Shown here piece after piece: positions 1 through 64,000 of a stretch of 64,000 nt of DNA (positions are counted from its first letter, which is position 1; the number at the start of each line of letters is the position of its first letter). The DNA is from Clostridiaceae bacterium M8S5 (GTDB taxonomy: Bacteria; Bacillota; Clostridia; Tissierellales; MCWD3), in the NCBI GenBank assembly GCA_029227815.1, contig CP118523.1:930001-994000 (forward strand), read 5' to 3'. A program made the translations under genes and the position numbers. Below the pieces are notes generated by a model. That model saw only the letters and a program-made list of their open reading frames with translations, was not told the origin of the DNA and ran no database searches.

Positions 1-2177
1 AAATAAATGACCTAATAAGAAACTACAGAGAAAATGAAGCATCAGTTCCAAGGCAAGACGACTTTGATAGGATAGCTTCACTAACTCAAAACATTCAGCT
101 AATAAAAAGAGAAGAAGTTAGAAATAATACACTTGAAAAAGCGATAAACAAACTCAAAAAAGTAATTAACAATCCCTACTTTGCTAGGATAGATTTTAAA
201 GAAGATGATTGCGAAAAAGAAGAAGTAATATATATTGGAATCAATACCTTAATAGAAGATTTAGAAGATGATATAAACATATTAATATATGACTGGAGAG
301 CTCCAATATGTAGTCTTTATTATGAAAACGAGAAAGGACATGCAAGCTATAAATGTAAAGATGGAAATATCAGTGGTGATGTAACATTAAAAAGACAATA
401 TAAAATCAAAGATAGTAAAATCCAGTACATGTTTGATAGTAGTATAAAAATTGATGATGAATGTCTTGGTAAAGTTCTTAGTGAGGTAACAGATGAAAAA
501 ATGAAAACAATAGTGTATTCTATACAGAAACAGCAAAACAAGCTTATACGTGATGAGTCTAACGATATGTTGATAATTCAAGGGGGAGCAGGTAGTGGCA
601 AAACATCCATAGCTCTTCATAGAATAGCATATCTTTTGTATAAATATAAAGACAAAGGTATAAAACCAGAGCATATAGTGATATTTTCACCTAATGAGAT
701 ATTTAATGATTATATATCAAATGTACTACCTGAGCTAGGAGAAGAGAATGTCATCCAAACTACATTGCTTGAATATATAAAAAACACACTAGGAAGAGAT
801 AGGGAAATAGAGGATGTTTATAGTCAGATAGAATATGTTATATCAGATATTAAAGATAATCAATACAATACTAGGTTAGATAATATAAGATTTAAGAACT
901 CAAATAATTTCGTAAATATAATGAAAGAGTACATTACAGATATAGAAACAAAAGGATTTGATTTTAAAGATATCAAATTCAAGAAATGGATTGTTATTTC
1001 AAAGAATGAATTAGAAGATTTGTTTTACGAAACATATAAGAAATGGCCAGTAAAAAATAGATTCGAACAATTACTGTTAGACATAGATGTGCGTATTATA
1101 AATGTAGAAGAGCTGATAAAAGAGGAAATAGAGAATAATATAGATGATGTTAGCGGTTATATAATTGATCCAACAAAAGAAAGTGAAGCCGAGATAACAG
1201 TTAAATGGGAAAATTTCAAAAGCAATATAAACAAATTACTGCCTATGAATATAAATATAATTGACCTTTATAAAGAATTATTTAGTGACAAAAACATGCT
1301 CAAGAAATATGCTGAGGATGAATTACCTTATAATATTGATGAGATTATACATCAGACATTAAAGTTTATAGAAAGTAAAGTTATAAAATACGAGGATGCA
1401 ATACCTCTTGTATATTTACAAAACGCAATAGATATAAACGCAATAGATTTATCTTGTATAAAGTACGTTATAATTGATGAAGTACAGGATTATTCTACAT
1501 TCGAATATCATACTATTAGACAGTTGTTTAAAAAAGCTAAGTTTACAGTCTTAGGGGATATCAATCAAACAGTCAATCCCTTAAGCAAATTAGATAGCTA
1601 CGAAGAATTATTAAAAGTCTTTAAACATAAAAATCCAGCCATAGCTAAATTGAATAAGAGCTACCGTTCTAGTTTAGAAATATTTAGATTTACAAAACAA
1701 ATTATAAACTGTGATCTAGATGGTGTAATTCGACACGGAGAAAAGCCTATGTTAATGAAGCTAAGAAATGATCAAGAAAAACTAAAAGATATTGCAGAAG
1801 GCATAAATAATGATATATCCGCTGGAATGAACTCTATAGCAATAATATGCAAGGATGCGAATGAAACTTTAGAGGCATACAATAAAATAAAAAATTTAAG
1901 TACTATCAATAGTGATATAAATTTGATCAAAAAAGAAGATGATAGCTATAAATCAGGAGTTCTAGTTATACCATCTTATTTATCAAAGGGGTTAGAGTTT
2001 GATAGCGTAATAATATACAATGTAGAATCAAACAAATATTTCTTAGAACCAGAAAGACACTTGTTTTATACAATATGTACAAGAGCGCTCCATAAACTCA
2101 AAATGTATTACTTTAAAGAACCTACTCCATTTATATCTAATATAGATGAAAATTTATACAAATCGGTTGCAAAATAA
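1..2177 (+). CDS. helD: HelD-like UvrD/Rep-family helicase, 5' end cut by window
   Basis: Superfamily I ATPase of the HelD/DNA helicase IV type; in Bacillota HelD is known to release stalled RNA polymerase from DNA. The frame is open from base 3 with no stop, so about 724 residues are visible and the true start lies upstream; the ATG at 429 is internal. The HelD-specific segment DWRAPICSLYY lies near base 290. Walker A (GGAGSGKT) follows near base 583, motif II (IIDEVQDYS) near 1470, then LGDINQTVNP, SYRSSLEIF and the C-terminal SKGLEFDSVII and YTICTRALHKL motifs. It appears intact apart from the missing N-terminus. RNA-polymerase recycling is inferred from the family. Confidence 0.9.
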   Translation, partial: INDLIRNYRENEASVPRQDDFDRIASLTQNIQLIKREEVRNNTLEKAINKLKKVINNPYFARIDFKEDDCEKEEVIYIGINTLIEDLEDDINILIYDWRAPICSLYYENEKGHASYKCKDGNISGDVTLKRQYKIKDSKIQYMFDSSIKIDDECLGKVLSEVTDEKMKTIVYSIQKQQNKLIRDESNDMLIIQGGAGSGKTSIALHRIAYLLYKYKDKGIKPEHIVIFSPNEIFNDYISNVLPELGEENVIQTTLLEYIKNTLGRDREIEDVYSQIEYVISDIKDNQYNTRLDNIRFKNSNNFVNIMKEYITDIETKGFDFKDIKFKKWIVISKNELEDLFYETYKKWPVKNRFEQLLLDIDVRIINVEELIKEEIENNIDDVSGYIIDPTKESEAEITVKWENFKSNINKLLPMNINIIDLYKELFSDKNMLKKYAEDELPYNIDEIIHQTLKFIESKVIKYEDAIPLVYLQNAIDINAIDLSCIKYVIIDEVQDYSTFEYHTIRQLFKKAKFTVLGDINQTVNPLSKLDSYEELLKVFKHKNPAIAKLNKSYRSSLEIFRFTKQIINCDLDGVIRHGEKPMLMKLRNDQEKLKDIAEGINNDISAGMNSIAIICKDANETLEAYNKIKNLSTINSDINLIKKEDDSYKSGVLVIPSYLSKGLEFDSVIIYNVESNKYFLEPERHLFYTICTRALHKLKMYYFKEPTPFISNIDENLYKSVAK

Positions 2178-2222
2178 TGTAAAAAATGGTATCGTGAAAA
2201 TATAAAACTTTAGGAGGAATTT

Positions 2223-2684
2223 ATGAAAACATTAGTAGTATATTTTACACGTACGGGATACTCAAAGATGTTAGCAGAAAATATTGCAGGTAAGATAAAT
2301 GCTGATACAGAGCAAATAAAAGATGATAAAAACTGGAGTGGTATACTTGGTTATCTTAAAGGGGGGCTTTACGGCTTTAGTAAAAAGATGACTCAAATAG
2401 TGTATTCAAAAAGACCAGAGAACTATGATTTGGTAATAATAGTAGCACCTATCTGGGCAGGAAGTGTGCCACCAGCTATCAATACTTATTGTAAAAAGCT
2501 AAAAGATAAAATTAATAACATAGCAATAGTGCTGAATAGCGAAAGTAGTAGTTTAGATAGTACATTTAAGCATATAGAAAACTTAACTAAAAAATCTAGT
2601 GCGAATCTAGGTGTAATAAAGAAAAAAATGACTGTCCATGATATAGAAAACAAAATTGAAAAGTTCGTTGAAGAACTAAAATAG
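2223..2684 (+). CDS. Flavodoxin-like protein
   Basis: Short flavodoxin-fold protein of 153 residues, presumably FMN-binding and cytosolic. The N-terminus (KTLVVYFTRTGYSKMLAENI) has the first beta strand and the phosphate-binding T-x-T-G-x-S loop at residues 9-14; a second loop around IVAPIWAGSVPPA (about residues 75-87) fits the isoalloxazine-binding region. The ATG has a good site (TAGGAGGA, 2211-2218). It follows the helicase gene by 45 bases and is followed by a strong terminator, so the two may be co-transcribed. The redox partner is not visible. It could equally be a flavodoxin-domain NAD(P)H oxidoreductase fragment, but it is full length for a stand-alone flavodoxin. Confidence 0.85.
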   Translation: MKTLVVYFTRTGYSKMLAENIAGKINADTEQIKDDKNWSGILGYLKGGLYGFSKKMTQIVYSKRPENYDLVIIVAPIWAGSVPPAINTYCKKLKDKINNIAIVLNSESSSLDSTFKHIENLTKKSSANLGVIKKKMTVHDIENKIEKFVEELK

Positions 2685-2796
2685 TGAAGGTGAAGTAAAA
2701 TTTTAACTTAGTAAGTTAACCAAAGATACAAATACATTACTATAATAAAGTTATGTAGAATATTTAGTATCACAAAAAAAGAAATAAGAAGTCAGA

Positions 2797-2836
2797 ACCC
2801 CCTATGAATTATATGATTCTAATAGGGGGTTTTTTA
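2797..2836 (+). terminator. Intrinsic terminator after flavodoxin gene
   Basis: Perfect 9-bp arms ACCCCCTAT (2797-2805) and ATAGGGGGT (2822-2830) are followed directly by a run of T. It separates the helicase/flavodoxin unit from the pilus locus. Confidence 0.9.
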
Positions 2837-2949
2837 TACTAAAATCAGCATTATATTCAACAGTTATCCAACAAATGTATCAGAAATAAAAGGTTAATGA
2901 CGAAATAGTAAAAAAAATATTGGAAAAATTTAAAAATAAAGAAGGAAAA

Positions 2950-2978
2950 TTGAAATAAATAAAGAATATAGATAAAAT
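2950..2978 (+). promoter_or_regulatory. Candidate sigma-A promoter of the Tad pilus locus
   Basis: TTGAAA (2950-2955), a 17-base spacer and TAAAAT (2973-2978), one mismatch from consensus in each box. It lies between the upstream terminator and the first pilus gene. The rest of the 2685-3044 intergenic stretch is AT-rich and shows no gene. Confidence 0.55.
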
Positions 2979-3044
2979 ATAAAAATAAACATAATATTAC
3001 AATAAATTATAAAAAATACAAAAATGGAAAACGAGGTCGAATTT

Positions 3045-4127
3045 GTGAGGGAATATATAATTCTACTATTGAGTACAGATATTGATTACAATGAAGAATT
3101 GGTAAAATATATAAACGATAATTTGGATGGGATGTTTTATGCTGTTGCCATAAATAATGTTAAAGATTTATGTAGTTATTATTATAACAATACAAATATA
3201 GTGAGGTTACTATTGATACAAGAACAACTATTTGAAGAAGATATAAAAAAATTAAACGTTGATAAGTTTCTGATAACAGAGAATTGCTTAAATTATGAGA
3301 CAAGCTTACAAACTATTTATAAGTATCAAAGAATGGATCAGTTTATAAATAAATTGCACGAGTACTGCGAAAAGAATAAGACTAGCCAATATAAGAATGA
3401 TAAAGCCAAAATTAATGTAGTTTATTCACCTGTTGGAGGGGTTGGAAAGACATTTTTATCACTAGCGTGCAGTATAGTTTTAGGAAAAAGTAGTAGAGTT
3501 TTATATATAAATTTAGAAGATATAACTTCAATAAATATTTTATTGACTAATAATAATGACAGAAAGCTGTCTGAACTATTGTATTATATAAAAAACAAAA
3601 AAGATGGTTTAAATATAAAAATTGATGATTTTATAAATACTAGCGAAGAAAACAATATAGACTATCTTGTGCCAATAGACAGTATAAATGATATGAACGA
3701 CTTAACACCAGATGACATGATATATATCCTAGAAAGCTTGTTTTATAGTAAACTATATGATTACATATTCATTGATTTACAGAATAAGCTTACAAATGTT
3801 AACTTACAAATACTTAATATGGCTGATAATATCCTTTTGCCTTTTATGCAAGACGTGGTGTCATTAATAAAGGCTAAAAATTTTATAAAACAAGTTGGAA
3901 TGATAAGTCAGATTAGTAATATAGATATTTTAAAAAAAGTTCAGCTTATTATCAATAAATATAATGATAAGATACATACACCTATTGAATTTATAAATGT
4001 ACATCCACATAAAAGAAATATAAGAATACCTTATTGTGAGAATCTATTTAACTACATGGATGGCAAGTATCATATAAATATAGAAGCTGTAAGAGACGAT
4101 ATAAAAAAAATATTAGAGAATATATAA
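3045..4127 (+). CDS. tadZ: TadZ/CpaE-like ATPase with intact P-loop
   Basis: Localisation ATPase of the Tad pilus (MinD/ParA superfamily). A receiver-like N-terminal part of about 110 residues is followed by an ATPase domain whose deviant Walker A reads SPVGGVGKT, with the catalytic lysine present, unlike the paralogues in the second pilus section. I prefer the GTG at 3045 because GAGG lies 9-12 bases upstream and the first beta strand (REYIILLLS) then sits at the N-terminus; the in-frame ATG at 3024 has no visible ribosome binding site. It is the first gene of a co-directional run, 12 bases before tadA. The P-loop and context make the assignment firm; the start is less certain. Confidence 0.85.
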   Translation: MREYIILLLSTDIDYNEELVKYINDNLDGMFYAVAINNVKDLCSYYYNNTNIVRLLLIQEQLFEEDIKKLNVDKFLITENCLNYETSLQTIYKYQRMDQFINKLHEYCEKNKTSQYKNDKAKINVVYSPVGGVGKTFLSLACSIVLGKSSRVLYINLEDITSINILLTNNNDRKLSELLYYIKNKKDGLNIKIDDFINTSEENNIDYLVPIDSINDMNDLTPDDMIYILESLFYSKLYDYIFIDLQNKLTNVNLQILNMADNILLPFMQDVVSLIKAKNFIKQVGMISQISNIDILKKVQLIINKYNDKIHTPIEFINVHPHKRNIRIPYCENLFNYMDGKYHINIEAVRDDIKKILENI

Positions 4128-4139
4128 CAAGGTGAAAAT

Positions 4140-5387
4140 ATGATAAAAATTGATATGAAAAACCTCATAATGGAAACAGAAGAATACGTTAAAGATAGTT
4201 TAGATGTAAGTAGAGATATGTCAGATGAAGAGATTGAGGATATTATCACGAAAGCTGTATTTGAAAAATCGCAAAAATATTATATGAGTATATCACAGAA
4301 ACAATTGATAATAAAGACTATATTCAATTCTTTAAGGCGTTTAGATATACTACAGCCTCTATTAGATGATGATGAAATAACTGAAATAATGGTTAATGGT
4401 CCAAATAACATATTCATAGAAAAAAAAGGCAGAATAACAAAATTAGATGCGAAATTTGAGAATGTAGCTAAGCTGGAAAATATAATACAGAACATAGTTT
4501 CAAAAGTTAACAGAACAATAAATGAGTCAAACCCCATTGTTGATGCTAGGTTAATAGATGGCTCAAGAGTTCATGCTGTAGTTCCGCCTATAGCGTTAGA
4601 TGGTCCAACATTGACTATAAGGAAATTTCCAGATAAGCCATTAACTATAGAAGATTTAATAAGCTATGGATCTATTACAAACGAAGTGGCAGATTTTCTA
4701 GAAAAACTAGTGAAAGCAAAATACAACATATTTATATCAGGAGGTACAGGATCAGGAAAAACAACATTCTTAAATACATTATCAAATTTTATTTACAAAG
4801 ATGAGAGAATTATAACCATTGAAGACTCAGCAGAACTTAAAATAGTTAACGTACCTAACCTTATACGACTTGAAACTAGAGATGCTAACACACAAGGAAA
4901 AGGTTTAATAAAGGTTTCACATTTAATAAAGGCGTCACTCAGAATGAGACCTGACAGGATTATAGTTGGAGAGGTTAGAGGAGAAGAGGCTATAGACATG
5001 TTACAAGCTATGAACACAGGCCATGCAGGTTCACTTTCAACAGGTCATGCTAATTCATCTAAAGACATGCTTAATAGAATCGAGACTATGATATTAAGTT
5101 CATCAGAAATACCCTTAGGTGCTGTTAGAAGTCAAATTGCTTCAGCTCTTGATATCATAATACATCTAGGTAGATTAAGAGACAAGAGTAGAAAGGTTCT
5201 TGAAATAAACGAGATTTTAGGAGTAAAAGATGGAGAAATAAACACAAATACACTATATAAATTTATAAAAACAGGAGAAGAAGATAAAAAAATACTAGGA
5301 CAGTTAAGTCGCACCGAAAACGTATTTATAAATACTGAAAAACTAGAATTGGCAGGAATAAATTTATTAGAGGATGGGATTATATGA
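4140..5387 (+). CDS. tadA: TadA/CpaF pilus secretion ATPase
   Basis: Cytoplasmic hexameric ATPase that powers Tad pilus assembly. The 415 residues match the family length. The N-terminal domain carries VNGPNNIFIEKKGRI; Walker A is SGGTGSGKTT at about residues 200-209, the Asp-box is ITIEDSAEL, the Walker B region is RIIVGEVRGEEA at about 272, and the His-box is GHAGSLSTGHANS at about 294-306. AAGGTGA stands 5 bases before the ATG. The stop overlaps the start of tadB by 4 bases, indicating translational coupling. All catalytic elements are present, so this is the functional motor of the first pilus section. Confidence 0.96.
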   Translation: MIKIDMKNLIMETEEYVKDSLDVSRDMSDEEIEDIITKAVFEKSQKYYMSISQKQLIIKTIFNSLRRLDILQPLLDDDEITEIMVNGPNNIFIEKKGRITKLDAKFENVAKLENIIQNIVSKVNRTINESNPIVDARLIDGSRVHAVVPPIALDGPTLTIRKFPDKPLTIEDLISYGSITNEVADFLEKLVKAKYNIFISGGTGSGKTTFLNTLSNFIYKDERIITIEDSAELKIVNVPNLIRLETRDANTQGKGLIKVSHLIKASLRMRPDRIIVGEVRGEEAIDMLQAMNTGHAGSLSTGHANSSKDMLNRIETMILSSSEIPLGAVRSQIASALDIIIHLGRLRDKSRKVLEINEILGVKDGEINTNTLYKFIKTGEEDKKILGQLSRTENVFINTEKLELAGINLLEDGII

Positions 5388-6238
5388 AGGCTATAATGAT
5401 AACTTTCATAGCAGGAATTATTTCGCTGTCGGTGATTGCAATATATGGTAAATTAACTCGTACATCCCAAAATATAGATGTAAAAGAGTATGAGCTAAGG
5501 GATTACAACAAATACAAAATGACAATAAATGAGAAACTTATATATATATTTATTGCTGGAATTATATTGTTTGGTATAGGGTATGTGTTTTATAGAAATG
5601 TAATTTTGTCTTTAATGATAACTCCAATAGCTTTAAAATATCCTTCCATAAAAGTAAAGGAACTAATAAAAAAGCAAAAAAAAATGTTAGAAGAGCAGTT
5701 TAATGTAGCATTATATTCAATATCATCTTCATTAATAGCAGGCAAATCTGTAGAATCTTCTTTCAAAAGTGCATTAAGTGATTTGAAGCTAGTATACATT
5801 AAAGAAGATACATTTATATTAAAAGAGTTTGAATATATAATACGTAAGTTAAAGTTAAATGAGCCAATAGAAGATGTACTATTAAATTTTAAAAGCAGAG
5901 CTCATTTGGAGGATATAAGTAATTTTGTAGATGTATTTGTTATATGCAAACGTACAGGCGGAAATTTAGTAGATATTATAAAAACTACAACTGACACAAT
6001 TGCTGATAAAATTCATATAAAGCAAGATATAGAGATAATGTTAGCTAAGAAAAAGTTTGAACAAAAAATATTAGGTTTTATGCCTGTTTTCTTAGTAATA
6101 ATACTATCATATATGGCTCCAGGATATATGAAACCAGTATTTGATACAACAACCGGACATATTGTGATGACTATATCATTAGTAATATTCATTGCATCGT
6201 ATATAGTAGCACAAAAAATAATTAACATAGAGGTGTAA
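5384..6238 (+). CDS. tadB: TadB-like inner-membrane platform protein
   Basis: Type II secretion F-domain protein forming half of the pilus assembly platform in the cytoplasmic membrane. There is an N-terminal hydrophobic segment, a second at about residues 50-75, a cytoplasmic helical domain (GKSVESSFKSALSDL and later ICKRTGGNLVDIIKTT, typical of the F domain), and two C-terminal membrane helices. Length is 284 residues. It overlaps tadA by ATGA and lies 2 bases before its partner tadC, as in other Tad loci. Confidence 0.9.
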   Translation: MKAIMITFIAGIISLSVIAIYGKLTRTSQNIDVKEYELRDYNKYKMTINEKLIYIFIAGIILFGIGYVFYRNVILSLMITPIALKYPSIKVKELIKKQKKMLEEQFNVALYSISSSLIAGKSVESSFKSALSDLKLVYIKEDTFILKEFEYIIRKLKLNEPIEDVLLNFKSRAHLEDISNFVDVFVICKRTGGNLVDIIKTTTDTIADKIHIKQDIEIMLAKKKFEQKILGFMPVFLVIILSYMAPGYMKPVFDTTTGHIVMTISLVIFIASYIVAQKIINIEV

Positions 6239-6240
6239 CG

Positions 6241-7104
6241 ATGATTTTATTAATCATAGAATTAATATCACTGTTTGTACTGTACATGCTGTCTAAAAAT
6301 AAATACAATAACATAATAGCTAGACTTGATAAAAAAGAATATCCATTAAAAGATTTACTGCCTATAGGTTTATTTGTAATGGATGCTATTAATTATAAAT
6401 ATAAACATAGATACGATCAATGGTTAAAACAAAAGCTATCTAATATATATACAACTACGAAAGACAATTACTATTTAAGAATTCACTTAGGAAATAAATT
6501 AACATACATGCTTGTTTTATTGCTAATTATATGCTTATTTGGTGTTGGAATGGGAGAAATTACACATACATTTATAGCTATAATGGTAATTTTATTTATA
6601 AGCGTATTTTATGCCATTGATAGGGAGTTAGATAAAAAAATAGAGGCAAGAGCAAGGAGTATAAGGCTTGATATACCAAGCTTTATGAATAATATAGCAC
6701 TATTACTCAATGCAGGTATGACTTTTAATAAAGCATGGGAAAAGATTGTGCTCGATAATAAAGATAACAAAAGACCTTTATATAAAGAACTAGAATATAC
6801 CTATTACCGTATTAAAGCTGGTGAAAGTTATAATGTCGCATATGAGGACTTTTCAAGAAGATGTAAGTTACCTGAGATAACAAAATTCATATCATTAGTA
6901 CTCCAAAACTTAAAAAGGGGCAACGAGCAATTATCTGTTCTAATAAGGATTTTGGGCACTGAATGCTGGCAGTTAAGAAAAAATACAGCTAAAAAGCTTG
7001 GAGAAGAAGCAAGCTCAAAATTATTATTGCCTATGATGCTAATGTTCGTAGGTATATTAATAATAATGTTATTGCCAGCAGCTCTTCAGTTTCAAAATAT
7101 ATAA
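6241..7104 (+). CDS. tadC: TadC-like inner-membrane platform protein
   Basis: Second F-domain platform protein, 287 residues. It has hydrophobic segments at the N-terminus and around residues 85-125, a cytoplasmic domain with LNAGMTFNKAWEKIV and the F-domain signature LQNLKRGNEQLSVLI, and a C-terminal helix (MMLMFVGILIIMLLPA). GAGGTG lies just before the ATG. It sits directly between tadB and the pilin gene, the standard Tad order. It differs from the preceding protein mainly in the C-terminal half. Confidence 0.9.
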   Translation: MILLIIELISLFVLYMLSKNKYNNIIARLDKKEYPLKDLLPIGLFVMDAINYKYKHRYDQWLKQKLSNIYTTTKDNYYLRIHLGNKLTYMLVLLLIICLFGVGMGEITHTFIAIMVILFISVFYAIDRELDKKIEARARSIRLDIPSFMNNIALLLNAGMTFNKAWEKIVLDNKDNKRPLYKELEYTYYRIKAGESYNVAYEDFSRRCKLPEITKFISLVLQNLKRGNEQLSVLIRILGTECWQLRKNTAKKLGEEASSKLLLPMMLMFVGILIIMLLPAALQFQNI

Positions 7105-7124
7105 AAAACTAGGAGGAGAAATAA

Positions 7125-7301
7125 ATGAAGAATGAAATTATGAGATTTATCAAAGAAGAAGATGGATTAGGAACAGTAGAGATTGTCATATTAATAGCTA
7201 TACTAATAGGAGTAGCATTATTATTCAAAGATAAAATTATGTATATAGTTAAAAGAATGCTTGGTAAATTAGACAAAACAGCAACAGATGCTATGAACTA
7301 A
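7125..7301 (+). CDS. flp: Flp1-type type IVb major pilin (58 aa)
   Basis: Small prepilin and likely the structural subunit of the pilus. It has a short charged leader (KEEDG), then the glycine and glutamate of a type IV prepilin site in GLGTVEIVILIAILIG, a single hydrophobic helix of about 20 residues, and a short basic tail. This layout matches Flp1-like pilins of Gram-positive Tad systems. A strong AGGAGGAG precedes the ATG at 7125. It lies immediately after tadC and ahead of the TadE-like genes. Processing would be by one of the two prepilin peptidases encoded at 11.5 and 12.9 kb. Confidence 0.88.
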   Translation: MKNEIMRFIKEEDGLGTVEIVILIAILIGVALLFKDKIMYIVKRMLGKLDKTATDAMN

Positions 7302-7325
7302 AAGAATTATGGGAAGTGTAGTAGA

Positions 7326-7967
7326 ATGGAATCTTTACTAAGTGCTAAAGGAAGCTTAACAGTAGAAGCTGCAATAGTATTTCCAGTAGTTTTATTCGTA
7401 ATATTTATAATGCTTTTTATGTGTTTTATGTTATATCAAAATGCATATTTGCAAAGTATAGCTGATGATATAGCTCATATTAGTGCATCTAACTGGAACA
7501 ATGTCGCTAAGTTACAAGAACACATAAATAATGACTTAAAGTGTTCATTGAGTTTATATAGTAATTCTAAATTATATTGGAATATATATGATACCAACGG
7601 AAATGACAAACTTTGTTTAATAAAGCAATATGCTAATAACTGTATGAGAATTGGCAATGTTATTGATGGCAAATTACCAGAGCAATATAGAGTGGAAATA
7701 AACTTAAAAAACTATGTTGTGTATAGAGAGATTAATGTTGTTATTAGAGATTCGTATAAATTACCATTTCGTGGATTCTGCAAATTATTTAAAATAAATG
7801 AAGTATATATGATTAGGAAGAAAGCTAAAGCAATAATAAATGATAATGCTGAGTTTTTAAGAAATGTTGATTTTATGTTAGATGTATCTGATCAATTAGG
7901 AATACTAGAAAGCTACAAGGAGACTATGCAAAAGATACGAGCTAATATGGACAAATTCTTTGATTGA
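7326..7967 (+). CDS. TadE-like pseudopilin
   Basis: Minor pilin-like protein of 213 residues. The N-terminus reads KGSLTVEAAIVFPVVLF, the TadE signature with conserved T-V-E-A and a long hydrophobic helix, followed by an extracytoplasmic domain rich in hydrophobic and basic residues. It lies 24 bases after the pilin gene and 18 before the next gene. Probably membrane-anchored with a role in pilus assembly; no enzymatic motif is seen. Confidence 0.85.
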   Translation: MESLLSAKGSLTVEAAIVFPVVLFVIFIMLFMCFMLYQNAYLQSIADDIAHISASNWNNVAKLQEHINNDLKCSLSLYSNSKLYWNIYDTNGNDKLCLIKQYANNCMRIGNVIDGKLPEQYRVEINLKNYVVYREINVVIRDSYKLPFRGFCKLFKINEVYMIRKKAKAIINDNAEFLRNVDFMLDVSDQLGILESYKETMQKIRANMDKFFD

Positions 7968-7985
7968 TATGGAGGAACGGTTCTG

Positions 7986-10490
7986 ATGTTTTTATATAGA
8001 CAAAAAGGGGCAATAACAATGTTTTTGAGCATTATACTACTAGCAGTGATGATTTTTGTGGGTGTGTTAGTAGATTATGCACGTATAAAAGTAGCTAAAA
8101 TAGAAGCAAGAAGAACTGTCGGGATGTCTATTAACTCGTTACTAGCTGGATTTAATACTACTTTAAAAGAAGATTTTGGACTATTTGTGTTACATGAAAA
8201 TAATAGAGAGGAATTAAAGCAAATACTAAACCATTATATGAGTAATAATTTATTGATTGACAGGAAAAATATACTTTCTAAATTTATAGATATTTATAAG
8301 TTCAAAGTAGAGGGTGTAGAAATAGAAGCTACTCATAGCATCGTAAATAGGGAAGTTATAAAAAAGCAAATTATAGAGTTTATGAAGTACAGAGCTCCAA
8401 AGGAAGTAATAAATGAATATCTTGTAAAAATTGATGGACTAAAAAAGGCCTCTGCTACAGTTAAAACATACAAAGAAAAAATGTCATTAGAAAAGTCAAT
8501 AAGTGACTTAAATAAGCTTAGAGAAAGACTCTATGAGCTTGTCGGACCATCAATACCATTTGATAATCAATCGGTGAAAGTGTATAAAGAGGTCTATGGG
8601 CAAGAAGTGTATTTTATAAACAGATTTAACAATGAGAGTAGATTTAATAGAAATGCTATAAATTTTAAAAGTAAAGTTAACACATATATAAACATTATAA
8701 TAGAATATCAGCAAGCTAGGTTAGAGCTTAAAGAACTAGAAATAGAGAAAGGAAAGTTAAAGGATAGTATATCTGATGAAAAAGCCAATAGAGCTCATGC
8801 AGAGGATGAAAAAGAAGAAGAAAAATATCAGGATAGAATAGATGATCTATATAATGAATTGGATGAACTAAACGAAGATATAGATAACACAGAAGATAAA
8901 ATAAATAGTAAAGAAGCGGATATGAAAATTCTTTATAGCGAGATATCACAGCAACTATATTGTTTAGTAACAGATAATAGCAGATTTTATATATCAGCAA
9001 ATACGTATAGTAAAGCTAATAAGCTATGTTTATTGATAGCTGATGAGATAGCTAACCAGAGCAATATAGTTAAAGGAAAGATACAAAAATATGAAGACTA
9101 TTTAAGTAAAAACAAAGAAAAAATTATAGATAGTTCATATAGACAATTAAAAGAAGAAGTCAATGAATATAAAAAATTAGTACCAGAAGACAAAGAACTA
9201 TCATACAACAATGGTGAATTCAAAGCAGGAATAAACTATAACATTAAGATTTTAGAAAACATAGTTGATATATTATCCCAAATTAATCCAAGTATTATAT
9301 TTAGCACAAATATAGTAAGTGATGTTATGCGATTTTCTAAAATAGGAGATTTTAAAATGATTACTGACTCTATTTCAAAGGAGATATCAAACTACAAAAA
9401 CAACATAAAGACTAATATTAAGCTGAATGATAGGGTTAGTATGAATGAAGCAAAGTCAGAAAGAGCTAAGCTAAAAAAGATTTCTAATAATGCAAATAAG
9501 GAAATTAATGAAGTGGAAAACAAAAAGTATGTTAATATACCAGATGATTTATATAAATTATTGCCTTCAAATAATAAATTTAATGAAAATGAAATCAAAG
9601 AAGTTTTATTTGATGAGAAAGATAAGAATTCGTATAGTGAGAGTTCATATGATTTTCTAAGTGGGTTTGAATTTGATGCGTTGATGGACGTAAGAGATAA
9701 AATATATGTAAATGAATATATAATAAATACATTTAAGAATAATGTTACATCCAAGAAGCCAGAAGAAAGTAATCTTAGAAACAAGAAAAAAAGTACTCTT
9801 GCTACTTACTTTAATGAGGCGGAGGTAGAGTATGTTTTAAATGGTAGTCAATCTGAAAAGGAAAATACAACACTTACAAATGCAAAAATAATAATGATAA
9901 GATTTGGGCTTAACAGCATACATGTTTTTACAGATGGAGAGAAAAGAGCAAAGGCAACTTCTATAGCAACTGTGATAGCAGGATGGTGGAGTGGTGGAGC
10001 TGCAGTGCCTATTGTCAGGACAGTAGTGCAGTGTGCATGGGCAATGGCTGAATCGGTGACTGATTTAAACTGCTTAAAACATGGAGAAACAGTACCAATG
10101 ATAAAAACCAAGGCTAACTGGAAAACTGATTTGAAAAGTGATACTAAAGAGAAGCTTAAAGTTAATCTTAGTAAAGATGAAAATATCAATCTAGATAAGA
10201 ACAAAGATGATAAAAGTTTTGGTTTAGATACTGACTATATGGATTATCTTAGATTTTTATTATTACTCCAAAGTGAAGAAAAGAGCTTATTAAGGACATT
10301 AGATTTAGTGCAGTTGAATACTAATAAGCAGGGAAATCAAGTGATATTAAAGGAATGCAATGTATGTGTTAAGACAAAAGCTACGTTAACTATAGAGAAC
10401 TTATTTATGACAAGTTTATTCTTTAAGAAGGATCAGGTGTTAAAAGATAATAGGTATAGATTTGATATAGAATTATACAACTGGTATTAG
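7986..10490 (+). CDS. Large TadG-like protein (DUF5702-like) with coiled coil
   Basis: Membrane-anchored protein of 834 residues. The N-terminus (KGAITMFLSIILLAVMIFVG, then DYARIKVAKIEARR) is the pattern of the large TadE/G-like proteins of Gram-positive Tad loci (DUF5702 type, by recollection of the family). The rest lies outside the membrane. A highly charged coiled coil spans about residues 245-315. GGAGGA precedes the ATG. It sits between two TadE-like genes, consistent with a cell-envelope anchor for the pilus in a Gram-positive cell. That role is inferred from position. Confidence 0.75.
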   Translation: MFLYRQKGAITMFLSIILLAVMIFVGVLVDYARIKVAKIEARRTVGMSINSLLAGFNTTLKEDFGLFVLHENNREELKQILNHYMSNNLLIDRKNILSKFIDIYKFKVEGVEIEATHSIVNREVIKKQIIEFMKYRAPKEVINEYLVKIDGLKKASATVKTYKEKMSLEKSISDLNKLRERLYELVGPSIPFDNQSVKVYKEVYGQEVYFINRFNNESRFNRNAINFKSKVNTYINIIIEYQQARLELKELEIEKGKLKDSISDEKANRAHAEDEKEEEKYQDRIDDLYNELDELNEDIDNTEDKINSKEADMKILYSEISQQLYCLVTDNSRFYISANTYSKANKLCLLIADEIANQSNIVKGKIQKYEDYLSKNKEKIIDSSYRQLKEEVNEYKKLVPEDKELSYNNGEFKAGINYNIKILENIVDILSQINPSIIFSTNIVSDVMRFSKIGDFKMITDSISKEISNYKNNIKTNIKLNDRVSMNEAKSERAKLKKISNNANKEINEVENKKYVNIPDDLYKLLPSNNKFNENEIKEVLFDEKDKNSYSESSYDFLSGFEFDALMDVRDKIYVNEYIINTFKNNVTSKKPEESNLRNKKKSTLATYFNEAEVEYVLNGSQSEKENTTLTNAKIIMIRFGLNSIHVFTDGEKRAKATSIATVIAGWWSGGAAVPIVRTVVQCAWAMAESVTDLNCLKHGETVPMIKTKANWKTDLKSDTKEKLKVNLSKDENINLDKNKDDKSFGLDTDYMDYLRFLLLLQSEEKSLLRTLDLVQLNTNKQGNQVILKECNVCVKTKATLTIENLFMTSLFFKKDQVLKDNRYRFDIELYNWY

Positions 10491-10498
10491 GTGATGAT

Positions 10499-11419
10499 AT
10501 GAATCTTATAGATAAAAGACACAATAAAAACAAAGGATCATTAACAGTAGAGGCCGCTATAGTGCTACCAATATTTATATTTGTAATTATAACTGTAGCT
10601 ATGTTTATAAAAGTAGTTTACATACAAGAATTAGTAGGACATGCACTTAAAGATTCAGTTAACGAGATGGCGTTAACAAGTTATTTGTTTAATGTTTCAG
10701 GACTATACAATCCTGATAAAAATAACAGAACTATCAAGGATATAGATGAATTTTTGAATATAAGATATCTACTAAACGGGGATATAGATGAAACAGTAGA
10801 TGATATTAAGAAGCTAAATATAAAAGATATAGTAAAAAAAGAAGGCAAAGATGCCGTAGGAAACATGTTACTATCAAAATATCTTAAGAAACATGATATA
10901 GATGAACATAGGCTTAATAAGCTTGGAGCAAAGAATTTAAGTTTACGTCAATCAACCTATTTCAATGGAAATGAAGATATAGATGCAGTGTTAACTTATG
11001 AGTTTGAATTACCAGTTACATTTAAAACCTCTACAATAAAAATAACACAAAGAGCAATAGCAAGAGCATGGATGTCTGGAGGAGAAAATATTGCAATAGG
11101 CGGTAAAAATAAAGAAGATAAATATGATGATAAAGAAAGTACGATTGTCTTTGTGAGCTCAAAAGGATCAAGGTACCATCGTTACGGTTGTAATATGATA
11201 TTTAAAAATATAAAAACAATTAGCAAAGAAAGTGCGATAACTAAAGGTTTTACACCATGTGAAAATTGTATAGGCAAGAGAAATGTTAAAGGCACAGTGT
11301 ATGTTACCGAAGGTAATATGTTCTACGATAAGCGGTATCACATACATGGATGTATATCCATATTCAAAGATATAAGAAGCATTGAGCTTAAAAATACAAC
11401 AGGGATATATTGGCCATGA
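10499..11419 (+). CDS. TadE-like protein with C-terminal Cys/His repeat module
   Basis: Pseudopilin-like protein of 306 residues. The N-terminus (KGSLTVEAAIVLPIFIFVII) is a clear TadE anchor. The C-terminal 90 residues contain a Cys/His module: GSRYHRYGC, then a 30-residue spacer, then GFTPCENC, which resembles small zinc-binding modules of the YHxxGC/PCxxC type. A second partial copy (KRYHIHGC) follows and the protein ends before a second PCxxC. A related module ends the protein encoded at 23069-24028. AGGTGATG precedes the start. Confidence 0.8.
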   Translation: MNLIDKRHNKNKGSLTVEAAIVLPIFIFVIITVAMFIKVVYIQELVGHALKDSVNEMALTSYLFNVSGLYNPDKNNRTIKDIDEFLNIRYLLNGDIDETVDDIKKLNIKDIVKKEGKDAVGNMLLSKYLKKHDIDEHRLNKLGAKNLSLRQSTYFNGNEDIDAVLTYEFELPVTFKTSTIKITQRAIARAWMSGGENIAIGGKNKEDKYDDKESTIVFVSSKGSRYHRYGCNMIFKNIKTISKESAITKGFTPCENCIGKRNVKGTVYVTEGNMFYDKRYHIHGCISIFKDIRSIELKNTTGIYWP

Positions 11420-11471
11420 CTAAAATGTAAACCTCCAGTTTTGGAGAAATAATATAAAGAAGGTTAGATAT

Positions 11472-12050
11472 ATGTATTTATTAATAGTATTTATTACTCT
11501 AATATATTCATGCTTTGTAAGATATCTATTAAATAAATGGATAAATATTAGTAAAGGCAAGCTGATTTTACTACATGTTTTTTCTACTATTGTAGCATTA
11601 ATATTTTATTTCAAATTTGATAAAAGCCATTCTTTTTACAAGCTTGTATTATTGTGTACTGCTTTGATGTGGATAGTAGTAGTGGACTTAGAACACAAGC
11701 TAGTTCCAAATAATATTACGTTGATACTCTTTATAGTAGGATTAGTTTTTGTATATATAAATAAAGATATTACTAAATTAATGTGTTGTGTGGTTTTAAC
11801 CTTATTGTTAACCATCATATCATATATAACTAATAACGCATTTGGAATGGGGGATGTAAAACTATTAGGAGTGATGTGCTTATTTGTGGGGCTAGATGTT
11901 GTAAATATAGTGATGATTGCTTCGTTATTATGTAGTTTTTTAGTAGCAATATTTACATTTTTTAAGAAAGTAAGTAGAAAAACTGAAATAGCTTTTACGC
12001 CATTTATATATATAGCACTACTGTTAAGCATAATAGTTACGGAGGTATAA
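11472..12050 (+). CDS. Prepilin peptidase (A24 family), first copy
   Basis: Aspartic prepilin peptidase (TadV/CpaA class) of 192 residues that would cleave the Flp pilin and pseudopilin leaders at the membrane. The two catalytic aspartates are visible: D72 in VVVDLEHKLVPN and D128 in GMGDVKLLG, 56 residues apart as in the family. At least five hydrophobic segments are seen. It lacks the N-terminal methyltransferase domain of PilD, as expected for TadV. It is preceded by a short non-coding gap with a weak CTCCA/TGGAG hairpin. Confidence 0.9.
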   Translation: MYLLIVFITLIYSCFVRYLLNKWINISKGKLILLHVFSTIVALIFYFKFDKSHSFYKLVLLCTALMWIVVVDLEHKLVPNNITLILFIVGLVFVYINKDITKLMCCVVLTLLLTIISYITNNAFGMGDVKLLGVMCLFVGLDVVNIVMIASLLCSFLVAIFTFFKKVSRKTEIAFTPFIYIALLLSIIVTEV

Positions 12051-12053
12051 ACA

Positions 12054-12875
12054 GTGAACCAAGAAAAAATAAAAATATCTAAAAATAAAGTCACTATGAC
12101 AGTTGAAGTTGATGAAATTATATATTACCAAGTAAATATGATTAATAACAATGAAGAAACAAATATTTTACCTATGAATATTAAAGACACGTCTATAGAG
12201 TATAGTATTAATAATTTAATATCTCTAAAGGAATATATAAGTGTTAGTGAGGACGAGAGTATAAAGCTTGAGATATTACAACAAGTAATCAATGTCATAA
12301 AAAACAGTAAAGAGTTTTTGTTATATCAAAATAGTTTTATTATAAACTCTGAGTATATTTTTATTAACGAAACAAAAGACGTGATATTAGCTTATGTTCC
12401 TACAAAAATAGATAGTGACACGGTTGCTCAAATGAGAGCAATTATATTTGATTTAACAGATATTGTTTTAACTAAAGAAGAAGCTTCGCTGGATATTATA
12501 TATGAGAAATTAGAGAAAAAGAAATATAAAAACCAAGATAATATATTAAAACAAAAAAACGAAATAAAAAATGAATATAAGTTAAAAAACAAAATAAAAA
12601 GGAATAGTAAAACTGATAGAAATATAATAAATAAATCAATTTTAAATACTAGAAAACAAAACAAAGAAAATAAACAAAAAAAGCAAACAAACATAAAGTT
12701 TCTAGCATTATTTCAAATACTATTGATAGTTCTAGTTTTGTTAACGCTAAATACTATTAAGAATCCAGATAGGTTGGCCTATATAGTAGTGATAATAGTA
12801 GTTATAGGGATTGATACCGTAGTATTTAGAACATATATTAAAAAAAATAATGAAGATGAATATTCTAAAAATTAA
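12054..12875 (+). CDS. DUF6382-like protein with two C-terminal membrane helices
   Basis: Protein of 273 residues read from a GTG with GGAGGT 8 bases upstream. The first 150 residues (IYYQVNMINNN, LLYQNSFIINSEYIFINE, VILAYVPTKID) resemble the DUF6382 domain, which in clostridia is usually followed by an FHA phosphopeptide-binding domain. Here I see no FHA motif; instead there is a very basic linker rich in Lys and Asn (about 160-220) and two membrane helices at about 222-260. It lies between the two prepilin peptidase genes, so a role in the pilus locus is likely but unproven. Confidence 0.6.
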   Translation: MNQEKIKISKNKVTMTVEVDEIIYYQVNMINNNEETNILPMNIKDTSIEYSINNLISLKEYISVSEDESIKLEILQQVINVIKNSKEFLLYQNSFIINSEYIFINETKDVILAYVPTKIDSDTVAQMRAIIFDLTDIVLTKEEASLDIIYEKLEKKKYKNQDNILKQKNEIKNEYKLKNKIKRNSKTDRNIINKSILNTRKQNKENKQKKQTNIKFLALFQILLIVLVLLTLNTIKNPDRLAYIVVIIVVIGIDTVVFRTYIKKNNEDEYSKN

Positions 12876-13404
12876 CCTATACATAGGAGGGGTTATTATT
12901 TTAATTAAATATATTGAATTGTTGATTTTGTTGTCTGTATCAGTTGTGCAAGATATTAAAACATACAAAGTAAAAAATACTCTAACAATATGTTTTATGT
13001 GTATAGGAATAATTACAAACCTATATTTATGTAAAATTGAAGGACTAACTGATTCATTGTTAGGTATATTTTGTCCAATAATTATACTGTGGATTTTATT
13101 TAGATTAAGGATTTTAGGAGCAGGAGATATAAAGATATTTTCAGCTATCGGAGCTATAAATGGGGTTAGATTTGTGTTATATGCTATACTATTTTCATTT
13201 TTAGTTGGAGGGGTTATAGGTATAGTATATATGATAACCAATAAAGATATCTTAAAACGAATGAGATACTTTTATAGCTATATAAAAGCTATTATATTAA
13301 CGCAAAGTGTACCCAAATATAATAAGAGCGAGTTCACTAAGTTTCCATTTTCAAGTGCTATTATAGGTGGAGTAATGGTAGGTATAATCATGGATATCAA
13401 ATAA
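12850..13404 (+). CDS. Prepilin peptidase (A24 family), second copy, start uncertain
   Basis: Second TadV/CpaA-like peptidase. Catalytic aspartates are D35 in VVQDIKTYKVKN and D93 in GAGDIKIF (numbered from 12850). Several membrane segments follow. The ATG at 12850 has no ribosome binding site and overlaps the previous gene by 26 bases, whereas a perfect AGGAGG at 12885-12890 is followed in frame only by GTT, ATT, ATT and TTA. Starting at ATT 12898 would give the usual short N-terminus just before the first helix. The presence of two peptidases suggests different prepilin sets for the two pilus sections. Confidence 0.82.
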   Translation: MKMNILKINLYIGGVIILIKYIELLILLSVSVVQDIKTYKVKNTLTICFMCIGIITNLYLCKIEGLTDSLLGIFCPIIILWILFRLRILGAGDIKIFSAIGAINGVRFVLYAILFSFLVGGVIGIVYMITNKDILKRMRYFYSYIKAIILTQSVPKYNKSEFTKFPFSSAIIGGVMVGIIMDIK

Positions 13405-13432
13405 TAAACAACAGAATAAAGGAGGTGGTACT

Positions 13433-14572
13433 TTGTTTGCAGTAATAACGAGCTCACTTTTTTATCAGCAGATTAAGAGGGTAGTTTATGATATAAATGG
13501 ACAGATTGCCTTTAGTAAAGTTGATACTAATATTGATGTAGTAGAAACTCTAGGTCATATTATGAATATAAATGTGAAATATCTGATAATAGACTTGATT
13601 TCATTAGGAAATCATAGAGATTTACCTTTTGCAATAAGAGAGTATAGAATAAAAAATGAAAATACTCAGATTATAGTAATTGCTCCAAATTGCTACCCAG
13701 GCAATCAAGAGCTGTCATTAATTGTGACTATGGGGGTATATGATATTTTAAATCCGATAGATGACGAGCTTAGTAATTATGATATATATTCTGATCTGAT
13801 AGATGTTATTGACAATCCAACGACTTATTCTAATGCAGTAAAATGGGATATTGGGTTAAACGGAATCTCGACAATTAATAGTGGAGATTCTCGGCAAAAA
13901 GTAGTAACAATAATAAAAGATAATATAGTTGGAACTATAGTAATTGCAGTAGCGGGTACTATGAGTAGAATTGGGACAACCCATATAGCCATTAATATAG
14001 CTAGTTTTTTAAAGAGTTTTGATGTAAAAGTTGGTATAGTAGAGCTAAATAGTTCAAAAGTATTTGAGCAAATAAAAAAATTATATATAGACGTAAAACA
14101 AATAAATAATGGTTTTATGTTAGATGGCATATTTTTTTACAGTAAAAAAGAGAAGCTTGAATTATTAGATATATTGCAGAATGATTTTAAATACCTAATA
14201 TTAGATTTAGGAATATATAGTGAGTGCCAGATAGAAGAGTTTAAAAGAGCAGATGAAAAAATAATAGTAAGCGGAGTAAAGGATTGGGAGCTAGATCCTC
14301 TAGAGGAAATACTAAAAGCTAACGATGCTATACATAAGAATAAATATATTTTTAACTTTACTGATTACAAGACTTTTATGGAAATTAAAGACAATATGAT
14401 AGACCTTGAATGTTACAGGGCACCATTACTAGGCAATCCATTTACAATAAATAATAAAAGCTACGATTTTAACGTACATTTACTCAGTAATATAATACCA
14501 AAACAAGATAAGAAAAAGGACAACATAAAGAAAGCTATAGAAAGCTTTATCAAGAGAGGTATGAAAAAATGA
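13433..14572 (+). CDS. CpaE-like protein, receiver-like plus Walker-lysine-less ATPase domain
   Basis: First gene of the second pilus section, 379 residues, read from TTG with an excellent AAAGGAGGTGG site. Residues 1-140 form a receiver-like alpha/beta domain (VKYLIIDLISLGNH, TQIIVIAPN). Residues from about 165 resemble MinD/CpaE, but the P-loop reads AGTMSRIGTTHIAINIA: the glycine frame is kept while the catalytic lysine is replaced by threonine. It may bind nucleotide weakly or act as a structural partner. It overlaps the next gene by 4 bases. Confidence 0.75.
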   Translation: MFAVITSSLFYQQIKRVVYDINGQIAFSKVDTNIDVVETLGHIMNINVKYLIIDLISLGNHRDLPFAIREYRIKNENTQIIVIAPNCYPGNQELSLIVTMGVYDILNPIDDELSNYDIYSDLIDVIDNPTTYSNAVKWDIGLNGISTINSGDSRQKVVTIIKDNIVGTIVIAVAGTMSRIGTTHIAINIASFLKSFDVKVGIVELNSSKVFEQIKKLYIDVKQINNGFMLDGIFFYSKKEKLELLDILQNDFKYLILDLGIYSECQIEEFKRADEKIIVSGVKDWELDPLEEILKANDAIHKNKYIFNFTDYKTFMEIKDNMIDLECYRAPLLGNPFTINNKSYDFNVHLLSNIIPKQDKKKDNIKKAIESFIKRGMKK

Positions 14573-15213
14573 AACGCAAATCAATGCTCTACAAAAACAT
14601 AATATTAGAACATAAAACCAAAAACGAGTTAAAGAAAATAGATACAACTACAAGTATAGGGATAGTAGGAGTTAGTAAAAATGTAGGAGTAACACATACG
14701 ATTATTATGTTAGCGCAGTATTTATCACAGCAATTCAAAGTAGCTGTACTAGAATTAAATTATACAGGAGCGTTTAAAGAAATTTGCAGAGCAACAAGTG
14801 ATGAGGAATGTTTGAATAAAACAAAATTTAATTATAAAAAAGTAGACTATTATTGGGACATAAATCTTTCAAATTTCATAGTGAATGACAAAGATCAGTA
14901 CGATTTTGTATTATTAGATTTAGGAAATTATGAAAATTTAAAGGATTTTGATGAATTTATTAGAACAGATAGGAAATTAGTTATAGCTCATGGTGTAGAT
15001 TGGAAGATAAGAGAAATTATTGAGTTCTATAAACGTACAGCAGATGTAGATATAAGACGAAGCTGGAGATACTGTATACCTTTTATTGGAGAAAAATATT
15101 TAAAAGATGTTAAAAGTGTAATAAATAATCCAATATACCACTTGCCATTTAGTATGAATCCATTTAAACCAAATAACGAAGTAAAAGCATTTTTTGATAA
15201 ATATGTATTATAA
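14569..15213 (+). CDS. MinD/CpaE-like protein without Walker lysine
   Basis: Protein of 214 residues corresponding to the ATPase domain alone. The loop reads GIVGVSKNVGVTHTI, with valine at the position of the catalytic lysine; downstream VAVLELN and YDFVLLDLGNYEN match the switch-like and Walker B strands of the MinD fold. The ATGA overlap with the upstream paralogue suggests translational coupling and perhaps a heteromer. The two proteins share the +x(V/I)GxTH loop. Loss of ATP hydrolysis is inferred from the missing lysine only. Confidence 0.7.
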   Translation: MKRKSMLYKNIILEHKTKNELKKIDTTTSIGIVGVSKNVGVTHTIIMLAQYLSQQFKVAVLELNYTGAFKEICRATSDEECLNKTKFNYKKVDYYWDINLSNFIVNDKDQYDFVLLDLGNYENLKDFDEFIRTDRKLVIAHGVDWKIREIIEFYKRTADVDIRRSWRYCIPFIGEKYLKDVKSVINNPIYHLPFSMNPFKPNNEVKAFFDKYVL

Positions 15214-15239
15214 AATCACACTAGAAAGGAGCTAGTAGA

Positions 15240-16181
15240 GTGGGCTTTAGCAGAAAGAAAAAAAAGATAAGGAATACAATTATAACGTTAGTATGTATAT
15301 TAATGTTGCTTGCTGTAGCTTATTACGGATATATTTTAGTAAGTAAAAAAATAAATGACATTGAAACAGTATACATAGAGAAAATAGATAATTTAAAAAT
15401 AGAGCATAACAAATTAAAACGGAAGGTTTTTATTCCAAGAATAGGTATGAAAAGAGGCACTATAATAAGGTCCAGTTTAGTAGAAGAGAAAGAGATATTT
15501 ATAGATATAGATAAGACAAAATTAATCAATAAACAAGACATGAATAAAATGTTATTGGTAGATGTAAAAGTAGGAGAGCCTATATTCAAGAATATGGTAG
15601 CAAAAGAAAGAGTTAATAAGGGTGTTAGGGAGCAAGAGCTTAGTATGATATTCCTAAAAAGTAATTTGAAAAATGGTGATTATATTGATGTGAGAATAGT
15701 TTTTCATAATGCAGACAACTATATTGTACTAAGTAAAAAGAAAATTAGAGAAATAGATTTAGAGCAGAATACAGTGTTTTTATGGTTGGATGAAGAAGAA
15801 ATATTGACTTTAAATAGTGCAATTGTAGATGCATATATAAATAAAGGTGCGAATCTGTACACAGTATCCTATGTGCAGCCTAATATACAAGAATCATCTA
15901 TAGTTACTTATCCTGTTAAAGCAAATGTATTAGAGTTAATAAAGAATAACCCTAACATAGTTAATATAGCTAAAACAATACTTGATGAAGAAGTAAGGAA
16001 ACAGCTAAATAAAAGATTGGTATTAACTAGCCATGAAGATATATCAAGTGTTTCAAGTGGAATAAAACAAGAAAAGAATATCCGAACAGAGAAAATAACA
16101 AAAACTAAAGAAATCATTGCTGTTGAAGAAAAAAAGCAAGAAAACAAGCAGTCAGAGAAGGAAGGGTACTTCAATGAATAG
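15240..16181 (+). CDS. CpaB/RcpC-like protein with SAF-like domain
   Basis: Membrane-anchored pilus assembly protein of 313 residues, read from GTG with AAAGGAG upstream. A basic N-terminus and one membrane helix (about residues 11-33) are followed by a SAF-like region (FIPRIGMKRGTIIRSSLVEE, about 68-87) and a CpaB-type beta domain (KNGDYIDVRIVFHNADNYIV). The C-terminal 40 residues are highly charged. In Gram-negative Tad systems CpaB works with the secretin; no secretin is expected in this monoderm, so it may organise the cell-wall passage. It overlaps the next gene by 8 bases. Confidence 0.75.
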   Translation: MGFSRKKKKIRNTIITLVCILMLLAVAYYGYILVSKKINDIETVYIEKIDNLKIEHNKLKRKVFIPRIGMKRGTIIRSSLVEEKEIFIDIDKTKLINKQDMNKMLLVDVKVGEPIFKNMVAKERVNKGVREQELSMIFLKSNLKNGDYIDVRIVFHNADNYIVLSKKKIREIDLEQNTVFLWLDEEEILTLNSAIVDAYINKGANLYTVSYVQPNIQESSIVTYPVKANVLELIKNNPNIVNIAKTILDEEVRKQLNKRLVLTSHEDISSVSSGIKQEKNIRTEKITKTKEIIAVEEKKQENKQSEKEGYFNE

Positions 16182-16839
16182 TTTTGGTTTTATAGGTACT
16201 TACAAATGTGATATCTTAAATTATTTATCAAGAATATTTAAAAGTTTAGGTAAAAATGTAGTTGTAATAGATGCAAGTTTAAAGCAAGAAATGGTAAGTT
16301 GTTTACCTTGGTCATTTAACTTAGATTATGTGTCGTTTAGAAATGTAGATTTTTATACCCATTGTTATAGCAAGACTAATTATAATAAAGTACCTATTGA
16401 TGATTACGATATCGTTTTAATTGATTATGGTTTTAACGATAGCTTGATAGGAGAGATAGGCGACATTAAATCGTTGTTTATAGTAAGTGATTTTCAAAGA
16501 TTTAATGTACTACACATGAAAGAATTGATAGCAGATATTAGTGGTAAACCGCAATCAGTCAGGATATATAGAGATGTAGTAAAGAGTAAAATAAATAGTA
16601 AATATATAGATAATCTTTTAAAGCTCGATGAATTTGTTGACACAATAGCTAAATACGAGTTCGATTTGTCATATGAGGATTATAAAACAAATATTGAGTT
16701 TCAATATAATGATGTATTCAAATTTAAAAAGCTTACAAAAGAATATAAGGAGATGTTTAAAGACATTATAAGTCAGTACTATCAATTTGAAAAGAAGCAA
16801 ATAGATAAAGCTCTGAAATTAGCCGAAGGGGGTAATTAG
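16174..16839 (+). CDS. Degenerate MinD-like protein without P-loop
   Basis: Protein of 221 residues. I place the start at ATG 16174, which has a GAAGGAAGGG site; an upstream in-frame ATG at 16117 lies inside the previous gene. The N-terminus FGFIGTYKCDILNYLSRIF occupies the place of the P-loop but has no GxGK(S/T); KNVVVIDASL and YDIVLIDYGFND keep the pattern of the switch and Walker B strands of the MinD fold. It is a probable structural paralogue within the set of CpaE-like proteins; a firm function cannot be given. Confidence 0.55.
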   Translation: MNSFGFIGTYKCDILNYLSRIFKSLGKNVVVIDASLKQEMVSCLPWSFNLDYVSFRNVDFYTHCYSKTNYNKVPIDDYDIVLIDYGFNDSLIGEIGDIKSLFIVSDFQRFNVLHMKELIADISGKPQSVRIYRDVVKSKINSKYIDNLLKLDEFVDTIAKYEFDLSYEDYKTNIEFQYNDVFKFKKLTKEYKEMFKDIISQYYQFEKKQIDKALKLAEGGN

Positions 16840-16840
16840 C

Positions 16841-17656
16841 TTGCAGATTGCATTTTGGAGTGTTGTACATGGGCAGAGTTGTACAACGAGCAACATGGTA
16901 GCAATATCAATAATGACTGCATTAGATTATAGATTCAAAATTTTACTAGCACACAATCATATTGATAGAAGCACACTAGAAAGCAGTATCATAAATAGAA
17001 ACTATCTAAAAAGCGATCTTATGAACTTAGCAGATACAGGCATAGATGCATTAAGTAGATTTATAAAATTCAATAAAGTTGATAAAGAAAGTATTATGAA
17101 TTATACTTCATCAATACTTAAAAACAGACTTGATTTATTAATAGGTACATCAATAAAAAATAAGGAGTTTCACAAAGATAATTTAGGTAAAGTTATAGAT
17201 ACAATATATACTTCGGTAAATGAATATTACGATATAGTGTTTGTAGATGTCCATTCTGGGTTTAATGAAATATCAAGTAAGATATTAGATAGCTCTGATT
17301 TAGTTGTAGTTAATCTAAACCAAAATATAAATGTTATAGAAGAATTCTTTCAAAACAATAAATTTAAATTAGATAAATATATTATACTGTTAAGCATGTA
17401 TGACGATAAATCACGATTTAACTATAAAATGTTGAGTAGAAAATATAGATTTAAAAATAATTTTGGAATGATTCCATATTGTAGAGAATTTGCTGATGCG
17501 TGTAATGATTCAAAGGCAGTAGATTTCTTCATGAAAAATTTAAATATTAGAAAAGATGATAGCAATTATATGTTTATAAATAAGGTTAGAGAAGCTGCAA
17601 GGTTTATACTAAAAAAAGTCAATATTGATGTTGGCCTAAAGAAGACAGGTGATTAA
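16841..17656 (+). CDS. Degenerate ParA/MinD-like protein of the pilus locus
   Basis: Protein of 271 residues, read from TTG with an AGGGGGT site. The N-terminal strand and loop read IAFWSVVHGQSCTTSNMVAI: a loop in P-loop position that ends in T-T-S but lacks the lysine. YYDIVFVDVHSGFNEIS matches the Walker B strand and LVVVNLNQN the following strand. It lies directly before, and overlaps by 8 bases, the CpaF-like ATPase gene, so it may be the adaptor for that motor. The fold assignment rests on pattern only. Confidence 0.55.
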   Translation: MQIAFWSVVHGQSCTTSNMVAISIMTALDYRFKILLAHNHIDRSTLESSIINRNYLKSDLMNLADTGIDALSRFIKFNKVDKESIMNYTSSILKNRLDLLIGTSIKNKEFHKDNLGKVIDTIYTSVNEYYDIVFVDVHSGFNEISSKILDSSDLVVVNLNQNINVIEEFFQNNKFKLDKYIILLSMYDDKSRFNYKMLSRKYRFKNNFGMIPYCREFADACNDSKAVDFFMKNLNIRKDDSNYMFINKVREAARFILKKVNIDVGLKKTGD

Positions 17657-19520
17657 ATTGTTGAATATAACTCTCATAGTATTGATAATTATTACTTTAG
17701 TCATTTTACTTTACAGATATTTTGGAAAATCAAAGAAATTCAGTTGCTATAACCTAAAAGAAGATAAATACAGTTTGAATACAATGACTAAATTTATAAA
17801 AGAAGTATTTAATGATATATTAAGGACTAATTTCTATGATATGAATATGACAAAGGAAGAATTTAATAAAAGAATACAAAACAGAAATCAACTTAGAAAA
17901 GCGCTTAAAAACTGTACATTTGGAGACTTAAATGCAAAAAATTATGTAAAAGCATTTATTAAGGATATATTAATAAAATCTTATCAAATTAATGAAACAA
18001 ATATAAACAAAATAATAAACTTTGATAACTATAAAGAACTTCTTACTCAAGATAGATTTGACATTATGTTGTATGTATACAAGCAAAAGCATGGATATAA
18101 AGCGCTTGAATGTTTACTATTAGAAAATAATTTAGATGCACTAAAGGATACATCAGATGGGAAAAAATATGTAATAGAAACATCTGATATAAACAGGATA
18201 TTTAATAAAAAAATAAAAATGACGCTAAAGTTTGATGACAAGCTAAATATTGTAGTTCAACGTATATATCAAAGATACAAAGGGTATGGTGTAGTTGATG
18301 AAATTAGAGATATGAAAATAGATGGAGTATCAGGAGGAGTGTCAGGTATTCCACCATCATTTGCAGAAAAGATAGATTTTAATGTTAGAACAAGCGATAT
18401 AAAAGTGACCAAGTTTAACTATGATTCAATATGGATATTTTTTAAAGGCAAGACAATACACTTATCATTTTTATCATTTAAGTCACATAAAGAGCTTATA
18501 AGAGTGTGTAAGAACATGTACAGATATAATAACCCAGGTCAATTATCAGAGAGTAATGGTTATATGATTAACGAAATGAAAGATGGTAGTAGAGTTGTAG
18601 TTGCAAGACCACCTTTTGCAGAAAGCTGGGTATTTTTTGTAAGGAAATTTGATAGTTTAAAAAACCAACATATGGAGGAATTAATAACAGATAAAAATAG
18701 TGAGCTACCAATTAAATTCGTAGAATGGGCTATTAAAGGATGTTTAGTGACAGCCGTAACAGGTAACCAAGGGACAGGAAAAACTACTCTATTAATGTCT
18801 ATAATCAAATTTATTAATCCGACATATACACTACGAATACAAGAGATGGCTTTTGAACTGCATTTGAGAAGAATATATCCTGATAGAAATATATTAACTC
18901 TTAGAGAGACCAAAACTATATCAGGGCAAGAAGGATTAGACCTTCAAAAGAAGACAGATGGAACAGTAAATATTCTAGGAGAGGTAGCAACAGCGCCAGT
19001 AGCTGCATATATGTTACAGATGTCGCAGGTTGCATCTCTATTTACGTTGTTTACACATCATGCTAAAACAGCTGAGAATCTTGTAGTAGCACTTAGAAAT
19101 AATTTGCTTCAAACAGGAGCATTTACAAATGAAAGCGTAGCAGAGATACAAGTTGCTAAAGTAATAAATATTAATATCCATCTTAATAAAGATATCAATG
19201 GACATAGATATATAGAAAAAATTACAGAGATAATACCACAATTTAGTGAAAAATGTTATCCACAAGAATATAAAAAAGCTAATAATCATGAAGAAAAGAT
19301 AGACTTGTTTTTAAATACTATAAACGAATATTTCCAAAGGATGACAGATAAAAAGAAATTTGATACAAGAGAGATTATTGTATGGGAAAACGGAGAGTAC
19401 AAACCAAAAAATCCAATGACAAGCTACACGTATAATAAAATATGTAGACATATAGCAGTAGATGAAAAATCAGTTCTTGATGAATTTTTAATTAATATCT
19501 GGGGGAAGACATATGAGTAA
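17649..19520 (+). CDS. CpaF/TadA-like ATPase with long N-terminal extension
   Basis: Second secretion ATPase, 623 residues against 415 for the first. GTG at 17649 is preceded by AAGACAG only, so TTG 17658 is possible. A membrane helix at residues 4-24 precedes about 180 residues not found in the canonical TadA. Walker A is TGNQGTGKTT at about 371-380; Walker B is NILGEVATAP at about 442; the His-box region is LFTHHAKTAENLV. The motor residues are present, so it should hydrolyse ATP. A membrane-anchored motor is unusual for Tad and marks this section as a distinct machine. Confidence 0.85.
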   Translation: MIKLLNITLIVLIIITLVILLYRYFGKSKKFSCYNLKEDKYSLNTMTKFIKEVFNDILRTNFYDMNMTKEEFNKRIQNRNQLRKALKNCTFGDLNAKNYVKAFIKDILIKSYQINETNINKIINFDNYKELLTQDRFDIMLYVYKQKHGYKALECLLLENNLDALKDTSDGKKYVIETSDINRIFNKKIKMTLKFDDKLNIVVQRIYQRYKGYGVVDEIRDMKIDGVSGGVSGIPPSFAEKIDFNVRTSDIKVTKFNYDSIWIFFKGKTIHLSFLSFKSHKELIRVCKNMYRYNNPGQLSESNGYMINEMKDGSRVVVARPPFAESWVFFVRKFDSLKNQHMEELITDKNSELPIKFVEWAIKGCLVTAVTGNQGTGKTTLLMSIIKFINPTYTLRIQEMAFELHLRRIYPDRNILTLRETKTISGQEGLDLQKKTDGTVNILGEVATAPVAAYMLQMSQVASLFTLFTHHAKTAENLVVALRNNLLQTGAFTNESVAEIQVAKVININIHLNKDINGHRYIEKITEIIPQFSEKCYPQEYKKANNHEEKIDLFLNTINEYFQRMTDKKKFDTREIIVWENGEYKPKNPMTSYTYNKICRHIAVDEKSVLDEFLINIWGKTYE

Positions 19521-21510
19521 TATAGAGATTATTTCTATAGGGCTGGTTATAATTGCTAGCATCATAGCCATATCAATATTTCTTGCTAAAAAACAAATAA
19601 AAGTAACAAATAGTATGAAAGTTAACATAAGAGGAAATAGAGATTTTTTGTATGTTTCATATATGTATTTTAGCCAGTTTATATTGACAAGGGGATATAT
19701 AAAAAGAGTTAGGAAAAGAATAGAGTTACTTGAGCTTTCGGATAGCTGGACGATTAATAGAAAAACTATGAAGTTTACATACATATTGTTAGGAATATCA
19801 ACTGTTATATTTATGTTTATGATGACAATAGATTTAAGTGTTTATTATTTTATAATTTCATCTTTTGTTATATATGTAGTTCATAATCAAATCTTAAAGC
19901 TTCTAGTTGATGGTATAGAAAACAAGATATTGATGCAATTTGATGTATTTATAGGAGATGTAAGACATCATTATCACAAGCATAGTATGATAGAAGAGGC
20001 AATCTATGATTCTATAAATGACAGTGACTATGAGATATCACTACATGCAGATAAGATGTATGAAGTACTGACATCTGATGATGTAGAGGAAAGCATAGAT
20101 AAATACAACGAGCTAGTACCAAATAAGTATTTTAGAACATTTTTGGCTTTGTGTTATTCAGTTCAAAAATTTGGAGATAAAGTAGTTGACGGAAGATCTT
20201 TATTTTTAACAAATCTCAATTACCTTAAACAAGAGATTAACTTAGAACATCTTAGAAGGAGTAAAATAGATTATTTATTTAAAAGTTTATCAATGATAGC
20301 AATAGCGCCTATATTTTTTATAAAAATTATTGAAACATGGGCAATAGGAAATATACCAGAGTTGATTTGTTTCTACCAAGGAGTATATGGTCTAATAATA
20401 CAGGTAATATTGTTTTTAGTAGCACTAATTAGTTATCAGTTGATTAATAAAATGCAAAGTAAAACTGAGCAACGTATAGATAAAGTGACATCAAAAATAG
20501 AGAATTATTTATTAGAGATAGATTTTATATATGACAAAATTGAAAACATAATTCAAAAGAAGTATACAAGGGCACTAAAAGCAAAAGAACTTTTGAGCCT
20601 AACTGATTTCGGAGCTAGTATACACCACTATTATTTAAACAAGATACTATTAGCAACTATAGGTTTTATAATGAGCTTAATAATAGCAATAAATATACAT
20701 GAAATAAAAAAAGATAACATATTAGATGTAAATGTTGATAGTATTCAAATGAACGAAGAATATATTAAAAACCTTGAGTTTGACAATGAAATAATACTAC
20801 AATATGCAGATAAAAACTTAGAGTATTATGAAATAGAAAACATAATAAAAGCAAAATTAGGACATGATGATGGAATAATTATAGCAATAAAGGCAAAGCG
20901 TATTATGAATAAGATAGGACTATACAACGATAATTATTTTAGATGGTGGGAGCTGATAATATGCATAATAATAGCTTTGATATTTTACAATATACCTTAC
21001 TGGATGTTGTTGTTTAGAAAGAAGATACTAAGACTCAGTATGGAAGATGAAGTAATGCAATTTCATACTATAATAATGATGCTTATTTATGTAGATCGAA
21101 TAGCAGTAGAAGACATACTCCATTGGATGAGACAGTTTTCAGTGAACTTTAGAGTATCGATAGACAGGTGTATAAATGATTTTGAGTATGGTGATTTAGA
21201 GGCGCTTGATAAACTCAAAGCAGATGAATCTTTTCTGCCATTTATAAGGATCGTTGAAAACCTAGAATCAGCAAGTGACAAAATATCTATTATACAGGCG
21301 TTTGACGAACTTAAAACAGAGCGTAAATTTTACCAACAAAAGAGAAGGCAAGACAACGAAATTATAGTAAACCATAAGGGGTTATGGGGAAGACTTATAG
21401 CATTCACGCCTATGATGCTAACACTTTTATTATACACAGTATTACCATTTGTGTTGATAAGTATAGAGCAATTAACAAGTTATTCACAGGCAATAAAAGA
21501 TGTATTATAA
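19513..21510 (+). CDS. Double-length TadB/TadC-like platform protein
   Basis: Polytopic membrane protein of 665 residues, overlapping the ATPase gene by 8 bases. Hydrophobic segments occur near residues 4-24, 92-125, 260-320, 375-395, 475-500 and 635-660, separating two cytoplasmic helical regions; the pattern looks like two F-domain proteins in one chain, although the F-domain signature is weak. Position after a CpaF-like gene supports the platform role. No enzymatic motif is seen. Confidence 0.6.
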   Translation: MSNIEIISIGLVIIASIIAISIFLAKKQIKVTNSMKVNIRGNRDFLYVSYMYFSQFILTRGYIKRVRKRIELLELSDSWTINRKTMKFTYILLGISTVIFMFMMTIDLSVYYFIISSFVIYVVHNQILKLLVDGIENKILMQFDVFIGDVRHHYHKHSMIEEAIYDSINDSDYEISLHADKMYEVLTSDDVEESIDKYNELVPNKYFRTFLALCYSVQKFGDKVVDGRSLFLTNLNYLKQEINLEHLRRSKIDYLFKSLSMIAIAPIFFIKIIETWAIGNIPELICFYQGVYGLIIQVILFLVALISYQLINKMQSKTEQRIDKVTSKIENYLLEIDFIYDKIENIIQKKYTRALKAKELLSLTDFGASIHHYYLNKILLATIGFIMSLIIAINIHEIKKDNILDVNVDSIQMNEEYIKNLEFDNEIILQYADKNLEYYEIENIIKAKLGHDDGIIIAIKAKRIMNKIGLYNDNYFRWWELIICIIIALIFYNIPYWMLLFRKKILRLSMEDEVMQFHTIIMMLIYVDRIAVEDILHWMRQFSVNFRVSIDRCINDFEYGDLEALDKLKADESFLPFIRIVENLESASDKISIIQAFDELKTERKFYQQKRRQDNEIIVNHKGLWGRLIAFTPMMLTLLLYTVLPFVLISIEQLTSYSQAIKDVL

Positions 21511-21523
21511 GGAGGAGTAGTTT

Positions 21524-21991
21524 ATGGAAAATTCAGTTAAAGCAATAATAATAGGTGCTTCAATAGCAATAACAATGGTAGTAGTTTCAGTAGGTTTTTT
21601 TATACTTAGACAAGGACAAGATGTAGCAAGGAATACAAGTAAAAAGATAGCAGAAATAAATGTACAAATATCCGAATCAGAGTACACAATGTATGAAGGA
21701 ACAGAGATATCTGGCTCAGAGGTAGTTAATTTACTGAATAAGCTTAAAAATGAGTATATGGGAATAAACGTGATAACTGGTAAAGATAAATCAGGAACTT
21801 GGTATATACGCAATGTAGAAATTCCTAATAAAGATAAAATAGCGTATATAGGTGAAGAATCTTCATATCGAATTTCAGATACTATAGACGAAACAAATCA
21901 TAGATATATAAATCCAAACGGAAGGTTTCTAGGTGCAGTGTATCGAGATAATAATGGAAGTATAGTTGCACTAGAATTTAAGCAACGATAG
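21524..21991 (+). CDS. Pilin-like membrane-anchored protein (155 aa)
   Basis: Small protein with AAGGAGGAG before the ATG. A short N-terminus is followed by one hydrophobic helix (AIIIGASIAITMVVVSVGFF, about residues 7-26) and a soluble domain of about 125 residues (GTEISGSEVVNLLNK, GTWYIRNVEIPNK, GRFLGAVYRDNNGSIVALEF). The architecture is that of a minor pilin or pseudopilin. It is the first of four small anchored proteins after the platform gene. I do not recognise a named family. Confidence 0.6.
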   Translation: MENSVKAIIIGASIAITMVVVSVGFFILRQGQDVARNTSKKIAEINVQISESEYTMYEGTEISGSEVVNLLNKLKNEYMGINVITGKDKSGTWYIRNVEIPNKDKIAYIGEESSYRISDTIDETNHRYINPNGRFLGAVYRDNNGSIVALEFKQR

Positions 21992-21996
21992 ATTAT

Positions 21997-22404
21997 ATGT
22001 GGGAAAATATCAATGATTTCATATATAAAATGTCAATGTGTTTATTATTTGTCTTAGGCATATCAGTTTTTTTTAGTATGTATAAGACAAGTAGTGCTAC
22101 TATGAAAGACTTAGATTCTTATATTAATGATGATAGCACACTTTATGAATGTAGTTTTAAGGTAGACAGTTATAAAATTAAGGGATGTGAAATAATAGGA
22201 TCTATAGTAGCAGGATTGGAAGTAGATATAGAGGTTAATGGAGTAACTATCAATAAACAAGTTAAACCAGATAAGTTTGAAAATAATACTACTGTAATAA
22301 AGACATATAGCATGATACAAATAAATGATTATTATGATGTAAACTACCAGATCAACAGCAGTGGAGTCGTTACTAAAATAATATATAGTATTAAGAAGAA
22401 TTAG
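21997..22404 (+). CDS. Small membrane-anchored protein of the pilus locus (135 aa)
   Basis: Hypothetical protein: about 12 N-terminal residues, one hydrophobic helix (MSMCLLFVLGISVFFSMY, about 12-29), then a beta-rich domain of about 100 residues with one cysteine pair (YECSF and KGCEIIG). It starts 5 bases after the previous stop with no clear ribosome binding site, which suggests coupled translation. Likely a minor pilus component by position only. Confidence 0.55.
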   Translation: MWENINDFIYKMSMCLLFVLGISVFFSMYKTSSATMKDLDSYINDDSTLYECSFKVDSYKIKGCEIIGSIVAGLEVDIEVNGVTINKQVKPDKFENNTTVIKTYSMIQINDYYDVNYQINSSGVVTKIIYSIKKN

Positions 22405-22412
22405 GTGATGTC

Positions 22413-22487
22413 GTGCAGTGTGGATTATTACTTTTTGGAAGCATTAAAGAACATTATTTAGTCCGTAAACAGGTGATAAATAACTAA
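22413..22487 (+). CDS. Possible 24-aa peptide ORF
   Basis: GTG at 22413 with AGGTGATG immediately upstream opens a 24-codon frame beginning with VQCGLLLFGSIKEHY. It fills an otherwise non-coding gap in the pilus operon. Nothing else supports it, and it may be chance. Confidence 0.25.
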   Translation: MQCGLLLFGSIKEHYLVRKQVINN

Positions 22488-22545
22488 AAACTACATGTTT
22501 TTATTTCACAAAGCATACCCAAAAGAAAGAAGGAGTGTAAATAAT

Positions 22546-23082
22546 ATGGGTAGTTCCTTTAGTAAAGTAATAGCTATAATAATAACTTGTATATTACTAT
22601 TTGTTTTTCCTATGATGACACTCTTAGAAAGACAAGATGATACAAGTAGAATATACGTATTAGCACAAACTACAAAACTGGTAGATTCAGTTAGAAATTT
22701 AGGGTATATATCGACTAATATGTATAGAGAATTCTGTGAAAAGTTATATGCAACAGATAACGTATATGAGATACAAATGGAGCACTTTCACAAAAATGTT
22801 GACCCTGTATATATAGATACTACAGATAGTTCAATGTTTTGTGATGATATTAACATTAACTACATAGCTTATTACACAGAAAACATAACCAATGCGATTA
22901 ATAATAGCAATAATGAAAATAAAAAATACTATTTTACAAAAGGTGATTACTTTACTGTAAAAGTTGTCAATAAAAATAAAACAATAGCAACAAGATTAAA
23001 AGATTTGGTATATAACACTTGTTTACCAAATGAAAACATAAGTATTTATTATGGAGGAATGGTCCAAAATGAAACTAACTGA
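22546..23082 (+). CDS. Small membrane-anchored protein of the pilus locus (178 aa)
   Basis: Start chosen at ATG 22546 because AAGGAG lies 10 bases upstream; an upstream in-frame ATG (22495) has none. One N-terminal hydrophobic helix (VIAIIITCILLFVFPMMTLL, about residues 7-26) is followed by an extracytoplasmic domain. It overlaps the next gene by 14 bases. Conserved clusters of this kind in clostridia suggest a pilus-associated anchored protein, but I recognise no domain. Confidence 0.55.
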   Translation: MGSSFSKVIAIIITCILLFVFPMMTLLERQDDTSRIYVLAQTTKLVDSVRNLGYISTNMYREFCEKLYATDNVYEIQMEHFHKNVDPVYIDTTDSSMFCDDININYIAYYTENITNAINNSNNENKKYYFTKGDYFTVKVVNKNKTIATRLKDLVYNTCLPNENISIYYGGMVQNETN

Positions 23083-24028
23083 TTTAGCAATAATATTTGT
23101 CATATTAGCCTTTCCCTTTATCCTACTATTAAAGTTTAAAAGCAATGATATGGAATCTCTTTTATATAAAAAAACGATATTAAACCGTGTAATAGACACA
23201 GCAATAGAAGATGGAACTGCTTTACTTGTTGAAATAGGAGATGATAAAAAAATTAGATTATGTAAAAACAGGGCTGTACAATCATTTTATAATACATTAT
23301 TTATAAACCTAGGTATACTTGGAGATGAAATAAACCAACAAAAAATAAAATGCTATATACCAGTGATAGCGATTATTGATTATAACGGAATATATATATT
23401 ATCGAATGAAGAATATGCAGATATTCAGGATAATAAACTAATAAAACAGACATGGAAGGCTAAAAAAACATATAGTAAAGCTTCGGGTGATTATGTTGTT
23501 AATTTTACTTTAGGTAAAGAAGTAACAATAAATAATACGGCGAATGGAAAACTTTATAAAAATACATATAATAATCTAAAGGGAGTAGGCAACATTAGCT
23601 TTATTGATGATGATACTTTGTTTGAAAAGGTTAGAATGCGAACGATTATAGAAACCATAAAAAGAGAGCTTAATTATGCAATAAATAATCATAACGACAT
23701 AGCAAGACAGTTTGGTATATCATATAATTTTACACTTCCAGTAATAAAAGAAGAAGATTGGTATAATACAATAAATGATGTAAGTATGTTGGTTTTTATT
23801 CAAGGTTTTCCTATGGGTATAAGAGGAAAAAAATATAATAATTTTGCACTTGGAGGTGCTAAAGTAGTTAAGCCTGTGATATACTATATACAAACAAATG
23901 CAATCTCAGGTATAAAATACTATCATAAAGGTACATGTGAAAATCTTAGAGTGTATGATATGCCAGAAAGAGACAAGATAAGCTGTGCAAAAAAGGGAGC
24001 GATACCATGTCATATATGTAAACCATAA
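23069..24028 (+). CDS. Membrane-anchored pilus-locus protein ending in Cys/His module
   Basis: Protein of 319 residues; ATG 23069 has GGAGG 11 bases upstream. An N-terminal helix (LAIIFVILAFPFILLL) anchors a large outer domain. The last 35 residues contain YYHKGTC, a spacer, and GAIPCHIC, the same YHxxxC...PCxxC module found at the end of the TadE-like protein encoded at 10499-11419. It closes the co-directional pilus run. A shared metal-binding or disulfide-forming role of the two proteins is inferred. Confidence 0.6.
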   Translation: MKLTDLAIIFVILAFPFILLLKFKSNDMESLLYKKTILNRVIDTAIEDGTALLVEIGDDKKIRLCKNRAVQSFYNTLFINLGILGDEINQQKIKCYIPVIAIIDYNGIYILSNEEYADIQDNKLIKQTWKAKKTYSKASGDYVVNFTLGKEVTINNTANGKLYKNTYNNLKGVGNISFIDDDTLFEKVRMRTIIETIKRELNYAINNHNDIARQFGISYNFTLPVIKEEDWYNTINDVSMLVFIQGFPMGIRGKKYNNFALGGAKVVKPVIYYIQTNAISGIKYYHKGTCENLRVYDMPERDKISCAKKGAIPCHICKP

Positions 24029-24120
24029 TTATTAATATGAATAATATATTATATTAATGGAACTTTTAAGTGCAGATTTCAGTCTTATATATAAGAACTT
24101 GAATAAAGGAGATGTAATTA

Positions 24121-25344
24121 ATGAAAATGTATAGACTTATTATTTTGACTGTAATTTTAAGTTTTACGATGACATCAATAGCATTTGCACAAGGTATAGA
24201 CGAATTAAGGAACATATTGAATGATAGAAGTATGTTAAAATTTAGTTTAGGAAGGTCAGAAACGCTAATAAAGAATAGTGAGTTTGAAATAAAATATAAA
24301 ATTTTAACAAATAATTTACCAGCAGAAATAAATAAATGGGTAGAAGAGAATGTAAAAGCAAAAGAGACTAGTGCAGTTAAACAAATAGGAAATAAGAAAT
24401 ATGTTTATGTAATGCAGAAAACAAATACATCTGGGTACACACTAAATATACAAAATGTTATAGGTGTTAAAGATACATTAGTAGTTAAATACAACACTGA
24501 TATACCAAAAGATGTAATGACAGCTCAAGTTATCTCATATCCACATATAGTATTTGTTGTAGAAGATAATAATGATTATAATAGAGTTTTACCGATAAAA
24601 CACATAAATATAGATGAGCTTGAAATAAATAAGGATATAAAATATAAAGAAGTAGATAAATTTAGCAAAGAAATGAAAGCTTGGATTGAAGAAAACAAAG
24701 AGCTAGGTAAATTACAAGATATAAAAACAATAAAAGATAAAACGTATGTATATATAATGAAGCAAGTCAATGGTATAGGAAATAACTTAGAGATAAGTGA
24801 CTTATATAGCATTGGAAGTAATCTGTTTGTAAATTACAACAATAGATGTACTCATAAAGGACATCAAAAAAAGCAAATTAATAATATATTTAAGGTAGTT
24901 GAAATTGAGGGAAAAGCCAATTATAAAAAAATATTAGCAGACTCAAATGCGGTGCTAACTGAAGATATAGAATATAAAGTTCTTCAATATGATAACTATA
25001 AGAAAGAAATAAAAACATGGGTAGAAGACAATAAAAAGAAAGCAATAATGCTTTCTAAAAAACAGATAGGTGATAAGACTTATGTATTTATTATGGGAGA
25101 AGCACCTACTTCAGGATATGCAATAAAAATTAATGACATAAATAGCAAAAACGATTCACTATTTGTTGATTACAGTATTGAGAGAATGAATAAAGATGAT
25201 TTTGTATTACAGGTAATAACATATCCTTATATAGTAGTAGAAATAGAAAATAACAAAGAATATAAAAATATAATAAATACAAGTAAAAAAATACAACAAG
25301 AATATATGCTAGATGGATTTACAAATCCAGATGAAGTTAAATAA
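24121..25344 (+). CDS. Secreted protein with three PrcB-like repeats
   Basis: Exported protein of 407 residues with a signal peptide (LIILTVILSFTMTSIAFAQG). Three repeats of about 110 residues resemble the PrcB C-terminal domain: each contains a K-W-(V/I)-E-(E/D) helix, then YVYVMQKTNTSGYTLNI-like and V(I/T)SYPHIV-like strands. The middle copy has lost the SGY turn and the SYP strand. PrcB-type proteins are secreted or cell-surface; some regulate proteases. AAAGGAG precedes the ATG, and it is 92 bases after the pilus run. Confidence 0.65.
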   Translation: MKMYRLIILTVILSFTMTSIAFAQGIDELRNILNDRSMLKFSLGRSETLIKNSEFEIKYKILTNNLPAEINKWVEENVKAKETSAVKQIGNKKYVYVMQKTNTSGYTLNIQNVIGVKDTLVVKYNTDIPKDVMTAQVISYPHIVFVVEDNNDYNRVLPIKHINIDELEINKDIKYKEVDKFSKEMKAWIEENKELGKLQDIKTIKDKTYVYIMKQVNGIGNNLEISDLYSIGSNLFVNYNNRCTHKGHQKKQINNIFKVVEIEGKANYKKILADSNAVLTEDIEYKVLQYDNYKKEIKTWVEDNKKKAIMLSKKQIGDKTYVFIMGEAPTSGYAIKINDINSKNDSLFVDYSIERMNKDDFVLQVITYPYIVVEIENNKEYKNIINTSKKIQQEYMLDGFTNPDEVK

Positions 25345-25365
25345 TGAATATAAAATTATAAAAGT

Positions 25366-25399
25366 AGAGACTACTTATGAATTGAAGTAGTCTCTTTTT
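25366..25399 (+). terminator. Intrinsic terminator after PrcB-like gene
   Basis: Perfect 11-bp arms AGAGACTACTT (25366-25376) and AAGTAGTCTCT (25385-25395) followed by five T. Confidence 0.88.
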
Positions 25400-25458
25400 A
25401 AGCTTTCCGTTAAGGATGATTATGGTATAAAGCCATATATTAATGAGGGGTGAAAATA

Positions 25459-26049
25459 ATGAAAAAAAATATATTATTAGGAGTACTAGGTCTTGTGATT
25501 TTGTTTAGTTTTGTTTGTTTTTATCAAAATCCTTTTGAAAAAAATGATAAATCCAAAGCTGAAATTGTTTCTTTTGATGGGAAAACTAATGGGGCTGACT
25601 CTTTAACGGAGTTAGAGCAAAAAGTTCCAATTATTATCAGAGGTGTCAAAATAGATGAAGTTGATGTTGAACGTGAATACTCTAAAATCGATGGCATGTT
25701 TTTAGGAGGGCATACAAAATCTAGTTTTAAAATTACTGATGTATATAAAAATAAATTAAATAATCCTAAAATAAAGGCTGACAATAATATATTAATTTAC
25801 GAATACGCTATGTATGACAATAAAACAAATAAAATCTATACTATCAACGATTACAAAAATATGAAAAAAAATAATGAATACTTATTGTTTTTAAAAGAAT
25901 ATGACGGTATTTTTGCAACCTATGGAATAACGTTAGGGAAAGTTTCTTTAGATGAAAAAGGTAGTAAAGATATGTCTTTAAAAAGTCTTGAGCATGATTC
26001 AATTGAAAAGGAAATTGCTGATGAAGCCAGAAAAAAATATTTAGACTAA
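25459..26049 (+). CDS. Hypothetical membrane-anchored or exported protein
   Basis: Protein of 196 residues from ATG 25459, with GAGGGG 9 bases upstream. The N-terminal hydrophobic segment (LLGVLGLVILFSFVCFYQ) has no proper lipobox, so it is probably an uncleaved anchor or signal sequence. The rest is a soluble alpha/beta domain (VPIIIRGVKIDEV, NNEYLLFLKEYDG). I do not recognise the family. It stands alone between two terminators. Confidence 0.6.
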   Translation: MKKNILLGVLGLVILFSFVCFYQNPFEKNDKSKAEIVSFDGKTNGADSLTELEQKVPIIIRGVKIDEVDVEREYSKIDGMFLGGHTKSSFKITDVYKNKLNNPKIKADNNILIYEYAMYDNKTNKIYTINDYKNMKKNNEYLLFLKEYDGIFATYGITLGKVSLDEKGSKDMSLKSLEHDSIEKEIADEARKKYLD

Positions 26050-26109
26050 GAAACTAATTAATTTTACAACTTTACTTTGAATTAAATGAGGATAGTGTAC
26101 ATAAAAGGG

Positions 26110-26152
26110 GCTGTTGCATTAGCAAATAAAATTGCTAGTGTACAGCTTTTTT
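26110..26152 (+). terminator. Terminator-like hairpin
   Basis: GCTGT...ACAGC outer arms and TAGCAA/TTGCTA inner arms with an internal mismatch, followed by TTTTTT (26147-26152). Between 26153 and 26304 I see no gene. Confidence 0.6.
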
Positions 26153-26304
26153 GCTTGGATGCTTTAGGGTCACAGGCTTGAAAAGTTGAGTTTCTGGATT
26201 GACATTGATTGACTGGAGTAGTAAAAAGCTTAACCAATAAAGCAACAAACAACCACAAGACCCACAAAGATTATCTAAAATAATATGGAAACTATAAACT
26301 CATG

Positions 26305-26332
26305 TTTGCTAAGCTATAATTTGTGTTATAAT
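26305..26332 (+). promoter_or_regulatory. Weak candidate promoter for serine dehydratase operon
   Basis: TATAAT (26327-26332) with TTTGCT 16 bases upstream (26305-26310). The -35 match is poor. A small CCGA/TCGG hairpin (26357-26370) lies in the leader. Confidence 0.3.
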
Positions 26333-26391
26333 AATATCGAATTATAAGTTTTAATCCGATATATTTCGGGTTTATGTTAGGAGAGAGATAA

Positions 26392-27057
26392 ATGAACGAT
26401 TATAGCGTTTTTGATATATTAGGTCCTATAATGGTTGGACCATCTAGCTCACATACAGCAGGAGCAGCAAGATTGGGCATGATAGCAAGATGCATAGTAG
26501 GAGACAACTTTGATAATGTTGATTTTTATCTATATGGATCATTTGCAAAAACATACAAAGGACATGGTACTGATAAAGCATTAACAGCAGGAATACTAGG
26601 AATGAATCCGAGTGATACTAATTTAAAGGATTCTCTAAAAATAGCAAAAGAAAGAGGGATAAGAGTATATTTCATAAAACGTGATGATGAAGTAGACCAT
26701 CCAAATACAGTTAAAATAGTAGTGCATAGTAAAGATGGGAGTACTACAGAAATAGTTGGAGAATCAATAGGTGGAGGTAATATAAATATCAAAAAGATAG
26801 ATGGATATGTTGTAGAACTTACAGGAAAGCTACCAACTCTGATAATCAGACATATAGACAAAAAGGGAATGATTAGTAAAGTTTCAACAGAGTTAGCCAA
26901 AGATGGTGTAAATATAGCTACAATGAAAGTTAGTAGAACAAAAAAAGGAAATCAAGCGTCAATGATTTTAGAAGTAGATGAAAAAATAGATGATATAATA
27001 GTAAAACATTTAAATCAAATAGAAGATATTACATCAGTAAGATATATAAACCTGTAA
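26392..27057 (+). CDS. sdaAB: L-serine dehydratase, beta subunit
   Basis: Subunit of the [4Fe-4S] L-serine ammonia-lyase that makes pyruvate and ammonia from serine. It has the family start SVFDILGPIMVGPSSSHTAG and later GHGTDKALTAG, followed by a C-terminal ACT domain (LIIRHIDKKGMISKVSTEL). Length of 221 residues is normal. AGGAGAG precedes the ATG. It lies 15 bases before the alpha subunit gene, the usual clostridial arrangement. Confidence 0.95.
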   Translation: MNDYSVFDILGPIMVGPSSSHTAGAARLGMIARCIVGDNFDNVDFYLYGSFAKTYKGHGTDKALTAGILGMNPSDTNLKDSLKIAKERGIRVYFIKRDDEVDHPNTVKIVVHSKDGSTTEIVGESIGGGNINIKKIDGYVVELTGKLPTLIIRHIDKKGMISKVSTELAKDGVNIATMKVSRTKKGNQASMILEVDEKIDDIIVKHLNQIEDITSVRYINL

Positions 27058-27072
27058 GGAAGGAGCAAAAAA

Positions 27073-27945
27073 ATGTTTAATTCAGGAGAAGAATTATTAA
27101 AATTGACCGATGAAAATAAATGCCAAATATCAGAAATAGTTTTACAATGTGAGAGTGAATATACAGAAGTGTCTATAAGTGATATTAAAGCAAGAATGCA
27201 AAAAACTCTAAATATAATGAAAAAATCAGCTAAGATTGGGCTTAAAGAAGATATAAAAACAGTTGGTGGCATAATAGGTGGCGATGCTAAGAGAGTGTTT
27301 GATTATACTAAAAAAGGTAAAACATTATGTGGAGAAAGCGTAAATATAGCTATCGCTAGAGCTTATTCATGTGCGGAGGTGAATGCAAGCATGGGCCAAG
27401 TATGCGCCGCACCGACAGCAGGGTCATGTGGCATAATACCAGCATCAGTATTAACAGCAGCTGAGATACTACAATCTACAGATAGTGAGATAATAGATGC
27501 ATTACTAACAGCATCAGGAATAGGTATCATAATATCAAAAAATGCAACAGTTTCAGGAGCAGAAGGAGGATGTCAAGCAGAGTGTGGATCAGCAGCAGCT
27601 ATGGCAGCGGGAGCTATAGTACAGTTGAGTGGAGGAACACCACAAATGTCACTACATGCGGCAGCAATAGCGCTAAAAAATATAATGGGATTGATTTGTG
27701 ATCCAGTAGCAGGCTTAGTAGAAGCACCGTGTGCAAAGAGAAATGCATCAGGTGCAGTTAATGCATTAATTTGTGCTGATATGGCATTAGCTGGAGTTAA
27801 GAGTATTATACCATTTGATGAGGTAGTAGAAGCAATGTATAAAGTAGGAAGGATGTTACCTTTCGAGCTTAAAGAAACATCTCTTGGTGGTATAGCAACA
27901 ACAAAAACAGGTCTTGAAATTAGCAATAAAATATTTAACAAGTAA
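27073..27945 (+). CDS. sdaAA: L-serine dehydratase, iron-sulfur alpha subunit
   Basis: Catalytic subunit carrying the oxygen-sensitive [4Fe-4S] cluster. Conserved cysteines are visible in APTAGSCGIIPASV, in GGCQAECGSA and in LICDPVAGLVEAPC. Length of 290 residues fits the family. GGAAGGAGC precedes the ATG. Together with the beta subunit it lets the cell ferment serine to pyruvate, consistent with an anaerobe. Confidence 0.96.
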   Translation: MFNSGEELLKLTDENKCQISEIVLQCESEYTEVSISDIKARMQKTLNIMKKSAKIGLKEDIKTVGGIIGGDAKRVFDYTKKGKTLCGESVNIAIARAYSCAEVNASMGQVCAAPTAGSCGIIPASVLTAAEILQSTDSEIIDALLTASGIGIIISKNATVSGAEGGCQAECGSAAAMAAGAIVQLSGGTPQMSLHAAAIALKNIMGLICDPVAGLVEAPCAKRNASGAVNALICADMALAGVKSIIPFDEVVEAMYKVGRMLPFELKETSLGGIATTKTGLEISNKIFNK

Positions 27946-28214
27946 ACCTAAATTAATCACAGAAAAATAATAACTATAATGCATCCTTCTAATTACAATA
28001 TATCCATCACTTTTTCACCGTACCACCAGTACGCTTTCAAAATCGATGAAATACAGTAATTTAGAAAACTACATCATATTTATCAATGTTCAATGAATAA
28101 TTCAGGGTAAAGCACAAATCACATAATTTCACATATTTATTTTATATTTATTCTATAACTTTTTCATATACTAAACTCAAGGAAACAAACTTAAAATATA
28201 GGAGGATAGAAATA

Positions 28215-29099
28215 ATGAAAAAGTTATTAATTACAGGAACACTTATAGCGTCATTAGTAGTACCAACATTTGCAGCAACAACAAATACTGAAGGTGAACA
28301 AGCAAAATCAGCTGATGGTTTAAAGCCTAAATTCAGAAACAAGATTTTTATGAAAGAAGGCATAAAATCAGGTGAATATAGAGAGTTAATGAAAAAATTA
28401 GCTAATGGTGAAATCACATTTGATGAGTTTAAGGAAGAGGTAAAGAAGATAATCCCTGAAGGCAAAAATGTAGATTTTGATAAAATTAAAGAAAAGATAC
28501 AAAATATGAAAGAAGGTTTAAAATTAGGTGAGCATAGAGAATTAATGAAAAAGCTTATCGAGGGAGAGATTACTTTTGATGAATTCAAGGAAGAGTTTCA
28601 AAAACTAATTCCTGAGGGAAAAGAAGTAGATTTTGATAAAATAAAAGAAAAAGTAGAAGAGATAAAAGAAAGAAAAGCTATATATGAAGAATACTTCAAA
28701 GGTGATATTACAATCGACGAGTGCATAACAAAGCTAAAAGAAGAAGGATGTAAGATAGCAGACGATGAAAAGTTTAAGGAAGTATTAGAAATAAAGAAAA
28801 AATGCCAAAATGGAGAAATAACAAAAGAAGAAGCTAGAAAGCTTTTGCCACAAAAAGGAGATAAGAAACGAGGAGAGTTTAGAAAAAAACTAACAAAACA
28901 AATGAAAGAAATTAGAGACATATGCAGTAAGTATATGAATGGAGAGATAACAAAAGAAGAGCTAAAAGAACAGTTGACTAAGAATTCAGCTGATAATATA
29001 GATAACAAAATACAAATACTTGAGCTCAAAAAACAATTTAAAGATGGAACTATAACAAAAGAACAATTGATGGAGAAAATTAAAGAATTAGTTAAATAA
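28215..29099 (+). CDS. Secreted repeat protein with NGEITxEE-type units
   Basis: Exported protein of 294 residues with a signal peptide (LLITGTLIASLVVPTFAATT). Two long repeats of about 46 residues (GEYRELMKKLANGEITFDEF and GEHRELMKKLIEGEITFDEF, each followed by a lysine-rich segment) precede shorter units NGEITKEEARKLL, NGEITKEELKEQL and DGTITKEQLMEKI. The recurring G-(E/D/T)-I-T-x-(E/D)-E followed by an amphipathic helix resembles the SHOCT-type helical hairpin. It is charged and probably surface-located or secreted. Function is unknown. AGGAGGA precedes the ATG. Confidence 0.7.
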   Translation: MKKLLITGTLIASLVVPTFAATTNTEGEQAKSADGLKPKFRNKIFMKEGIKSGEYRELMKKLANGEITFDEFKEEVKKIIPEGKNVDFDKIKEKIQNMKEGLKLGEHRELMKKLIEGEITFDEFKEEFQKLIPEGKEVDFDKIKEKVEEIKERKAIYEEYFKGDITIDECITKLKEEGCKIADDEKFKEVLEIKKKCQNGEITKEEARKLLPQKGDKKRGEFRKKLTKQMKEIRDICSKYMNGEITKEELKEQLTKNSADNIDNKIQILELKKQFKDGTITKEQLMEKIKELVK

Positions 29100-29133
29100 A
29101 GAGAAAAAACTACATCATGATAACTCTCTTAGA

Positions 29134-29175
29134 AAAAAGTTGCTTTACTAATTTAGTAAAGCAACTTTTTCTTTT
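29134..29175 (+). terminator. Intrinsic terminator after secreted repeat protein
   Basis: Long near-perfect arms spanning 29134-29151 and 29153-29170 (core GTTGCTTTACTAA / TTAGTAAAGCAAC) ending in a T-rich tract. Confidence 0.88.
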
Positions 29176-29292
29176 AAGGATTGGATAACATCATTATATT
29201 ATTACCAATTTATTCATTTCCAATATTTTAATATTAGTTAATACTGTGTATATAATTATTTATTATTAAATACATAAAAACAAAATAAAAAA

Positions 29293-29409
29293 ATGATAAT
29301 AATTTATGAAGAAAAAATATCCAAAATTATAGCACCGATACTTGTATTATCTTTATCAACAACTGCTTATGTATATACTAACTTAGGAGATAGATATAAA
29401 TATGCTTAA
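29293..29409 (+). pseudogene. Possible remnant of a secreted-protein gene (38 codons)
   Basis: ATG 29293 opens a short frame with a signal-like stretch (IIAPILVLSLSTTAYVYT) that stops after 38 residues. The following 170 bases (29410-29580) contain short open stretches but no continuous frame, and no ribosome binding site is seen. This looks like a decayed small secreted-protein gene rather than a functional one. The rest of 29176-29620 is AT-rich with no supported gene. Confidence 0.25.
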
Positions 29410-29618
29410 ATGATAAAGATAAATATTTTATATCCATGGTTAGAGAGAATATGAAAAATGAAGAAAATATAAAAGTAAAATACTACCATGGTAAAATAAA
29501 TGTAGTAGATGAAAATGATTCATTAATAGTAGCTGTGATTATAATGATGAATATTAAAAAACTGGTTGTAAATATGGTGAATAAAGATAAAATCTAAAAA
29601 AATAGGATAATTATATTC

Positions 29619-29648
29619 AAGGTGCATAGAGTAAATATGCACCTTTTA
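29619..29648 (+). terminator. Terminator-like hairpin
   Basis: AAGGTGCATA (29619-29628) pairs with TATGCACCTT (29636-29645), 10 bp, followed by TTAATTT; it could end the decayed unit. Confidence 0.7.
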
Positions 29649-29759
29649 ATTTGCAAATTAAGAGAGAATGTGGTAAAATAAATACAAATGGATAAAATTA
29701 ACATTTTTGGAGACGAAATAACAAGAAATGGCCGTACTAATTGTTTAAAGGAGGTTATT

Positions 29760-30545
29760 GTGTATAAATATACTAAAACTGCTATTCAAATTTCATTCTA
29801 TTGTATTATCTATAATATAAACTATAATATAATTAGCAATATTTACAAAGTATTTAAAGGGATATATAATACTTTAATTTGTAATATTATAAATATATTT
29901 TTCACGCTTTTAATTTACTATATGATCTATAAATTTAATAATAAAAATTTATTTAAGTATTGTAAATTTAATAGAAAAAAAAGAAATATATCAATTTATG
30001 CTGTTGTATTAGGAATATCTATTAATATTATTGCAATTATAATGTTAAATATCATAGATATAAATACGTACAACACAGATAATTTAAAAACAATACAAAA
30101 TATTATAACTGAAAATAATCTAATAGCATCAATAATCACAATAGGGATAATTATACCAATATTTGAAGAGATATTATTTAGAGGTATAGTATTTAATAAA
30201 TTGAAACAATTATTCAATATAGAAATAGTTATAATATTACAAGCTTTTTTATTTGGACTATATCATGGTGAAATTGTACAGATTATTTTTACAATATTTC
30301 TTGGTTTAACACTTGGACTTACATATTACTATACAGAATCCATTTACATACCAATATTAATACATGCTAGTAACAATATTTTAAGCATAATATCAATGAA
30401 ATATTTGAGCACATTTGAAATAAGTATATATGTATTATTTTTATCAGTGATGTTATCAATAGTTGTATTTATTTTTATTATTAATCAAATTAAAAAGGAA
30501 AAGCAAAATAATCAAGAAAATAAACAAATGGTTACTAGTTTATAG
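29760..30545 (+). CDS. CPBP-family intramembrane metalloprotease
   Basis: Membrane protease of the CAAX-processing/bacteriocin-immunity (Abi) type. The three motifs are present: FEEILFRG, FLFGLYHG and LIHASNN. About six to seven hydrophobic segments are seen. I start at GTG 29760, which has AAAGGAGG 5 bases upstream; the longer in-frame ATG at 29688 has no ribosome binding site and adds a non-conserved, non-hydrophobic 24-residue leader. Such proteins often protect against or process peptides; no peptide gene is directly adjacent, although the tiny-ORF region begins 0.6 kb downstream. Confidence 0.88.
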   Translation: MYKYTKTAIQISFYCIIYNINYNIISNIYKVFKGIYNTLICNIINIFFTLLIYYMIYKFNNKNLFKYCKFNRKKRNISIYAVVLGISINIIAIIMLNIIDINTYNTDNLKTIQNIITENNLIASIITIGIIIPIFEEILFRGIVFNKLKQLFNIEIVIILQAFLFGLYHGEIVQIIFTIFLGLTLGLTYYYTESIYIPILIHASNNILSIISMKYLSTFEISIYVLFLSVMLSIVVFIFIINQIKKEKQNNQENKQMVTSL

Positions 30546-30707
30546 AAATAGAACTAGTATTATAGAATTATCTCCATAAACTTTTTATAATATGAAATAT
30601 TACAAGCTATAAAAAACTATAAAAAAGCAAAAATATATATGTAAAGAAAAGCATTAGACGATTAGTTTATTGTGTATTCTTTGCAAAAAGATTATATGGA
30701 GGTAAAT

Positions 30708-30941
30708 ATGAATAACTATTCAGGAAAAAGTAAAATACAACAGTTTAAATTAAACGAAGCTAAAAAAAGAATGTACTCGGGTAAAGGAATGACAAATTCC
30801 AGTAGTATGGGTGCAATGACAAACTCTACTTATTCTGGAATGGGATCATCATTAACAAGCTCAACCTCTGTAGGTCAAGGTGAAATACAAGAAGCAAAAC
30901 AAAAAATGAGCAATTCAAGTACAACGAACACTTTAAGATAA
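30708..30941 (+). CDS. Small Ser/Gly/Met-rich hypothetical protein (77 aa)
   Basis: ATG 30708 has GGAGG 7 bases upstream; the in-frame ATG at 30672 has none. The middle is low-complexity, rich in Ser, Thr, Gly and Met (MTNSSSMGAMTNSTYSGMG). Two lysine-rich segments flank it (LNEAKKRM and IQEAKQKM), looking like a repeated short helix. It has no membrane segment. A strong terminator follows. I do not recognise it; a sporulation or surface role would be a guess. Confidence 0.6.
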   Translation: MNNYSGKSKIQQFKLNEAKKRMYSGKGMTNSSSMGAMTNSTYSGMGSSLTSSTSVGQGEIQEAKQKMSNSSTTNTLR

Positions 30942-30974
30942 TATTCATAAATATTATCTTAAAACCAAGGATAG

Positions 30975-31009
30975 CTCGCCATATTAAATATGGCGAGTTA
31001 TTTCTTTTG
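30975..31009 (+). terminator. Intrinsic terminator
   Basis: Perfect 11-bp arms CTCGCCATATT (30975-30985) and AATATGGCGAG (30987-30997), then a T-rich run. Confidence 0.85.
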
Positions 31010-31162
31010 TGAATACAATAAATTTTTCGATTAGTGTATTTTATGCAAATAATAAGTAAAAATATAAAAAGTTAAATATTCTGAATATTTATTTTTAGGA
31101 ACATTTTAGTTACGAAGTGCATAAAAAATAATTAGACAGTAAAAAAAGGAGGGGTTATAAAA

Positions 31163-31252
31163 ATGTGCTATTTTAATTTATTGTTTGATTGTAAAAGAGT
31201 TTGCAAAGACGATGGACTTCGTGAATATTTAAAACTAGAATACAGAAAGTAG
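31163..31252 (+). CDS. 29-aa ORF sharing the C-terminus of the 56-aa family
   Basis: ATG 31163 with a strong AGGAGGGG site opens 29 codons. The last residues, REYLKLEYRK, match the EYLKLEYRR end of the three 56-residue paralogues at 31722, 31967 and 32221, while the N-terminal part differs (cysteine-containing, CYFNLLFDCKRVCKDD). It is either an internally deleted family member or a variant peptide with its own head. It has its own terminator. Confidence 0.5.
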   Translation: MCYFNLLFDCKRVCKDDGLREYLKLEYRK

Positions 31253-31263
31253 TAAAATAAATT

Positions 31264-31294
31264 GCCTCCTAGTAATGTTAAAAAGGGGGCTTTT
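31264..31294 (+). terminator. Intrinsic terminator of the 29-aa ORF
   Basis: GCCTCCT (31264-31270) pairs with AGGGGGC (31284-31290) with one G-T pair, followed by TTTT. Confidence 0.7.
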
Positions 31295-31336
31295 AAACTT
31301 CCTATAGAATTTTTTAAAAAATTATTATAAAAAAGC

Positions 31337-31365
31337 TTGCTTATATTAAATATATGTGCTACAAT
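31337..31365 (+). promoter_or_regulatory. Candidate promoter of the 23-aa peptide unit
   Basis: TTGCTT (31337-31342), exactly 17 bases, then TACAAT (31360-31365). Transcription would begin near 31372, 33 bases before the peptide start. Confidence 0.6.
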
Positions 31366-31404
31366 CGTCTATGTAGTAAAAATTAAACAAGGAGGTAGGT
31401 CGTA

Positions 31405-31476
31405 ATGACTAACATTAATACGAATGTTAAAGTGAACAACTTAATAAAATTAAATAATACGACCTGCAACTGGTAA
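31405..31476 (+). CDS. 23-aa peptide ORF in a structured, terminated transcript
   Basis: ATG 31405 has GGAGG (31391-31395) and encodes 23 residues, Asn- and Thr-rich, ending TTCNW. The bases just before the start, AGGTCGTA (31397-31404), are perfectly complementary to TACGACCT (31458-31465) inside the last codons, so the start region can be folded away. The unit has its own promoter and terminator. It could be a leader peptide of a regulatory RNA or a genuine small secreted signal; there is no homology I recognise. Confidence 0.5.
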   Translation: MTNINTNVKVNNLIKLNNTTCNW

Positions 31477-31501
31477 TTTAAAGGATACTTTGATATGTTC
31501 T

Positions 31502-31524
31502 AGTTGCGTGGCAAACCTGCGACT
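31502..31524 (+). other. RNA hairpin with competing upstream pairing
   Basis: AGTTGCGTGG (31502-31511) folds with CCTGCGACT (31516-31524) around a CAAA loop with one bulge. The same AGTTGC can instead pair with GCAACT (31466-31471) at the end of the 23-aa ORF. Two exclusive folds are therefore possible upstream of the terminator at 31561. Confidence 0.45.
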
Positions 31525-31560
31525 ATAACAGTATATTATACAATACATAAGATTAGATCT

Positions 31561-31587
31561 ATCGCAGTAATGACTGTGATTTTTTTG
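31561..31587 (+). terminator. Intrinsic terminator of the 23-aa peptide unit
   Basis: ATCGCAGT (31561-31568) pairs with ACTGTGAT (31573-31580), one G-T pair, followed by seven T. Confidence 0.8.
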
Positions 31588-31663
31588 TGTCATAAAATGT
31601 TTGTAGGATAATACATTAAAGTATTTCAAGTTTACTACTTAAAAACATTAAACCATTAAAGTT

Positions 31664-31686
31664 AAGTCGCAATAGCGATTTTTTTT
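31664..31686 (+). terminator. Short terminator-like hairpin before the 56-aa array
   Basis: AAGTCGC and GCGATTT arms around an AATA loop, followed by a run of T reaching 31686. Confidence 0.6.
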
Positions 31687-31721
31687 AATGCAAAAATACT
31701 AAGAGAAAGAAGGTGATAGTA

Positions 31722-31892
31722 ATGTATGAAGCACATTTAGGAGTAATCTATCAAGCGCTTTTTTTAGAGAAAAATAGAAAAAGCAATGAAGAAATTGTTA
31801 ATATGAATACTGATAAATTATCAACTATTACATACAAATCTAAAGAAGATATAGGTATGATAGAGTACTTAAAGCTTGAATATAGAAGATAA
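31722..31892 (+). CDS. 56-aa tandem paralogue, copy 1
   Basis: First full-length member of a three-gene tandem family. It starts MYEAHLGVIYQALFLEKNRK and ends IEYLKLEYRR; all members share the length of 56 residues and the central block MNTDKLST. The upstream box GGTGATAGTA and the first codons are nearly identical in all three copies, so duplication is recent. No signal peptide or membrane helix; mixed charge. Function unknown. Small DNA- or RNA-binding or antitoxin-like roles are possible but unsupported. Confidence 0.65.
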   Translation: MYEAHLGVIYQALFLEKNRKSNEEIVNMNTDKLSTITYKSKEDIGMIEYLKLEYRR

Positions 31893-31966
31893 TTTACAAG
31901 TAAAAGACTACAAGAGATACTAACATGACTAGAAACAAAAATATTAAAAAAAGGGAGGTGATAGTA

Positions 31967-32137
31967 ATGTATGAAGCATATTTAGGAATAGTTTGTAAAG
32001 GACTTTATTTAAAGAGAAATGGAAAAACCAATGAAAATATCGTTAAAATGAATACTGATAAATTGTCAACTTCTACATATAGAGCTAAAGAAGATGTAGG
32101 TATGAGTGAATACCTAAAGCTTGAATATAGAAGATAA
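31967..32137 (+). CDS. 56-aa tandem paralogue, copy 2
   Basis: Start chosen at ATG 31967, preceded by GGGAGGTGATAGTA exactly as in copy 3; an in-frame upstream ATG (31925) is unsupported. The protein begins MYEAYLGIVCKGLYLKRNGK and ends SEYLKLEYRR. It differs from copy 3 at only a minority of positions. The 74-base spacer before it has no other feature. Unlike copy 1 it has a cysteine at position 10, shared with copy 3. Confidence 0.65.
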   Translation: MYEAYLGIVCKGLYLKRNGKTNENIVKMNTDKLSTSTYRAKEDVGMSEYLKLEYRR

Positions 32138-32220
32138 TTAAAAAAGTAAAAGACAATAAGAGATGGTACGTTATAAAAACAATAACTTAAAAACCAAAAT
32201 AAAAAAGGGAGGTGATAGTA

Positions 32221-32391
32221 ATGTATGAAGCGTATTTAGAAGTAATTTGTAAAGAGTTGTATTTAGAGAATGATAGAAAAAACAACGAAAACATTGTTAA
32301 AATGAATACTGATAAATTATCAACTTCCACATACAGGTCTAAAGAAGATATAGGTATGATGGAATACTTAAAGCTTGAATATAGAAGATAG
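32221..32391 (+). CDS. 56-aa tandem paralogue, copy 3
   Basis: ATG 32221 with the same GGGAGGTGATAGTA leader. Begins MYEAYLEVICKELYLENDRK and ends MEYLKLEYRR, with the shared NENIVKMNTDKLSTSTYR block. Last of the array, followed by a different pair of tiny paralogues. Conserved length and frame across three copies, with many differences at the base level in the middle of the genes, suggest selection for the protein. Confidence 0.68.
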   Translation: MYEAYLEVICKELYLENDRKNNENIVKMNTDKLSTSTYRSKEDIGMMEYLKLEYRR

Positions 32392-32429
32392 TTTAAAAGT
32401 TCAAATATAAAATGACAAGGGATGGTAAC

Positions 32430-32564
32430 ATGACAAAATTAAAAAAGATTATAAGTAAATTAAAAGTTAAAAAAGAAGATATTCATAGATACTATAGATC
32501 AGGACAATCGATAAGAAGCCAAATTGTAGATAATATTATAAAAACAAATAGTTCTATAGGGTAA
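32430..32564 (+). CDS. 44-aa basic ORF, first of a second paralogous pair
   Basis: ATG 32430 follows an AAGGGATG box. Very basic protein beginning MTKLKKIISKLKVKKEDIHR and containing IRSQIVDNIIK. It aligns with the next ORF: both have M-x-KLK, a KED(I/V) at about residues 16-18, an aromatic pair, and an IV motif in the second half. Function unknown; the small basic helix pattern would suit nucleic-acid binding, but that is a guess. Confidence 0.5.
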   Translation: MTKLKKIISKLKVKKEDIHRYYRSGQSIRSQIVDNIIKTNSSIG

Positions 32565-32590
32565 TTATAACAATGAAAAGGGATGATAAT

Positions 32591-32719
32591 ATGAAAAAGC
32601 TAAAAAGGTTAATAGATAAGATAACAACAAGAAAAGAAGATGTTCGAGTTTTTTATAATTCAGAATATAAGCAAGTAAAAAGAAAAGACATAGTAAAAGA
32701 AATGATATTACAGCTATAA
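32591..32719 (+). CDS. 42-aa basic ORF, second of the pair
   Basis: ATG 32591 with AAAAGGGATGATAAT upstream, the same box as for the previous ORF; another in-frame ATG lies 18 bases upstream in both genes. It begins MKKLKRLIDKITTRKEDVRV and ends KRKDIVKEMILQL. Paralogue of the 44-aa ORF by position of KLK, KED and IV motifs. No known domain. Confidence 0.5.
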   Translation: MKKLKRLIDKITTRKEDVRVFYNSEYKQVKRKDIVKEMILQL

Positions 32720-32750
32720 TAAATACAAATAATACTGGAGGTTGATTACA

Positions 32751-32828
32751 ATGATTAAAATTGTTAAAAAATGTATAGAAAGCGAAAAAATATTAAAAGG
32801 AATATTGATATACACAGTGGACACATAA
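32751..32828 (+). CDS. 25-aa ORF at the end of the tiny-ORF cluster
   Basis: ATG 32751 with a GGAGG site 7 bases upstream encodes 25 residues beginning MIKIVKKCIESEKILKG. The start resembles the heads of the two preceding basic ORFs, with M-x-K(L/I). It may be a shortened relative. Support is the ribosome binding site and context only. Confidence 0.4.
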   Translation: MIKIVKKCIESEKILKGILIYTVDT

Positions 32829-32905
32829 CTAACCAGCAATCTTAGTGTCATTTCACTATAAGTTTAATAATAAATAATTTGTTTTTAAATTCCAAAACAC
32901 CCCTT

Positions 32906-32929
32906 GGGGATGTCTCTAGAGACATCCCC
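32906..32929. terminator. Perfect 24-base palindrome, terminator-like
   Basis: The 12-base arm GGGGATGTCTCT (32906-32917) is followed at once by its exact complement AGAGACATCCCC (32918-32929). A competing CCCC/GGGG pairing exists with 32900-32903. The downstream run is TTAAAAATTT, so it is a weak terminator at best; an operator is possible. The region 32829-32905 has nothing else. Confidence 0.5.
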
Positions 32930-33020
32930 TTAAAAATTTCATTCAAAATGGAGGTTTTTTATTATTTATATCGAAATTGTAGATTAAGTAAAATAATTAC
33001 TAGTAAAAAGGAGAATTATT

Positions 33021-34529
33021 ATGTCTGAGAGCATAGGCAATGGACTTCATAAGCAGAAAAATATAGAAGATATTATTTCGTTGTACAAAGATAATCTACA
33101 ATATGAGCTACATAAACTAAAATACGATAATAAATATATTTTAAACAATGCTTTTAACTCGAGTTATAGAGTATGGTATTACTCGACACTATATGGTGGA
33201 TTAGGGTATTCACCTGCAAATTATATAAAAGGAAGTCTAAAAAAAGAACAAGGATTTGATAAAGAAATCTTTGTGACTCTAAAAACTAGAATAGATTATA
33301 ATAATGAAGTAAGTTTTACTGAGGATTGTAAGCTCTACAGTATACATGAGCATCCAGTAGTAGAGGATTTACTATATATAATGAGAGAAAAAGATAAAAA
33401 TATAAATAATATAGAGAAAATAATGGCTGATATAAGCTATGAAGATAGTGATTATTACAGGTACATAAATTTATTAGCAAATAAAATAACAAAAATACAA
33501 GGATTTGCTAGAATGAGTAAAGGACAGCAGCTTGAAGCTGTGCTTTCACAGGCTATAATTATAAGTAGAAATAAATTAAACGAACTTTTAGATACTGATA
33601 TGTATACGGAAGATTATATGATATCAATACTTGACAATAATAAAGATGTTCAAGAGCTGAAAGTTAAGTATTTGAATGAAAAATATTGTAATAATGATTT
33701 TAAATTTGAACCACATGATATAAATGATACTGATATATTTCATAGACTAGTGCAAGAATATAAAATTAGTAGAGAGATAATAAATAGTAGAGATTTATTT
33801 GATAGAGTCTTTGATAAATATTTTACATGTGTATTCGGATGTTATCTACAGATAATATGTCCATTATACATTAATGAATATGACTTTAATAAAAATATTA
33901 AATTATATTATGCAGAACTTAACGAAGAAAATAGTAAAGCTGATATTTTATACAAAGTACCTCATTATTACAATCTAAGTGAACTAGGCAAAGAGGTAAT
34001 GAGACAATATCGAACAACGCATAAAGGTGACTTGTTTTTAATGTTAGATAATACAGATGATTATCATGAAATACATGATAAAATAATAGATATTAATAGA
34101 AAAAACAACGAATTAAGAAAAGATAGTAGCGATATGATGCATTTACAAGAACCAGAAAAGGATAGTATAGAAGAAAAAATATATTGTTTTTTAATAAAAA
34201 ATGAAGAAGAAATATTAAATGTAGAAATAATGGGAACACAGTCATTAGAAGATTTGCATGAATGTATATATGAGAATTTTTATTTAGAGAATACAGGAAC
34301 ATATTCATTTGTATTAAATAAAGATGAAGATAATGAAGTAGAATATACTACTCCTATATATGAAAGTGGATACAATAGCACAACTGATGGCATAATCAAT
34401 GAACTTGATTTGACATTGTATCAGGAGTTTGTTTATACTTATGATTTTGAAGAAGAGCAAGTATTTGATATACAATTCACAGAAATAAAAGATATGGATT
34501 ATGATGAGCAATATCCAGTATGCAAATAA
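33021..34529 (+). CDS. Hypothetical protein with pRiA4b ORF-3-like C-terminal domain
   Basis: Protein of 502 residues, AAAGGAG before the ATG. The first 370 residues match nothing I recognise; they are mixed charged and aromatic, with no signal or membrane helix, and include a cysteine stretch YFTCVFGCYLQIIC. The C-terminal 110 residues (KIYCFLIKN, SLEDLHECIYENF, FVYTYDFEEEQVFDIQFTEI) fit the pRiA4b ORF-3-like fold, a domain found in plasmid and accessory proteins. It lies directly downstream of the tiny-ORF cluster and is probably accessory. Confidence 0.6.
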   Translation: MSESIGNGLHKQKNIEDIISLYKDNLQYELHKLKYDNKYILNNAFNSSYRVWYYSTLYGGLGYSPANYIKGSLKKEQGFDKEIFVTLKTRIDYNNEVSFTEDCKLYSIHEHPVVEDLLYIMREKDKNINNIEKIMADISYEDSDYYRYINLLANKITKIQGFARMSKGQQLEAVLSQAIIISRNKLNELLDTDMYTEDYMISILDNNKDVQELKVKYLNEKYCNNDFKFEPHDINDTDIFHRLVQEYKISREIINSRDLFDRVFDKYFTCVFGCYLQIICPLYINEYDFNKNIKLYYAELNEENSKADILYKVPHYYNLSELGKEVMRQYRTTHKGDLFLMLDNTDDYHEIHDKIIDINRKNNELRKDSSDMMHLQEPEKDSIEEKIYCFLIKNEEEILNVEIMGTQSLEDLHECIYENFYLENTGTYSFVLNKDEDNEVEYTTPIYESGYNSTTDGIINELDLTLYQEFVYTYDFEEEQVFDIQFTEIKDMDYDEQYPVCK

Positions 34530-34570
34530 ATTGGAAAAAAGAGTGCATACATGTGTTGTTATAAATTGCT

Positions 34571-34598
34571 TTGTTATATTGAAATAATATGTTATAAT
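34571..34598 (+). promoter_or_regulatory. Candidate promoter for formyl-THF cyclo-ligase gene
   Basis: TTGTTA (34571-34576), a 16-base spacer and TATAAT (34593-34598), about 115 bases before the gene. Confidence 0.4.
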
Positions 34599-34714
34599 AT
34601 TAACAAACAATTAAAAGTATTATGAATTTAGTCAATACATATATACTTTATAATAAATAGCTAACATTTTATAGATGTTTGCATACAGAATCCAGTATAA
34701 CTGAGGTGAAAACC

Positions 34715-35278
34715 ATGGACAAAAACCAAACAAGAAAAGACATGCTAAAAATGAGAAGAAGTATGGCATATCAACAAGTAAAGTGCAACAGCGATAAGAT
34801 TAAAAACACACTTATAAATATGGATATAATAAAATCTAGTAAGACAATAATGCTTTACCTTAGTTTTGGCAACGAAGTAGATACTTTTGAATTATTGGAT
34901 TGGTGCTTAGAGAATGGTAAAAATGTAGTAGTGCCATATTGTATAGAAGAAAATAATAAAATGGTGCCATGTAAGATAACTAGCAGAAATGACTTAGAAA
35001 GAAGTCCTCTAGGTTTTTTACAACCTAAAGAGGAACTAATAGATGATATTACATATGATATCGATGTAGTTATAGTTCCAGGTGTTGCATTTGATATAAA
35101 AGGTAACAGGATAGGATTTGGAGGAGGCTATTACGATAGGTTTTTAAGTAGCCATTCTAAAGTAACTACAATAGCACTATGTCATGACTATCAGTTGATA
35201 AAAGAAGTTCAGAAAGATAAATTTGATATACCTATGAACAACATAGTAACAGAAAAGAAGAAAGTAACAATAATATAA
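34715..35278 (+). CDS. 5-formyltetrahydrofolate cyclo-ligase
   Basis: ATP-dependent enzyme converting 5-formyl-THF to 5,10-methenyl-THF (MTHFS/YgfA family). Start at ATG 34715 with GAGGTGA upstream, giving 187 residues. N-terminal basic motif NQTRKDMLKMRR, LYLSFGNEVDT, and the family signature DVVIVPGVAFDIKGNRIGFG followed by GGYYDRFL are present. It precedes the formate-THF ligase and cyclohydrolase genes, forming a folate C1 group, though with a terminator-like hairpin and a promoter between. Confidence 0.95.
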   Translation: MDKNQTRKDMLKMRRSMAYQQVKCNSDKIKNTLINMDIIKSSKTIMLYLSFGNEVDTFELLDWCLENGKNVVVPYCIEENNKMVPCKITSRNDLERSPLGFLQPKEELIDDITYDIDVVIVPGVAFDIKGNRIGFGGGYYDRFLSSHSKVTTIALCHDYQLIKEVQKDKFDIPMNNIVTEKKKVTII

Positions 35279-35396
35279 CATTATTTTAGTCAAATAATGA
35301 AAAATATTAATCAAAGTTTCACTAATATTTTGATTTTAAAAATTAACATTTTCGAAATATTTAAGAAGTATATACACACCAATACACCTTTAATAG

Positions 35397-35434
35397 CTGG
35401 AAATAGCTGAATCATGCTACTCCAGTATTTTTTT
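35397..35434 (+). terminator. Probable terminator after formyl-THF cyclo-ligase gene
   Basis: CTGGA (35397-35401) pairs with TCCAG (35421-35425), with an inner AGC/GCT pair, followed by TATTTTTTT. The remaining 35435-35531 bases show no gene or recognisable riboswitch. Confidence 0.5.
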
Positions 35435-35531
35435 GCTAATGACAAGGAGTGATATTTCCCAGTGCATATTGTAAGTAGACATGATAGAATTGTCTATGTA
35501 GTATTTACATTTAATAAAATCAAAATAAACC

Positions 35532-35560
35532 TTGGAATATCAATATATATTAGTTATAAT
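35532..35560 (+). promoter_or_regulatory. Candidate promoter of fhs-fchA
   Basis: TTGGAA (35532-35537), 17-base spacer, TATAAT (35555-35560), about 85 bases before the start codon. Confidence 0.6.
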
Positions 35561-35644
35561 TAGTAATAAAAGTACTAAAATGTGTTAATAATCTCCGATA
35601 ATAAGTGGAGGTTAATTATATAAAAAACTTGAGGAGGGTAATTG

Positions 35645-37321
35645 ATGGGCTTTAAATCAGATATTGAAATTGCTCAAGAAGCAAAAATGCACGACATCAG
35701 AGAAATTGCTAAAAAAGTAGGTTTAACTGAGGATAATATTGATCTATATGGTAAATATAAAGCAAAGGTTGATTATAACTTACTAAAAAAAGGTAATGGA
35801 AAGAAAGCAAAATTGATTTTAACAACAGCTATAAACCCAACTCCAGCAGGAGAAGGTAAGACAACAACAACGATAGGAGTTGCTGATGCTTTATCAAGCT
35901 TAGGAAAATCTACAATAGTAGCATTAAGAGAGCCATCCTTAGGACCGGTTTTTGGTATTAAAGGAGGAGCTGCAGGTGGAGGATATGCTCAGGTTGTTCC
36001 AATGGAAGACATTAACCTACATTTTACAGGGGATATTCATGCAATGTCAGCAGCAAACAATTTACTAGCTGCTATGATTGATAATCATATATACCAAGGA
36101 AATAGCTTAAATATTGATCCAAGAAGAATTACTTGGAGAAGAGCAGTAGATATGAATGACAGACAATTAAGATTTATTACAGATGGATTAGGTGGAAAAG
36201 CTAATGGTATGCCAAGAGAGGATGGGTTTGATATAACAGTTGCATCAGAGATAATGGCAGCGTTTTGTTTATCAAATGACATTGCAGATTTAAAAGAAAA
36301 GATATCTAAGATAATAGTTGCATATACAAGAGAAGGAAAACCTATAACAGCAAAGGATTTAAATGCACATGGAGCAGTAGCAGCACTATTAAAAGATGCT
36401 CTAAAACCTAATTTAGTGCAGACATTGGAAAGCACACCTGCGTTTGTTCATGGTGGACCGTTTGCGAATATAGCACATGGTTGTAATTCGGTAATAGCTA
36501 CAAAAATGGCAATGCATTTCGCTGATTATGTAGTTACAGAAGCAGGATTTGGTGCTGACTTAGGTGCTGAGAAATTCTTAGATATAAAATGTAGAATGGC
36601 GGATATAAAGCCAGACGCAGTAATAATAGTTGCTACAGTTAGAGCATTAAAATATAACGGTGGAGTAGCAAAAACTGATTTAAATGAAGAGAATTTAGAA
36701 GCATTAGAAAAAGGTCTACCGAACCTATTGAAGCACGTAGAGAATATAACAAAGGTATTTAAATTACCAGCTGTAGTTGCTATAAATAGATTCCCATTAG
36801 ACACAGATGCAGAATTAAAATTAGTAGAAGATAAATGTAAAGAGCTAGGTGTAAATGTTGCATTATCAGAAGTATGGGCTAAAGGCTCAGAAGGTGGTCA
36901 AGCAGTAGCTAAAGAGGTGCTTAGACTAATAGAAGAGGGAGATAGTGATTTCACATATGCGTATGAACTAGACATACCTATTAAGGACAAAATAAAAAGC
37001 ATAGCCCAAAAAGTATATGGTGCAGACGATGTTGATTTTACAGCAGCAGCGACTAAAAAGATCAAAGAATTAGAAAACTTAGGATTTACTAATGTACCAG
37101 TGTGTATTGCTAAGAACCAATATTCATTAACAGATGATCCTAAAAAGTTAGGGAGACCTACAGGATTTAACGTAACAGTTAGAGATGTTACAATATCAGC
37201 AGGAGCTGGATTTATAGTAGCATTAACAGGATCAATAATGAAAATGCCGGGACTTCCAAAAGTACCATCTGCTGAGAAGATTGATGTAGATGAGAATGGT
37301 GTAATAACAGGACTATTCTAA
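35645..37321 (+). CDS. fhs: Formate-tetrahydrofolate ligase
   Basis: ATP-dependent synthesis of 10-formyl-THF from formate. Protein of 558 residues from ATG 35645, preferred over the adjacent TTG because GAGGAGGG lies 6 bases upstream. ATP site [14 protein letters not shown] near residue 64, [29 protein letters not shown]-like [14 protein letters not shown], and a conserved C-terminal MPGLPKVP are seen. Together with the next gene it gives the first two folate steps of the methyl branch of the Wood-Ljungdahl pathway or of purine/serine C1 supply; the other pathway genes are not in this window. Confidence 0.98.
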
Positions 37322-37340
37322 CTATTAGGAGGTGTGTTTA

Positions 37341-37973
37341 TTGGATTTTGCTAAAATGAGCTGCGAAGAATTCGTTAGAGAACTCAGTGGCAAATCAGCT
37401 GTTCCAGGAGGTGGAGGAGCTGCCGCATTAGTAGGTGCTATAGGTACAGCACTTAGTAGTATGGTATGTAATCTAACAATAGGAAAAAAGAAGTACGCTG
37501 AGTATGAAGAAGAAATAAAAACAATACTTAAAGAAGCTAGAGATATAGAGAAAGAATTGCTTAATATGATAGATGAAGATGCAGTTAACTTTTTACCACT
37601 ATCAAAGGCTTATGGTATAAAAGCAAATACACCAGAAGAAAAAGAACATAAAAATGCTGTGTTGCAAAGTGCATTAAAAAGTGCATGCAGTGTACCTATA
37701 AAAATAGTAGAGACATCATATAAAGCGATAAAACTACATGAAAGGCTAGTAGATAAAGGATCAAGACTAGCCATAAGTGATGTAGGAGTAGGTGTGCAAT
37801 GTCTAAGAGCTGCAATAATAAGTGGGCAATTAAACGTAACAATAAATATAAACTCAATAACAGATGAAGAATATGTTGATAAAGTTAGAAAAGAGACGAC
37901 TAGGCTTGTAACAGAAGGCGTGAGAATCGCAGATGAAGTTTATAAGAAAGTTGAAGAGGTTTTAAATAAATAA
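37341..37973 (+). CDS. fchA: Methenyltetrahydrofolate cyclohydrolase (FchA family)
   Basis: Converts 10-formyl-THF to methenyl-THF; member of the formimino-THF cyclodeaminase fold. Starts at TTG 37341: AGGAGG at 37327-37332 is 8 bases upstream, whereas the in-frame GTG 37332 overlaps that site. Features are the PGGGGAAALVGAIGTAL segment, which is the folate-binding glycine loop of the family, and SDVGVGVQCLRAAI. About 210 residues, normal. It follows fhs by 19 bases. Confidence 0.9.
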   Translation: MDFAKMSCEEFVRELSGKSAVPGGGGAAALVGAIGTALSSMVCNLTIGKKKYAEYEEEIKTILKEARDIEKELLNMIDEDAVNFLPLSKAYGIKANTPEEKEHKNAVLQSALKSACSVPIKIVETSYKAIKLHERLVDKGSRLAISDVGVGVQCLRAAIISGQLNVTININSITDEEYVDKVRKETTRLVTEGVRIADEVYKKVEEVLNK

Positions 37974-37988
37974 AGAAAAGATTTAGAA

Positions 37989-38016
37989 GGGACTATGCTT
38001 GCATAGTTCTTTTTTA
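37989..38016 (+). terminator. Intrinsic terminator of fhs-fchA
   Basis: GGACTATGC (37990-37998) pairs with GCATAGTTC (38001-38009), one G-T pair, followed by six T. Confidence 0.8.
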
Positions 38017-38196
38017 TATGAGTTAAAATTATGTGGAAATACAAATCTAAACAAAATACAGGGAAATATTTAGAAAATCTTTATATTTTCTTTGCTGTTA
38101 TTTTATAGCAATATTGTATACTGTTAAAGGTATCAAAGATCGCCTGCAAAACTCATTAAAACTTATCCAAATGGCAAATAATAGGGGGAAAATGGG

Positions 38197-39462
38197 ATGA
38201 AGAGAATTTTGTGTTTATTTGTAACTACGTGTATGTTGTTAACTGGATGTAATTCACCAAAGATGGTAGACAGAGAGTCATCAAAGCAGATACAAGAACA
38301 GTCATCAGGACTTAATTACGAAACTATACTTTCGAAAAAAGGTGAATTGAATATTGTGAGAAAACCTAAAGCATATCATTATAGTGGTCATAAATATGCA
38401 TATATGACTGAATTGCCAAAATATAATCCAGATTTGAAAGAAAGTTGGCAAGTAGATTTAAGAAGTAGAAATCTTACTAATTTAAATTTAAAGGATGAAC
38501 TTGAAAATTTAATCTATGCTGATTTTAATAGCAAAACCCAATGGCCAGATAAATTACCAGAAGAGTTTGATCCTAAGTTAATAATGGAATTAGGTAAAAA
38601 CCCTGGCCTAGAGATAAGAGAACTTCATAAAAAAGGAATCACAGGGAAAGGGATAGGTATCACAATTCTCGATCAGAGCTTGTTAGTTGACCATATAGAA
38701 TACAAGGACCAGTTAAAATTGTATGAAGAGATTCATTGGTGTGGAGGTCTAGTTGGTATACATGGTCCAGCAGTAGCATCTATAGCAGTAGGCAAGAATG
38801 TTGGAGTAGCACCTGAGGCAAATTTATATTACATTGCTGAAGACACAGCAGAAAGAAATGAAGAAGGGGAGATTGAATATGATCTTACTTGGATAGCAAA
38901 ATCAATAGATCGTATCGTAGAAATCAATAAGACTTTATCTAAAGAAGAAAAAATAAGAGTAATATCAATTTCTTTAGGAATAAATGAAAATATGAAATGT
39001 TATGAAAAAGCACTTAAATCAATTGAAAAGGCAAAGCTGGAAGGAATTTATACTATATATGTAGGCAGTGCTCCATTTAGAGGACTTGGACGTAATCCTT
39101 TAAAAAATGCAGATGACATTAAAGCGTATTCAAAAGGTGAGTACTGGAATGGCTATTATGAAAATAAAGATTTATTAGTTCCAATGGATTCTAGATGTTT
39201 TGCTAGTAATTCAGGCGATTATGATTATATGTTCAATAGAAATGGTGGTGAAAGCTGGTCAACACCATATGTTGCAGGACTATATGCACTAGCGTGTCAA
39301 GTTGACCCTGATATTACACCAGAAACTTTCTGGAAAGTAGCACTTAGTACAGGGGATACAATAACTGACAACAATAGCGAAAGTGGCAAACTTGGAAAAA
39401 TAGTTAATCCAACAAAATTGATGGGAATAATAGAGCAGAACAAAAGTAATGGTTCAAAATAA
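38197..39462 (+). CDS. Lipoprotein subtilisin-like serine peptidase (S8)
   Basis: Predicted surface lipoprotein of 421 residues; lipobox LLTGC at about residues 14-18. The subtilisin triad is visible: Asp in GIGITILDQS (about 159), His in GIHGPAVASIAVG (about 189) and Ser in GGESWSTPYVAG (S353). The oxyanion region reads VISISLGINEN. The usual GTSMATP is GESWSTP, still compatible with activity. An N-terminal segment of about 120 residues between the lipid anchor and the catalytic domain may be a propeptide or spacer. It stands alone. Confidence 0.85.
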   Translation: MKRILCLFVTTCMLLTGCNSPKMVDRESSKQIQEQSSGLNYETILSKKGELNIVRKPKAYHYSGHKYAYMTELPKYNPDLKESWQVDLRSRNLTNLNLKDELENLIYADFNSKTQWPDKLPEEFDPKLIMELGKNPGLEIRELHKKGITGKGIGITILDQSLLVDHIEYKDQLKLYEEIHWCGGLVGIHGPAVASIAVGKNVGVAPEANLYYIAEDTAERNEEGEIEYDLTWIAKSIDRIVEINKTLSKEEKIRVISISLGINENMKCYEKALKSIEKAKLEGIYTIYVGSAPFRGLGRNPLKNADDIKAYSKGEYWNGYYENKDLLVPMDSRCFASNSGDYDYMFNRNGGESWSTPYVAGLYALACQVDPDITPETFWKVALSTGDTITDNNSESGKLGKIVNPTKLMGIIEQNKSNGSK

Positions 39463-39663
39463 TTGCGTCGGAGTGTGTGAAATGTTTTCATTGTAAACAA
39501 TTGTGCATTGGTAAGAAATCAAAGATAATTTTTGCAGTGCAGTAGAGAAGCTGTTTCTAATATTTAAGTAAAAGTGTTGAAGAAATAGCTCCTCTAATTT
39601 ACTACTGAGACACATGTTTTGATTTTCTAGTAACTTTTGCTAAATAGAATATTTTTAAGTCTA

Positions 39664-39716
39664 TAAAAAGTCCATAGGAAATTAGGATATTCTTTACCAA
39701 TATGTAATCTATGGAG
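39664..39716 (-). terminator. Minus-strand terminator of the superoxide dismutase gene
   Basis: TCCATAG (39671-39677) pairs with CTATGGA (39709-39715); read on the minus strand the stem is followed by CTTTTTAT. No other feature is evident in 39463-39663. Confidence 0.5.
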
Positions 39717-39761
39717 AACGGATTCTTTTTACCTCTCAAAGCATGGAGATATCTAGAACTA

Positions 39762-40364
39762 CTATACCAGTCTATTTAACCTCATCATGTTCAGCCTATT
39801 GTTTACAACTCTCCAATCTATATTTTCAATGAAATTTTTTATGTATGTTTTTCTGTCTATACCAAAGTCGATCATATAAGCGTGTTCATAAACATCTAAA
39901 ACTAATAGAGGATAAGCGTTCCAAATAGATCCTACATCATGTGAATCACAGCCAAATATATGTATTCTTTTGTCCATAGAATCAACTGCGACAACAGCCC
40001 AGCCTCTAACCGAGAGAGCTACATCAGTTAGCCTAGTATAAAAATTATCAAGTGTTTTAAAGTCTCTAACAATAAATGATAAAGCATCGCCATAAGGCTC
40101 AGTATTCAAACCAGTCATATTAGAAAAGTAAAGTTCATGTAACTTTACACCATTTAGCGAATAGCTTTCTCCGAGCTTTAAACTTCGCATATCTGAATAA
40201 GTGCTATTTGAATTGGAAAAGTTACTATTCTTAGATAAAATACTCCAAATAATATTGATTTTGTGTACATAGCCTAAGTACAATTTGTAATGCTGATCTA
40301 ATTGATTTAAAGTAAAACCTTGTACAGTTTTAAAATCAAAAGATATAGGTTGAATAGTATACAT
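39762..40364 (-). CDS. Fe/Mn superoxide dismutase family protein
   Basis: Minus-strand protein of 200 residues with GAAAGGATG before its ATG. The four metal ligands of Fe/Mn-SOD are in place: His in LNQLDQHYKLYLGY, His in NGVKLHELYFSNM, and Asp/His in LLVLDVYEHAYMIDFG. GWAVVAVD replaces the usual GWxWL, and the overall sequence is divergent, so activity as a true SOD needs testing. The ligand set is complete. In an anaerobe it would protect against transient oxygen. Confidence 0.82.
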   Translation of the reverse strand: MYTIQPISFDFKTVQGFTLNQLDQHYKLYLGYVHKINIIWSILSKNSNFSNSNSTYSDMRSLKLGESYSLNGVKLHELYFSNMTGLNTEPYGDALSFIVRDFKTLDNFYTRLTDVALSVRGWAVVAVDSMDKRIHIFGCDSHDVGSIWNAYPLLVLDVYEHAYMIDFGIDRKTYIKNFIENIDWRVVNNRLNMMRLNRLV

Positions 40365-40485
40365 AAATTTTCATCCTTTCAGGTAATTTGAGTAAATCTA
40401 TTAAAACTAATCAATACTATATTATGCAATTAAAGTTATGTATATCCCACATTTAAGACTAAAATAAAAAAAGTTAAAAATTTTA

Positions 40486-40514
40486 TTGATTAATTTTAGA
40501 AGACATATTATAAT
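40486..40514 (+). promoter_or_regulatory. Promoter of glnA
   Basis: TTGATT (40486-40491), 17-base spacer and a perfect TATAAT (40509-40514). The expected start near 40521 leaves a leader of about 94 bases that contains the hairpins described next. Confidence 0.75.
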
Positions 40515-40534
40515 AACACTATAATTAAATTTTA

Positions 40535-40548
40535 GGGCAAAGGCGTCC
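40535..40548 (+). promoter_or_regulatory. Hexaloop hairpin, possible ANTAR target
   Basis: GGGC (40535-40538), loop AAAGGC, GTCC (40545-40548). The six-base loop has A at position 1 and G at position 4, the pattern known for RNA targets of ANTAR regulators. Its right arm is the left arm of the terminator at 40545, so the two folds exclude each other. The second hexaloop usually found in such targets is not evident. Confidence 0.5.
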
Positions 40549-40592
40549 ATAATAGTGGGAATTGGTATACCCATTTATTATGGACTTTTTTT
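40545..40592 (+). terminator. Attenuator terminator in the glnA leader
   Basis: GTCCATAATA (40545-40554) pairs perfectly with TATTATGGAC (40576-40585), with an inner TGGG/CCCA pair, followed by seven T. It lies between the promoter and the glnA start, so read-through must be controlled. Confidence 0.85.
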
Positions 40593-40614
40593 ATTATTTT
40601 TTAGGAGGTAAATC

Positions 40615-41949
40615 ATGAATAGAAATTATGACAAAGAAATGGTTTTACAAAAAGCAAAAGAGTTTGATATTGAGTTTATACATTTACAGTTCACGGACAT
40701 ATCAGGGGTAATGAAGAACATATCGATAACTATAGAACAGTTAGAAAAAGCTCTAGACAATGAGATTATGTTTGATGGATCGTCAATAGATGGTTTTGTT
40801 CGAATAGAAGAATCAGATATGTATCTTAGACCTGATCCAACTACATTTGTAGTATTTCCTTGGTCAACGCATGCAAGAGAGGCTAGATTGATTTGTGATG
40901 TATACAATACAGATGGAACTCCATTTGAAGGATGTCCTAGAAATACACTTAAAAGAGTACTAAAGGAAGCAGAAGAACTTGGTTATGAAATGAATGTTGG
41001 ACCAGAGTGTGAATTTTTCTTATTCCATACAGATGAAAAAGGAATGCCTTCTTTAGAAACACATGATAATGCAGCATATTTTGATTTAGCACCAGTAGAT
41101 TTAGGTGGAAATGCTAGAAAAGATATGATACTTACACTAAAAGAAATGGGATTTGAAATAGAGGCATCGCATCATGAATGTGCACCAGGACAGCACGAAA
41201 TAGATTTTAAATATGACAATGCACTAAGAGCAGCAGATAATATAATGACATTTAAAATGGTAGTTAGAATAATAGCACAAAGACATGGATTACACGCTAC
41301 ATTTATGCCTAAACCAGTTCATGGTATAGCAGGTTCAGGGATGCATATAAATATGTCACTTGCACAGTTAGACGGTAAAAATGCGTTCTATGATAAGGAT
41401 AACGAATTAGGGTTATCAAAAGACGCATACCATTACTTGGCAGGTGTTTTAAAGCATGCTAAAGCAATAGCATCAATCACTAACCCAACAATAAATTCAT
41501 ATAAGAGATTAGTACCGGGATATGAAGCACCAGTTCATATAGCATGGTCAGCTAGTAATAGAAGTCCACTAGTTAGAGTACCAGCTAAAAAAGGTCAATC
41601 AACAAGAATAGAACTTAGAAATCCAGATCCTTCAGCTAATCCATACTTAGCATTAGCAGTAGTGCTAAAAGCAGGATTAGACGGTATAAATAACGAACTT
41701 ACTCCACCAGCTCCAGTAAACAGTAATGTATATCATATGGATAAAGGGGAGAGACAAGAGAATGGTATAGATAGCTTACCAGTTAACTTATATGAAGCAG
41801 TTAGATTCCTAAGGAAAGACGAAGTTATCAAAGAAGCTCTGGGTAGACATATTTATAAAAAATTCATAGATTTAGCAAAATACGAATGGGCAGAGTATTC
41901 GCAATTTGTCTCTAAGTGGGAACTAGAGAGATATTTAAAGAAATTCTAG
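40615..41949 (+). CDS. glnA: Glutamine synthetase, type I
   Basis: ATP-dependent synthesis of glutamine from glutamate and ammonia. The 444 residues fit the GS-I-alpha class, which lacks the adenylylation site. Visible motifs: FDGSSIDGF, the ATP-site region [16 protein letters not shown], the [10 protein letters not shown] loop and [17 protein letters not shown] precedes the ATG. Expression is apparently set by the leader terminator upstream and perhaps by the ANTAR regulator encoded 0.8 kb downstream. Confidence 0.98.
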
Positions 41950-42007
41950 CAAGTTAATTTTATTAATCCTAAAGATATTTTAGAATAAGTTAAAGTACTA
42001 AGCATTG

Positions 42008-42060
42008 AAATATACACGGTTTGAGCGTACTAATGTACGTAATTAGTCGTGTATATTTTA
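42008..42060 (+). terminator. Long terminator structure after glnA
   Basis: AAATATACACG (42008-42018) pairs with CGTGTATATTT (42048-42058) perfectly; an inner CGTAC/GTACG stem (42026-42039) adds a second tier. The T run is short. Confidence 0.7.
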
Positions 42061-42167
42061 ATAGCGCAGTTATTTGTAATTGTAGTGGCCTTTAAAACAA
42101 TAGTTATATTCCTCCTTATGGCAAAATAAAATATATTAATAACAAAAAAGCCATTAGGGGGAAGTAT

Positions 42168-42578
42168 ATGAAAGATTATATTGAACAATTATTCAAGTTT
42201 TTAATAAGTAATATTAACAATGAAAACTTAGACGGGTTATTTGGGAGAAGAAGAGGTAGAAGAAGAAGTTTGATGTCAGGAACAAAAGATATTTCATTTA
42301 ACCTAGACAAAAAAGGGGTATATGATGTTGAAGCAGAGCCATTTGGTGCAGGAATTTCTGTTAATTATGAATTCGTAGTAAATGATCCAAATGCAAACTA
42401 TGATATTACAATTTATTCAAGTGGTGGCGGAGGTGGAGAATACAAAAAAATTCAAGTTGGTCAAAAAGTAAAGGGTGTATTGCAGACGAATAAATCAAGT
42501 AAAACAAAGTTAAAAATAATGATAAAAGCAGATAAAGCAGATGTAGTAGGGCATGCAACAATACATTATAGTGTTTAA
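42168..42578 (+). CDS. Hypothetical protein, basic patch and beta-rich domain (136 aa)
   Basis: Starts at ATG 42168 with AGGGGGA upstream. A helical N-terminus (DYIEQLFKFLISNI) is followed by a very basic stretch (LFGRRRGRRRSLMSG), then a probable beta sandwich with GGGGG and VGHATIHYSV at the end. There is no signal peptide. I recognise no family. It sits between glnA and the ANTAR regulator, with its own spacing, so no functional link can be claimed. Confidence 0.6.
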   Translation: MKDYIEQLFKFLISNINNENLDGLFGRRRGRRRSLMSGTKDISFNLDKKGVYDVEAEPFGAGISVNYEFVVNDPNANYDITIYSSGGGGGEYKKIQVGQKVKGVLQTNKSSKTKLKIMIKADKADVVGHATIHYSV

Positions 42579-42688
42579 CATGAATTTTTTTCTATGGATA
42601 ATTTCAGTTTAATAAAAAAGAGAGTATATTGTAATAAGAAGCTCAAAATAGTATAATAAGAATATACTTATTAATATTGAATATAATA

Positions 42689-42731
42689 ACAAAGTCAAAA
42701 CATATTTAAATATACATAGACTTTGTTTTTA
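42689..42731 (+). terminator. Terminator upstream of the ANTAR gene
   Basis: ACAAAGTC (42689-42696) pairs with GACTTTGT (42719-42726), followed by TTTTTA; an AT-rich palindrome fills the loop. Confidence 0.6.
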
Positions 42732-42763
42732 TATTATATACAGCTTACAAAGGTGGTTATATA

Positions 42764-43339
42764 TTGAAAGACTACACAATTGTAGTTGGAGACAGCGATA
42801 AGAAGAATAGATTGTCTTTAGTGCAACTACTAAATAAAAACAGATATAAAGTATACGAATCTAGTGATGGAGCAGGAGTGTTAAGACTTACAAGAGCTAT
42901 TATGCCTAATTTAGTTATAATAGATGTAAATATATGTGGACTTAATGCATTTGATGTTGCTCAGATAATAGAAGGAGACAATATATCGACAGTACTATTC
43001 ATGACAGATAAGAGAGATAAGTTTTTTTTAGAAAAACTAGAGAATTATAAGGTATTTGCGTATCTAAGTAAACCGATCAATCCCTATCAGGTCAGCCATA
43101 TCATAGAATTTGTAATAATGAACTCAGATAAAATGAGCAGACTAAATCAAAAGGTTGAAAAATTAGAGAATACAATTCAAGCTAGAAAAAAAATTGACAT
43201 TGCAAAGGCAATAGTAATGAATAAATTTAATATGACAGAGGATGAAGCCTTTAAATACATGAGAAAGCAAAGTATGGATATGTGTATGAGTATGGATAAA
43301 CTAGCACTTAATATAATAAAAAAGAATCAAAAAAAATAG
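42764..43339 (+). CDS. Response regulator with ANTAR RNA-binding domain
   Basis: Protein of 191 residues read from TTG 42764 with AAAGGTGG upstream. Residues 1-120 form a receiver domain (TIVVGDSDKKNRLSLV, LVIIDVNICGLNAFDV with the phosphorylatable Asp, and the AYLSKPI lysine). A coiled linker leads to an ANTAR domain at about 130-185 (IAKAIVMNKFNMTEDEAFKY then MRKQSMDM). ANTAR proteins bind tandem RNA hairpins and prevent termination. The glnA leader 2.2 kb upstream is the obvious candidate target. No histidine kinase lies next to it. Confidence 0.9.
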   Translation: MKDYTIVVGDSDKKNRLSLVQLLNKNRYKVYESSDGAGVLRLTRAIMPNLVIIDVNICGLNAFDVAQIIEGDNISTVLFMTDKRDKFFLEKLENYKVFAYLSKPINPYQVSHIIEFVIMNSDKMSRLNQKVEKLENTIQARKKIDIAKAIVMNKFNMTEDEAFKYMRKQSMDMCMSMDKLALNIIKKNQKK

Positions 43340-43363
43340 AATACATTTTGAGGAGGTTTAATA

Positions 43364-43837
43364 ATGCCCAGACCGATTAAATGGAGAACTATAGAATCAA
43401 TGCCAAAATACAATTACTTTAAACCCATTAATATACCCATATACGATTTGGAAGAGAATATACTCAAGATTGAAGAGTATGAGTCAATAAGACTGAAAGA
43501 TTATGAAGGGTTGGATCAAGAAGCATGTGCCAAAAGAATGAATGTCTCAAGACAAACTTTTCAAAGAATTTATGCAGAGGCAAAGAGAAAGGTTGCAGAT
43601 AGTTTAATAAATGGTAAAGCAATATTGATTAAGGGCGGAAACTATACGCAAAACATATGCACGATAAAATGCCAAGAGTGTGACCATACATGGGAGATAA
43701 GAGTAGAAGATCTTAATGATATAGAAAGTAATAATTGTCCAGAGTGCGGTTCAAGTCAAATAAATTGCAAATATAAAGAAAAGCATAGTTTTTGTAGAAA
43801 GAGATGTCAAAATAGACATGGCAAAAACGAAGAGTGA
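43364..43837 (+). CDS. UPF0251 (DUF134) family DNA-binding protein
   Basis: Protein of 157 residues, GAGGAGG before the ATG. N-terminal MPRPIKWRTIESMP and the helix-turn-helix region YEGLDQEACAKRMNVSRQTF are diagnostic of the DUF134 family, predicted regulators. The C-terminus carries cysteine pairs (IKCQECDHTW, NCPECGSS, FCRKRCQNRH) suggesting metal binding. In other anaerobes this family is near metal or redox-cofactor genes and small MPGRDGTGP proteins, as here at 44913. Confidence 0.88.
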   Translation: MPRPIKWRTIESMPKYNYFKPINIPIYDLEENILKIEEYESIRLKDYEGLDQEACAKRMNVSRQTFQRIYAEAKRKVADSLINGKAILIKGGNYTQNICTIKCQECDHTWEIRVEDLNDIESNNCPECGSSQINCKYKEKHSFCRKRCQNRHGKNEE

Positions 43838-43957
43838 TAGGGATTTTAGGTATCTTAAAATAAAGATGGTTGTATATAAAAACTATGCAATAAAATAAAT
43901 GGTGTAAGCTTCTAAAGTGATATAAATAAAAAATATCAAATAGGAGGGTACACCATT

Positions 43958-44026
43958 ATGAGTTTTATTGCAAAAAATTCAAAAAAAAATAATATGAGAA
44001 GAAAAATGTTAGGAAGGTTGGAATAA
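43958..44026 (+). CDS. Possible 22-aa leader peptide
   Basis: ATG 43958 with AGGAGGG 10 bases upstream encodes 22 basic residues (start MSFIAKNSKKNN). It ends 5 bases before the lipoprotein gene, whose own AGGAAGG site lies inside this frame. It may simply couple translation of the lipoprotein. Confidence 0.35.
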   Translation: MSFIAKNSKKNNMRRKMLGRLE

Positions 44027-44030
44027 TATT

Positions 44031-44672
44031 ATGAAGATTAAATATTATAAAATATTTTATATCTTATTTTTTTCTGTTTTTATATGTAGTTGTTCAAATA
44101 AGCAGTCAAATGCAAACGTTATGTCAGATATAAAATTGGATTCACCTATTACCATTTCCAAAACCAATATCAATCAAGATACACTAGTTTTCATAAAATT
44201 AAAGGCAGGAAGATATTATGAAGATTGGTCAGACACTGCATCAATTGGATATTATGGACGAAATTGTACTGGTAACTTTGATATAATAATAACTGATAAT
44301 AAAGAGAATATATTATTTAAAAGTAGTTTGAATAGCTTTTTTTCAGAGCAAACTTTATCCTTTAATGATTTTTTCACTTTAAAATTAAATGACTATAATA
44401 ATGATAATCATGTTGATTTTACACTTGGGCAATACTTCAACAGCTGTGGTACATATGAGTATAGATTATTTACAATAATAGATAATAAAATTGTTTTAAT
44501 ACCTGTTGAAAATAACTCTTTTTTTTCAACGTCTGACTCAGAGCGTTACTCGATTAATTTAACAAGAATAAATAAAAACGATTTTTTGGTTGATGTATAT
44601 AGTAGAGAAAAAGGGAAGTATATTACTAAAAATTATTATTGGGATAGTAAACATTTTAAATATACTGAGTAA
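44031..44672 (+). CDS. Hypothetical lipoprotein
   Basis: Protein of 213 residues with a lipoprotein signal: basic start, hydrophobic stretch and lipobox FICSC. The mature part has no known motif; it contains an EF-hand-like acidic strip (NDYNNDNHVDFTLG) and two cysteines beyond the lipid cysteine. Aromatic and Asn-rich. Probable outer surface protein of unknown function. Confidence 0.65.
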   Translation: MKIKYYKIFYILFFSVFICSCSNKQSNANVMSDIKLDSPITISKTNINQDTLVFIKLKAGRYYEDWSDTASIGYYGRNCTGNFDIIITDNKENILFKSSLNSFFSEQTLSFNDFFTLKLNDYNNDNHVDFTLGQYFNSCGTYEYRLFTIIDNKIVLIPVENNSFFSTSDSERYSINLTRINKNDFLVDVYSREKGKYITKNYYWDSKHFKYTE

Positions 44673-44771
44673 CTTTATAACAAGAGTATCAAGATGACGT
44701 ACAAAGAATATAGGATAATGATTATAATTTGCAGTAATCGATGTTAAAGAAGATAAAATAAAAATAATTGT

Positions 44772-44797
44772 ATACAATATACTACAAAATATTGTAT
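44772..44797. repeat. Short perfect inverted repeat
   Basis: ATACAATAT (44772-44780) and ATATTGTAT (44789-44797) with an 8-base loop, 46 bases before a perfect promoter; a possible operator. Confidence 0.35.
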
Positions 44798-44842
44798 TGT
44801 AAAGTGTAAAAAAACGGTGGAAACTTTTGATACAAAAAATTA

Positions 44843-44871
44843 TTGACATATGCCCTAAACTTGGATATAAT
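44843..44871 (+). promoter_or_regulatory. Perfect-consensus sigma-A promoter of the DUF5320 gene
   Basis: TTGACA (44843-44848), exactly 17 bases, TATAAT (44866-44871). A GCATATGC palindrome lies just downstream (44880-44887). Confidence 0.85.
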
Positions 44872-44912
44872 GTAAATGAGCATATGCTAATAATAAAAAA
44901 AGAGGTGATACT

Positions 44913-45107
44913 ATGCCAGGAAGAGATGGAACAGGGCCTTATGGAGAAGGAAAAATGACAGGAAGAGGATTTGGAGCGTGTAGTACTGAAGAGAATAATG
45001 TAAGAGAACTAAGAGGCTTTGCAGGTGGTAGAAAAAGAGGAGCTAGATGTGGTAAGGGAAGACCAAGAAGATTTTTTATGGATAGAAATAACCAACAAGA
45101 CACATAG
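44913..45107 (+). CDS. DUF5320-like small Gly/Arg-rich protein
   Basis: Protein of 64 residues with AGAGGTGA before the ATG. The start MPGRDGTGPYGEGKMTGRGF is the family hallmark; two cysteines and an Arg-rich tail follow. Such proteins occur in anaerobes beside nitrogenase-cofactor-like (NifX/NifB domain) genes and UPF0251 regulators, the latter present here at 43364. Function is not known. It is expressed from a perfect promoter and closed by a strong terminator, so it should be abundant. Confidence 0.85.
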   Translation: MPGRDGTGPYGEGKMTGRGFGACSTEENNVRELRGFAGGRKRGARCGKGRPRRFFMDRNNQQDT

Positions 45108-45114
45108 CATTGAC

Positions 45115-45151
45115 AAGAACAAGTGACGATGGAGTTACTTGTTCTTTTTTT
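45115..45151 (+). terminator. Intrinsic terminator of the DUF5320 gene
   Basis: AAGAACAAGT (45115-45124) pairs with ACTTGTTCTT (45137-45146), followed by a T run. Confidence 0.9.
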
Positions 45152-45284
45152 ATTTAATTATAATAATGGCTTAGAACTGTTGTAAGCATAAGTACATATT
45201 TGATATGTTTACATAACAGGACAATAAAAGAAAGGATATATAATTTTTATTATGATAAACTTAACTCAGATAGGAGGTGTATGA

Positions 45285-46151
45285 ATGGAATGGCTAAAGA
45301 GATTAAGTAAGGCAATTGACTATGTAGAGGATAATTTAGAAAATGAAATTTCCTATGATGAAGCAGCAAAAATCGCGTGTTGTTCTACTTATTATTTTCA
45401 AAGGATGTTTTCCTATGTAACAGGAGTTACTTTATCAGAGTATATACGCCGTAGAAGAATGACCTCAGCAGCTTTTGATTTACAAAGTAGCGATATGAAG
45501 GTCATGGATATTGGGTTAAAGTATGGCTATGAATCACCTACATCATTTAATCGGGCATTTCAAAGTGTTCATGGAATCTCCCCATCCGTTGCTCGATTGC
45601 AAGGAACATTACTAAATGCTTATTTGCCAATAAGTTTTTCTGTTACTATTACAGGGGATGAAAACATGAAATACATGATTGAAACAAAGAAAGCAATGAG
45701 AGTTGTTGGGGTTAGAGTCCAGCTACAAAATGATATGGAACAAAACCAAAAGATTGTACCTATGCTATGGGATGAAGTTTTAAACAATAATAGGTTTGAG
45801 GAAATATGTGAGTTGAGAAACAATGATGCAAATGCTGTCTTTGGAATTACGGTATATGAAAATCAGAATAACATTTATTATTACATTGCAGTTCAAAGCG
45901 ATAAGCCAGTGCCACAAGGAATGGTGGAGTTAGAGATAGCATCAGCTACATGGGTAGTTTTTGAGAATGATGGATTGTTTAAAGAATCAGTTCAAAATAT
46001 ATTTAAGCGATTTTTAACCCAGTGGTTACCTTTCTCGGACTATGAATACGCAGGTTTACCTGATATAGAGGTGTATCCAATTAAAAAGAAATCAAAAAGA
46101 GGGCAAGTTCAAGTTTGGATTGCAATAAAAAAAGAGGTGAATAATATATGA
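45285..46151 (+). CDS. AraC-family regulator with GyrI-like effector domain
   Basis: Transcription factor of 288 residues. Start at ATG 45285 after AGGAGGTG; the ATG at 45281 is out of frame. Residues 1-105 are the AraC double helix-turn-helix (ISYDEAAKIACCSTYYFQRM and GYESPTSFNRAFQSVHGISP). The rest is a GyrI/effector-binding fold (MRVVGVRVQL, AVQSDKPVPQGMVELEI). Such proteins (Rob/SoxS-like head with ligand-binding tail) sense small lipophilic compounds. It is followed, with ATGA overlap, by a stand-alone GyrI-like gene and an ABC exporter. Confidence 0.92.
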   Translation: MEWLKRLSKAIDYVEDNLENEISYDEAAKIACCSTYYFQRMFSYVTGVTLSEYIRRRRMTSAAFDLQSSDMKVMDIGLKYGYESPTSFNRAFQSVHGISPSVARLQGTLLNAYLPISFSVTITGDENMKYMIETKKAMRVVGVRVQLQNDMEQNQKIVPMLWDEVLNNNRFEEICELRNNDANAVFGITVYENQNNIYYYIAVQSDKPVPQGMVELEIASATWVVFENDGLFKESVQNIFKRFLTQWLPFSDYEYAGLPDIEVYPIKKKSKRGQVQVWIAIKKEVNNI

Positions 46152-46606
46152 ATTGCCAAATAGAAATTAAAAACATAGAGTCTATTCGAGTAGCATATAC
46201 GAAATATAAAGGGATCTCAACAAAAGTAAATAATGTTTTTCCAAATGTATTTAAAGCAATAAAAGGAAAAGCAAATGGCGCACCTTTTTGTTGTTTTTAT
46301 AAAATGAATAAGGAGACCAAGATAGGGGATATGGAGTTATGTGTTCCTACTGACCAAAAACCAATAAGAGAAGGTGTTTTTGTAAAAGATATACCAAGTA
46401 TAAAAGCTGTTTGCATTACACATGTTGGATCATATGAAACTTTGTATACTTCATACGAAAAAATCGAGAAATATGCAAAGGAAAACAATCTTAATATAGG
46501 ATTTCCATTTAGAGAGGTTTATATAAAGGGACCAGGTATGATATTGAAAGGAAATCCTAATAAGTATATTACTGAAATCCAATTTCCTATAATAGAGGTA
46601 GAGTAG
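46148..46606 (+). CDS. GyrI-like effector-binding domain protein
   Basis: Stand-alone small-molecule-binding protein of 152 residues (SOUL/GyrI-like fold): GAPFCCFYKMNKE, VKDIPSIKAVCITHVGSYET and the C-terminal EIQFPIIE are typical. It overlaps the AraC gene by 4 bases and precedes the ABC exporter by one base. It may sequester or sense the compound that the regulator responds to. Confidence 0.85.
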   Translation: MNCQIEIKNIESIRVAYTKYKGISTKVNNVFPNVFKAIKGKANGAPFCCFYKMNKETKIGDMELCVPTDQKPIREGVFVKDIPSIKAVCITHVGSYETLYTSYEKIEKYAKENNLNIGFPFREVYIKGPGMILKGNPNKYITEIQFPIIEVE

Positions 46607-46607
46607 A

Positions 46608-47549
46608 ATGTATGCAATTGAAGTAAATAAACTAGTTAAACAATACAAAAATGGAGTGAGAGCTTTAGATGAATTAAGCTTAAAAGTTAAACGTGGTGAA
46701 ATATTTTCATTATTAGGGGCAAATGGTGCAGGTAAATCAACTTTAATTAATATATTAACCACTTATTATGCTCCAACAGCAGGGTCAGTTATAGTGCTAG
46801 GTAAAAATTTATCTGAAGAACCAGCATGGATAAGAGCTAATATAGCGTGTGTTGCACAAAATGTATCCATTGATGAGCATTTATCACTTATGGAAAACAT
46901 GATATTTCAAAGTAGTCTATATAAAATAAATAAATCTAAGGCAAAAAAGAGGATTGATAATTTAATTGAGAGTTTTGGATTATCAAAGTACTTAAAATAT
47001 CCAGTGGCTGTATATTCAGGTGGTGTCAAAAGACGATTAGATATAGCTATGAATATGGTTTCACATCCTCAAATATTATTCTTAGATGAGCCAACAGTGG
47101 GTATGGATATTAGTTCTAGGAAGGCAATGTGGGAAACTGTAGAAAAGATTCGGGATGAATTTAAAACAACTGTTTTTATGACTACACATTATTTAGAAGA
47201 AGCTGATCAGCTAAGTGACACTATTTGTATTATAAAGGAAGGTAAAGAAATAGTAAGGGCGGCACCTTTAGATTTACGACAATTCACTAAACAAGATGTA
47301 TTAAAAATAGGCTTTTCTAATGTAAAACAGGCAAAATGTTGTAAGAGTAAGCTTTCAAACATGCAAATATCTTTAGCACCTAGTATTAGCGAAAACTCAG
47401 TGCTAGTGGATATTACAAAGGATAGAAGTTTATTTAAAAGTATAAACCAATGGTTATTACAAAATAATATTTGCTTTGAATCGATAGAGATAAAAAGACC
47501 TGATTTGAATGATGTATTCTTAAAATTTACAGATGGGGAAAGGAGGTAA
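46608..47549 (+). CDS. ABC exporter ATP-binding protein (drug-type)
   Basis: ATPase of a daunorubicin-type ABC-2 exporter, 313 residues. Walker A GANGAGKSTL, signature YSGGVKRRLDIAM, Walker B ILFLDEPTVGMD and the switch histidine TTHYLEEADQL are intact. The C-terminal region after about residue 220 resembles the accessory domain of this subclass. It is co-directional with, and tightly packed between, the regulator genes and the permease. The substrate is unknown. Confidence 0.95.
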   Translation: MYAIEVNKLVKQYKNGVRALDELSLKVKRGEIFSLLGANGAGKSTLINILTTYYAPTAGSVIVLGKNLSEEPAWIRANIACVAQNVSIDEHLSLMENMIFQSSLYKINKSKAKKRIDNLIESFGLSKYLKYPVAVYSGGVKRRLDIAMNMVSHPQILFLDEPTVGMDISSRKAMWETVEKIRDEFKTTVFMTTHYLEEADQLSDTICIIKEGKEIVRAAPLDLRQFTKQDVLKIGFSNVKQAKCCKSKLSNMQISLAPSISENSVLVDITKDRSLFKSINQWLLQNNICFESIEIKRPDLNDVFLKFTDGERR

Positions 47550-47552
47550 CAG

Positions 47553-48311
47553 ATGGAAACAACGATAAGTATACTATGGAGAAACACCAAATGGCGTTTT
47601 CAAAATCCTATTTCCATTTTCATTACGGTCGTGCAGCCTCTTATATGGTTAGTATTATATAGCATGGTAGCGAAGCAATCGATGCAGACTAATTTAGGAG
47701 TTAACTATACTTCTTTTATTCTTCCAGGTATAATGGTGTTGGTAATATTAGCTTGTTGTAGTAGTGGTGGATATTTGAACTTTATTATGAAGTCAAAAGG
47801 AAGCTTTTATAGGATATTAATTGCGCCTGTGAATCGAAGATCTATAGTTTTAGGACAAATGCTTGAGTCTGTACTACTCTCATTTATTGAAATAACCATT
47901 ATGTTATTATTAGCAATGTTGATGTCAGTAAAAATTTCATCAGGATTTATGGGGATGTTATTTATTGTACCTATTGTTTTACTTGCGGCACTTTTTATGT
48001 CGGGGATATCGTATGCTATAAGTCTTTATTTGCCTAACGAAGCTATATACGAGACTATTATGAATATTATAGTGCTTTCAGTTTTTTTCACTAGTTCATC
48101 TCTGTTTCCTATGAACAACATATCAGGTAAATTCAAAATTATAGTAATGATGAATCCGTTTACATACGTAATAAATGTTCTAAGAGGGTTGATTTTAGAC
48201 AATCAGATAGATTACTATAATATATTAATTGTAATAGGGTTATTTGCAATTCTTAGTTTGGGTAGTTTTTCATTAGCTATTTATAGACTTAAGAAATTAA
48301 CAGTTAACTAA
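47553..48311 (+). CDS. ABC-2 type permease
   Basis: Six-helix membrane permease of 252 residues, AAAGGAGG before the ATG. The conserved ABC-2 region LPGIMVLVILACCSSGG and the C-terminal PFTYVINVLRGLI are present. Pairs with the preceding ATPase. With the AraC and GyrI-like genes it forms a small regulated efflux module. Confidence 0.92.
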   Translation: METTISILWRNTKWRFQNPISIFITVVQPLIWLVLYSMVAKQSMQTNLGVNYTSFILPGIMVLVILACCSSGGYLNFIMKSKGSFYRILIAPVNRRSIVLGQMLESVLLSFIEITIMLLLAMLMSVKISSGFMGMLFIVPIVLLAALFMSGISYAISLYLPNEAIYETIMNIIVLSVFFTSSSLFPMNNISGKFKIIVMMNPFTYVINVLRGLILDNQIDYYNILIVIGLFAILSLGSFSLAIYRLKKLTVN

Positions 48312-48362
48312 GTAGTCGTATTCTAATGAAATCAATACTAGAAGTATTATTTAAGAAAATTT

Positions 48363-48560
48363 AAGGAATATCTTACAGATATCCCTTAGGTTGACGACAA
48401 AGTCATCTAAATAGCAGACTGTAATAAGAGTTCAATTTCAAGGCGTGTTAAAATTGAGTAGCAGAGCTTACTTAGAGGTAAGTGAGCAACAGAAATTTTA
48501 ACAACAACGCAGAAATTGGGCTTTTGTCTACAGTCTAAGGGATATCTTAGAGATATCTCT
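48363..48560 (-). repeat. 177-bp-type structured repeat, locus A, bracketed by hairpins
   Basis: One copy of the dispersed repeat, inverted relative to loci B and C. The core (48389-48536) contains, on the minus strand, GCCCAATTTCTGCGTTG, the arms GTTAAAATT/AATTTTAAC and the CTTAC/GTAAG inner stem. On both sides stands a hairpin with GATATC arms: AAGGAATATC...GATATCCCTT at 48363-48387 and AAGGGATATC...GATATCTCTT at 48537-48561. The distance between the two hairpin starts is 174 bases. It follows the ABC permease gene, whose terminator the hairpin resembles. Confidence 0.85.
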
Positions 48561-48721
48561 TTCTTTTCTTTTAGAAATATTGATTGTATATAACATTTCA
48601 GATTATATATAAACAATTCAATCAAATTCCTTTGAGGTGTCTGTGTGATATATGATGCAATTATATTTATAAAGAATTATAGCATATGATAAAAATATTA
48701 TAATATTTATGTTAAAATTAA

Positions 48722-48750
48722 TTGACAAAATATATATCATTCTATATAAT
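48722..48750 (+). promoter_or_regulatory. Perfect-consensus promoter upstream of the ABC exporter
   Basis: TTGACA (48722-48727), exactly 17 bases, TATAAT (48745-48750). The implied leader of about 170 bases has ACATATCAC (48772-48780) and its complement GTGATATGT (48870-48878) followed by ATATGTTTTTTG, a possible long-range terminator fold. No gene is seen in 48561-48925. Confidence 0.75.
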
Positions 48751-48925
48751 GATTAAATCACGTAATTATATAACATATCACAGTCAATTCCAAAGCAATT
48801 ATCAATCTATCAGAACAATTAACCCTTTATAAAATAAAATACGAAGTTTCACTGATTGCCTAATATAAGTGATATGTATATGTTTTTTGTTTATGAGTAA
48901 ACTTAGTTAGGATTGGAGGGTTTCT

Positions 48926-50662
48926 ATGATTAAAAAATTTATATCTTATTACAAACCTCATTTAAGGTTGTTTGCAATAGATATGACAGCGGCAACGTTA
49001 ATAGCAGTTATTGACTTGTTTTTCCCAATAATATCAAGAAATATTTTAAATGACTACATACCAAGTGGAAAACTTAGAGCTGTCTATATCTCAGTGGCTG
49101 TACTACTTGTATTATACGTACTCAAAGCCATATTTACTTACGTAATTGATTATTGGGGACATGTTGTTGGTATTAGAATGGAATTTGATATGAGAAGAGA
49201 TTTATTTTCTCACATACAAACATTATCATTTAGCTATTTTGATAATACCAGAACAGGTCATATAATGTCTAGACTAGTAAATGATTTAAGAGAAGTATCT
49301 GAATTAGCACATCACGGACCAGAAGACTTATTTTTATCAGCATTATTGCTAGTAGGTTCATTTTGCGTATTAATTACAATACAGTGGCAACTTACATTAG
49401 CAGTATATGTATTTGTACCTATAATGCTGTGGTTTACTATTAGTAGAAGGAGCAAAATGTCAAAAGCCTTTAAAAATGTTAAAAAACGAGTTGCAATAGT
49501 AAACTCAAATATTGAAAATAGTATTTCAGGTATAAGAGTTGCAAAATCATATACAAACGAAGAGCATGAGTTAGATAAATTTGACAAAGGCAATTATGAG
49601 TTTAAAGAATCTAGAGAAGAAGCTTTTAAATATATGGCAGAATTGACGTCTGGAATGAACTTTTTTATGAGCTTGTTTAGAATCATAGTTATTGGACTTG
49701 GAGGAACCTTGATATATTATAATAAAATGAATTATGGTGACTTAGTAGCATTCTTATTATATATTCAATTTTTCCTACAACCAATTAAGAAGTTGACACA
49801 GTTCACACAGCAATATGAAGCAGGGATGGCAGGATTTGAAAGATTTTATGAGGTTATAAATTTGAAACCAGAAATAAAGAACTCTGATAATCCGGTGGTG
49901 TTAGAAAATGTTAAAGGTGATATCAAATTTGAAAATATTAAATTTTCCTATAATGACAATGAATCAATATTAGCTAATATAAACCTTGATATAAAGAGTG
50001 GAAAAACTTTAGCGTTAGTAGGGCCGTCGGGTGGTGGAAAATCTACAATGTGTCATCTTATACCTAGATTTTATGATGTTAGTGAAGGTAAAATTAGCTT
50101 AGATGGAGTGGATATAAAAGATATCGACTTAAAGGTTTTAAGAAGTAATATTGGACTAGTACAACAAGATGTGTTTTTGTTTTCAGGCACGATAAGAGAA
50201 AATATACTATATGGAAAACCATATGCAACAGATGATGAAATATTAGAAGCTGCTAAGAAAGCAGATATACATGATTATATTAGTTCATTGCCAAATGGCT
50301 ATGATACGTATATAGGAGAAAAAGGTATAAGGCTATCAGGAGGACAGAAACAAAGAATATCTATAGCCAGAGTATTTTTAAAGAATCCACCTATATTAAT
50401 ATTGGATGAAGCTACTTCGGCATTAGACAATGAAACAGAGATTAAGATTCAAAATGCATTAGAAAAGCTAGCAAAAGGAAGAACAACGCTAGTGATAGCA
50501 CATAGATTATCTACAATAAAAAATGCGGATGAGATAGTTGTAATAACTAATGAAGGTATTGTAGAATCTGGTAACCATGAAGAACTAGTACAAAACAAAG
50601 GATTGTATGAGAACTTATACAATCTACAATTTAAAGGATATATACCAGACGAGATAGCTTAA
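48926..50662 (+). CDS. MsbA/LmrA-type ABC exporter half-transporter
   Basis: Fused membrane and ATPase protein of 578 residues. Six membrane helices in the first 310 residues are followed by a nucleotide-binding domain: Walker A GPSGGGKSTMCH near residue 372, signature LSGGQKQRISIARVF, Walker B PILILDEATSALD and the switch histidine AHRLST. All residues for activity are present. GGAGGG precedes the ATG. It stands as a single gene, so it probably works as a homodimer, exporting lipids or drugs. Confidence 0.93.
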   Translation: MIKKFISYYKPHLRLFAIDMTAATLIAVIDLFFPIISRNILNDYIPSGKLRAVYISVAVLLVLYVLKAIFTYVIDYWGHVVGIRMEFDMRRDLFSHIQTLSFSYFDNTRTGHIMSRLVNDLREVSELAHHGPEDLFLSALLLVGSFCVLITIQWQLTLAVYVFVPIMLWFTISRRSKMSKAFKNVKKRVAIVNSNIENSISGIRVAKSYTNEEHELDKFDKGNYEFKESREEAFKYMAELTSGMNFFMSLFRIIVIGLGGTLIYYNKMNYGDLVAFLLYIQFFLQPIKKLTQFTQQYEAGMAGFERFYEVINLKPEIKNSDNPVVLENVKGDIKFENIKFSYNDNESILANINLDIKSGKTLALVGPSGGGKSTMCHLIPRFYDVSEGKISLDGVDIKDIDLKVLRSNIGLVQQDVFLFSGTIRENILYGKPYATDDEILEAAKKADIHDYISSLPNGYDTYIGEKGIRLSGGQKQRISIARVFLKNPPILILDEATSALDNETEIKIQNALEKLAKGRTTLVIAHRLSTIKNADEIVVITNEGIVESGNHEELVQNKGLYENLYNLQFKGYIPDEIA

Positions 50663-50756
50663 GTAAAAACATATACTTCAGTAATCACATATCACACAAT
50701 CGAATATTTTACATAGAATGATATTGTATAAATATTTTATAAGTGAGGTGTGATAA

Positions 50757-51119
50757 GTGGATTACAATATGCAATATCCTGAGATATACTATAGAATACA
50801 TCCAAATGTAGTACAGTGTATTATGAGATATTCATCATCATATGATATGTTAAATCAGATGCCAGAAGAAGACTTGGTAGAGGTTATGATAGATGAAATA
50901 TATAATGAAGTCATTAGAGAGTACCCTGAGATTAATAAAGACCTTAGAGAACAAAGGAGTGTAGTAAGAACAAAATATGCTCAGAACCGCCCATATTATG
51001 GAAGAAAAAAATTACTTAAAGATATAATATCTATCATACTGATTGGAGAATTGTTGTATAGAAGAAGACCTAATATGTTTGGTGGATACCACAATCCTTT
51101 CGGAGGATTTATGTATTAG
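50757..51119 (+). CDS. Hypothetical acidic/aromatic small protein (120 aa)
   Basis: Read from GTG 50757 with GAGGTG upstream. Tyr- and Arg-rich head (YNMQYPEIYYRIHPNVVQ), acidic helix (MPEEDLVEVMIDEIYNEV), and a tail with a hydrophobic patch and RRRPNMFGGYHNPFGGFMY. No signal peptide. The tail resembles spore-coat or surface-associated small proteins, but I cannot assign a family. It is followed by a strong terminator. Confidence 0.6.
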   Translation: MDYNMQYPEIYYRIHPNVVQCIMRYSSSYDMLNQMPEEDLVEVMIDEIYNEVIREYPEINKDLREQRSVVRTKYAQNRPYYGRKKLLKDIISIILIGELLYRRRPNMFGGYHNPFGGFMY

Positions 51120-51139
51120 ATTGTAAACATAATTTATGT

Positions 51140-51176
51140 AAAAAGATTGCAGTAATTTATATGCAATCTTTTTTAT
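51140..51176 (+). terminator. Intrinsic terminator
   Basis: AAAAGATTGCA (51141-51151) pairs with TGCAATCTTTT (51162-51172), followed by T. Confidence 0.85.
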
Positions 51177-51463
51177 TTGCTAAAATGTTAAGAAAATGTA
51201 AATATTCAAATAACACAATATAGTAATTTATTGATACGGTTAACATATTTTTAAAAACACCACTTATTATAATATAATTTTATAATACTTAATATAACAT
51301 CCTCATTATTAATTAGATAAAAATTTTTCAGCATAAATACATTAATTTACAAAAAAAAATCGAATAAAATAGTCCTTTGGAATCAAAAATTAGTTTACCA
51401 TAATTATACAATGAGTCGTCAAAGGGCATCTATAACAAGTAAAATAATTAATGTAATCAAATA

Positions 51464-51478
51464 TTTGCACGGTGCAAA
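51464..51478. promoter_or_regulatory. Inverted repeat upstream of nrdD, possible operator
   Basis: TTTGCAC, a central G, GTGCAAA: a perfect palindrome about 90 bases before nrdD. The rest of the 51177-51567 gap is AT-rich without a recognisable gene. Confidence 0.4.
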
Positions 51479-51567
51479 AAATATTGCTTATTTACAAAAT
51501 AAAAGGGGTGCTATACAATATATATGTATTTTGCGAAGGAAAACCACAATATAAAGGGGTTGTATGA

Positions 51568-53685
51568 ATGATAACAAGAGTCCAGAAAAGAAATGGTGAT
51601 ATTGTAGACTTTAACTTAGATAAGATTAGAAATGCAATTTTTTCAGCAGCAAAATCAGTTGGTGGAAACGATAAAGAAGAAGCTAAAAGATTAACTGATA
51701 TGGTGAAAAATATACTTGACGAAGCATTTGGAGTAGGAGTACCATCAGTTGAAGATATACAAGATATAGTAGAAAAGGTACTAATAGAAGAAGGGCATGC
51801 TAAAACTGCTAAAGCTTATATAATATATAGAAGAAAACATGACGAAATAAGAGAAAACAAGAACTTATTTATGGATGCAGAAATTATGATTGATGAGTAT
51901 GTATCATATGATGATTGGAGAATAAACGAAAATGCGAATATGGGGTTTAGCTTACAAGGATTAAACAATCATATAGTTGATTCGATTACTCAGAAATATT
52001 GGTTAAACAAAATTTATACAAAAGAATTAAGAGATGCTCATATTAATGGAGATCTTCATATACATGACTTAGGATTACTAGCACCTTATTGTTGTGGATG
52101 GGATTTAGAATCAATATTAAACAACGGATTTAAAGGAGCTAAAGGCAAACTACAATCCAAGCCACCAAAGCATCTAAGAGCATTTTTAGGGCAAATAGTA
52201 AATTGGCTTTATACCCTACAAGGAGAATCGGCAGGAGCACAAGCAGTAAGTTCATTAGATACATATGTAGCTCCATTTATATATTATGATAATTTAAGCT
52301 ACGAGGATGTAAAAAAATCAGTAGAAAGCTTTATATATAATTTAAATGTACCAACTAGAGTTGGATTTCAGACGCCATTTACAAATGTAACGTTAGATAT
52401 TGTATGTCATCCTATGCTTAAGAAGCAACCAGTTACAATAGGCGGAAAGAAAATGGATAAGGTATATGGGGATTTCGGGGAACAAATGGATATGTTTAAT
52501 AAAGCATTTTGTCAAGTAATGATGGAAGGTGATGGTGCAGGTAGAAGCTTTAGTTTCCCAATACCTACAATAAACATCACTAAAGATTTTCCTTGGGATT
52601 CCGAAATATCAAACCATATTATGGAGATGACTAGAAAGTTTGGGACACCGTATTTTGCCAATTTTGTAAATAGCGAGTTAGATCCAGAAGATGTAAGAAG
52701 CATGTGTTGTAGGCTTCGTTTAGATAATAGAGAGTTAAGAAGAAGAGGAGGAGGGTTATTTGGAGCTAATCCTCTCACAGGGTCAATTAATGTTGTAACG
52801 CTAAATATGGGTAGAATAGGCTACCTTTCCAACTCTATAGAAGAATTTAAACGTAGAGTAAGAAATTTGATGGAGAAAGCAAAGCAGATTTGTGAATTGA
52901 AACGAGTTACACTAGAAAAATACATGGATTCAGGATTATATCCATACTCAAGGTTTTACTTACAAGGAGTTAAAGATTCACAAGGCGGATATTACAAAAA
53001 CCACTTTAGTACAATAGGTCTAAATGGTATGAATGAAGCATGTTTGAACCTATTAGATGAAGATATAACATCCGAGGAAGGGCAAGAGTTTGCGATTGAA
53101 ATAATGAAATTTATGAATAGAGTCATTCAAATATTCCAAGAAGAAACAGGCAGTCTTTGGAATTTAGAGGCTTCTCCAGCAGAAGGAGCGGCTTATAGAT
53201 TTGCTAGAATGGATAAGAGAATGTATCCAAAAATCATTACACAAGGAGATAAAGAGCCTTATTATACAAACTCAACTCAATTGCCAGTAGGACATACAAA
53301 AGATATCTTTGAAGCGATAGAACTACAAGAAAATCTTCAGACACTTTATACAGGAGGAACAGTGTTTCATGGTTTTATGGGAGAAGAAATCAGTAGTAAA
53401 CAGACAGTTAAGCTATTAATACAAAGATGCTTTGAAAATAGTCGTATTCCGTATTTGACGATAACACCGACATATAGTATTTGTAATGAGCATGGATATC
53501 TAAGTGGTAATCAATCGATATGTCCAAAATGTGGCAAGAATACAGAAGTATGGACACGAGTAGTTGGTTTCCATAGACCAGTTCAATCATGGAACAAAGG
53601 CAAGAAAGAAGAATTTATCGACAGAGTTGAATTTGATGCTAAAGTTAGTTTAAATAAAAGAGAAAAAGAAAGAGCACTGGCATAG
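51568..53685 (+). CDS. nrdD: Anaerobic ribonucleoside-triphosphate reductase
   Basis: Class III glycyl-radical reductase making dNTPs without oxygen, 705 residues. N-terminal ATP-cone (RVQKRNGDIVDFNLDKIRNA). The catalytic barrel contains FSFPIPTINIT and a CCRLRLDNRELRRRGGG segment. The C-terminal zinc site has CNEHG and CPKC (about 639-655), and the glycyl radical loop RVVGFHRPV is at about 663-671. Phe follows the radical glycine where Tyr is common. It lies one base before its activase gene. Confidence 0.97.
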   Translation: MITRVQKRNGDIVDFNLDKIRNAIFSAAKSVGGNDKEEAKRLTDMVKNILDEAFGVGVPSVEDIQDIVEKVLIEEGHAKTAKAYIIYRRKHDEIRENKNLFMDAEIMIDEYVSYDDWRINENANMGFSLQGLNNHIVDSITQKYWLNKIYTKELRDAHINGDLHIHDLGLLAPYCCGWDLESILNNGFKGAKGKLQSKPPKHLRAFLGQIVNWLYTLQGESAGAQAVSSLDTYVAPFIYYDNLSYEDVKKSVESFIYNLNVPTRVGFQTPFTNVTLDIVCHPMLKKQPVTIGGKKMDKVYGDFGEQMDMFNKAFCQVMMEGDGAGRSFSFPIPTINITKDFPWDSEISNHIMEMTRKFGTPYFANFVNSELDPEDVRSMCCRLRLDNRELRRRGGGLFGANPLTGSINVVTLNMGRIGYLSNSIEEFKRRVRNLMEKAKQICELKRVTLEKYMDSGLYPYSRFYLQGVKDSQGGYYKNHFSTIGLNGMNEACLNLLDEDITSEEGQEFAIEIMKFMNRVIQIFQEETGSLWNLEASPAEGAAYRFARMDKRMYPKIITQGDKEPYYTNSTQLPVGHTKDIFEAIELQENLQTLYTGGTVFHGFMGEEISSKQTVKLLIQRCFENSRIPYLTITPTYSICNEHGYLSGNQSICPKCGKNTEVWTRVVGFHRPVQSWNKGKKEEFIDRVEFDAKVSLNKREKERALA

Positions 53686-53686
53686 T

Positions 53687-54370
53687 ATGATTTTTAGTGG
53701 ACACATAAAGAGTTCATTTATAGATTATCCTGATGCAATATCTACAGTATTCTTTGTTAAGGGATGTAATTTTAGATGTGATTATTGTCATAACTCAGAG
53801 CTTTTAGGCGATTGGGATATAGAATATGATGAGAGATACGTATTTGATTATTTAAATAGTAGAAAGAAGTATATTGATGCAGTTTGTTTATCAGGAGGAG
53901 AAATAACGCTATATCCTGAGGTATTAGACTTTTTAAAAAAGGTAAAACAGTTAGGTTTTTTAACAAAGATAGACACAAATGGTACAAATCCAGAGTTAAT
54001 AAAAAAGATATTGTCAAAGAAGTGTTTAGATTATATTGCAATGGATGTGAAAGCACCAATACACAAATATGAAACAATAGCCAACAAAAATATAAAAATA
54101 GAAGATATAATAAATAGCATAGAAATAATAAAGAACTCTGAGGTAGATTACGAATTTAGAACCACTGTTTGTAGAGAGCTACTCAGTGAAAAAGATATTA
54201 TAGACATAGCAGAACATATTAGAGGTGCTAAAAAATATGTGTTGCAAAATTTTAGAGATAGTGAAAGTGTTTTAATAGGAAAAGAAAAACTAAATCCTTA
54301 CAAAGACAAAGAGTTACTTAGTATAAAAGACAAAATAAAGCATCATTTTAATACATTGATAATAAGATAA
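53687..54370 (+). CDS. nrdG: Anaerobic RNR-activating radical SAM protein
   Basis: Radical SAM enzyme of 227 residues that installs the glycyl radical in NrdD. It has the N-terminal KSSFIDYPDAISTVFFVKGC and the cluster motif CNFRCDYC, then the GGE motif (CLSGGEITLYPE). It belongs to the longer NrdG subtype of about 230 residues. Directly co-transcribed with nrdD. Confidence 0.95.
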   Translation: MIFSGHIKSSFIDYPDAISTVFFVKGCNFRCDYCHNSELLGDWDIEYDERYVFDYLNSRKKYIDAVCLSGGEITLYPEVLDFLKKVKQLGFLTKIDTNGTNPELIKKILSKKCLDYIAMDVKAPIHKYETIANKNIKIEDIINSIEIIKNSEVDYEFRTTVCRELLSEKDIIDIAEHIRGAKKYVLQNFRDSESVLIGKEKLNPYKDKELLSIKDKIKHHFNTLIIR

Positions 54371-54373
54371 AAC

Positions 54374-54417
54374 AAAAATTATTGACAGAACGATTAGTTT
54401 AGTCAATAATTTTTTTC
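54374..54417 (+). terminator. Intrinsic terminator of nrdDG
   Basis: AAAAATTATTGAC (54374-54386) pairs with GTCAATAATTTTT (54402-54414), continuing into T. Confidence 0.85.
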
Positions 54418-54551
54418 TTATAAAACTAATGTAAAAACATTATATTTTTTAACAATAATAGAAAAAAACAATAAAAATAAAGGGAAATAATGGTATGTAG
54501 AGAAATATATTATTAACTACAATTATAAAATATAATAGGGAGATTATTAAA

Positions 54552-56738
54552 ATGAGAATTATGGAAATATTTAATGATTTTAAAAAGAGTTCTACACATT
54601 CTTTTTTTAGCATTAATTTATTTGAAACATTTCAAAACACAGTTAAATTTATGGTGCCATTATTAACAATACTAGTCTTTATGTACTTCTCAATTCCTAA
54701 GTCTAATTTAATAATTAATATTATAGTAGTAGCAATGGCTTATATATTTGTTGGGCTAACATCTATAGAGTCATTTAGGACTAACTTTGAAAAGGATTTT
54801 ATTCATGTTCTAAATAATAATGCAAACTATATATGGATACTCGATTTAGGACAACAAAAAATCAAGATATTTTATAGACATGCTGATTATTTTGCAGATT
54901 CACAGATTGGATATGTAGAAACATTAAATGACTTATTATTTTTAGTTCACCCTGATGATAGATATATAATTACCGATTTAATTGAAAATAATCTAAAGTT
55001 TGTTGATGAATACTTTGAAATAGATATAAGAATAAAGGGTTACGGAAATAGTTGGAAGCAATCTAGAGTAAAAGGCTCACTAAAAAGAGATAATACTATA
55101 GAATCACAATTTCTTTATGGATATGCGTATATCACTATAGATGAAGATGAGAGGTTACTTTTAGATAGCGAAAAAAATATTAAAAAGATAATAGATAAAA
55201 TCAGCAATAACTACACAATAATAGAAATAAACAAAGACGGAACATTTGGCAAACATCTATATGCGAATGAAGATTTGACAAAAATGCTCAATTGCACAAG
55301 TGAAGAATTAACTAGCAAGACACCTTATGAGGTATGTTTAAATAAAGATTTAGTAAGAAAATTAGAGTCCAGTAAAGAAAATGAAGAAGTAACACATTCA
55401 TTTTTATGTGGTAAGGGTAATACTAGGCATGTGATTTTAAAGAAAGATAATGCTCATATAAATGGCAAAAAGGTTGCTATAATACGTTCAAAAGATATAA
55501 CAAATATAAAAAATATAGAGTTAGATATCAAAAAGAGCGAAGAAATGTATAGGATATTCTTTGAAATATTACCAGATGCTATATTTGCTACAGAAAATGG
55601 TGTAATAACATATGTGAATCCAGCTGGAGTTAAAATGCTAAAATCAAACAACAGAGAAGAAATATTAAGTAGAAATTTACTTTCATTTATACAACCCGAT
55701 TATCATGATAAATTAAGAGATTTAAAGGAAAAGAAAGAGAGCAATTATATAGAAGTGCTGTTAACATGTGACGATGGACAACAAAGAAATGTAGAAATTG
55801 CTTATTCAACATTTGTAGATGATATTTCTAATGCTAAGACAGTGGTGATTATTAGAGATATAACTAAATACGTCGAAGCACAAGAAAAAATGAAAGTAAT
55901 AATAGAGAAGAATGCTGATTTAGTATCTCAGATAATAAGGGACTACAAATTAAAGGAAGAGCTATTTTCAAATTTATCACATGATTTCAAAACTCCACTT
56001 AATATTATACTTGGAGTGGTGCAATTATTACGTAAATTCTATGAAGATACATGTGTATGTGATGAAGAAAAAATTAAAAGATATTTGTCTATAATGAACC
56101 AAAACTGCTTTAGATTATTGAGGTTGATTAATAATTTAACAGATTTAGTTAAAAGTGATACAGGATATCTAAATCTTAACCTTGAAAGTATAGATATAGT
56201 AATGCTTGTAGAAGATTTAGTAACATCAGTAGTAGAATTTGTTGAGAACAAAGGTATAGAGATAGTATTTGATACAAATGTTGAAGAGAAAATAGTATCA
56301 GTAGACGTAGAAAAGATAGAGAGAACCATATTAAATCTACTTTCAAATGCAATCAAAAATTGTAAATCAGGTGACATGATAACAGTTAGTTTAGAATGTA
56401 CAGAAGAAAGTATAAAAATAATGGTTAAGGATACAGGTTCAGGGATACCAAAAGAAAAGCTAAATCATATATTTGAGAGATTTACTAGATTCAATAAAAC
56501 TGGAAGGGAAAGTATCGCTGGTAGTGGAATAGGTCTTACACTAGTAAAATCATTTATTGATATACACAACGGAAAAATTAGTGTAGAAAGTGAGGTAAAC
56601 GTAGGAACAACATTTTATATTGAAATTCCATATAATCAGAGTAAGGTTAAGTATGAAGTTGAAAATATAAAACTAAAAGATCCGAGTATAGTGGCAGAAA
56701 GGATAAACCATGAGTTATCCGATATTTATTGCAATTAA
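54552..56738 (+). CDS. Membrane PAS-domain sensor histidine kinase
   Basis: Protein of 728 residues. Two membrane helices at about 33-50 and 52-72 are followed by about 360 residues with PAS-like folds (one clear at about 335-440: IFFEILPDAIFATENGVITY). The dimerisation helix carries the phospho-acceptor in FSNLSHDFKTPLNIILG (His at about 477); the ATPase domain has NLLSNAIKNC, DTGSGIP and GSGIGLTLV. No response regulator gene is adjacent, so it is an orphan; partner unknown. The ANTAR regulator 11 kb upstream is one possibility without direct evidence. Confidence 0.93.
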   Translation: MRIMEIFNDFKKSSTHSFFSINLFETFQNTVKFMVPLLTILVFMYFSIPKSNLIINIIVVAMAYIFVGLTSIESFRTNFEKDFIHVLNNNANYIWILDLGQQKIKIFYRHADYFADSQIGYVETLNDLLFLVHPDDRYIITDLIENNLKFVDEYFEIDIRIKGYGNSWKQSRVKGSLKRDNTIESQFLYGYAYITIDEDERLLLDSEKNIKKIIDKISNNYTIIEINKDGTFGKHLYANEDLTKMLNCTSEELTSKTPYEVCLNKDLVRKLESSKENEEVTHSFLCGKGNTRHVILKKDNAHINGKKVAIIRSKDITNIKNIELDIKKSEEMYRIFFEILPDAIFATENGVITYVNPAGVKMLKSNNREEILSRNLLSFIQPDYHDKLRDLKEKKESNYIEVLLTCDDGQQRNVEIAYSTFVDDISNAKTVVIIRDITKYVEAQEKMKVIIEKNADLVSQIIRDYKLKEELFSNLSHDFKTPLNIILGVVQLLRKFYEDTCVCDEEKIKRYLSIMNQNCFRLLRLINNLTDLVKSDTGYLNLNLESIDIVMLVEDLVTSVVEFVENKGIEIVFDTNVEEKIVSVDVEKIERTILNLLSNAIKNCKSGDMITVSLECTEESIKIMVKDTGSGIPKEKLNHIFERFTRFNKTGRESIAGSGIGLTLVKSFIDIHNGKISVESEVNVGTTFYIEIPYNQSKVKYEVENIKLKDPSIVAERINHELSDIYCN

Positions 56739-56774
56739 TAATTTATTAGTCCATTAAATCTCCTGCATTATAGA

Positions 56775-56812
56775 AGGGGCTGTATGAAGACATGTGATAC
56801 AATATGGCCCCT
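56775..56812. terminator. Structured hairpin downstream of the kinase gene
   Basis: AGGGGC (56775-56780) with GCCCCT (56807-56812) and an inner TGTAT/ATACA pair. It is adjacent to the bidirectional terminator. Confidence 0.55.
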
Positions 56813-56815
56813 ATT

Positions 56816-56847
56816 AAAAAATGACCATTTAAATAGGTCATTTTTTT
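56816..56847. terminator. Bidirectional terminator between convergent genes
   Basis: AAAAAATGACC (56816-56826) pairs with GGTCATTTTTT (56836-56846). A and T runs on both sides suit termination of the kinase (+) and the ABC permease (-) transcripts. Confidence 0.88.
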
Positions 56848-56854
56848 AATTAGA

Positions 56855-57667
56855 TTATTTTTTTGTTATAAACCTTTTTTCAATAATTGAAACAAATTTA
56901 TACATAAGAGAAGCTAAAATAGCAAGAATAATAACACTTAGCATAACTAGATCCATCTTAAAAACTTGACTTCCATAAACAATTAGATAACCTATACCAC
57001 CCTTAGAAACAAGGAATTCACCTACTATTACACCAACCCAAGAAAGTCCAATGTTTATCTTAAGACAGTTTATAATAGAAGGTATACTTGATGGAAATAC
57101 AGCTAACTTAAATACTTGGTACTTAGAAGCACCAAAAGTATAGAGCATTTTAATGATATTTTCATCCACTTGTATAAATGCATTATATACATTCATTATT
57201 GTAACAATAATAGAAATAGAAATTGCAGTTACAATTATACCAGTATAACCAGCTCCAACCCACAGTATAATAATAGGTGCTAGAGCGGTTTTAGGTAAAC
57301 TGTTAAAAACAACAAGGTATGGATCTAAGACCTTTGACGCAAAAGACGAAGTCCATAGACCTATAGCAATCAAAATACCTAAAATTGTACCAATAGTAAA
57401 ACCTGCTATATTTTCTAATAAAGATATACATATATGATTAATTAGTGACCCTTGATTAAATAATCGTATCATAAGCTTTATAATAGCAGAGGGGTAACTA
57501 GTCATAAATGTATCCATTATACCAAATGAAGCAGCTAATTGCCAATAAGCGATGATAGCTATGAGTATAATCAATTGTGTAAAAAGTATTATTTTTTTTC
57601 TTCTATTGTGCTTTTTGACAAAATCAATGTGTTCTTTAGAGTATTGTTTATTATCTGACATGAACAT
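56855..57667 (-). CDS. ABC importer permease (SsuC/TauC/ThiX-like)
   Basis: Binding-protein-dependent permease of 270 residues with about six membrane helices and the EAA-type loop (LYTFGASKYQVFKLAVFPSS). It overlaps the ATPase gene by 17 bases. The subclass transports sulfonates, nitrate, or thiamine precursors. No substrate-binding protein is encoded next to it, so the substrate is open. Confidence 0.9.
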   Translation of the reverse strand: MFMSDNKQYSKEHIDFVKKHNRRKKIILFTQLIILIAIIAYWQLAASFGIMDTFMTSYPSAIIKLMIRLFNQGSLINHICISLLENIAGFTIGTILGILIAIGLWTSSFASKVLDPYLVVFNSLPKTALAPIIILWVGAGYTGIIVTAISISIIVTIMNVYNAFIQVDENIIKMLYTFGASKYQVFKLAVFPSSIPSIINCLKINIGLSWVGVIVGEFLVSKGGIGYLIVYGSQVFKMDLVMLSVIILAILASLMYKFVSIIEKRFITKK

Positions 57668-58403
57668 CTAGCTCCTTCCATATTTTATTGAAATAATATT
57701 TAAACTCTGGAGCTTCTCTACTATTAAGAGGTGTTCTTATGTCATTAGGACAAGTCAAGTTAATTGTTACAATATCCTTAATACTAGCAGGTCTATTACT
57801 TAGAACAATTATTCTATCTGCTAAACTAACAGCTTCAGAGATATCATGAGTGACCATAAGAGCTGTTTTATTTTCTTTTTTAAGAATAATGCCTATTTCA
57901 TCAGCAATAGCTAACCTAGTTTGATAGTCAAGCGCTGAGAAAGGTTCATCTAATAGTAGAAAATCAGGTCGTGTTACTAGAGTTCTAATCAATGCCACAC
58001 GTTGTCGCATACCACCTGACAGTTGACTAGGAAAGCAGTTTATAAAATCACCAAGACCATACGTAAAAAGGAGCTTTTTTGCATAGCTAATATTTTCATC
58101 AGTTACTTTGTGTTGTATTTCCAGCCCAATTAACGTATTTTTTAAGATGGTCCTCCATTCAAATAGATAATCTTTCTGAAACATATATCCTACCTTTTTG
58201 TGCATTTGGATATTGCCAAAAGATGGTGATAGTAGTCCAGATATTAGTGATAAAAGCGTTGATTTACCACAACCACTAGGACCAACAATAACTACAACTT
58301 CCCCTTCAAAAACATCAAAATTTATGTTTTTAAGTACATATATTTCATCTTCTAAAGTTTGATATGACATAGATAAATTTATAACTTCTAAAGCCTTATT
58401 CAT
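57651..58403 (-). CDS. ABC importer ATP-binding protein (SsuB/TauB-like)
   Basis: ATPase of 250 residues: Walker A GPSGCGKSTLL, signature LSGGMRQRVALIRTL, Walker B FLLLDEPFSALDYQT, switch histidine VTHDISEAV. AGGAGGAG stands before its ATG (minus strand). First gene of the pair with the permease. The repeat locus B lies immediately upstream. Confidence 0.93.
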   Translation of the reverse strand: MNKALEVINLSMSYQTLEDEIYVLKNINFDVFEGEVVVIVGPSGCGKSTLLSLISGLLSPSFGNIQMHKKVGYMFQKDYLFEWRTILKNTLIGLEIQHKVTDENISYAKKLLFTYGLGDFINCFPSQLSGGMRQRVALIRTLVTRPDFLLLDEPFSALDYQTRLAIADEIGIILKKENKTALMVTHDISEAVSLADRIIVLSNRPASIKDIVTINLTCPNDIRTPLNSREAPEFKYYFNKIWKELDVHVR

Positions 58404-58483
58404 GTTCTCCTCCTAAAGTTTAAGTTTTAATATGTATTAGAAGGTTTAAGATATTATATGAATTGAGATTGTTTATTGAGACC

Positions 58484-58880
58484 CAGACTGCAGAAAAAAA
58501 TCCAATTTCTGCGTTGTTATAAAAATTTCCGTTGCTTACTTATCTCTAAAATAAGCTCCGCCATTCAATTTTGATACGCCTTGAACTTGTATCTTTACTA
58601 CAATCTGTTCGACTGCAGAAAAAAATCCAATCTGTGTTGTTAAAATTTTTACTATATACTTATCTCTATAAACTTAAAGAACTGTCTATTTAGACAGTTC
58701 CTCAGACTGTAGAAAAAAGCCCAATTTCTGCGTTGTAGCTAAAATTTCCGTTGCTCACTTACCTCTAAGTAAGCTCTGCTACTCAATTTTAACACGCCTT
58801 GATATTGAACTTTTACTACAGTCTGCTATTTAGATGACTTTGTCATCAACCTAAGGAACTGTCTATTTAGACAGTTCCTT
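58484..58880 (+). repeat. 177-bp-type structured repeat, locus B: one full and two decayed copies
   Basis: The full copy runs from 58703 to 58852, bracketed by two copies of a hairpin with arms GGAACTGTCT/AGACAGTTCC or GAACTGTCT/AGACAGTTC (about 58678-58702 and 58853-58880); the two GAACTG starts (58679 and 58856) are exactly 177 bases apart. A decayed copy (58484-58608) and a truncated one (58611-58670) precede it. The last hairpin is immediately downstream of the dps stop codon on the minus strand and looks like its terminator. Confidence 0.88.
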
Positions 58881-58884
58881 AAGT

Positions 58885-59349
58885 TTAGGATGTTAGATAA
58901 GCTCTAAACATCCATATATTTTTTTCATAGAATCCCATTGAATCACCTATAAGTGTAGTTGTATATTCGTCATTTATTTCTCCAGCTATTTTTGCGATAT
59001 GGCGTACTTGCTCATTTAACATTTCAAAATCACAGATTAGATCTCTTGCTATGCATGGAGCGCTATGGTTGACACTATTTGCTTCTCTAATACAGCTCAT
59101 AACAAGTGCATTTCTAAGAGATGCAACAGGTTTATAACCAAGCATTAATATACGCTCAGCATAGAGATCTATTTCTTCACCTAAAGTTTCATATAATTCA
59201 TCAAGCTTTTTATGAAAATCAAAGAAATTTCGACCAACAACATTCCAATGATAATTTCTAATTTTTAAATTCAAAACATGCAAGTTAGCAAGATATTTAT
59301 TCATAAGGCAAGCAGTTTGATATTTAATAGCTTCAATATTATGAGGCAT
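58885..59349 (-). CDS. dps: Dps-family iron-storage and DNA-protection protein
   Basis: Ferritin-like protein of 154 residues that forms 12-mers oxidising and storing iron. The inter-subunit ferroxidase residues are in place: His in NYHWNVVGRNFFDFH, and the acidic residues in DELYETLGEEIDLYAERI. It lies on the minus strand with GAAAGGAAG before the ATG. Together with the SOD-like protein it gives some oxidative-stress defence. Confidence 0.92.
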   Translation of the reverse strand: MPHNIEAIKYQTACLMNKYLANLHVLNLKIRNYHWNVVGRNFFDFHKKLDELYETLGEEIDLYAERILMLGYKPVASLRNALVMSCIREANSVNHSAPCIARDLICDFEMLNEQVRHIAKIAGEINDEYTTTLIGDSMGFYEKNIWMFRAYLTS

Positions 59350-59473
59350 AAAATCAACTTCCTTTCAAAAACTGTTGCTATACTATAGTATATTTAGTGT
59401 GAAGTTAAAATGTACATGTTATTATATTTATGTGTTATAATAAAGTAATCTAAATTGTTTAGGAGGAATATTC

Positions 59474-60031
59474 ATGAGAGAATCGGCTATGAATCAACTA
59501 CGCAAATATGTGAGTGCAGATAGCCTAATGAAGCATAGCTTAGCAGTAGAAGCTTCAATGAGAGGATATGCAAAAAAATTTGGAGAAGATGTTGAGCGAT
59601 GGGGGGCTTGTGGCCTATTGCATGATATTGACTTTGAAAAACATCCAAAAGAACATCCATTAATAGGGATAGAAATATTAAAAGAATTAGGATATGATGA
59701 CGAATTCATAATGGCAGTAAAAGGGCACTCTGATGATACAAATACACCAAGAGAAACAAAATTAGCAAAGACATTATATGCAGTAGATGAATTATCAAGC
59801 TTTATAATAGCATGTGTATTAGTTAGGCCAACCAAATTTGAGGGATTAAAAATAAAATCCATCAAGAAGAAATTGAAAGACAAAGCATTTGCAAGAGCAG
59901 TTGATAGAGAGCAAATAAAAAGATCAGCAGAGGAATTGGGTGTAGATTTAAACGAACATATACAAACAGTACTAGATGCATTAATGTTGAGAGAAAAAGA
60001 GTTAGAACAAGAAGGTATGAGCTTGATTTAG
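59474..60031 (+). CDS. HD-domain phosphohydrolase-like protein
   Basis: Protein of 185 residues with AGGAGGA before the ATG. The HD metal site is visible: LMKHSLAVE, CGLLHDIDFEKHPKEH and later AVDELSSFI. The family includes nucleotidases and cyclic nucleotide hydrolases. No second domain. It stands alone after a divergent promoter region shared with dps; the substrate is unknown. Confidence 0.88.
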   Translation: MRESAMNQLRKYVSADSLMKHSLAVEASMRGYAKKFGEDVERWGACGLLHDIDFEKHPKEHPLIGIEILKELGYDDEFIMAVKGHSDDTNTPRETKLAKTLYAVDELSSFIIACVLVRPTKFEGLKIKSIKKKLKDKAFARAVDREQIKRSAEELGVDLNEHIQTVLDALMLREKELEQEGMSLI

Positions 60032-60056
60032 TTAATAAATTAAATAAATAATAGTT

Positions 60057-60088
60057 AATCACTGGGCATATAGTATCCAGTGATTTTA
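60057..60088 (+). terminator. Intrinsic terminator of the HD-protein gene
   Basis: AATCACTGG (60057-60065) pairs with CCAGTGATT (60077-60085), then TTTAT. Confidence 0.8.
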
Positions 60089-60101
60089 TATTTCCTAAAA
60101 A

Positions 60102-60130
60102 TTGTATTCATAAGACTAAAATGGTATAAT
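60102..60130 (+). promoter_or_regulatory. Promoter of the cysteine-motif peptide cluster
   Basis: TTGTAT (60102-60107), exactly 17 bases, TATAAT (60125-60130) preceded by the extended -10 TGG. Confidence 0.7.
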
Positions 60131-60162
60131 TTAACTAAAATATAAAAAGGAGATGAAGGTGT

Positions 60163-60288
60163 ATGAAAAAACTATGTAAAAGAGCTTACAGACAAAAAAG
60201 TTCTCTATGTGCAAGTTATTGCTTAGCTTGTTATTGTTTGAATTATCATGATTCAAAGAGCAGTTTATTTCCACCAAAATTTTATTAA
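60163..60288 (+). CDS. Cys-motif peptide 1 (41 aa), RiPP/bacteriocin-precursor-like
   Basis: Begins MKKLCKRAYRQKSSLCASYC and continues LACYC, giving CxxCxC after a basic head; the tail ends LFPPKFY. It is a close paralogue of peptide 4 (60764). The layout of a short Lys/Arg-rich head beginning MKKLxK, a Ser/Thr-Leu pair, then a compact CxCxC-like cluster recalls clostridial bacteriocin-precursor families (CLI_3235-type, from memory). No modifying enzyme is adjacent. A GGAGATGAAGG region precedes the ATG. Confidence 0.6.
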   Translation: MKKLCKRAYRQKSSLCASYCLACYCLNYHDSKSSLFPPKFY

Positions 60289-60318
60289 ATTATTATAAAT
60301 ACAATAAGGAGGTGAGAT

Positions 60319-60450
60319 ATGAAAAGATTAACTAAAAAATACCATAAAAATGTAGAAACATTAGTAATGAATGGTTGTCCTTGTTATTGTAGAATAGTTC
60401 ACGTAGATGATTCAGAGGCGGGTATACGTGATGCGAAATTTGATTGGTAG
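60319..60450 (+). CDS. Cys-motif peptide 2 (43 aa)
   Basis: AAGGAGGTGAG before the ATG, the strongest site in the cluster. Begins MKRLTKKYHKNVETLVMNGC and continues PCYCR, so the cluster is CPCYC; the tail (AGIRDAKFDW) is acidic. The head matches MK(K/R)LxK(K/R) and the T-L pair of the other members. It is the member most like described clostridial precursor peptides. A leader of about 18 residues and a cysteine core are inferred. Confidence 0.6.
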   Translation: MKRLTKKYHKNVETLVMNGCPCYCRIVHVDDSEAGIRDAKFDW

Positions 60451-60475
60451 ATTAAATTAAAAAGGATGTGAAATA

Positions 60476-60604
60476 TTGAGTAAACTCTTTAAAAAGAACA
60501 CTTATTATTCTAATCCATTATTTAATGATTTGTGCGTTTGGTGCATGTGTGTTATGAAGTCAGCTAGAAAAGATAGTGACGTAGTACCTAAGTACCCTAG
60601 TTAG
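60476..60604 (+). CDS. Cys-motif peptide 3 (42 aa)
   Basis: Read from TTG 60476 with AAAGGATGTG upstream. Begins MSKLFKKNTYYSNPLFNDLC and continues VWCMC, again CxxCxC. The tail ends VVPKYPS. It is the most divergent of the four, but the head and the spacing of the cysteine cluster (residues 20-25) are kept. Confidence 0.5.
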   Translation: MSKLFKKNTYYSNPLFNDLCVWCMCVMKSARKDSDVVPKYPS

Positions 60605-60612
60605 CTGAAAAT

Positions 60613-60664
60613 AGAAGGTGTCTCATCAAACTAAGAATAGGTGATGAGGACCTTCTTTTTTGGA
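60613..60664 (+). terminator. Intrinsic terminator after peptides 1-3
   Basis: AGAAGGT plus CTCATCA on the left pair with TGATGAG plus ACCTTCT on the right, with small internal mismatches, followed by T. Confidence 0.85.
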
Positions 60665-60719
60665 ATCATCTAAATGTGTATAATATATAAAATATAATGT
60701 TTCAAATATTGCAAAATAA

Positions 60720-60728
60720 TGGTATAAT
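60720..60728 (+). promoter_or_regulatory. Extended -10 promoter of peptide 4
   Basis: TGGTATAAT (60720-60728) repeats the -10 region of the peptide 1 promoter, including the upstream AA; the -35 (TTTCAA, 60700-60705) is weak. Confidence 0.5.
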
Positions 60729-60763
60729 ATAACTATAAATTTAAAAAAAGGAGGATGATATTA

Positions 60764-60889
60764 ATGAAAAAACTAAATAAAAGAACGCATAGACAAAATA
60801 ATTCCTTAACTGCAAGCTATTGTGCAATGTGTTTTTGTGACAATAAATTTGAGTTTATAAATTATAGATTGCCACCAAGACATATGTAA
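60764..60889 (+). CDS. Cys-motif peptide 4 (41 aa)
   Basis: Begins MKKLNKRTHRQNNSLTASYC and continues AMCFC; tail with RLPPRHM. It aligns without gaps over all 41 residues with peptide 1: MKKLxKRxxRQxxSLxASYC, then xxCxC, and PP near the end. AAGGAGGATG precedes the ATG. It has its own promoter after a terminator, so it can be expressed independently of peptides 1-3. Confidence 0.6.
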   Translation: MKKLNKRTHRQNNSLTASYCAMCFCDNKFEFINYRLPPRHM

Positions 60890-60954
60890 AAGTTACAAGA
60901 ACAAAGTTTAGTAATAAAGATAGCTTTGTGTATTATTAAAAATTATAGACAGTA

Positions 60955-61489
60955 AGAGACCATTGTTTTAGATGGTCCAATTTCTGCGACCATGTTAAAA
61001 TTTCCGTTGCTCACTTACCTCTAAGTAAGCTGTGCTACTCAATTTTAACACGCCTTGAAATTGAACTTTTACTAAAGTCTGCTATCTTGATGACTTTGTA
61101 ATCAACCTAAGAGACCATCGTTTTAGATGGTCTCTCAGACCGTAGACAAAATCCCAATTTCTGCGTTGTAGTTAAAATTTCCGTTGCTCACTTACCTCTA
61201 AGTAAGCTGTGCTACTCAATTTTAACACGCCTTGAAATTGAACTCTTACTACAGTCTGATATCTTGATGACTTTGTCATCAACCTAAGAGACCATCATTT
61301 TAGATGGTCTCTCAGACTGTAGACAAAAGCCCAATTTCTGCGTTGTTGTTAAAATTTCCGTTGCTCACTTACCTCTAAGTAAGCTGTGCTACTCAATTTT
61401 AACACGCCTTGAAATTGAACTTTTACTAAAGTCTGCTATCTTGATGACTTTGTCATCAACCTAAGAGACCATCATTTTAGATGGTCTCT
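60955..61489 (+). repeat. 177-bp-type structured repeat, locus C: three tandem copies
   Basis: Four hairpins with arms AGAGACCATC/GATGGTCTCT (the first imperfect) start at 60955, 61110, 61287 and 61464 and separate three cores. The last two intervals are exactly 177 bases; the first copy lost 22 bases at its left end. Each full core starts CAGAC(T/C)GTAGACAAAA and folds on itself: CAGACTGTAG with CTACAGTCTG, CAATTTC with GAAATTG, GTTAAAATT with AATTTTAAC, CTTAC with GTAAG, then a GATGAC/GTCATC hairpin. It follows the peptide 4 gene. Confidence 0.92.
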
Positions 61490-61505
61490 TATCATTTTAT
61501 TTAAC

Positions 61506-61534
61506 TTGAATACATGAGTTAAATATGATATACT
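61506..61534 (+). promoter_or_regulatory. Promoter of the queuosine operon
   Basis: TTGAAT (61506-61511), exactly 17 bases, TATACT (61529-61534). Transcription would start about 15 bases before the riboswitch. Confidence 0.7.
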
Positions 61535-61555
61535 ACATTACTGTAAAACAGAATA

Positions 61556-61593
61556 GACAGTTCGTAAACCTCCTGTCGTGAAACAAAACTAGG
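61556..61593 (+). promoter_or_regulatory. preQ1-I riboswitch
   Basis: P1 GACAG (61556-61560) with CTGTC (61573-61577), a 12-base loop TTCGTAAACCTC, and the A-rich tail GTGAAACAAAACTAGG (61578-61593). Loop CCT can pair with tail AGG to form the pseudoknot. This matches the known preQ1 class I layout (P1, TTC-start loop, A-rich tail ending ACTA). It lies between a promoter and a terminator and upstream of queD and queE, so it fits transcriptional control by preQ1. Confidence 0.85.
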
Positions 61594-61660
61594 CCGTTAC
61601 TTATATCTGCAATATATAATATATTTTATTGTATTATTTTTGATGTAAGGATAAATTTAC

Positions 61661-61681
61661 GGGCTATTATGCCCTTTTTTT
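61661..61681 (+). terminator. Terminator controlled by the preQ1 riboswitch
   Basis: GGGC, loop TATTAT, GCCC, then seven T. Lies 40 bases before the first gene of the operon. The riboswitch tail TAGGCC (61590-61595) may compete for GGGCTA, but the pairing has one mismatch. Confidence 0.8.
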
Positions 61682-61721
61682 GTGCAAAATAATATACAGA
61701 GGTTACTAAGGAGGAAGTATT

Positions 61722-62720
61722 ATGAAAAAAATAGGGATTACAACTACTGTACCTATAGAAGTATTATTAGCTGAAGATTACAAAGTTATTGATTTAAATA
61801 ATGAATTTATTACTTCAGATGATTATCATCATTATATAGATATTGCAGAGAAAGATGGGTTTCCTAAAAGTCTTTGTGCTTGGATAAAGGGAATATATGG
61901 AGTTTGTATAGAAAAAGGGATTAAAGAAATAGTAGGAGTAATAGGTGGAGATTGTTCCAATACCAAATCACTGGTAGAGGTTCTTAAAAATAAGGGAATA
62001 AAAATATATCCATTCTCATATCCGACAAATAGAAGATTAAGTCTAGTCAAAAACGAGATAGATAACTTCACCAAACTATTTGGGGAAAATTCAAAAAAGA
62101 TAGAAGAAATACGTAAAGAACTAGGCGAAATAAGAGATTTAGCAATTGATATAGATAAACTAACATATATAGATAATAAAGCAACAGGCTTTGAAAATCA
62201 TTTGTATCAAATCAGCTTAAGTGATTTTAATGGTGATATCTTAGAATTTAAAAAAGATATCATAAAGAAAAGAGAAGAAATAGAAAATAGAAAACCTCTA
62301 AAGCAAAATTTGAGATTAGCATATATAGGGGTACCACCAATGACAGCGGATATATATGATTTTTTAGAAACATTAGACGCAAGAGTAGTTTATAATGAGG
62401 TGCAAAGAGAGTTTGCTTTTCCAAGGCACCACAAAGCTAAAAATATATATGAACAATATTATGATTATACCTATCCTTATGATGTGATGTTTAGGTTAGA
62501 AGAGATCAAAAAGCAAATTACACATAGAAAAATAGATGCAGTCATACATTATACCCAAAGCTTTTGTCATAAGGCAATAGAGCATATAGTTATAAACAAA
62601 GAGTTAGATGTACCAGTTTTAAATATAGAAGGTGACAAACTCAACGAGTTAGATGCTAGAACAAAACTCAGATTAGAGGCGTTTACAGACATGCTCCTAG
62701 ATAGAAAAGGGGTGTATTGA
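61722..62720 (+). CDS. 2-hydroxyacyl-CoA dehydratase (HgdB/YjiM)-like iron-sulfur protein
   Basis: Protein of 332 residues, AAGGAGGAAG before the ATG. It belongs to the D-component class of 2-hydroxyacyl-CoA dehydratases and related reductases, which hold a [4Fe-4S] cluster reduced by an ATP-driven activase. Candidate ligands are the Cys of KSLCAWIKG, the Cys of GGDCSNT and the Cys of TQSFCHKAIEHI. Its partner activase follows with a 1-base overlap. Placement as first gene of a preQ1-riboswitch operon with queD and queE suggests a role in queuosine metabolism. Substrate unproven. Confidence 0.82.
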   Translation: MKKIGITTTVPIEVLLAEDYKVIDLNNEFITSDDYHHYIDIAEKDGFPKSLCAWIKGIYGVCIEKGIKEIVGVIGGDCSNTKSLVEVLKNKGIKIYPFSYPTNRRLSLVKNEIDNFTKLFGENSKKIEEIRKELGEIRDLAIDIDKLTYIDNKATGFENHLYQISLSDFNGDILEFKKDIIKKREEIENRKPLKQNLRLAYIGVPPMTADIYDFLETLDARVVYNEVQREFAFPRHHKAKNIYEQYYDYTYPYDVMFRLEEIKKQITHRKIDAVIHYTQSFCHKAIEHIVINKELDVPVLNIEGDKLNELDARTKLRLEAFTDMLLDRKGVY

Positions 62721-63490
62721 TGAAGTGTTTAGGAATAGATTTAGGCAGTAGAGAAGTAAAGATAGTTGCGATGAAAGACTTAGAGATTGTTTCCAAAGAG
62801 AAAATAAGCACTGTTTCGTTTTACAAGAACTATTGTGGTTATAGAGACGGTAAAATAGTAGTTGATTTAAATAAACTTGGATGCTTGGATGTAGACAAAG
62901 CTGTATCAACAGGCTATGGAAGAAACAATACTAATTTAAAAGAATTTAAAGCAATCAATGAAGTTAAAGCCCATGTGTATGGAGCTTTGTATCAAACGAG
63001 TATCAAAGATTTTACGTTGCTTGATGTAGGTGGACAGGATGTAAAGGCTGTAAAGGTTGAAAAAGGGATAATAACCGACTTACAATTAAATGACAAATGT
63101 GCAGCTTCATGTGGTAGATATCTAGAGAATATGGCAAATGTGTTAGAGATAGAGTTAGATGATATGGGAGAGTATTATAAAGATCCAGTAAATCTTAACT
63201 CAACTTGTGCAGTTTTTTCAGAGTCAGAATTGATTGGGAAGATAGCAGAAGGCATTGGTATGGACAGATTATGTGCAGGAGTAAATTACTCGCTGTATAA
63301 GAGAATATTGCCCATGCTTTCAAATTTAAACAACTCTATTTTAATAATGGCGGGTGGAGCTTCAAAGAATAAAGCTCTTGTAGAGTATTTAAAAAAAGAT
63401 TTCAAAGAAGTTGTAGTTTTAAAAGAAAATCAGTTTAATGGAGCAATAGGATGTTGTTATTATGCTCATAAATTTCTAAGGGAGAGATAG
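62720..63490 (+). CDS. BadF/BcrA-type ATP-dependent activase
   Basis: Acyl-CoA dehydratase activase of 256 residues from ATG 62720, overlapping the preceding stop by 1 base. ASKHA fold motifs: GIDLGSREVKIV, LLDVGGQDVKAV and IMAGGASKN. The cluster cysteines are in NDKCAASCGRYLENMA and STCAVFSESE. It hydrolyses ATP to drive single low-potential electrons into the partner dehydratase-like protein. All expected residues are present. Confidence 0.92.
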   Translation: MKCLGIDLGSREVKIVAMKDLEIVSKEKISTVSFYKNYCGYRDGKIVVDLNKLGCLDVDKAVSTGYGRNNTNLKEFKAINEVKAHVYGALYQTSIKDFTLLDVGGQDVKAVKVEKGIITDLQLNDKCAASCGRYLENMANVLEIELDDMGEYYKDPVNLNSTCAVFSESELIGKIAEGIGMDRLCAGVNYSLYKRILPMLSNLNNSILIMAGGASKNKALVEYLKKDFKEVVVLKENQFNGAIGCCYYAHKFLRER

Positions 63491-63492
63491 AT

Positions 63493-63912
63493 ATGTATGG
63501 ATTAAAAATTCAGCACAGCTTTGATAGTGCACATTTTTTAAAAGATTATTATGGGAAGTGTGCAAATATTCATGGTCATAGATGGAACGTAGAAGTGTTT
63601 ATAAAAAGTGAAACACTTAATAGAGATGGAGAAAAAAGAGGTATGATTGTAGACTTTGGTGATCTAAAAAGAGATGTTAAAGAAGTATTAGATTTCTATG
63701 ATCATAGTTTAATAATAGAAAAAGACAGCCTAAAGCCAAAAACAAAAGAGTGTTTACTTGATGAAGGTTTTAGAATTTTAGAAGTAGATTTTAGACCAAC
63801 AGCAGAGTGTTTTAGCGAATTTTTCTACAAAGCTGTTGAAAGTCGTGGTTATGATGTAGAAAAGGTGATTGTGTATGAAACTCCAAATAACTGTGCATTA
63901 TATTATGAATAG
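63493..63912 (+). CDS. queD: 6-carboxy-5,6,7,8-tetrahydropterin synthase
   Basis: Queuosine/preQ0 pathway enzyme of 139 residues. Zinc ligands are His in FDSAHFL and the two His in NIHGHRWNV; the catalytic Cys is in GKCANIHGH; the catalytic pair includes YDHSLII, and the pterin anchor is VYETPNNCA. AGGGAGAG precedes the ATG 2 bases after the activase gene. Regulation by the preQ1 riboswitch upstream fits this role. Confidence 0.95.
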   Translation: MYGLKIQHSFDSAHFLKDYYGKCANIHGHRWNVEVFIKSETLNRDGEKRGMIVDFGDLKRDVKEVLDFYDHSLIIEKDSLKPKTKECLLDEGFRILEVDFRPTAECFSEFFYKAVESRGYDVEKVIVYETPNNCALYYE

Positions 63913-63923
63913 AGGTGCAAATT

Positions 63924-64000
63924 GTGTATAAAATAGCTGAAAAATTTACTAGCATAAATGGAGAAGGAAGATTGTGTGGACAGCTAGCCGTATTTATAAG
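63924..64000 (+). CDS. queE: 7-carboxy-7-deazaguanine synthase, 5' end only
   Basis: GTG 63924 with GAGGTG upstream opens a frame running to the window end: YKIAEKFTSINGEGRLCGQL then AVFI. This is the diagnostic QueE N-terminus (INGEGxxxGxxAVFI) just before the radical SAM cysteines, which lie outside the window. It continues the queuosine operon. Confidence 0.88.
   Translation, partial: MYKIAEKFTSINGEGRLCGQLAVFI

Follow-up and report, generated by a model that had tools for sequence, protein, structure and literature searches.

Short Cysteine-Cluster Peptides of Clostridiaceae bacterium M8S5: One Outpost of a Dispersed Gene Family with a CcpM-Precursor-Type Leader

Introduction

Gene clusters encoding CcpM are already known as predicted sactipeptide clusters (PMC4573289, PMC7343975). 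SacP23 of Paenibacillus polymyxa is active against Gram-positive bacteria, although its thioethers are assumed and not shown, and its ccpM cluster contains an ECF sigma factor gene (PMC10731318). Known CcpM/TIGR04065 clusters carry one longer precursor (57–69 aa in the loci examined) adjoining the maturase. Prochlorosins and synechococsins are made from dispersed precursors by one tolerant enzyme (29 ProcA, 79–83 SyncA; PMC10783134). SCIFF is a single conserved peptide adjoining its maturase. In the open-access literature that was searched (subscription papers lay outside the scope), no dispersed CcpM precursor family of a size comparable to the one presented here was found.

Four short ORFs lie in a 64,000-nucleotide stretch of the Clostridiaceae bacterium M8S5 chromosome (positions 930,001–994,000, referred to as the window), and together they form a single outpost of a large family that is dispersed over the chromosome. 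As in CcpM/TIGR04065 systems such as SacP23, the peptides have an MKKLxKK leader followed by a Cys-rich core, and CcpM and the partners TIGR04066, TIGR04069 and a subtilase are encoded in the same genome; an ECF-like promoter at many family members recalls the ECF sigma factor gene of the SacP23 cluster. Unlike the known CcpM/TIGR04065 clusters, the family comprises around 55 shorter precursors, mostly far from any maturase, and its window members miss the TIGR04065 cut-off. It shares a conserved leader, variable cores and genome-wide scatter with ProcA and SyncA (29 to 83 precursors per genome, with the enzymes ProcM and SyncM), and with around 55 genes at around 31 places it has the features of a dispersed library. 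For the few enzymes acting in trans that characterize prochlorosin-type systems, the support is only indirect, i.e., the shared promoter and the ccpM linkage of some members. Whereas prochlorosins have a Nif11 type leader and lanthionines, this family has a radical-SAM enzyme, cysteines at a fixed position and a variable tail, with modification in trans not shown. CcpM is a radical-SAM/SPASM relative of SCIFF/CteB and ranthipeptide (PapB) maturases, and its match to the solved structure 5WGG includes the N-terminal region; unlike SCIFF, the family is a variable multigene set. The lachnocin, RumMC and Clo7bot radical-SAM peptide systems also use related maturases, but their precursors belong to other families, and at most 2 of 66 members weakly match the lachnocin model.

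The Four Peptide Genes of the Window

The short-ORF search of the window, which combined a ribosome binding site with the head M[KRS]x[LIM]x[KR] and the cluster C-x(1,2)-C-x-C, returned exactly the four ORFs listed in Table 1. The same pattern did not occur in any of 1007 dinucleotide-preserving shuffles of the window, which rules out chance ORFs. The four ORFs are real. Profile HMMs of the family recovered peptide 1 (HMM A1, 1.5e-12, with peptide 1 as part of the query; HMM A2, 1.5e-8) and peptide 3 (HMM A2, 4e-9, with peptide 3 as part of the query). No known family was matched when the window peptides were searched against Pfam, and the Rfam search of 59350–64000 gave no match. All four ribosome binding sites are purine-rich. 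For peptide 4, 60764 is a better start than the ATG at 60755, because the latter overlaps the ribosome binding site.

Table 1. Coordinates of the peptide genes and their predicted signals in the window, with a ccpM-linked relative from elsewhere in the genome.
Feature	Position	Strand	Details
Extended -10 promoter (predicted), peptides 1–3	60121..60137	+	ATGGTATAATTTAACTA; one of two window copies
Peptide 1	60163..60288	+	41 aa, MKKLCKRAYRQKSSLCASYCLACYCLNYHDSKSSLFPPKFY; ribosome binding site AAGGAGATGAAGG
Peptide 2	60319..60450	+	43 aa, MKRLTKKYHKNVETLVMNGCPCYCRIVHVDDSEAGIRDAKFDW; ribosome binding site AAGGAGGTGA
Peptide 3	60476..60604	+	42 aa, MSKLFKKNTYYSNPLFNDLCVWCMCVMKSARKDSDVVPKYPS; TTG start; ribosome binding site AAAAGGATGTG
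Probable intrinsic terminator, between peptides 3 and 4	60612..60660	+	strong hairpin, then TTTTTT
Extended -10 promoter (predicted), peptide 4	60719..60735	+	ATGGTATAATATAACTA; TTCAAA 16 bp upstream of TATAAT
Peptide 4	60764..60889	+	41 aa, MKKLNKRTHRQNNSLTASYCAMCFCDNKFEFINYRLPPRHM; ribosome binding site AAAGGAGGATGATATTA
ccpM-linked family peptide (MKKLKKS type)	730-kb locus, L117:8636		sequence starts MKKLKKSLKGEY

Within the window, the sequence ATGGTATAATnTAACTA has just two occurrences, at 60121 and at 60719; two sigma-A-type promoters are inferred for the cluster from the sequence alone. The hairpin with its T-run (computed fold of 60605–60665, -24.4 kcal/mol) parts peptides 1–3 from peptide 4. 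Across residues 1–39, peptides 1 and 4 share 49% identity, and their DNA is a diverged duplication in which promoter, ribosome binding site and leader are alike and the likeness fades at the cysteines. The cysteine cluster is CxCxC in peptide 2 (CPCYC) and CxxCxC in peptides 1, 3 and 4. The initial annotation had described four ORFs of 41–43 residues with good ribosome binding sites and two near-identical extended -10 promoters, all of which held. Its claim that peptides 1 and 4 align over their full length corresponds to the identity given above; the cysteine clusters it quoted held as letters, but their common CxxCxC label had to be corrected to C-x(1,2)-C-x-C.

No maturase, protease or exporter of the peptide family is linked to the window cluster. 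Queuosine genes come after it, and a further family group at 996 kb lies just past them. The genes flanking the cluster were found in the sister species (G001) with 85% and 71% identity, each at a contig end beside the same repeat; because both stand at contig ends, the presence or absence of the cluster in that species cannot be read. Between the cluster and the next gene there is a tandem array (60994–61489) in which a 177-bp unit is repeated 2.8 times with 96% matches, and unrelated repeats occupy the corresponding gap in the sister species. Further downstream, upstream of the HGD-D/activase/queD genes, lies a conserved non-coding stretch (61520–61601; 82 bp, 88% identity to the sister species) that matched nothing in Rfam at the gathering threshold.

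A Dispersed and Hypervariable Family

Searching the genome with TIGR04065 and peptide 2 revealed similar clustered short ORFs. The HMM built from 17 family peptides gave 22 further places at E<=0.0075, and a second profile, from 45 family peptides, gave 47 places at E<1e-4, the majority of which had been rows of the query. In total, the family comprises around 55 short genes at around 31 places of the 4.68-Mb chromosome (a single contig), standing between ordinary genes. The census rests on HMM, pattern, regional and promoter-guided scans and is a lower bound. At least 22 short members are present in the sister species. A single-peptide search across 60 relatives found nothing outside the source genome, the family being reached by profile searches only. 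In another 247 genomes of the order, ccpM carriers included, profile A2 had no match at E<=1e-4, and profile A3 had none in another 390 genomes of the class; hence, with some 600 other genomes of order and class searched, the expansion is so far restricted to one genus.

The anatomy of the peptides was analysed in 75 members from both species. All begin with the basic MKKLxKK head, carry their cysteine cluster around residue 20 and end in an acidic tail that is hypervariable. The around 55 precursors of the source genome are around 40–56 aa long and mostly have three cysteines. The head is fixed at K2, L4 and K6 (identity 0.87, 0.90 and 0.85, respectively) and is followed by T/S at 12 and I/L/T at 13, whereas identity in the tail is 0.06–0.12, near background. 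The first cysteine is residue 20 in 42 of the 75, and CxCxC is the commonest form of the cluster (50/75). The charge changes from +4.4 in the leader to -1.4 in the tail. A constant leader attached to a variable product is the usual layout of RiPP precursors, which is an inference from the sequences and no more. Paralogue pairs show 0.34 non-synonymous versus 0.67 synonymous changes per site (pooled pN/pS near 0.5), a ratio biased downward since the pairs were picked by protein identity.

Some copies deviate from this picture. One carries an internal stop (2084361), and two (L038:1946, L058:2433) apparently use ATT as their start codon, downstream of good ribosome binding sites. A 112-aa ORF with a C-terminal CPCPCPCES adjoins a two-peptide cluster (L018:1007-1345).

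Relationship to CcpM-Linked Precursors

No window peptide meets the curated TIGR04065 (NCBIfam) cut-off of 26 bits: peptide 4 scores 16.4 bits (E 0.0075), peptide 2 scores 12.1 bits (E 0.17), and peptides 1 and 3 are not matched by this model. Across the family, 13 of 66 members match it at E<=0.1, the best at 1.6e-5, while each of the other NCBIfam models matches at most 2 of 66. Profile-profile comparison (hhalign) of the family with seven CcpM-linked precursors gave a score of 35. None of 100 full column shuffles exceeded 14, and none of 60 in which the first nine columns were kept exceeded 29. The head of the family is homologous to the leader of clostridial TIGR04065 (CLI_3235) bacteriocin precursors. 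Two other affiliations were considered and rejected: a phage origin, as no PHROGs family matched more than one of the 66 members, and known defence proteins, for which PADLOC gave only generic viperin models on the radical-SAM domain.

The genome encodes three CcpM proteins (TIGR04068, 545–615 bits versus a cut-off of 500), so the maturase of a CcpM RiPP system is present; the sister species has two above the cut-off and a weaker third. NF038170, NF035951 and TIGR04334 also match CcpM, below cut-off. The best solved match of the 730-kb CcpM, 5WGG/5WHY, which we take to be CteB, the SCIFF thioether maturase with a leader-binding domain, aligns over residues 6–430 with the N-terminal region included. 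A CcpM-like gene at E<=1e-100 occurs in 11 of 249 genomes of the order, and among named relatives the ccpM locus was found only in MAG SKW182 and at one remote locus.

Family peptides adjoin ccpM at several of these loci. At 729–732 kb (L117), four lie between PTS genes (ptsI) and ccpM, and 3' of ccpM follow TIGR04066, TIGR04069 and a QhpE-like S8 peptidase; no dedicated exporter is found at this locus. At the syntenic place upstream of ccpM in the sister species (L119) there are ten, and the CcpM proteins of these two loci are 79% identical and form a separate branch. The 3420-kb locus (L011) has three family peptides next to TIGR04069, TIGR04066, ccpM and a bona fide TIGR04065 precursor that scores 34 bits. 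Downstream of the sister-species ccpM locus, two SkfB/AlbA-like radical-SAM genes (around 415 aa) are located at L119:14180-17358. The neighbourhood of ccpM, TIGR04066, TIGR04069 and subtilase is thus absent at the window cluster but present for other members at 729–730 kb, at 3420 kb and in the sister species. Since these other members adjoin ccpM, the window peptides count as outlying members of a ccpM-neighbour family.

These results bear on the remaining claims of the initial annotation. The proposed ribosomal peptide family like clostridial TIGR04065 bacteriocin precursors is supported by the 13 matches, the profile-profile score and the ccpM linkage, and the suggested check against the TIGR04065 model gave sub-threshold matches for peptides 2 and 4 and homology across the family. 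The suggested search for orphan modifying radical SAM genes elsewhere in the genome yielded the three CcpM genes, and the absence of a modifying enzyme or dedicated exporter beside the cluster held. The peptides had been called perhaps modified or metal-binding; neither is shown. Both candidate partners that had been named within the window failed: the ABC exporter at 48926–50662 is closest to MsbA models and only a generic relative (25–33% identity) of CcpM-linked exporters, and nothing ties the CPBP protease to the peptides.

A Common ECF-Like Promoter

The motif GGAAC-N18-ATC is present in 19 of 77 upstream regions versus 0.26 expected, and other spacings gave 0 to 2. Genome-wide, the pattern KGGAACAN17ATCW has 37 sites versus 10 for its reversed form; sites within long ORFs look chance-like, and most of the others precede family genes. 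Three sites fall within the ccpM array of the source genome, and the ccpM array of the sister species has the motif too. At the level of the motif, many dispersed members and the ccpM array thus have a common promoter. Its assignment to the ECF type is inferred from its form, and the sigma factor is unidentified. The motif is absent upstream of the window cluster, and therefore co-regulation of this cluster with ccpM is not shown.

The same motif precedes several other genes. At 4660718 (L172:1218-2725) it stands before the gene of a 35-aa peptide, MNTLSFGIIKANNPVGALGNNCNGCNGCLSEPTLR, and a radical-SAM gene comes next; the pair may represent another RiPP-like system, of a different kind, within this regulon. 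At 2647093 (L162, - strand) it precedes a 468-aa ORF, by eye an NRPS condensation-type protein, and at 1654367 a 206-aa secreted-looking protein.

Proposed Function and Alternative Explanations

The window ORFs are likely to be CcpM-type RiPP precursors modified in trans by CcpM, although their modification, export and activity have not been shown. Each gene would be transcribed from its own promoter, of the sigma-A type at the window and of the ECF type GGAAC-N18-ATC for many other members as well as the ccpM array. Acting in trans, a CcpM radical-SAM/SPASM enzyme from the 730-kb and/or the 3422-kb locus would bind the leader, i.e., MKKLxKK and the T/S-I/L patch at residues 12–13, through its N-terminal recognition region. 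CcpM would then link the CxCxC cysteines to residues close by, probably through thioether bonds. The leader would be cut off by the subtilase encoded at the ccpM locus, and the product, different for each gene, may be released as an antibacterial or signalling peptide. The gene family, the homology of its leader, the ccpM linkage of sister genes in two species and the promoter common to dispersed members and the ccpM array are established; trans action on the window peptides, the chemistry, processing, export and biological role are inferred. Against this reading stand the sub-threshold TIGR04065 scores of the window peptides, the lack of a linked maturase, protease or exporter and of the ECF-like motif at the window cluster, the contig ends that hide any orthologue of the cluster in the sister species, the missing dedicated exporter at the 730-kb ccpM locus, and the absence of expression or mass data.

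Compact CxC/CxxC clusters are frequent metal ligands in general, and the peptides could be unmodified metal-binding or redox microproteins whose CxCxC serves as an intracellular ligand of Zn, Cu or an Fe-S cluster, the likeness to CcpM leaders being incidental. The lack of a modifying enzyme beside the window cluster and of a dedicated exporter at the 730-kb ccpM locus would agree with this. We nevertheless consider it unlikely: family genes lie directly upstream of ccpM in two species and have a promoter in common with the ccpM array, the resemblance of the leader to CcpM precursors is well above that of shuffles, and the tails of paralogues vary freely, unlike a conserved metal-handling protein. 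Even less probable is that most dispersed copies, those in the window included, are degenerate remnants, i.e., old and no longer processed duplicates of ccpM-linked precursors. The internal stop, the two ATT starts and the missing ECF-like promoter at the window copies point in this direction. However, frame, strong ribosome binding site, leader and cysteines are intact in nearly all copies, non-synonymous changes are around half of synonymous ones per site (with the bias in pair choice noted above), and both window promoters have been kept between duplicates with differing tails.

The precursors might also be modified by another radical-SAM protein of the genus. Candidates exist in the radical-SAM gene that follows a different CxxC peptide at 4660718 behind the same ECF-like promoter, and in the two SkfB/AlbA-like genes near the sister-species ccpM. 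This explanation also seems improbable, as the family peptides adjoin ccpM and not those genes, and the 4660718 peptide has no MKKL leader.

Significance

The preferred reading, modification by CcpM in trans, can be extended to a bolder one, for which we see the chances as balanced: a single promiscuous CcpM (730 kb) with one or two paralogues would modify more than 50 hypervariable peptides encoded chromosome-wide, many of which an ECF-type sigma factor would activate jointly. Taken as a whole, such a system may, with no better confidence, be a radical-SAM counterpart of the prochlorosin system, limited to one small genus.

Precursor searches confined to maturase neighbourhoods, and gene callers that skip ORFs below 50 codons, miss most of a system of this kind. 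If CcpM accepts all the tails, it would be a radical-SAM enzyme from nature that is guided by a leader, tolerates varied substrates and offers more than 50 native ones for comparison. It would then be useful for cross-linked peptide libraries and for learning CcpM chemistry, which is worth learning because the thioethers of this class are undemonstrated (PMC10731318 expects but does not show them). Under the preferred reading, the family probably supplies a radical-SAM enzyme encoded elsewhere with peptides that have their handle in common but differ widely in their tails, so that a single cell would own a whole library of modified products.

Follow-up and report, generated by a model that had tools for sequence, protein, structure and literature searches.

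The window analysed here, a stretch of 64,000 nucleotides from Clostridiaceae bacterium M8S5, ends inside a queuosine (que) operon, in which the genes for an HGD-D family iron-sulfur protein and an ATP-dependent activase stand immediately ahead of queD and queE. The features are, in order:

61506..61534, + strand: promoter-like site TTGAAT-17-TATACT, with TG ahead of the second hexamer (9 of 12 consensus matches)
61552..61598, + strand: preQ1-I riboswitch aptamer (GACAGUUCGUAAACCUCCUGUC...AAACAAAACUAGG; RF00522, 24 bits)
61661..61681, + strand: terminator-like hairpin GGGC-UAUUAU-GCCC followed by U7 (-8.1 kcal/mol, z -3.2)
61722..62720, + strand: HGD-D (PF06050) family [4Fe-4S] protein, proposed catalytic subunit of a preQ0 reductase (profiles, fold, invariant C52/C78/C282)
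62720..63490, + strand: BcrA/HgdC-type ATP-dependent activase, the putative electron donor (TIGR00241; KCAAS and TCAVF cluster-ligand motifs conserved)
63493..63912, + strand: queD (TIGR03367, 93.3 bits, cut-off 89.25)
63915..64000, + strand: queE, 5' part only (start at about 63915; the end of the window cuts the gene)

In the whole genome the operon is extended downstream by folE and then queC (queE at L008:8916-9590, folE at 9593-10183, queC at 10199-10852). The profiles thus matched are those of QueD, a radical SAM protein (QueE), GTP cyclohydrolase I and QueC; queF is missing from the operon. The order and coordinates of riboswitch, HGD-D protein, activase, queD and queE had been given in a preliminary description of this DNA, and sequence and profiles confirm them. 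The one-base overlap that it reported is also real: the activase starts with an ATG at 62720 whose A also closes the TGA stop of the HGD-D gene.

The DNA ahead of the operon has features of its own. A non-coding unit of 177 bases occurs three times in tandem at 60977-61507 (89-100% identical), stopping just short of the promoter-like site, and each copy bears a TAAGAGACCATC...GATGGTCTC hairpin. Further upstream, at 60163-60889 on the + strand, four small cysteine-rich peptides of 41-44 amino acids are encoded consecutively (e.g. MKKLCKRAYRQKSSLCASYCLACYC...), two of them with weak matches to TIGR04065, the CLI_3235 bacteriocin precursor (16.4 and 12.1 bits, cut-off 26).

The preliminary description had placed a promoter, a preQ1-I riboswitch and a terminator before the pair, and these three elements do not stand equally well. 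No Rfam family reaches its gathering threshold anywhere in the window, the preQ1-I aptamer included (24 bits against 39 for RF00522), and the aptamers of five relatives score 25-28 bits with the same model. Despite this, 74 of 78 testable loci carry the motif CAGUUC-loop-CCUGUC-AAACAAAACUA ahead of the pair, at a median distance of 148 bases 5' of the gene, against 0 of 2,340 dinucleotide shuffles (a strict version of the pattern found 57 of 78; it was relaxed once after the misses were read, and the relaxed form was tested on the shuffles and on the remainder of the loci). Among genomes of the same order it precedes the pair in 12 of 13 loci, that of G214 being the one without it. Because the motif recurs in this way and not in the shuffles, we consider the aptamer at 61552-61598 to be real. 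Elsewhere in the 1.37 Mb of loci the motif has four further copies, each a second copy in a locus where queD is distant from the pair (L067, L087, L101 and L134; in three of these, other que genes are distant too). As for the terminator, the hairpin is probably the expression platform; its stem is made of four G-C pairs ahead of the U7 tract, and a consensus scan that requires five pairs listed no terminator. A match to the rimP leader over this hairpin, together with matches to XIST and SNORA, is put down to chance or to shared terminator sequence. The promoter-like site is weak by itself, three such sites having been found near the operon start where 1.4 are expected by chance.

The HGD-D protein (332 amino acids) matches the whole domain of PF06050 (120.9 bits, cut-off 28.4; positions 2-342 of 342 in the profile). 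The activase matches PF01869 (107.2 bits, cut-off 31.5) and the acyl-CoA dehydratase activase family TIGR00241 (168.8 bits, cut-off 125.4); both of its cluster cysteines, C127 and C163, are invariant, and its closest solved structure is 1hux (E 5.6e-37). Neither protein has a Pfam match to the QueF T-fold profile PF14489. The NCBI family models give the HGD-D protein no name; the best of them is the double-cubane family NF040772 at 50 bits (cut-off 350). An AlphaFold model of it made with 48 homologues (mean pLDDT 89.8) matches, over the whole chain, the double-cubane protein DCCP, benzoyl-CoA reductase subunits and 2-hydroxyisocaproyl-CoA dehydratase (HadBC), with Z of 26-30, the next unrelated row being at 7.8.

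Exactly three cysteines, C52, C78 and C282, are invariant in the 48 sequences, whose tree is poorly resolved. They align to cysteines 82, 112 and 340 of a DCCP-like paralogue in the same genome; cysteines 44, 251, 277, 307 and 309 of this paralogue, in the second-cubane region, have no cysteine counterpart in the HGD-D protein. Both the score and these cysteines thus argue against placing it among the DCCPs. In BzdO, the active-site subunit of a benzoyl-CoA reductase, a [4Fe-4S]-OH2 cluster is ligated by three cysteines, and DCCP, a relative of our protein, reduces acetylene, hydrazine and azide (PMC11971306). We therefore expect the three invariant cysteines to be the ligands of a predicted [4Fe-4S] cluster with one iron left free: since they match the ligands of the relatives, and the cysteines of the second cubane are gone, a single cubane with an open iron site would form the active site. 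The paralogue itself belongs to a separate DCCP-like HGD-D/activase pair (L001, at G000:C1:3851032-3855063) which has kept its extra cysteines, and the genome therefore holds a built-in comparison.

A scan of species genomes gave 302 relatives, of which the best 80 were taken, from Clostridium and other Clostridia, Halanaerobiales and Fusobacteria. Carriers of the pair include C. carboxidivorans P7 (L103). In all of these best 80 a single HGD-D gene, rather than two genes for paralogous subunits, is followed by an adjoining activase gene. The neighbours include queC, queD or queE in 66 of the 80 loci; 74 have que genes or a transporter for queuosine precursors next to the pair, and none has queF there. 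These counts, with the recurrence of the riboswitch motif given above, answer the check on clostridial genomes proposed in the preliminary description. They support its view that the pair works in the queuosine pathway and that its substrate is probably not a CoA ester, against which the genomic context counts.

Particularly instructive are three genomes without a true queC match (G217, G248 and G023, the last 88% complete), in which the pair is followed by a transporter of the COG1738/YhhQ family (PF02592, 178-182 bits); the same transporter is found in G022, where queC lies elsewhere. This family is needed for the uptake of preQ0 in E. coli (PMC5372724). The pair is thus kept where the synthesis of preQ0 is gone but its uptake is present, and would most simply act after preQ0. 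A more distant pair, 47-51% identical, occurs in three genomes of one family (G320, G353 and G428), where que genes are absent from its surroundings and nothing matches the riboswitch motif. G353 is without queC; the other two have queC and no queF, and in these two the distant pair may serve queuosine synthesis. In all three genomes (loci L142, L141 and L143, respectively) its neighbours form a conserved gene cluster in which response regulators are found among other genes.

In the known pathway, FolE, QueD, QueE and QueC lead to preQ0, QueF converts preQ0 to preQ1 and Tgt inserts preQ1 in tRNA, after which QueA adds the epoxycyclopentane and QueG or QueH takes off the epoxide oxygen (PMC5372724). 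The genome studied here has folE, queD, queE, queC, tgt (603 bits), queA (468 bits) and queG (317 bits, cut-off 200), and the profile search found neither QueF nor QueH in it. As QueG already covers the epoxide step, the sole gap among the known steps is that of QueF.

The same gap accompanies the pair in other genomes. We surveyed 249 genomes of the same order, counting as true QueF those matches above 110 bits and as true QueC those above 190 bits; the HGD-D orthologues recognised there are 53-100% identical, the next match being at 29%. The pair is present in 13 genomes and true QueF in 12, without any overlap, and each of the 14 genomes with true QueC carries exactly one of the two (nine the pair, five QueF). 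A second survey, of 226 genomes drawn from the whole class, gave 32 genomes with QueC, 17 with the pair and 15 with QueF, none with both and none with neither. Taken together, with the window's genome, which both surveys share, counted once, 45 distinct QueC genomes divide into 25 with the pair and 20 with QueF, again with none having both or neither; the exact chance probability of so clean a split, given the margins, is 3e-13, a statistic that ignores shared ancestry. Three genera contain both states (G016/G017, G337/G438 and G364/G460), which indicates that the swap recurred and was not one old event.

No QueF was found in 50 further pair-bearing genomes, which overlap with the order survey by at least one genome (L100). 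Four weak matches to the QueF profile appeared among them, at 21-27 bits versus 105-124 bits for true QueF, and by sequence the strongest of the four is FolE, the GTP cyclohydrolase I related to QueF. A divergent QueF missed by the profile is unlikely, since the profile reaches even FolE at these scores; the absence of queF is judged with one profile on assemblies of varying completeness. QueF being the enzyme that is always missing where the pair occurs, the conversion of preQ0 to preQ1 is the likely step of the pair.

We think it very probable, on this comparative evidence, that the pair stands in for QueF without being its orthologue, as an oxygen-sensitive, ATP-dependent Fe-S nitrile reductase that turns preQ0 (7-cyano-7-deazaguanine) into preQ1 (7-aminomethyl-7-deazaguanine), a reaction that would take four electrons and four protons. 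Judging from its relatives, the activase would be a dimer with one [4Fe-4S] cluster which hydrolyses ATP and pushes electrons singly, at very low potential, to the HGD-D protein, in which three cysteines are predicted to ligate a single [4Fe-4S] cluster and to leave one of its irons open. With preQ0 bound at this iron or close to it, the nitrile would be reduced stepwise through an imine to the aminomethyl group, and the resulting preQ1 would go to Tgt and also repress the operon through the riboswitch. HGD-D/activase systems usually spend two ATP per electron; if this holds for the pair, each preQ1 would cost eight ATP. To our knowledge, the reduction of a nitrile has not been described for the HGD-D enzyme family.

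Three other readings have to be weighed against this one. The pair might reduce preQ0 already inserted in tRNA (preQ0-tRNA to preQ1-tRNA) and not the free base. Such a reaction would be compatible with the phylogenetic profile, and bacterial Tgt can accept preQ0. We nevertheless consider it quite unlikely: control of the operon by a preQ1 riboswitch implies that the product forms a free preQ1 pool, and the base that bacterial Tgt exchanges is described as preQ1 (PMC11130926, PMC5372724). Alternatively, some protein encoded elsewhere could replace QueF, and the pair could have an accessory role, such as the activation of a que enzyme or its reductive upkeep, or the salvage of another modified base. 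The chemistry of HGD-D/activase systems is varied enough for this (PMC11971306), but an accessory role, which we regard as very improbable, would explain neither why every queC-positive genome has the pair exactly where queF is missing nor why preQ0 transporters adjoin it in the genomes without queC. Finally, removal of the epoxide oxygen from epoxyqueuosine in tRNA, the example given in the preliminary description, which also proposed asking whether pair-bearing genomes are devoid of both queG and queH, would suit the place of the pair within que operons and the reductive C-O cleavage known in its family, and one pair-bearing, queC-positive genome (G008) does have neither QueG over the cut-off nor QueH, but we reject it as the least probable reading because true QueG is present in the window's own genome and over the cut-off in 12 of the 13 pair-bearing genomes of the order (QueH in 0 of 13), and because the pair excludes QueF, not QueG.

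If the pair does reduce free preQ0 to preQ1, the implications reach beyond this operon. It is likely that we are dealing here with another biological way, unrelated to the first, of turning a nitrile into a primary amine, in which an ATP-driven, low-potential HGD-D [4Fe-4S] enzyme would reduce preQ0, an N-heterocycle, instead of a CoA ester, and would replace QueF across anaerobic Clostridia, Halanaerobiales and Fusobacteria. QueF has been treated as the only way from preQ0 to preQ1, and published pathway reconstructions score an organism as a full queuosine maker only if it has queF (PMC6593275, PMC11130926). Many anaerobes with queC and without queF would then have been wrongly scored as unable to finish queuosine, and a new reaction would be added to those of the HGD-D family. 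A different chemistry for reducing nitriles, perhaps of interest for biocatalysis, would become directly accessible to testing with a single gene pair. In a literature search that left subscription journals and preprints largely uncovered, we found no relevant report joining queuosine, QueF or the preQ1 riboswitch with hydroxyglutaryl- or hydroxyacyl-CoA dehydratases. Nor was a replacement of QueF found reported, and the small coverage of those sources makes priority uncertain.

It remains to compare the pair with the systems that it most resembles. With QueF it would share the reaction, from preQ0 to preQ1, and it shares the place in an operon with queC, queD and queE (in genomes of the queF type, queF sits within the same que operon, as in L053 and L054) as well as control by a preQ1 riboswitch of the same kind. 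The two are otherwise unrelated: QueF has the T-fold, draws on NADPH and forms a covalent thioimide on a cysteine, whereas the pair is an ATP-dependent Fe-S system. The epoxyqueuosine reductases QueG and QueH also carry out a reductive step in the queuosine pathway, but a different one, and QueG coexists with the pair. In structure the likeness is elsewhere. BzdO (class I benzoyl-CoA reductase) and HadB (2-hydroxyisocaproyl-CoA dehydratase) have the same fold (Z 26-30), the three-cysteine [4Fe-4S] pattern and an ATP-driven activase, but they belong to heterodimers that work on CoA esters, whereas the pair has one HGD-D gene and no neighbours from CoA metabolism. DCCP with its activase (6eno, 7yyl, 7yzm) resembles the pair in its full-length fold (Z about 29, 23% identity) and in having a single kind of catalytic gene plus an activase; it differs in possessing the second-cubane cysteines, and the HGD-D protein is about 55-90 residues shorter and scores 50 bits against the 350 asked for by the double-cubane family.
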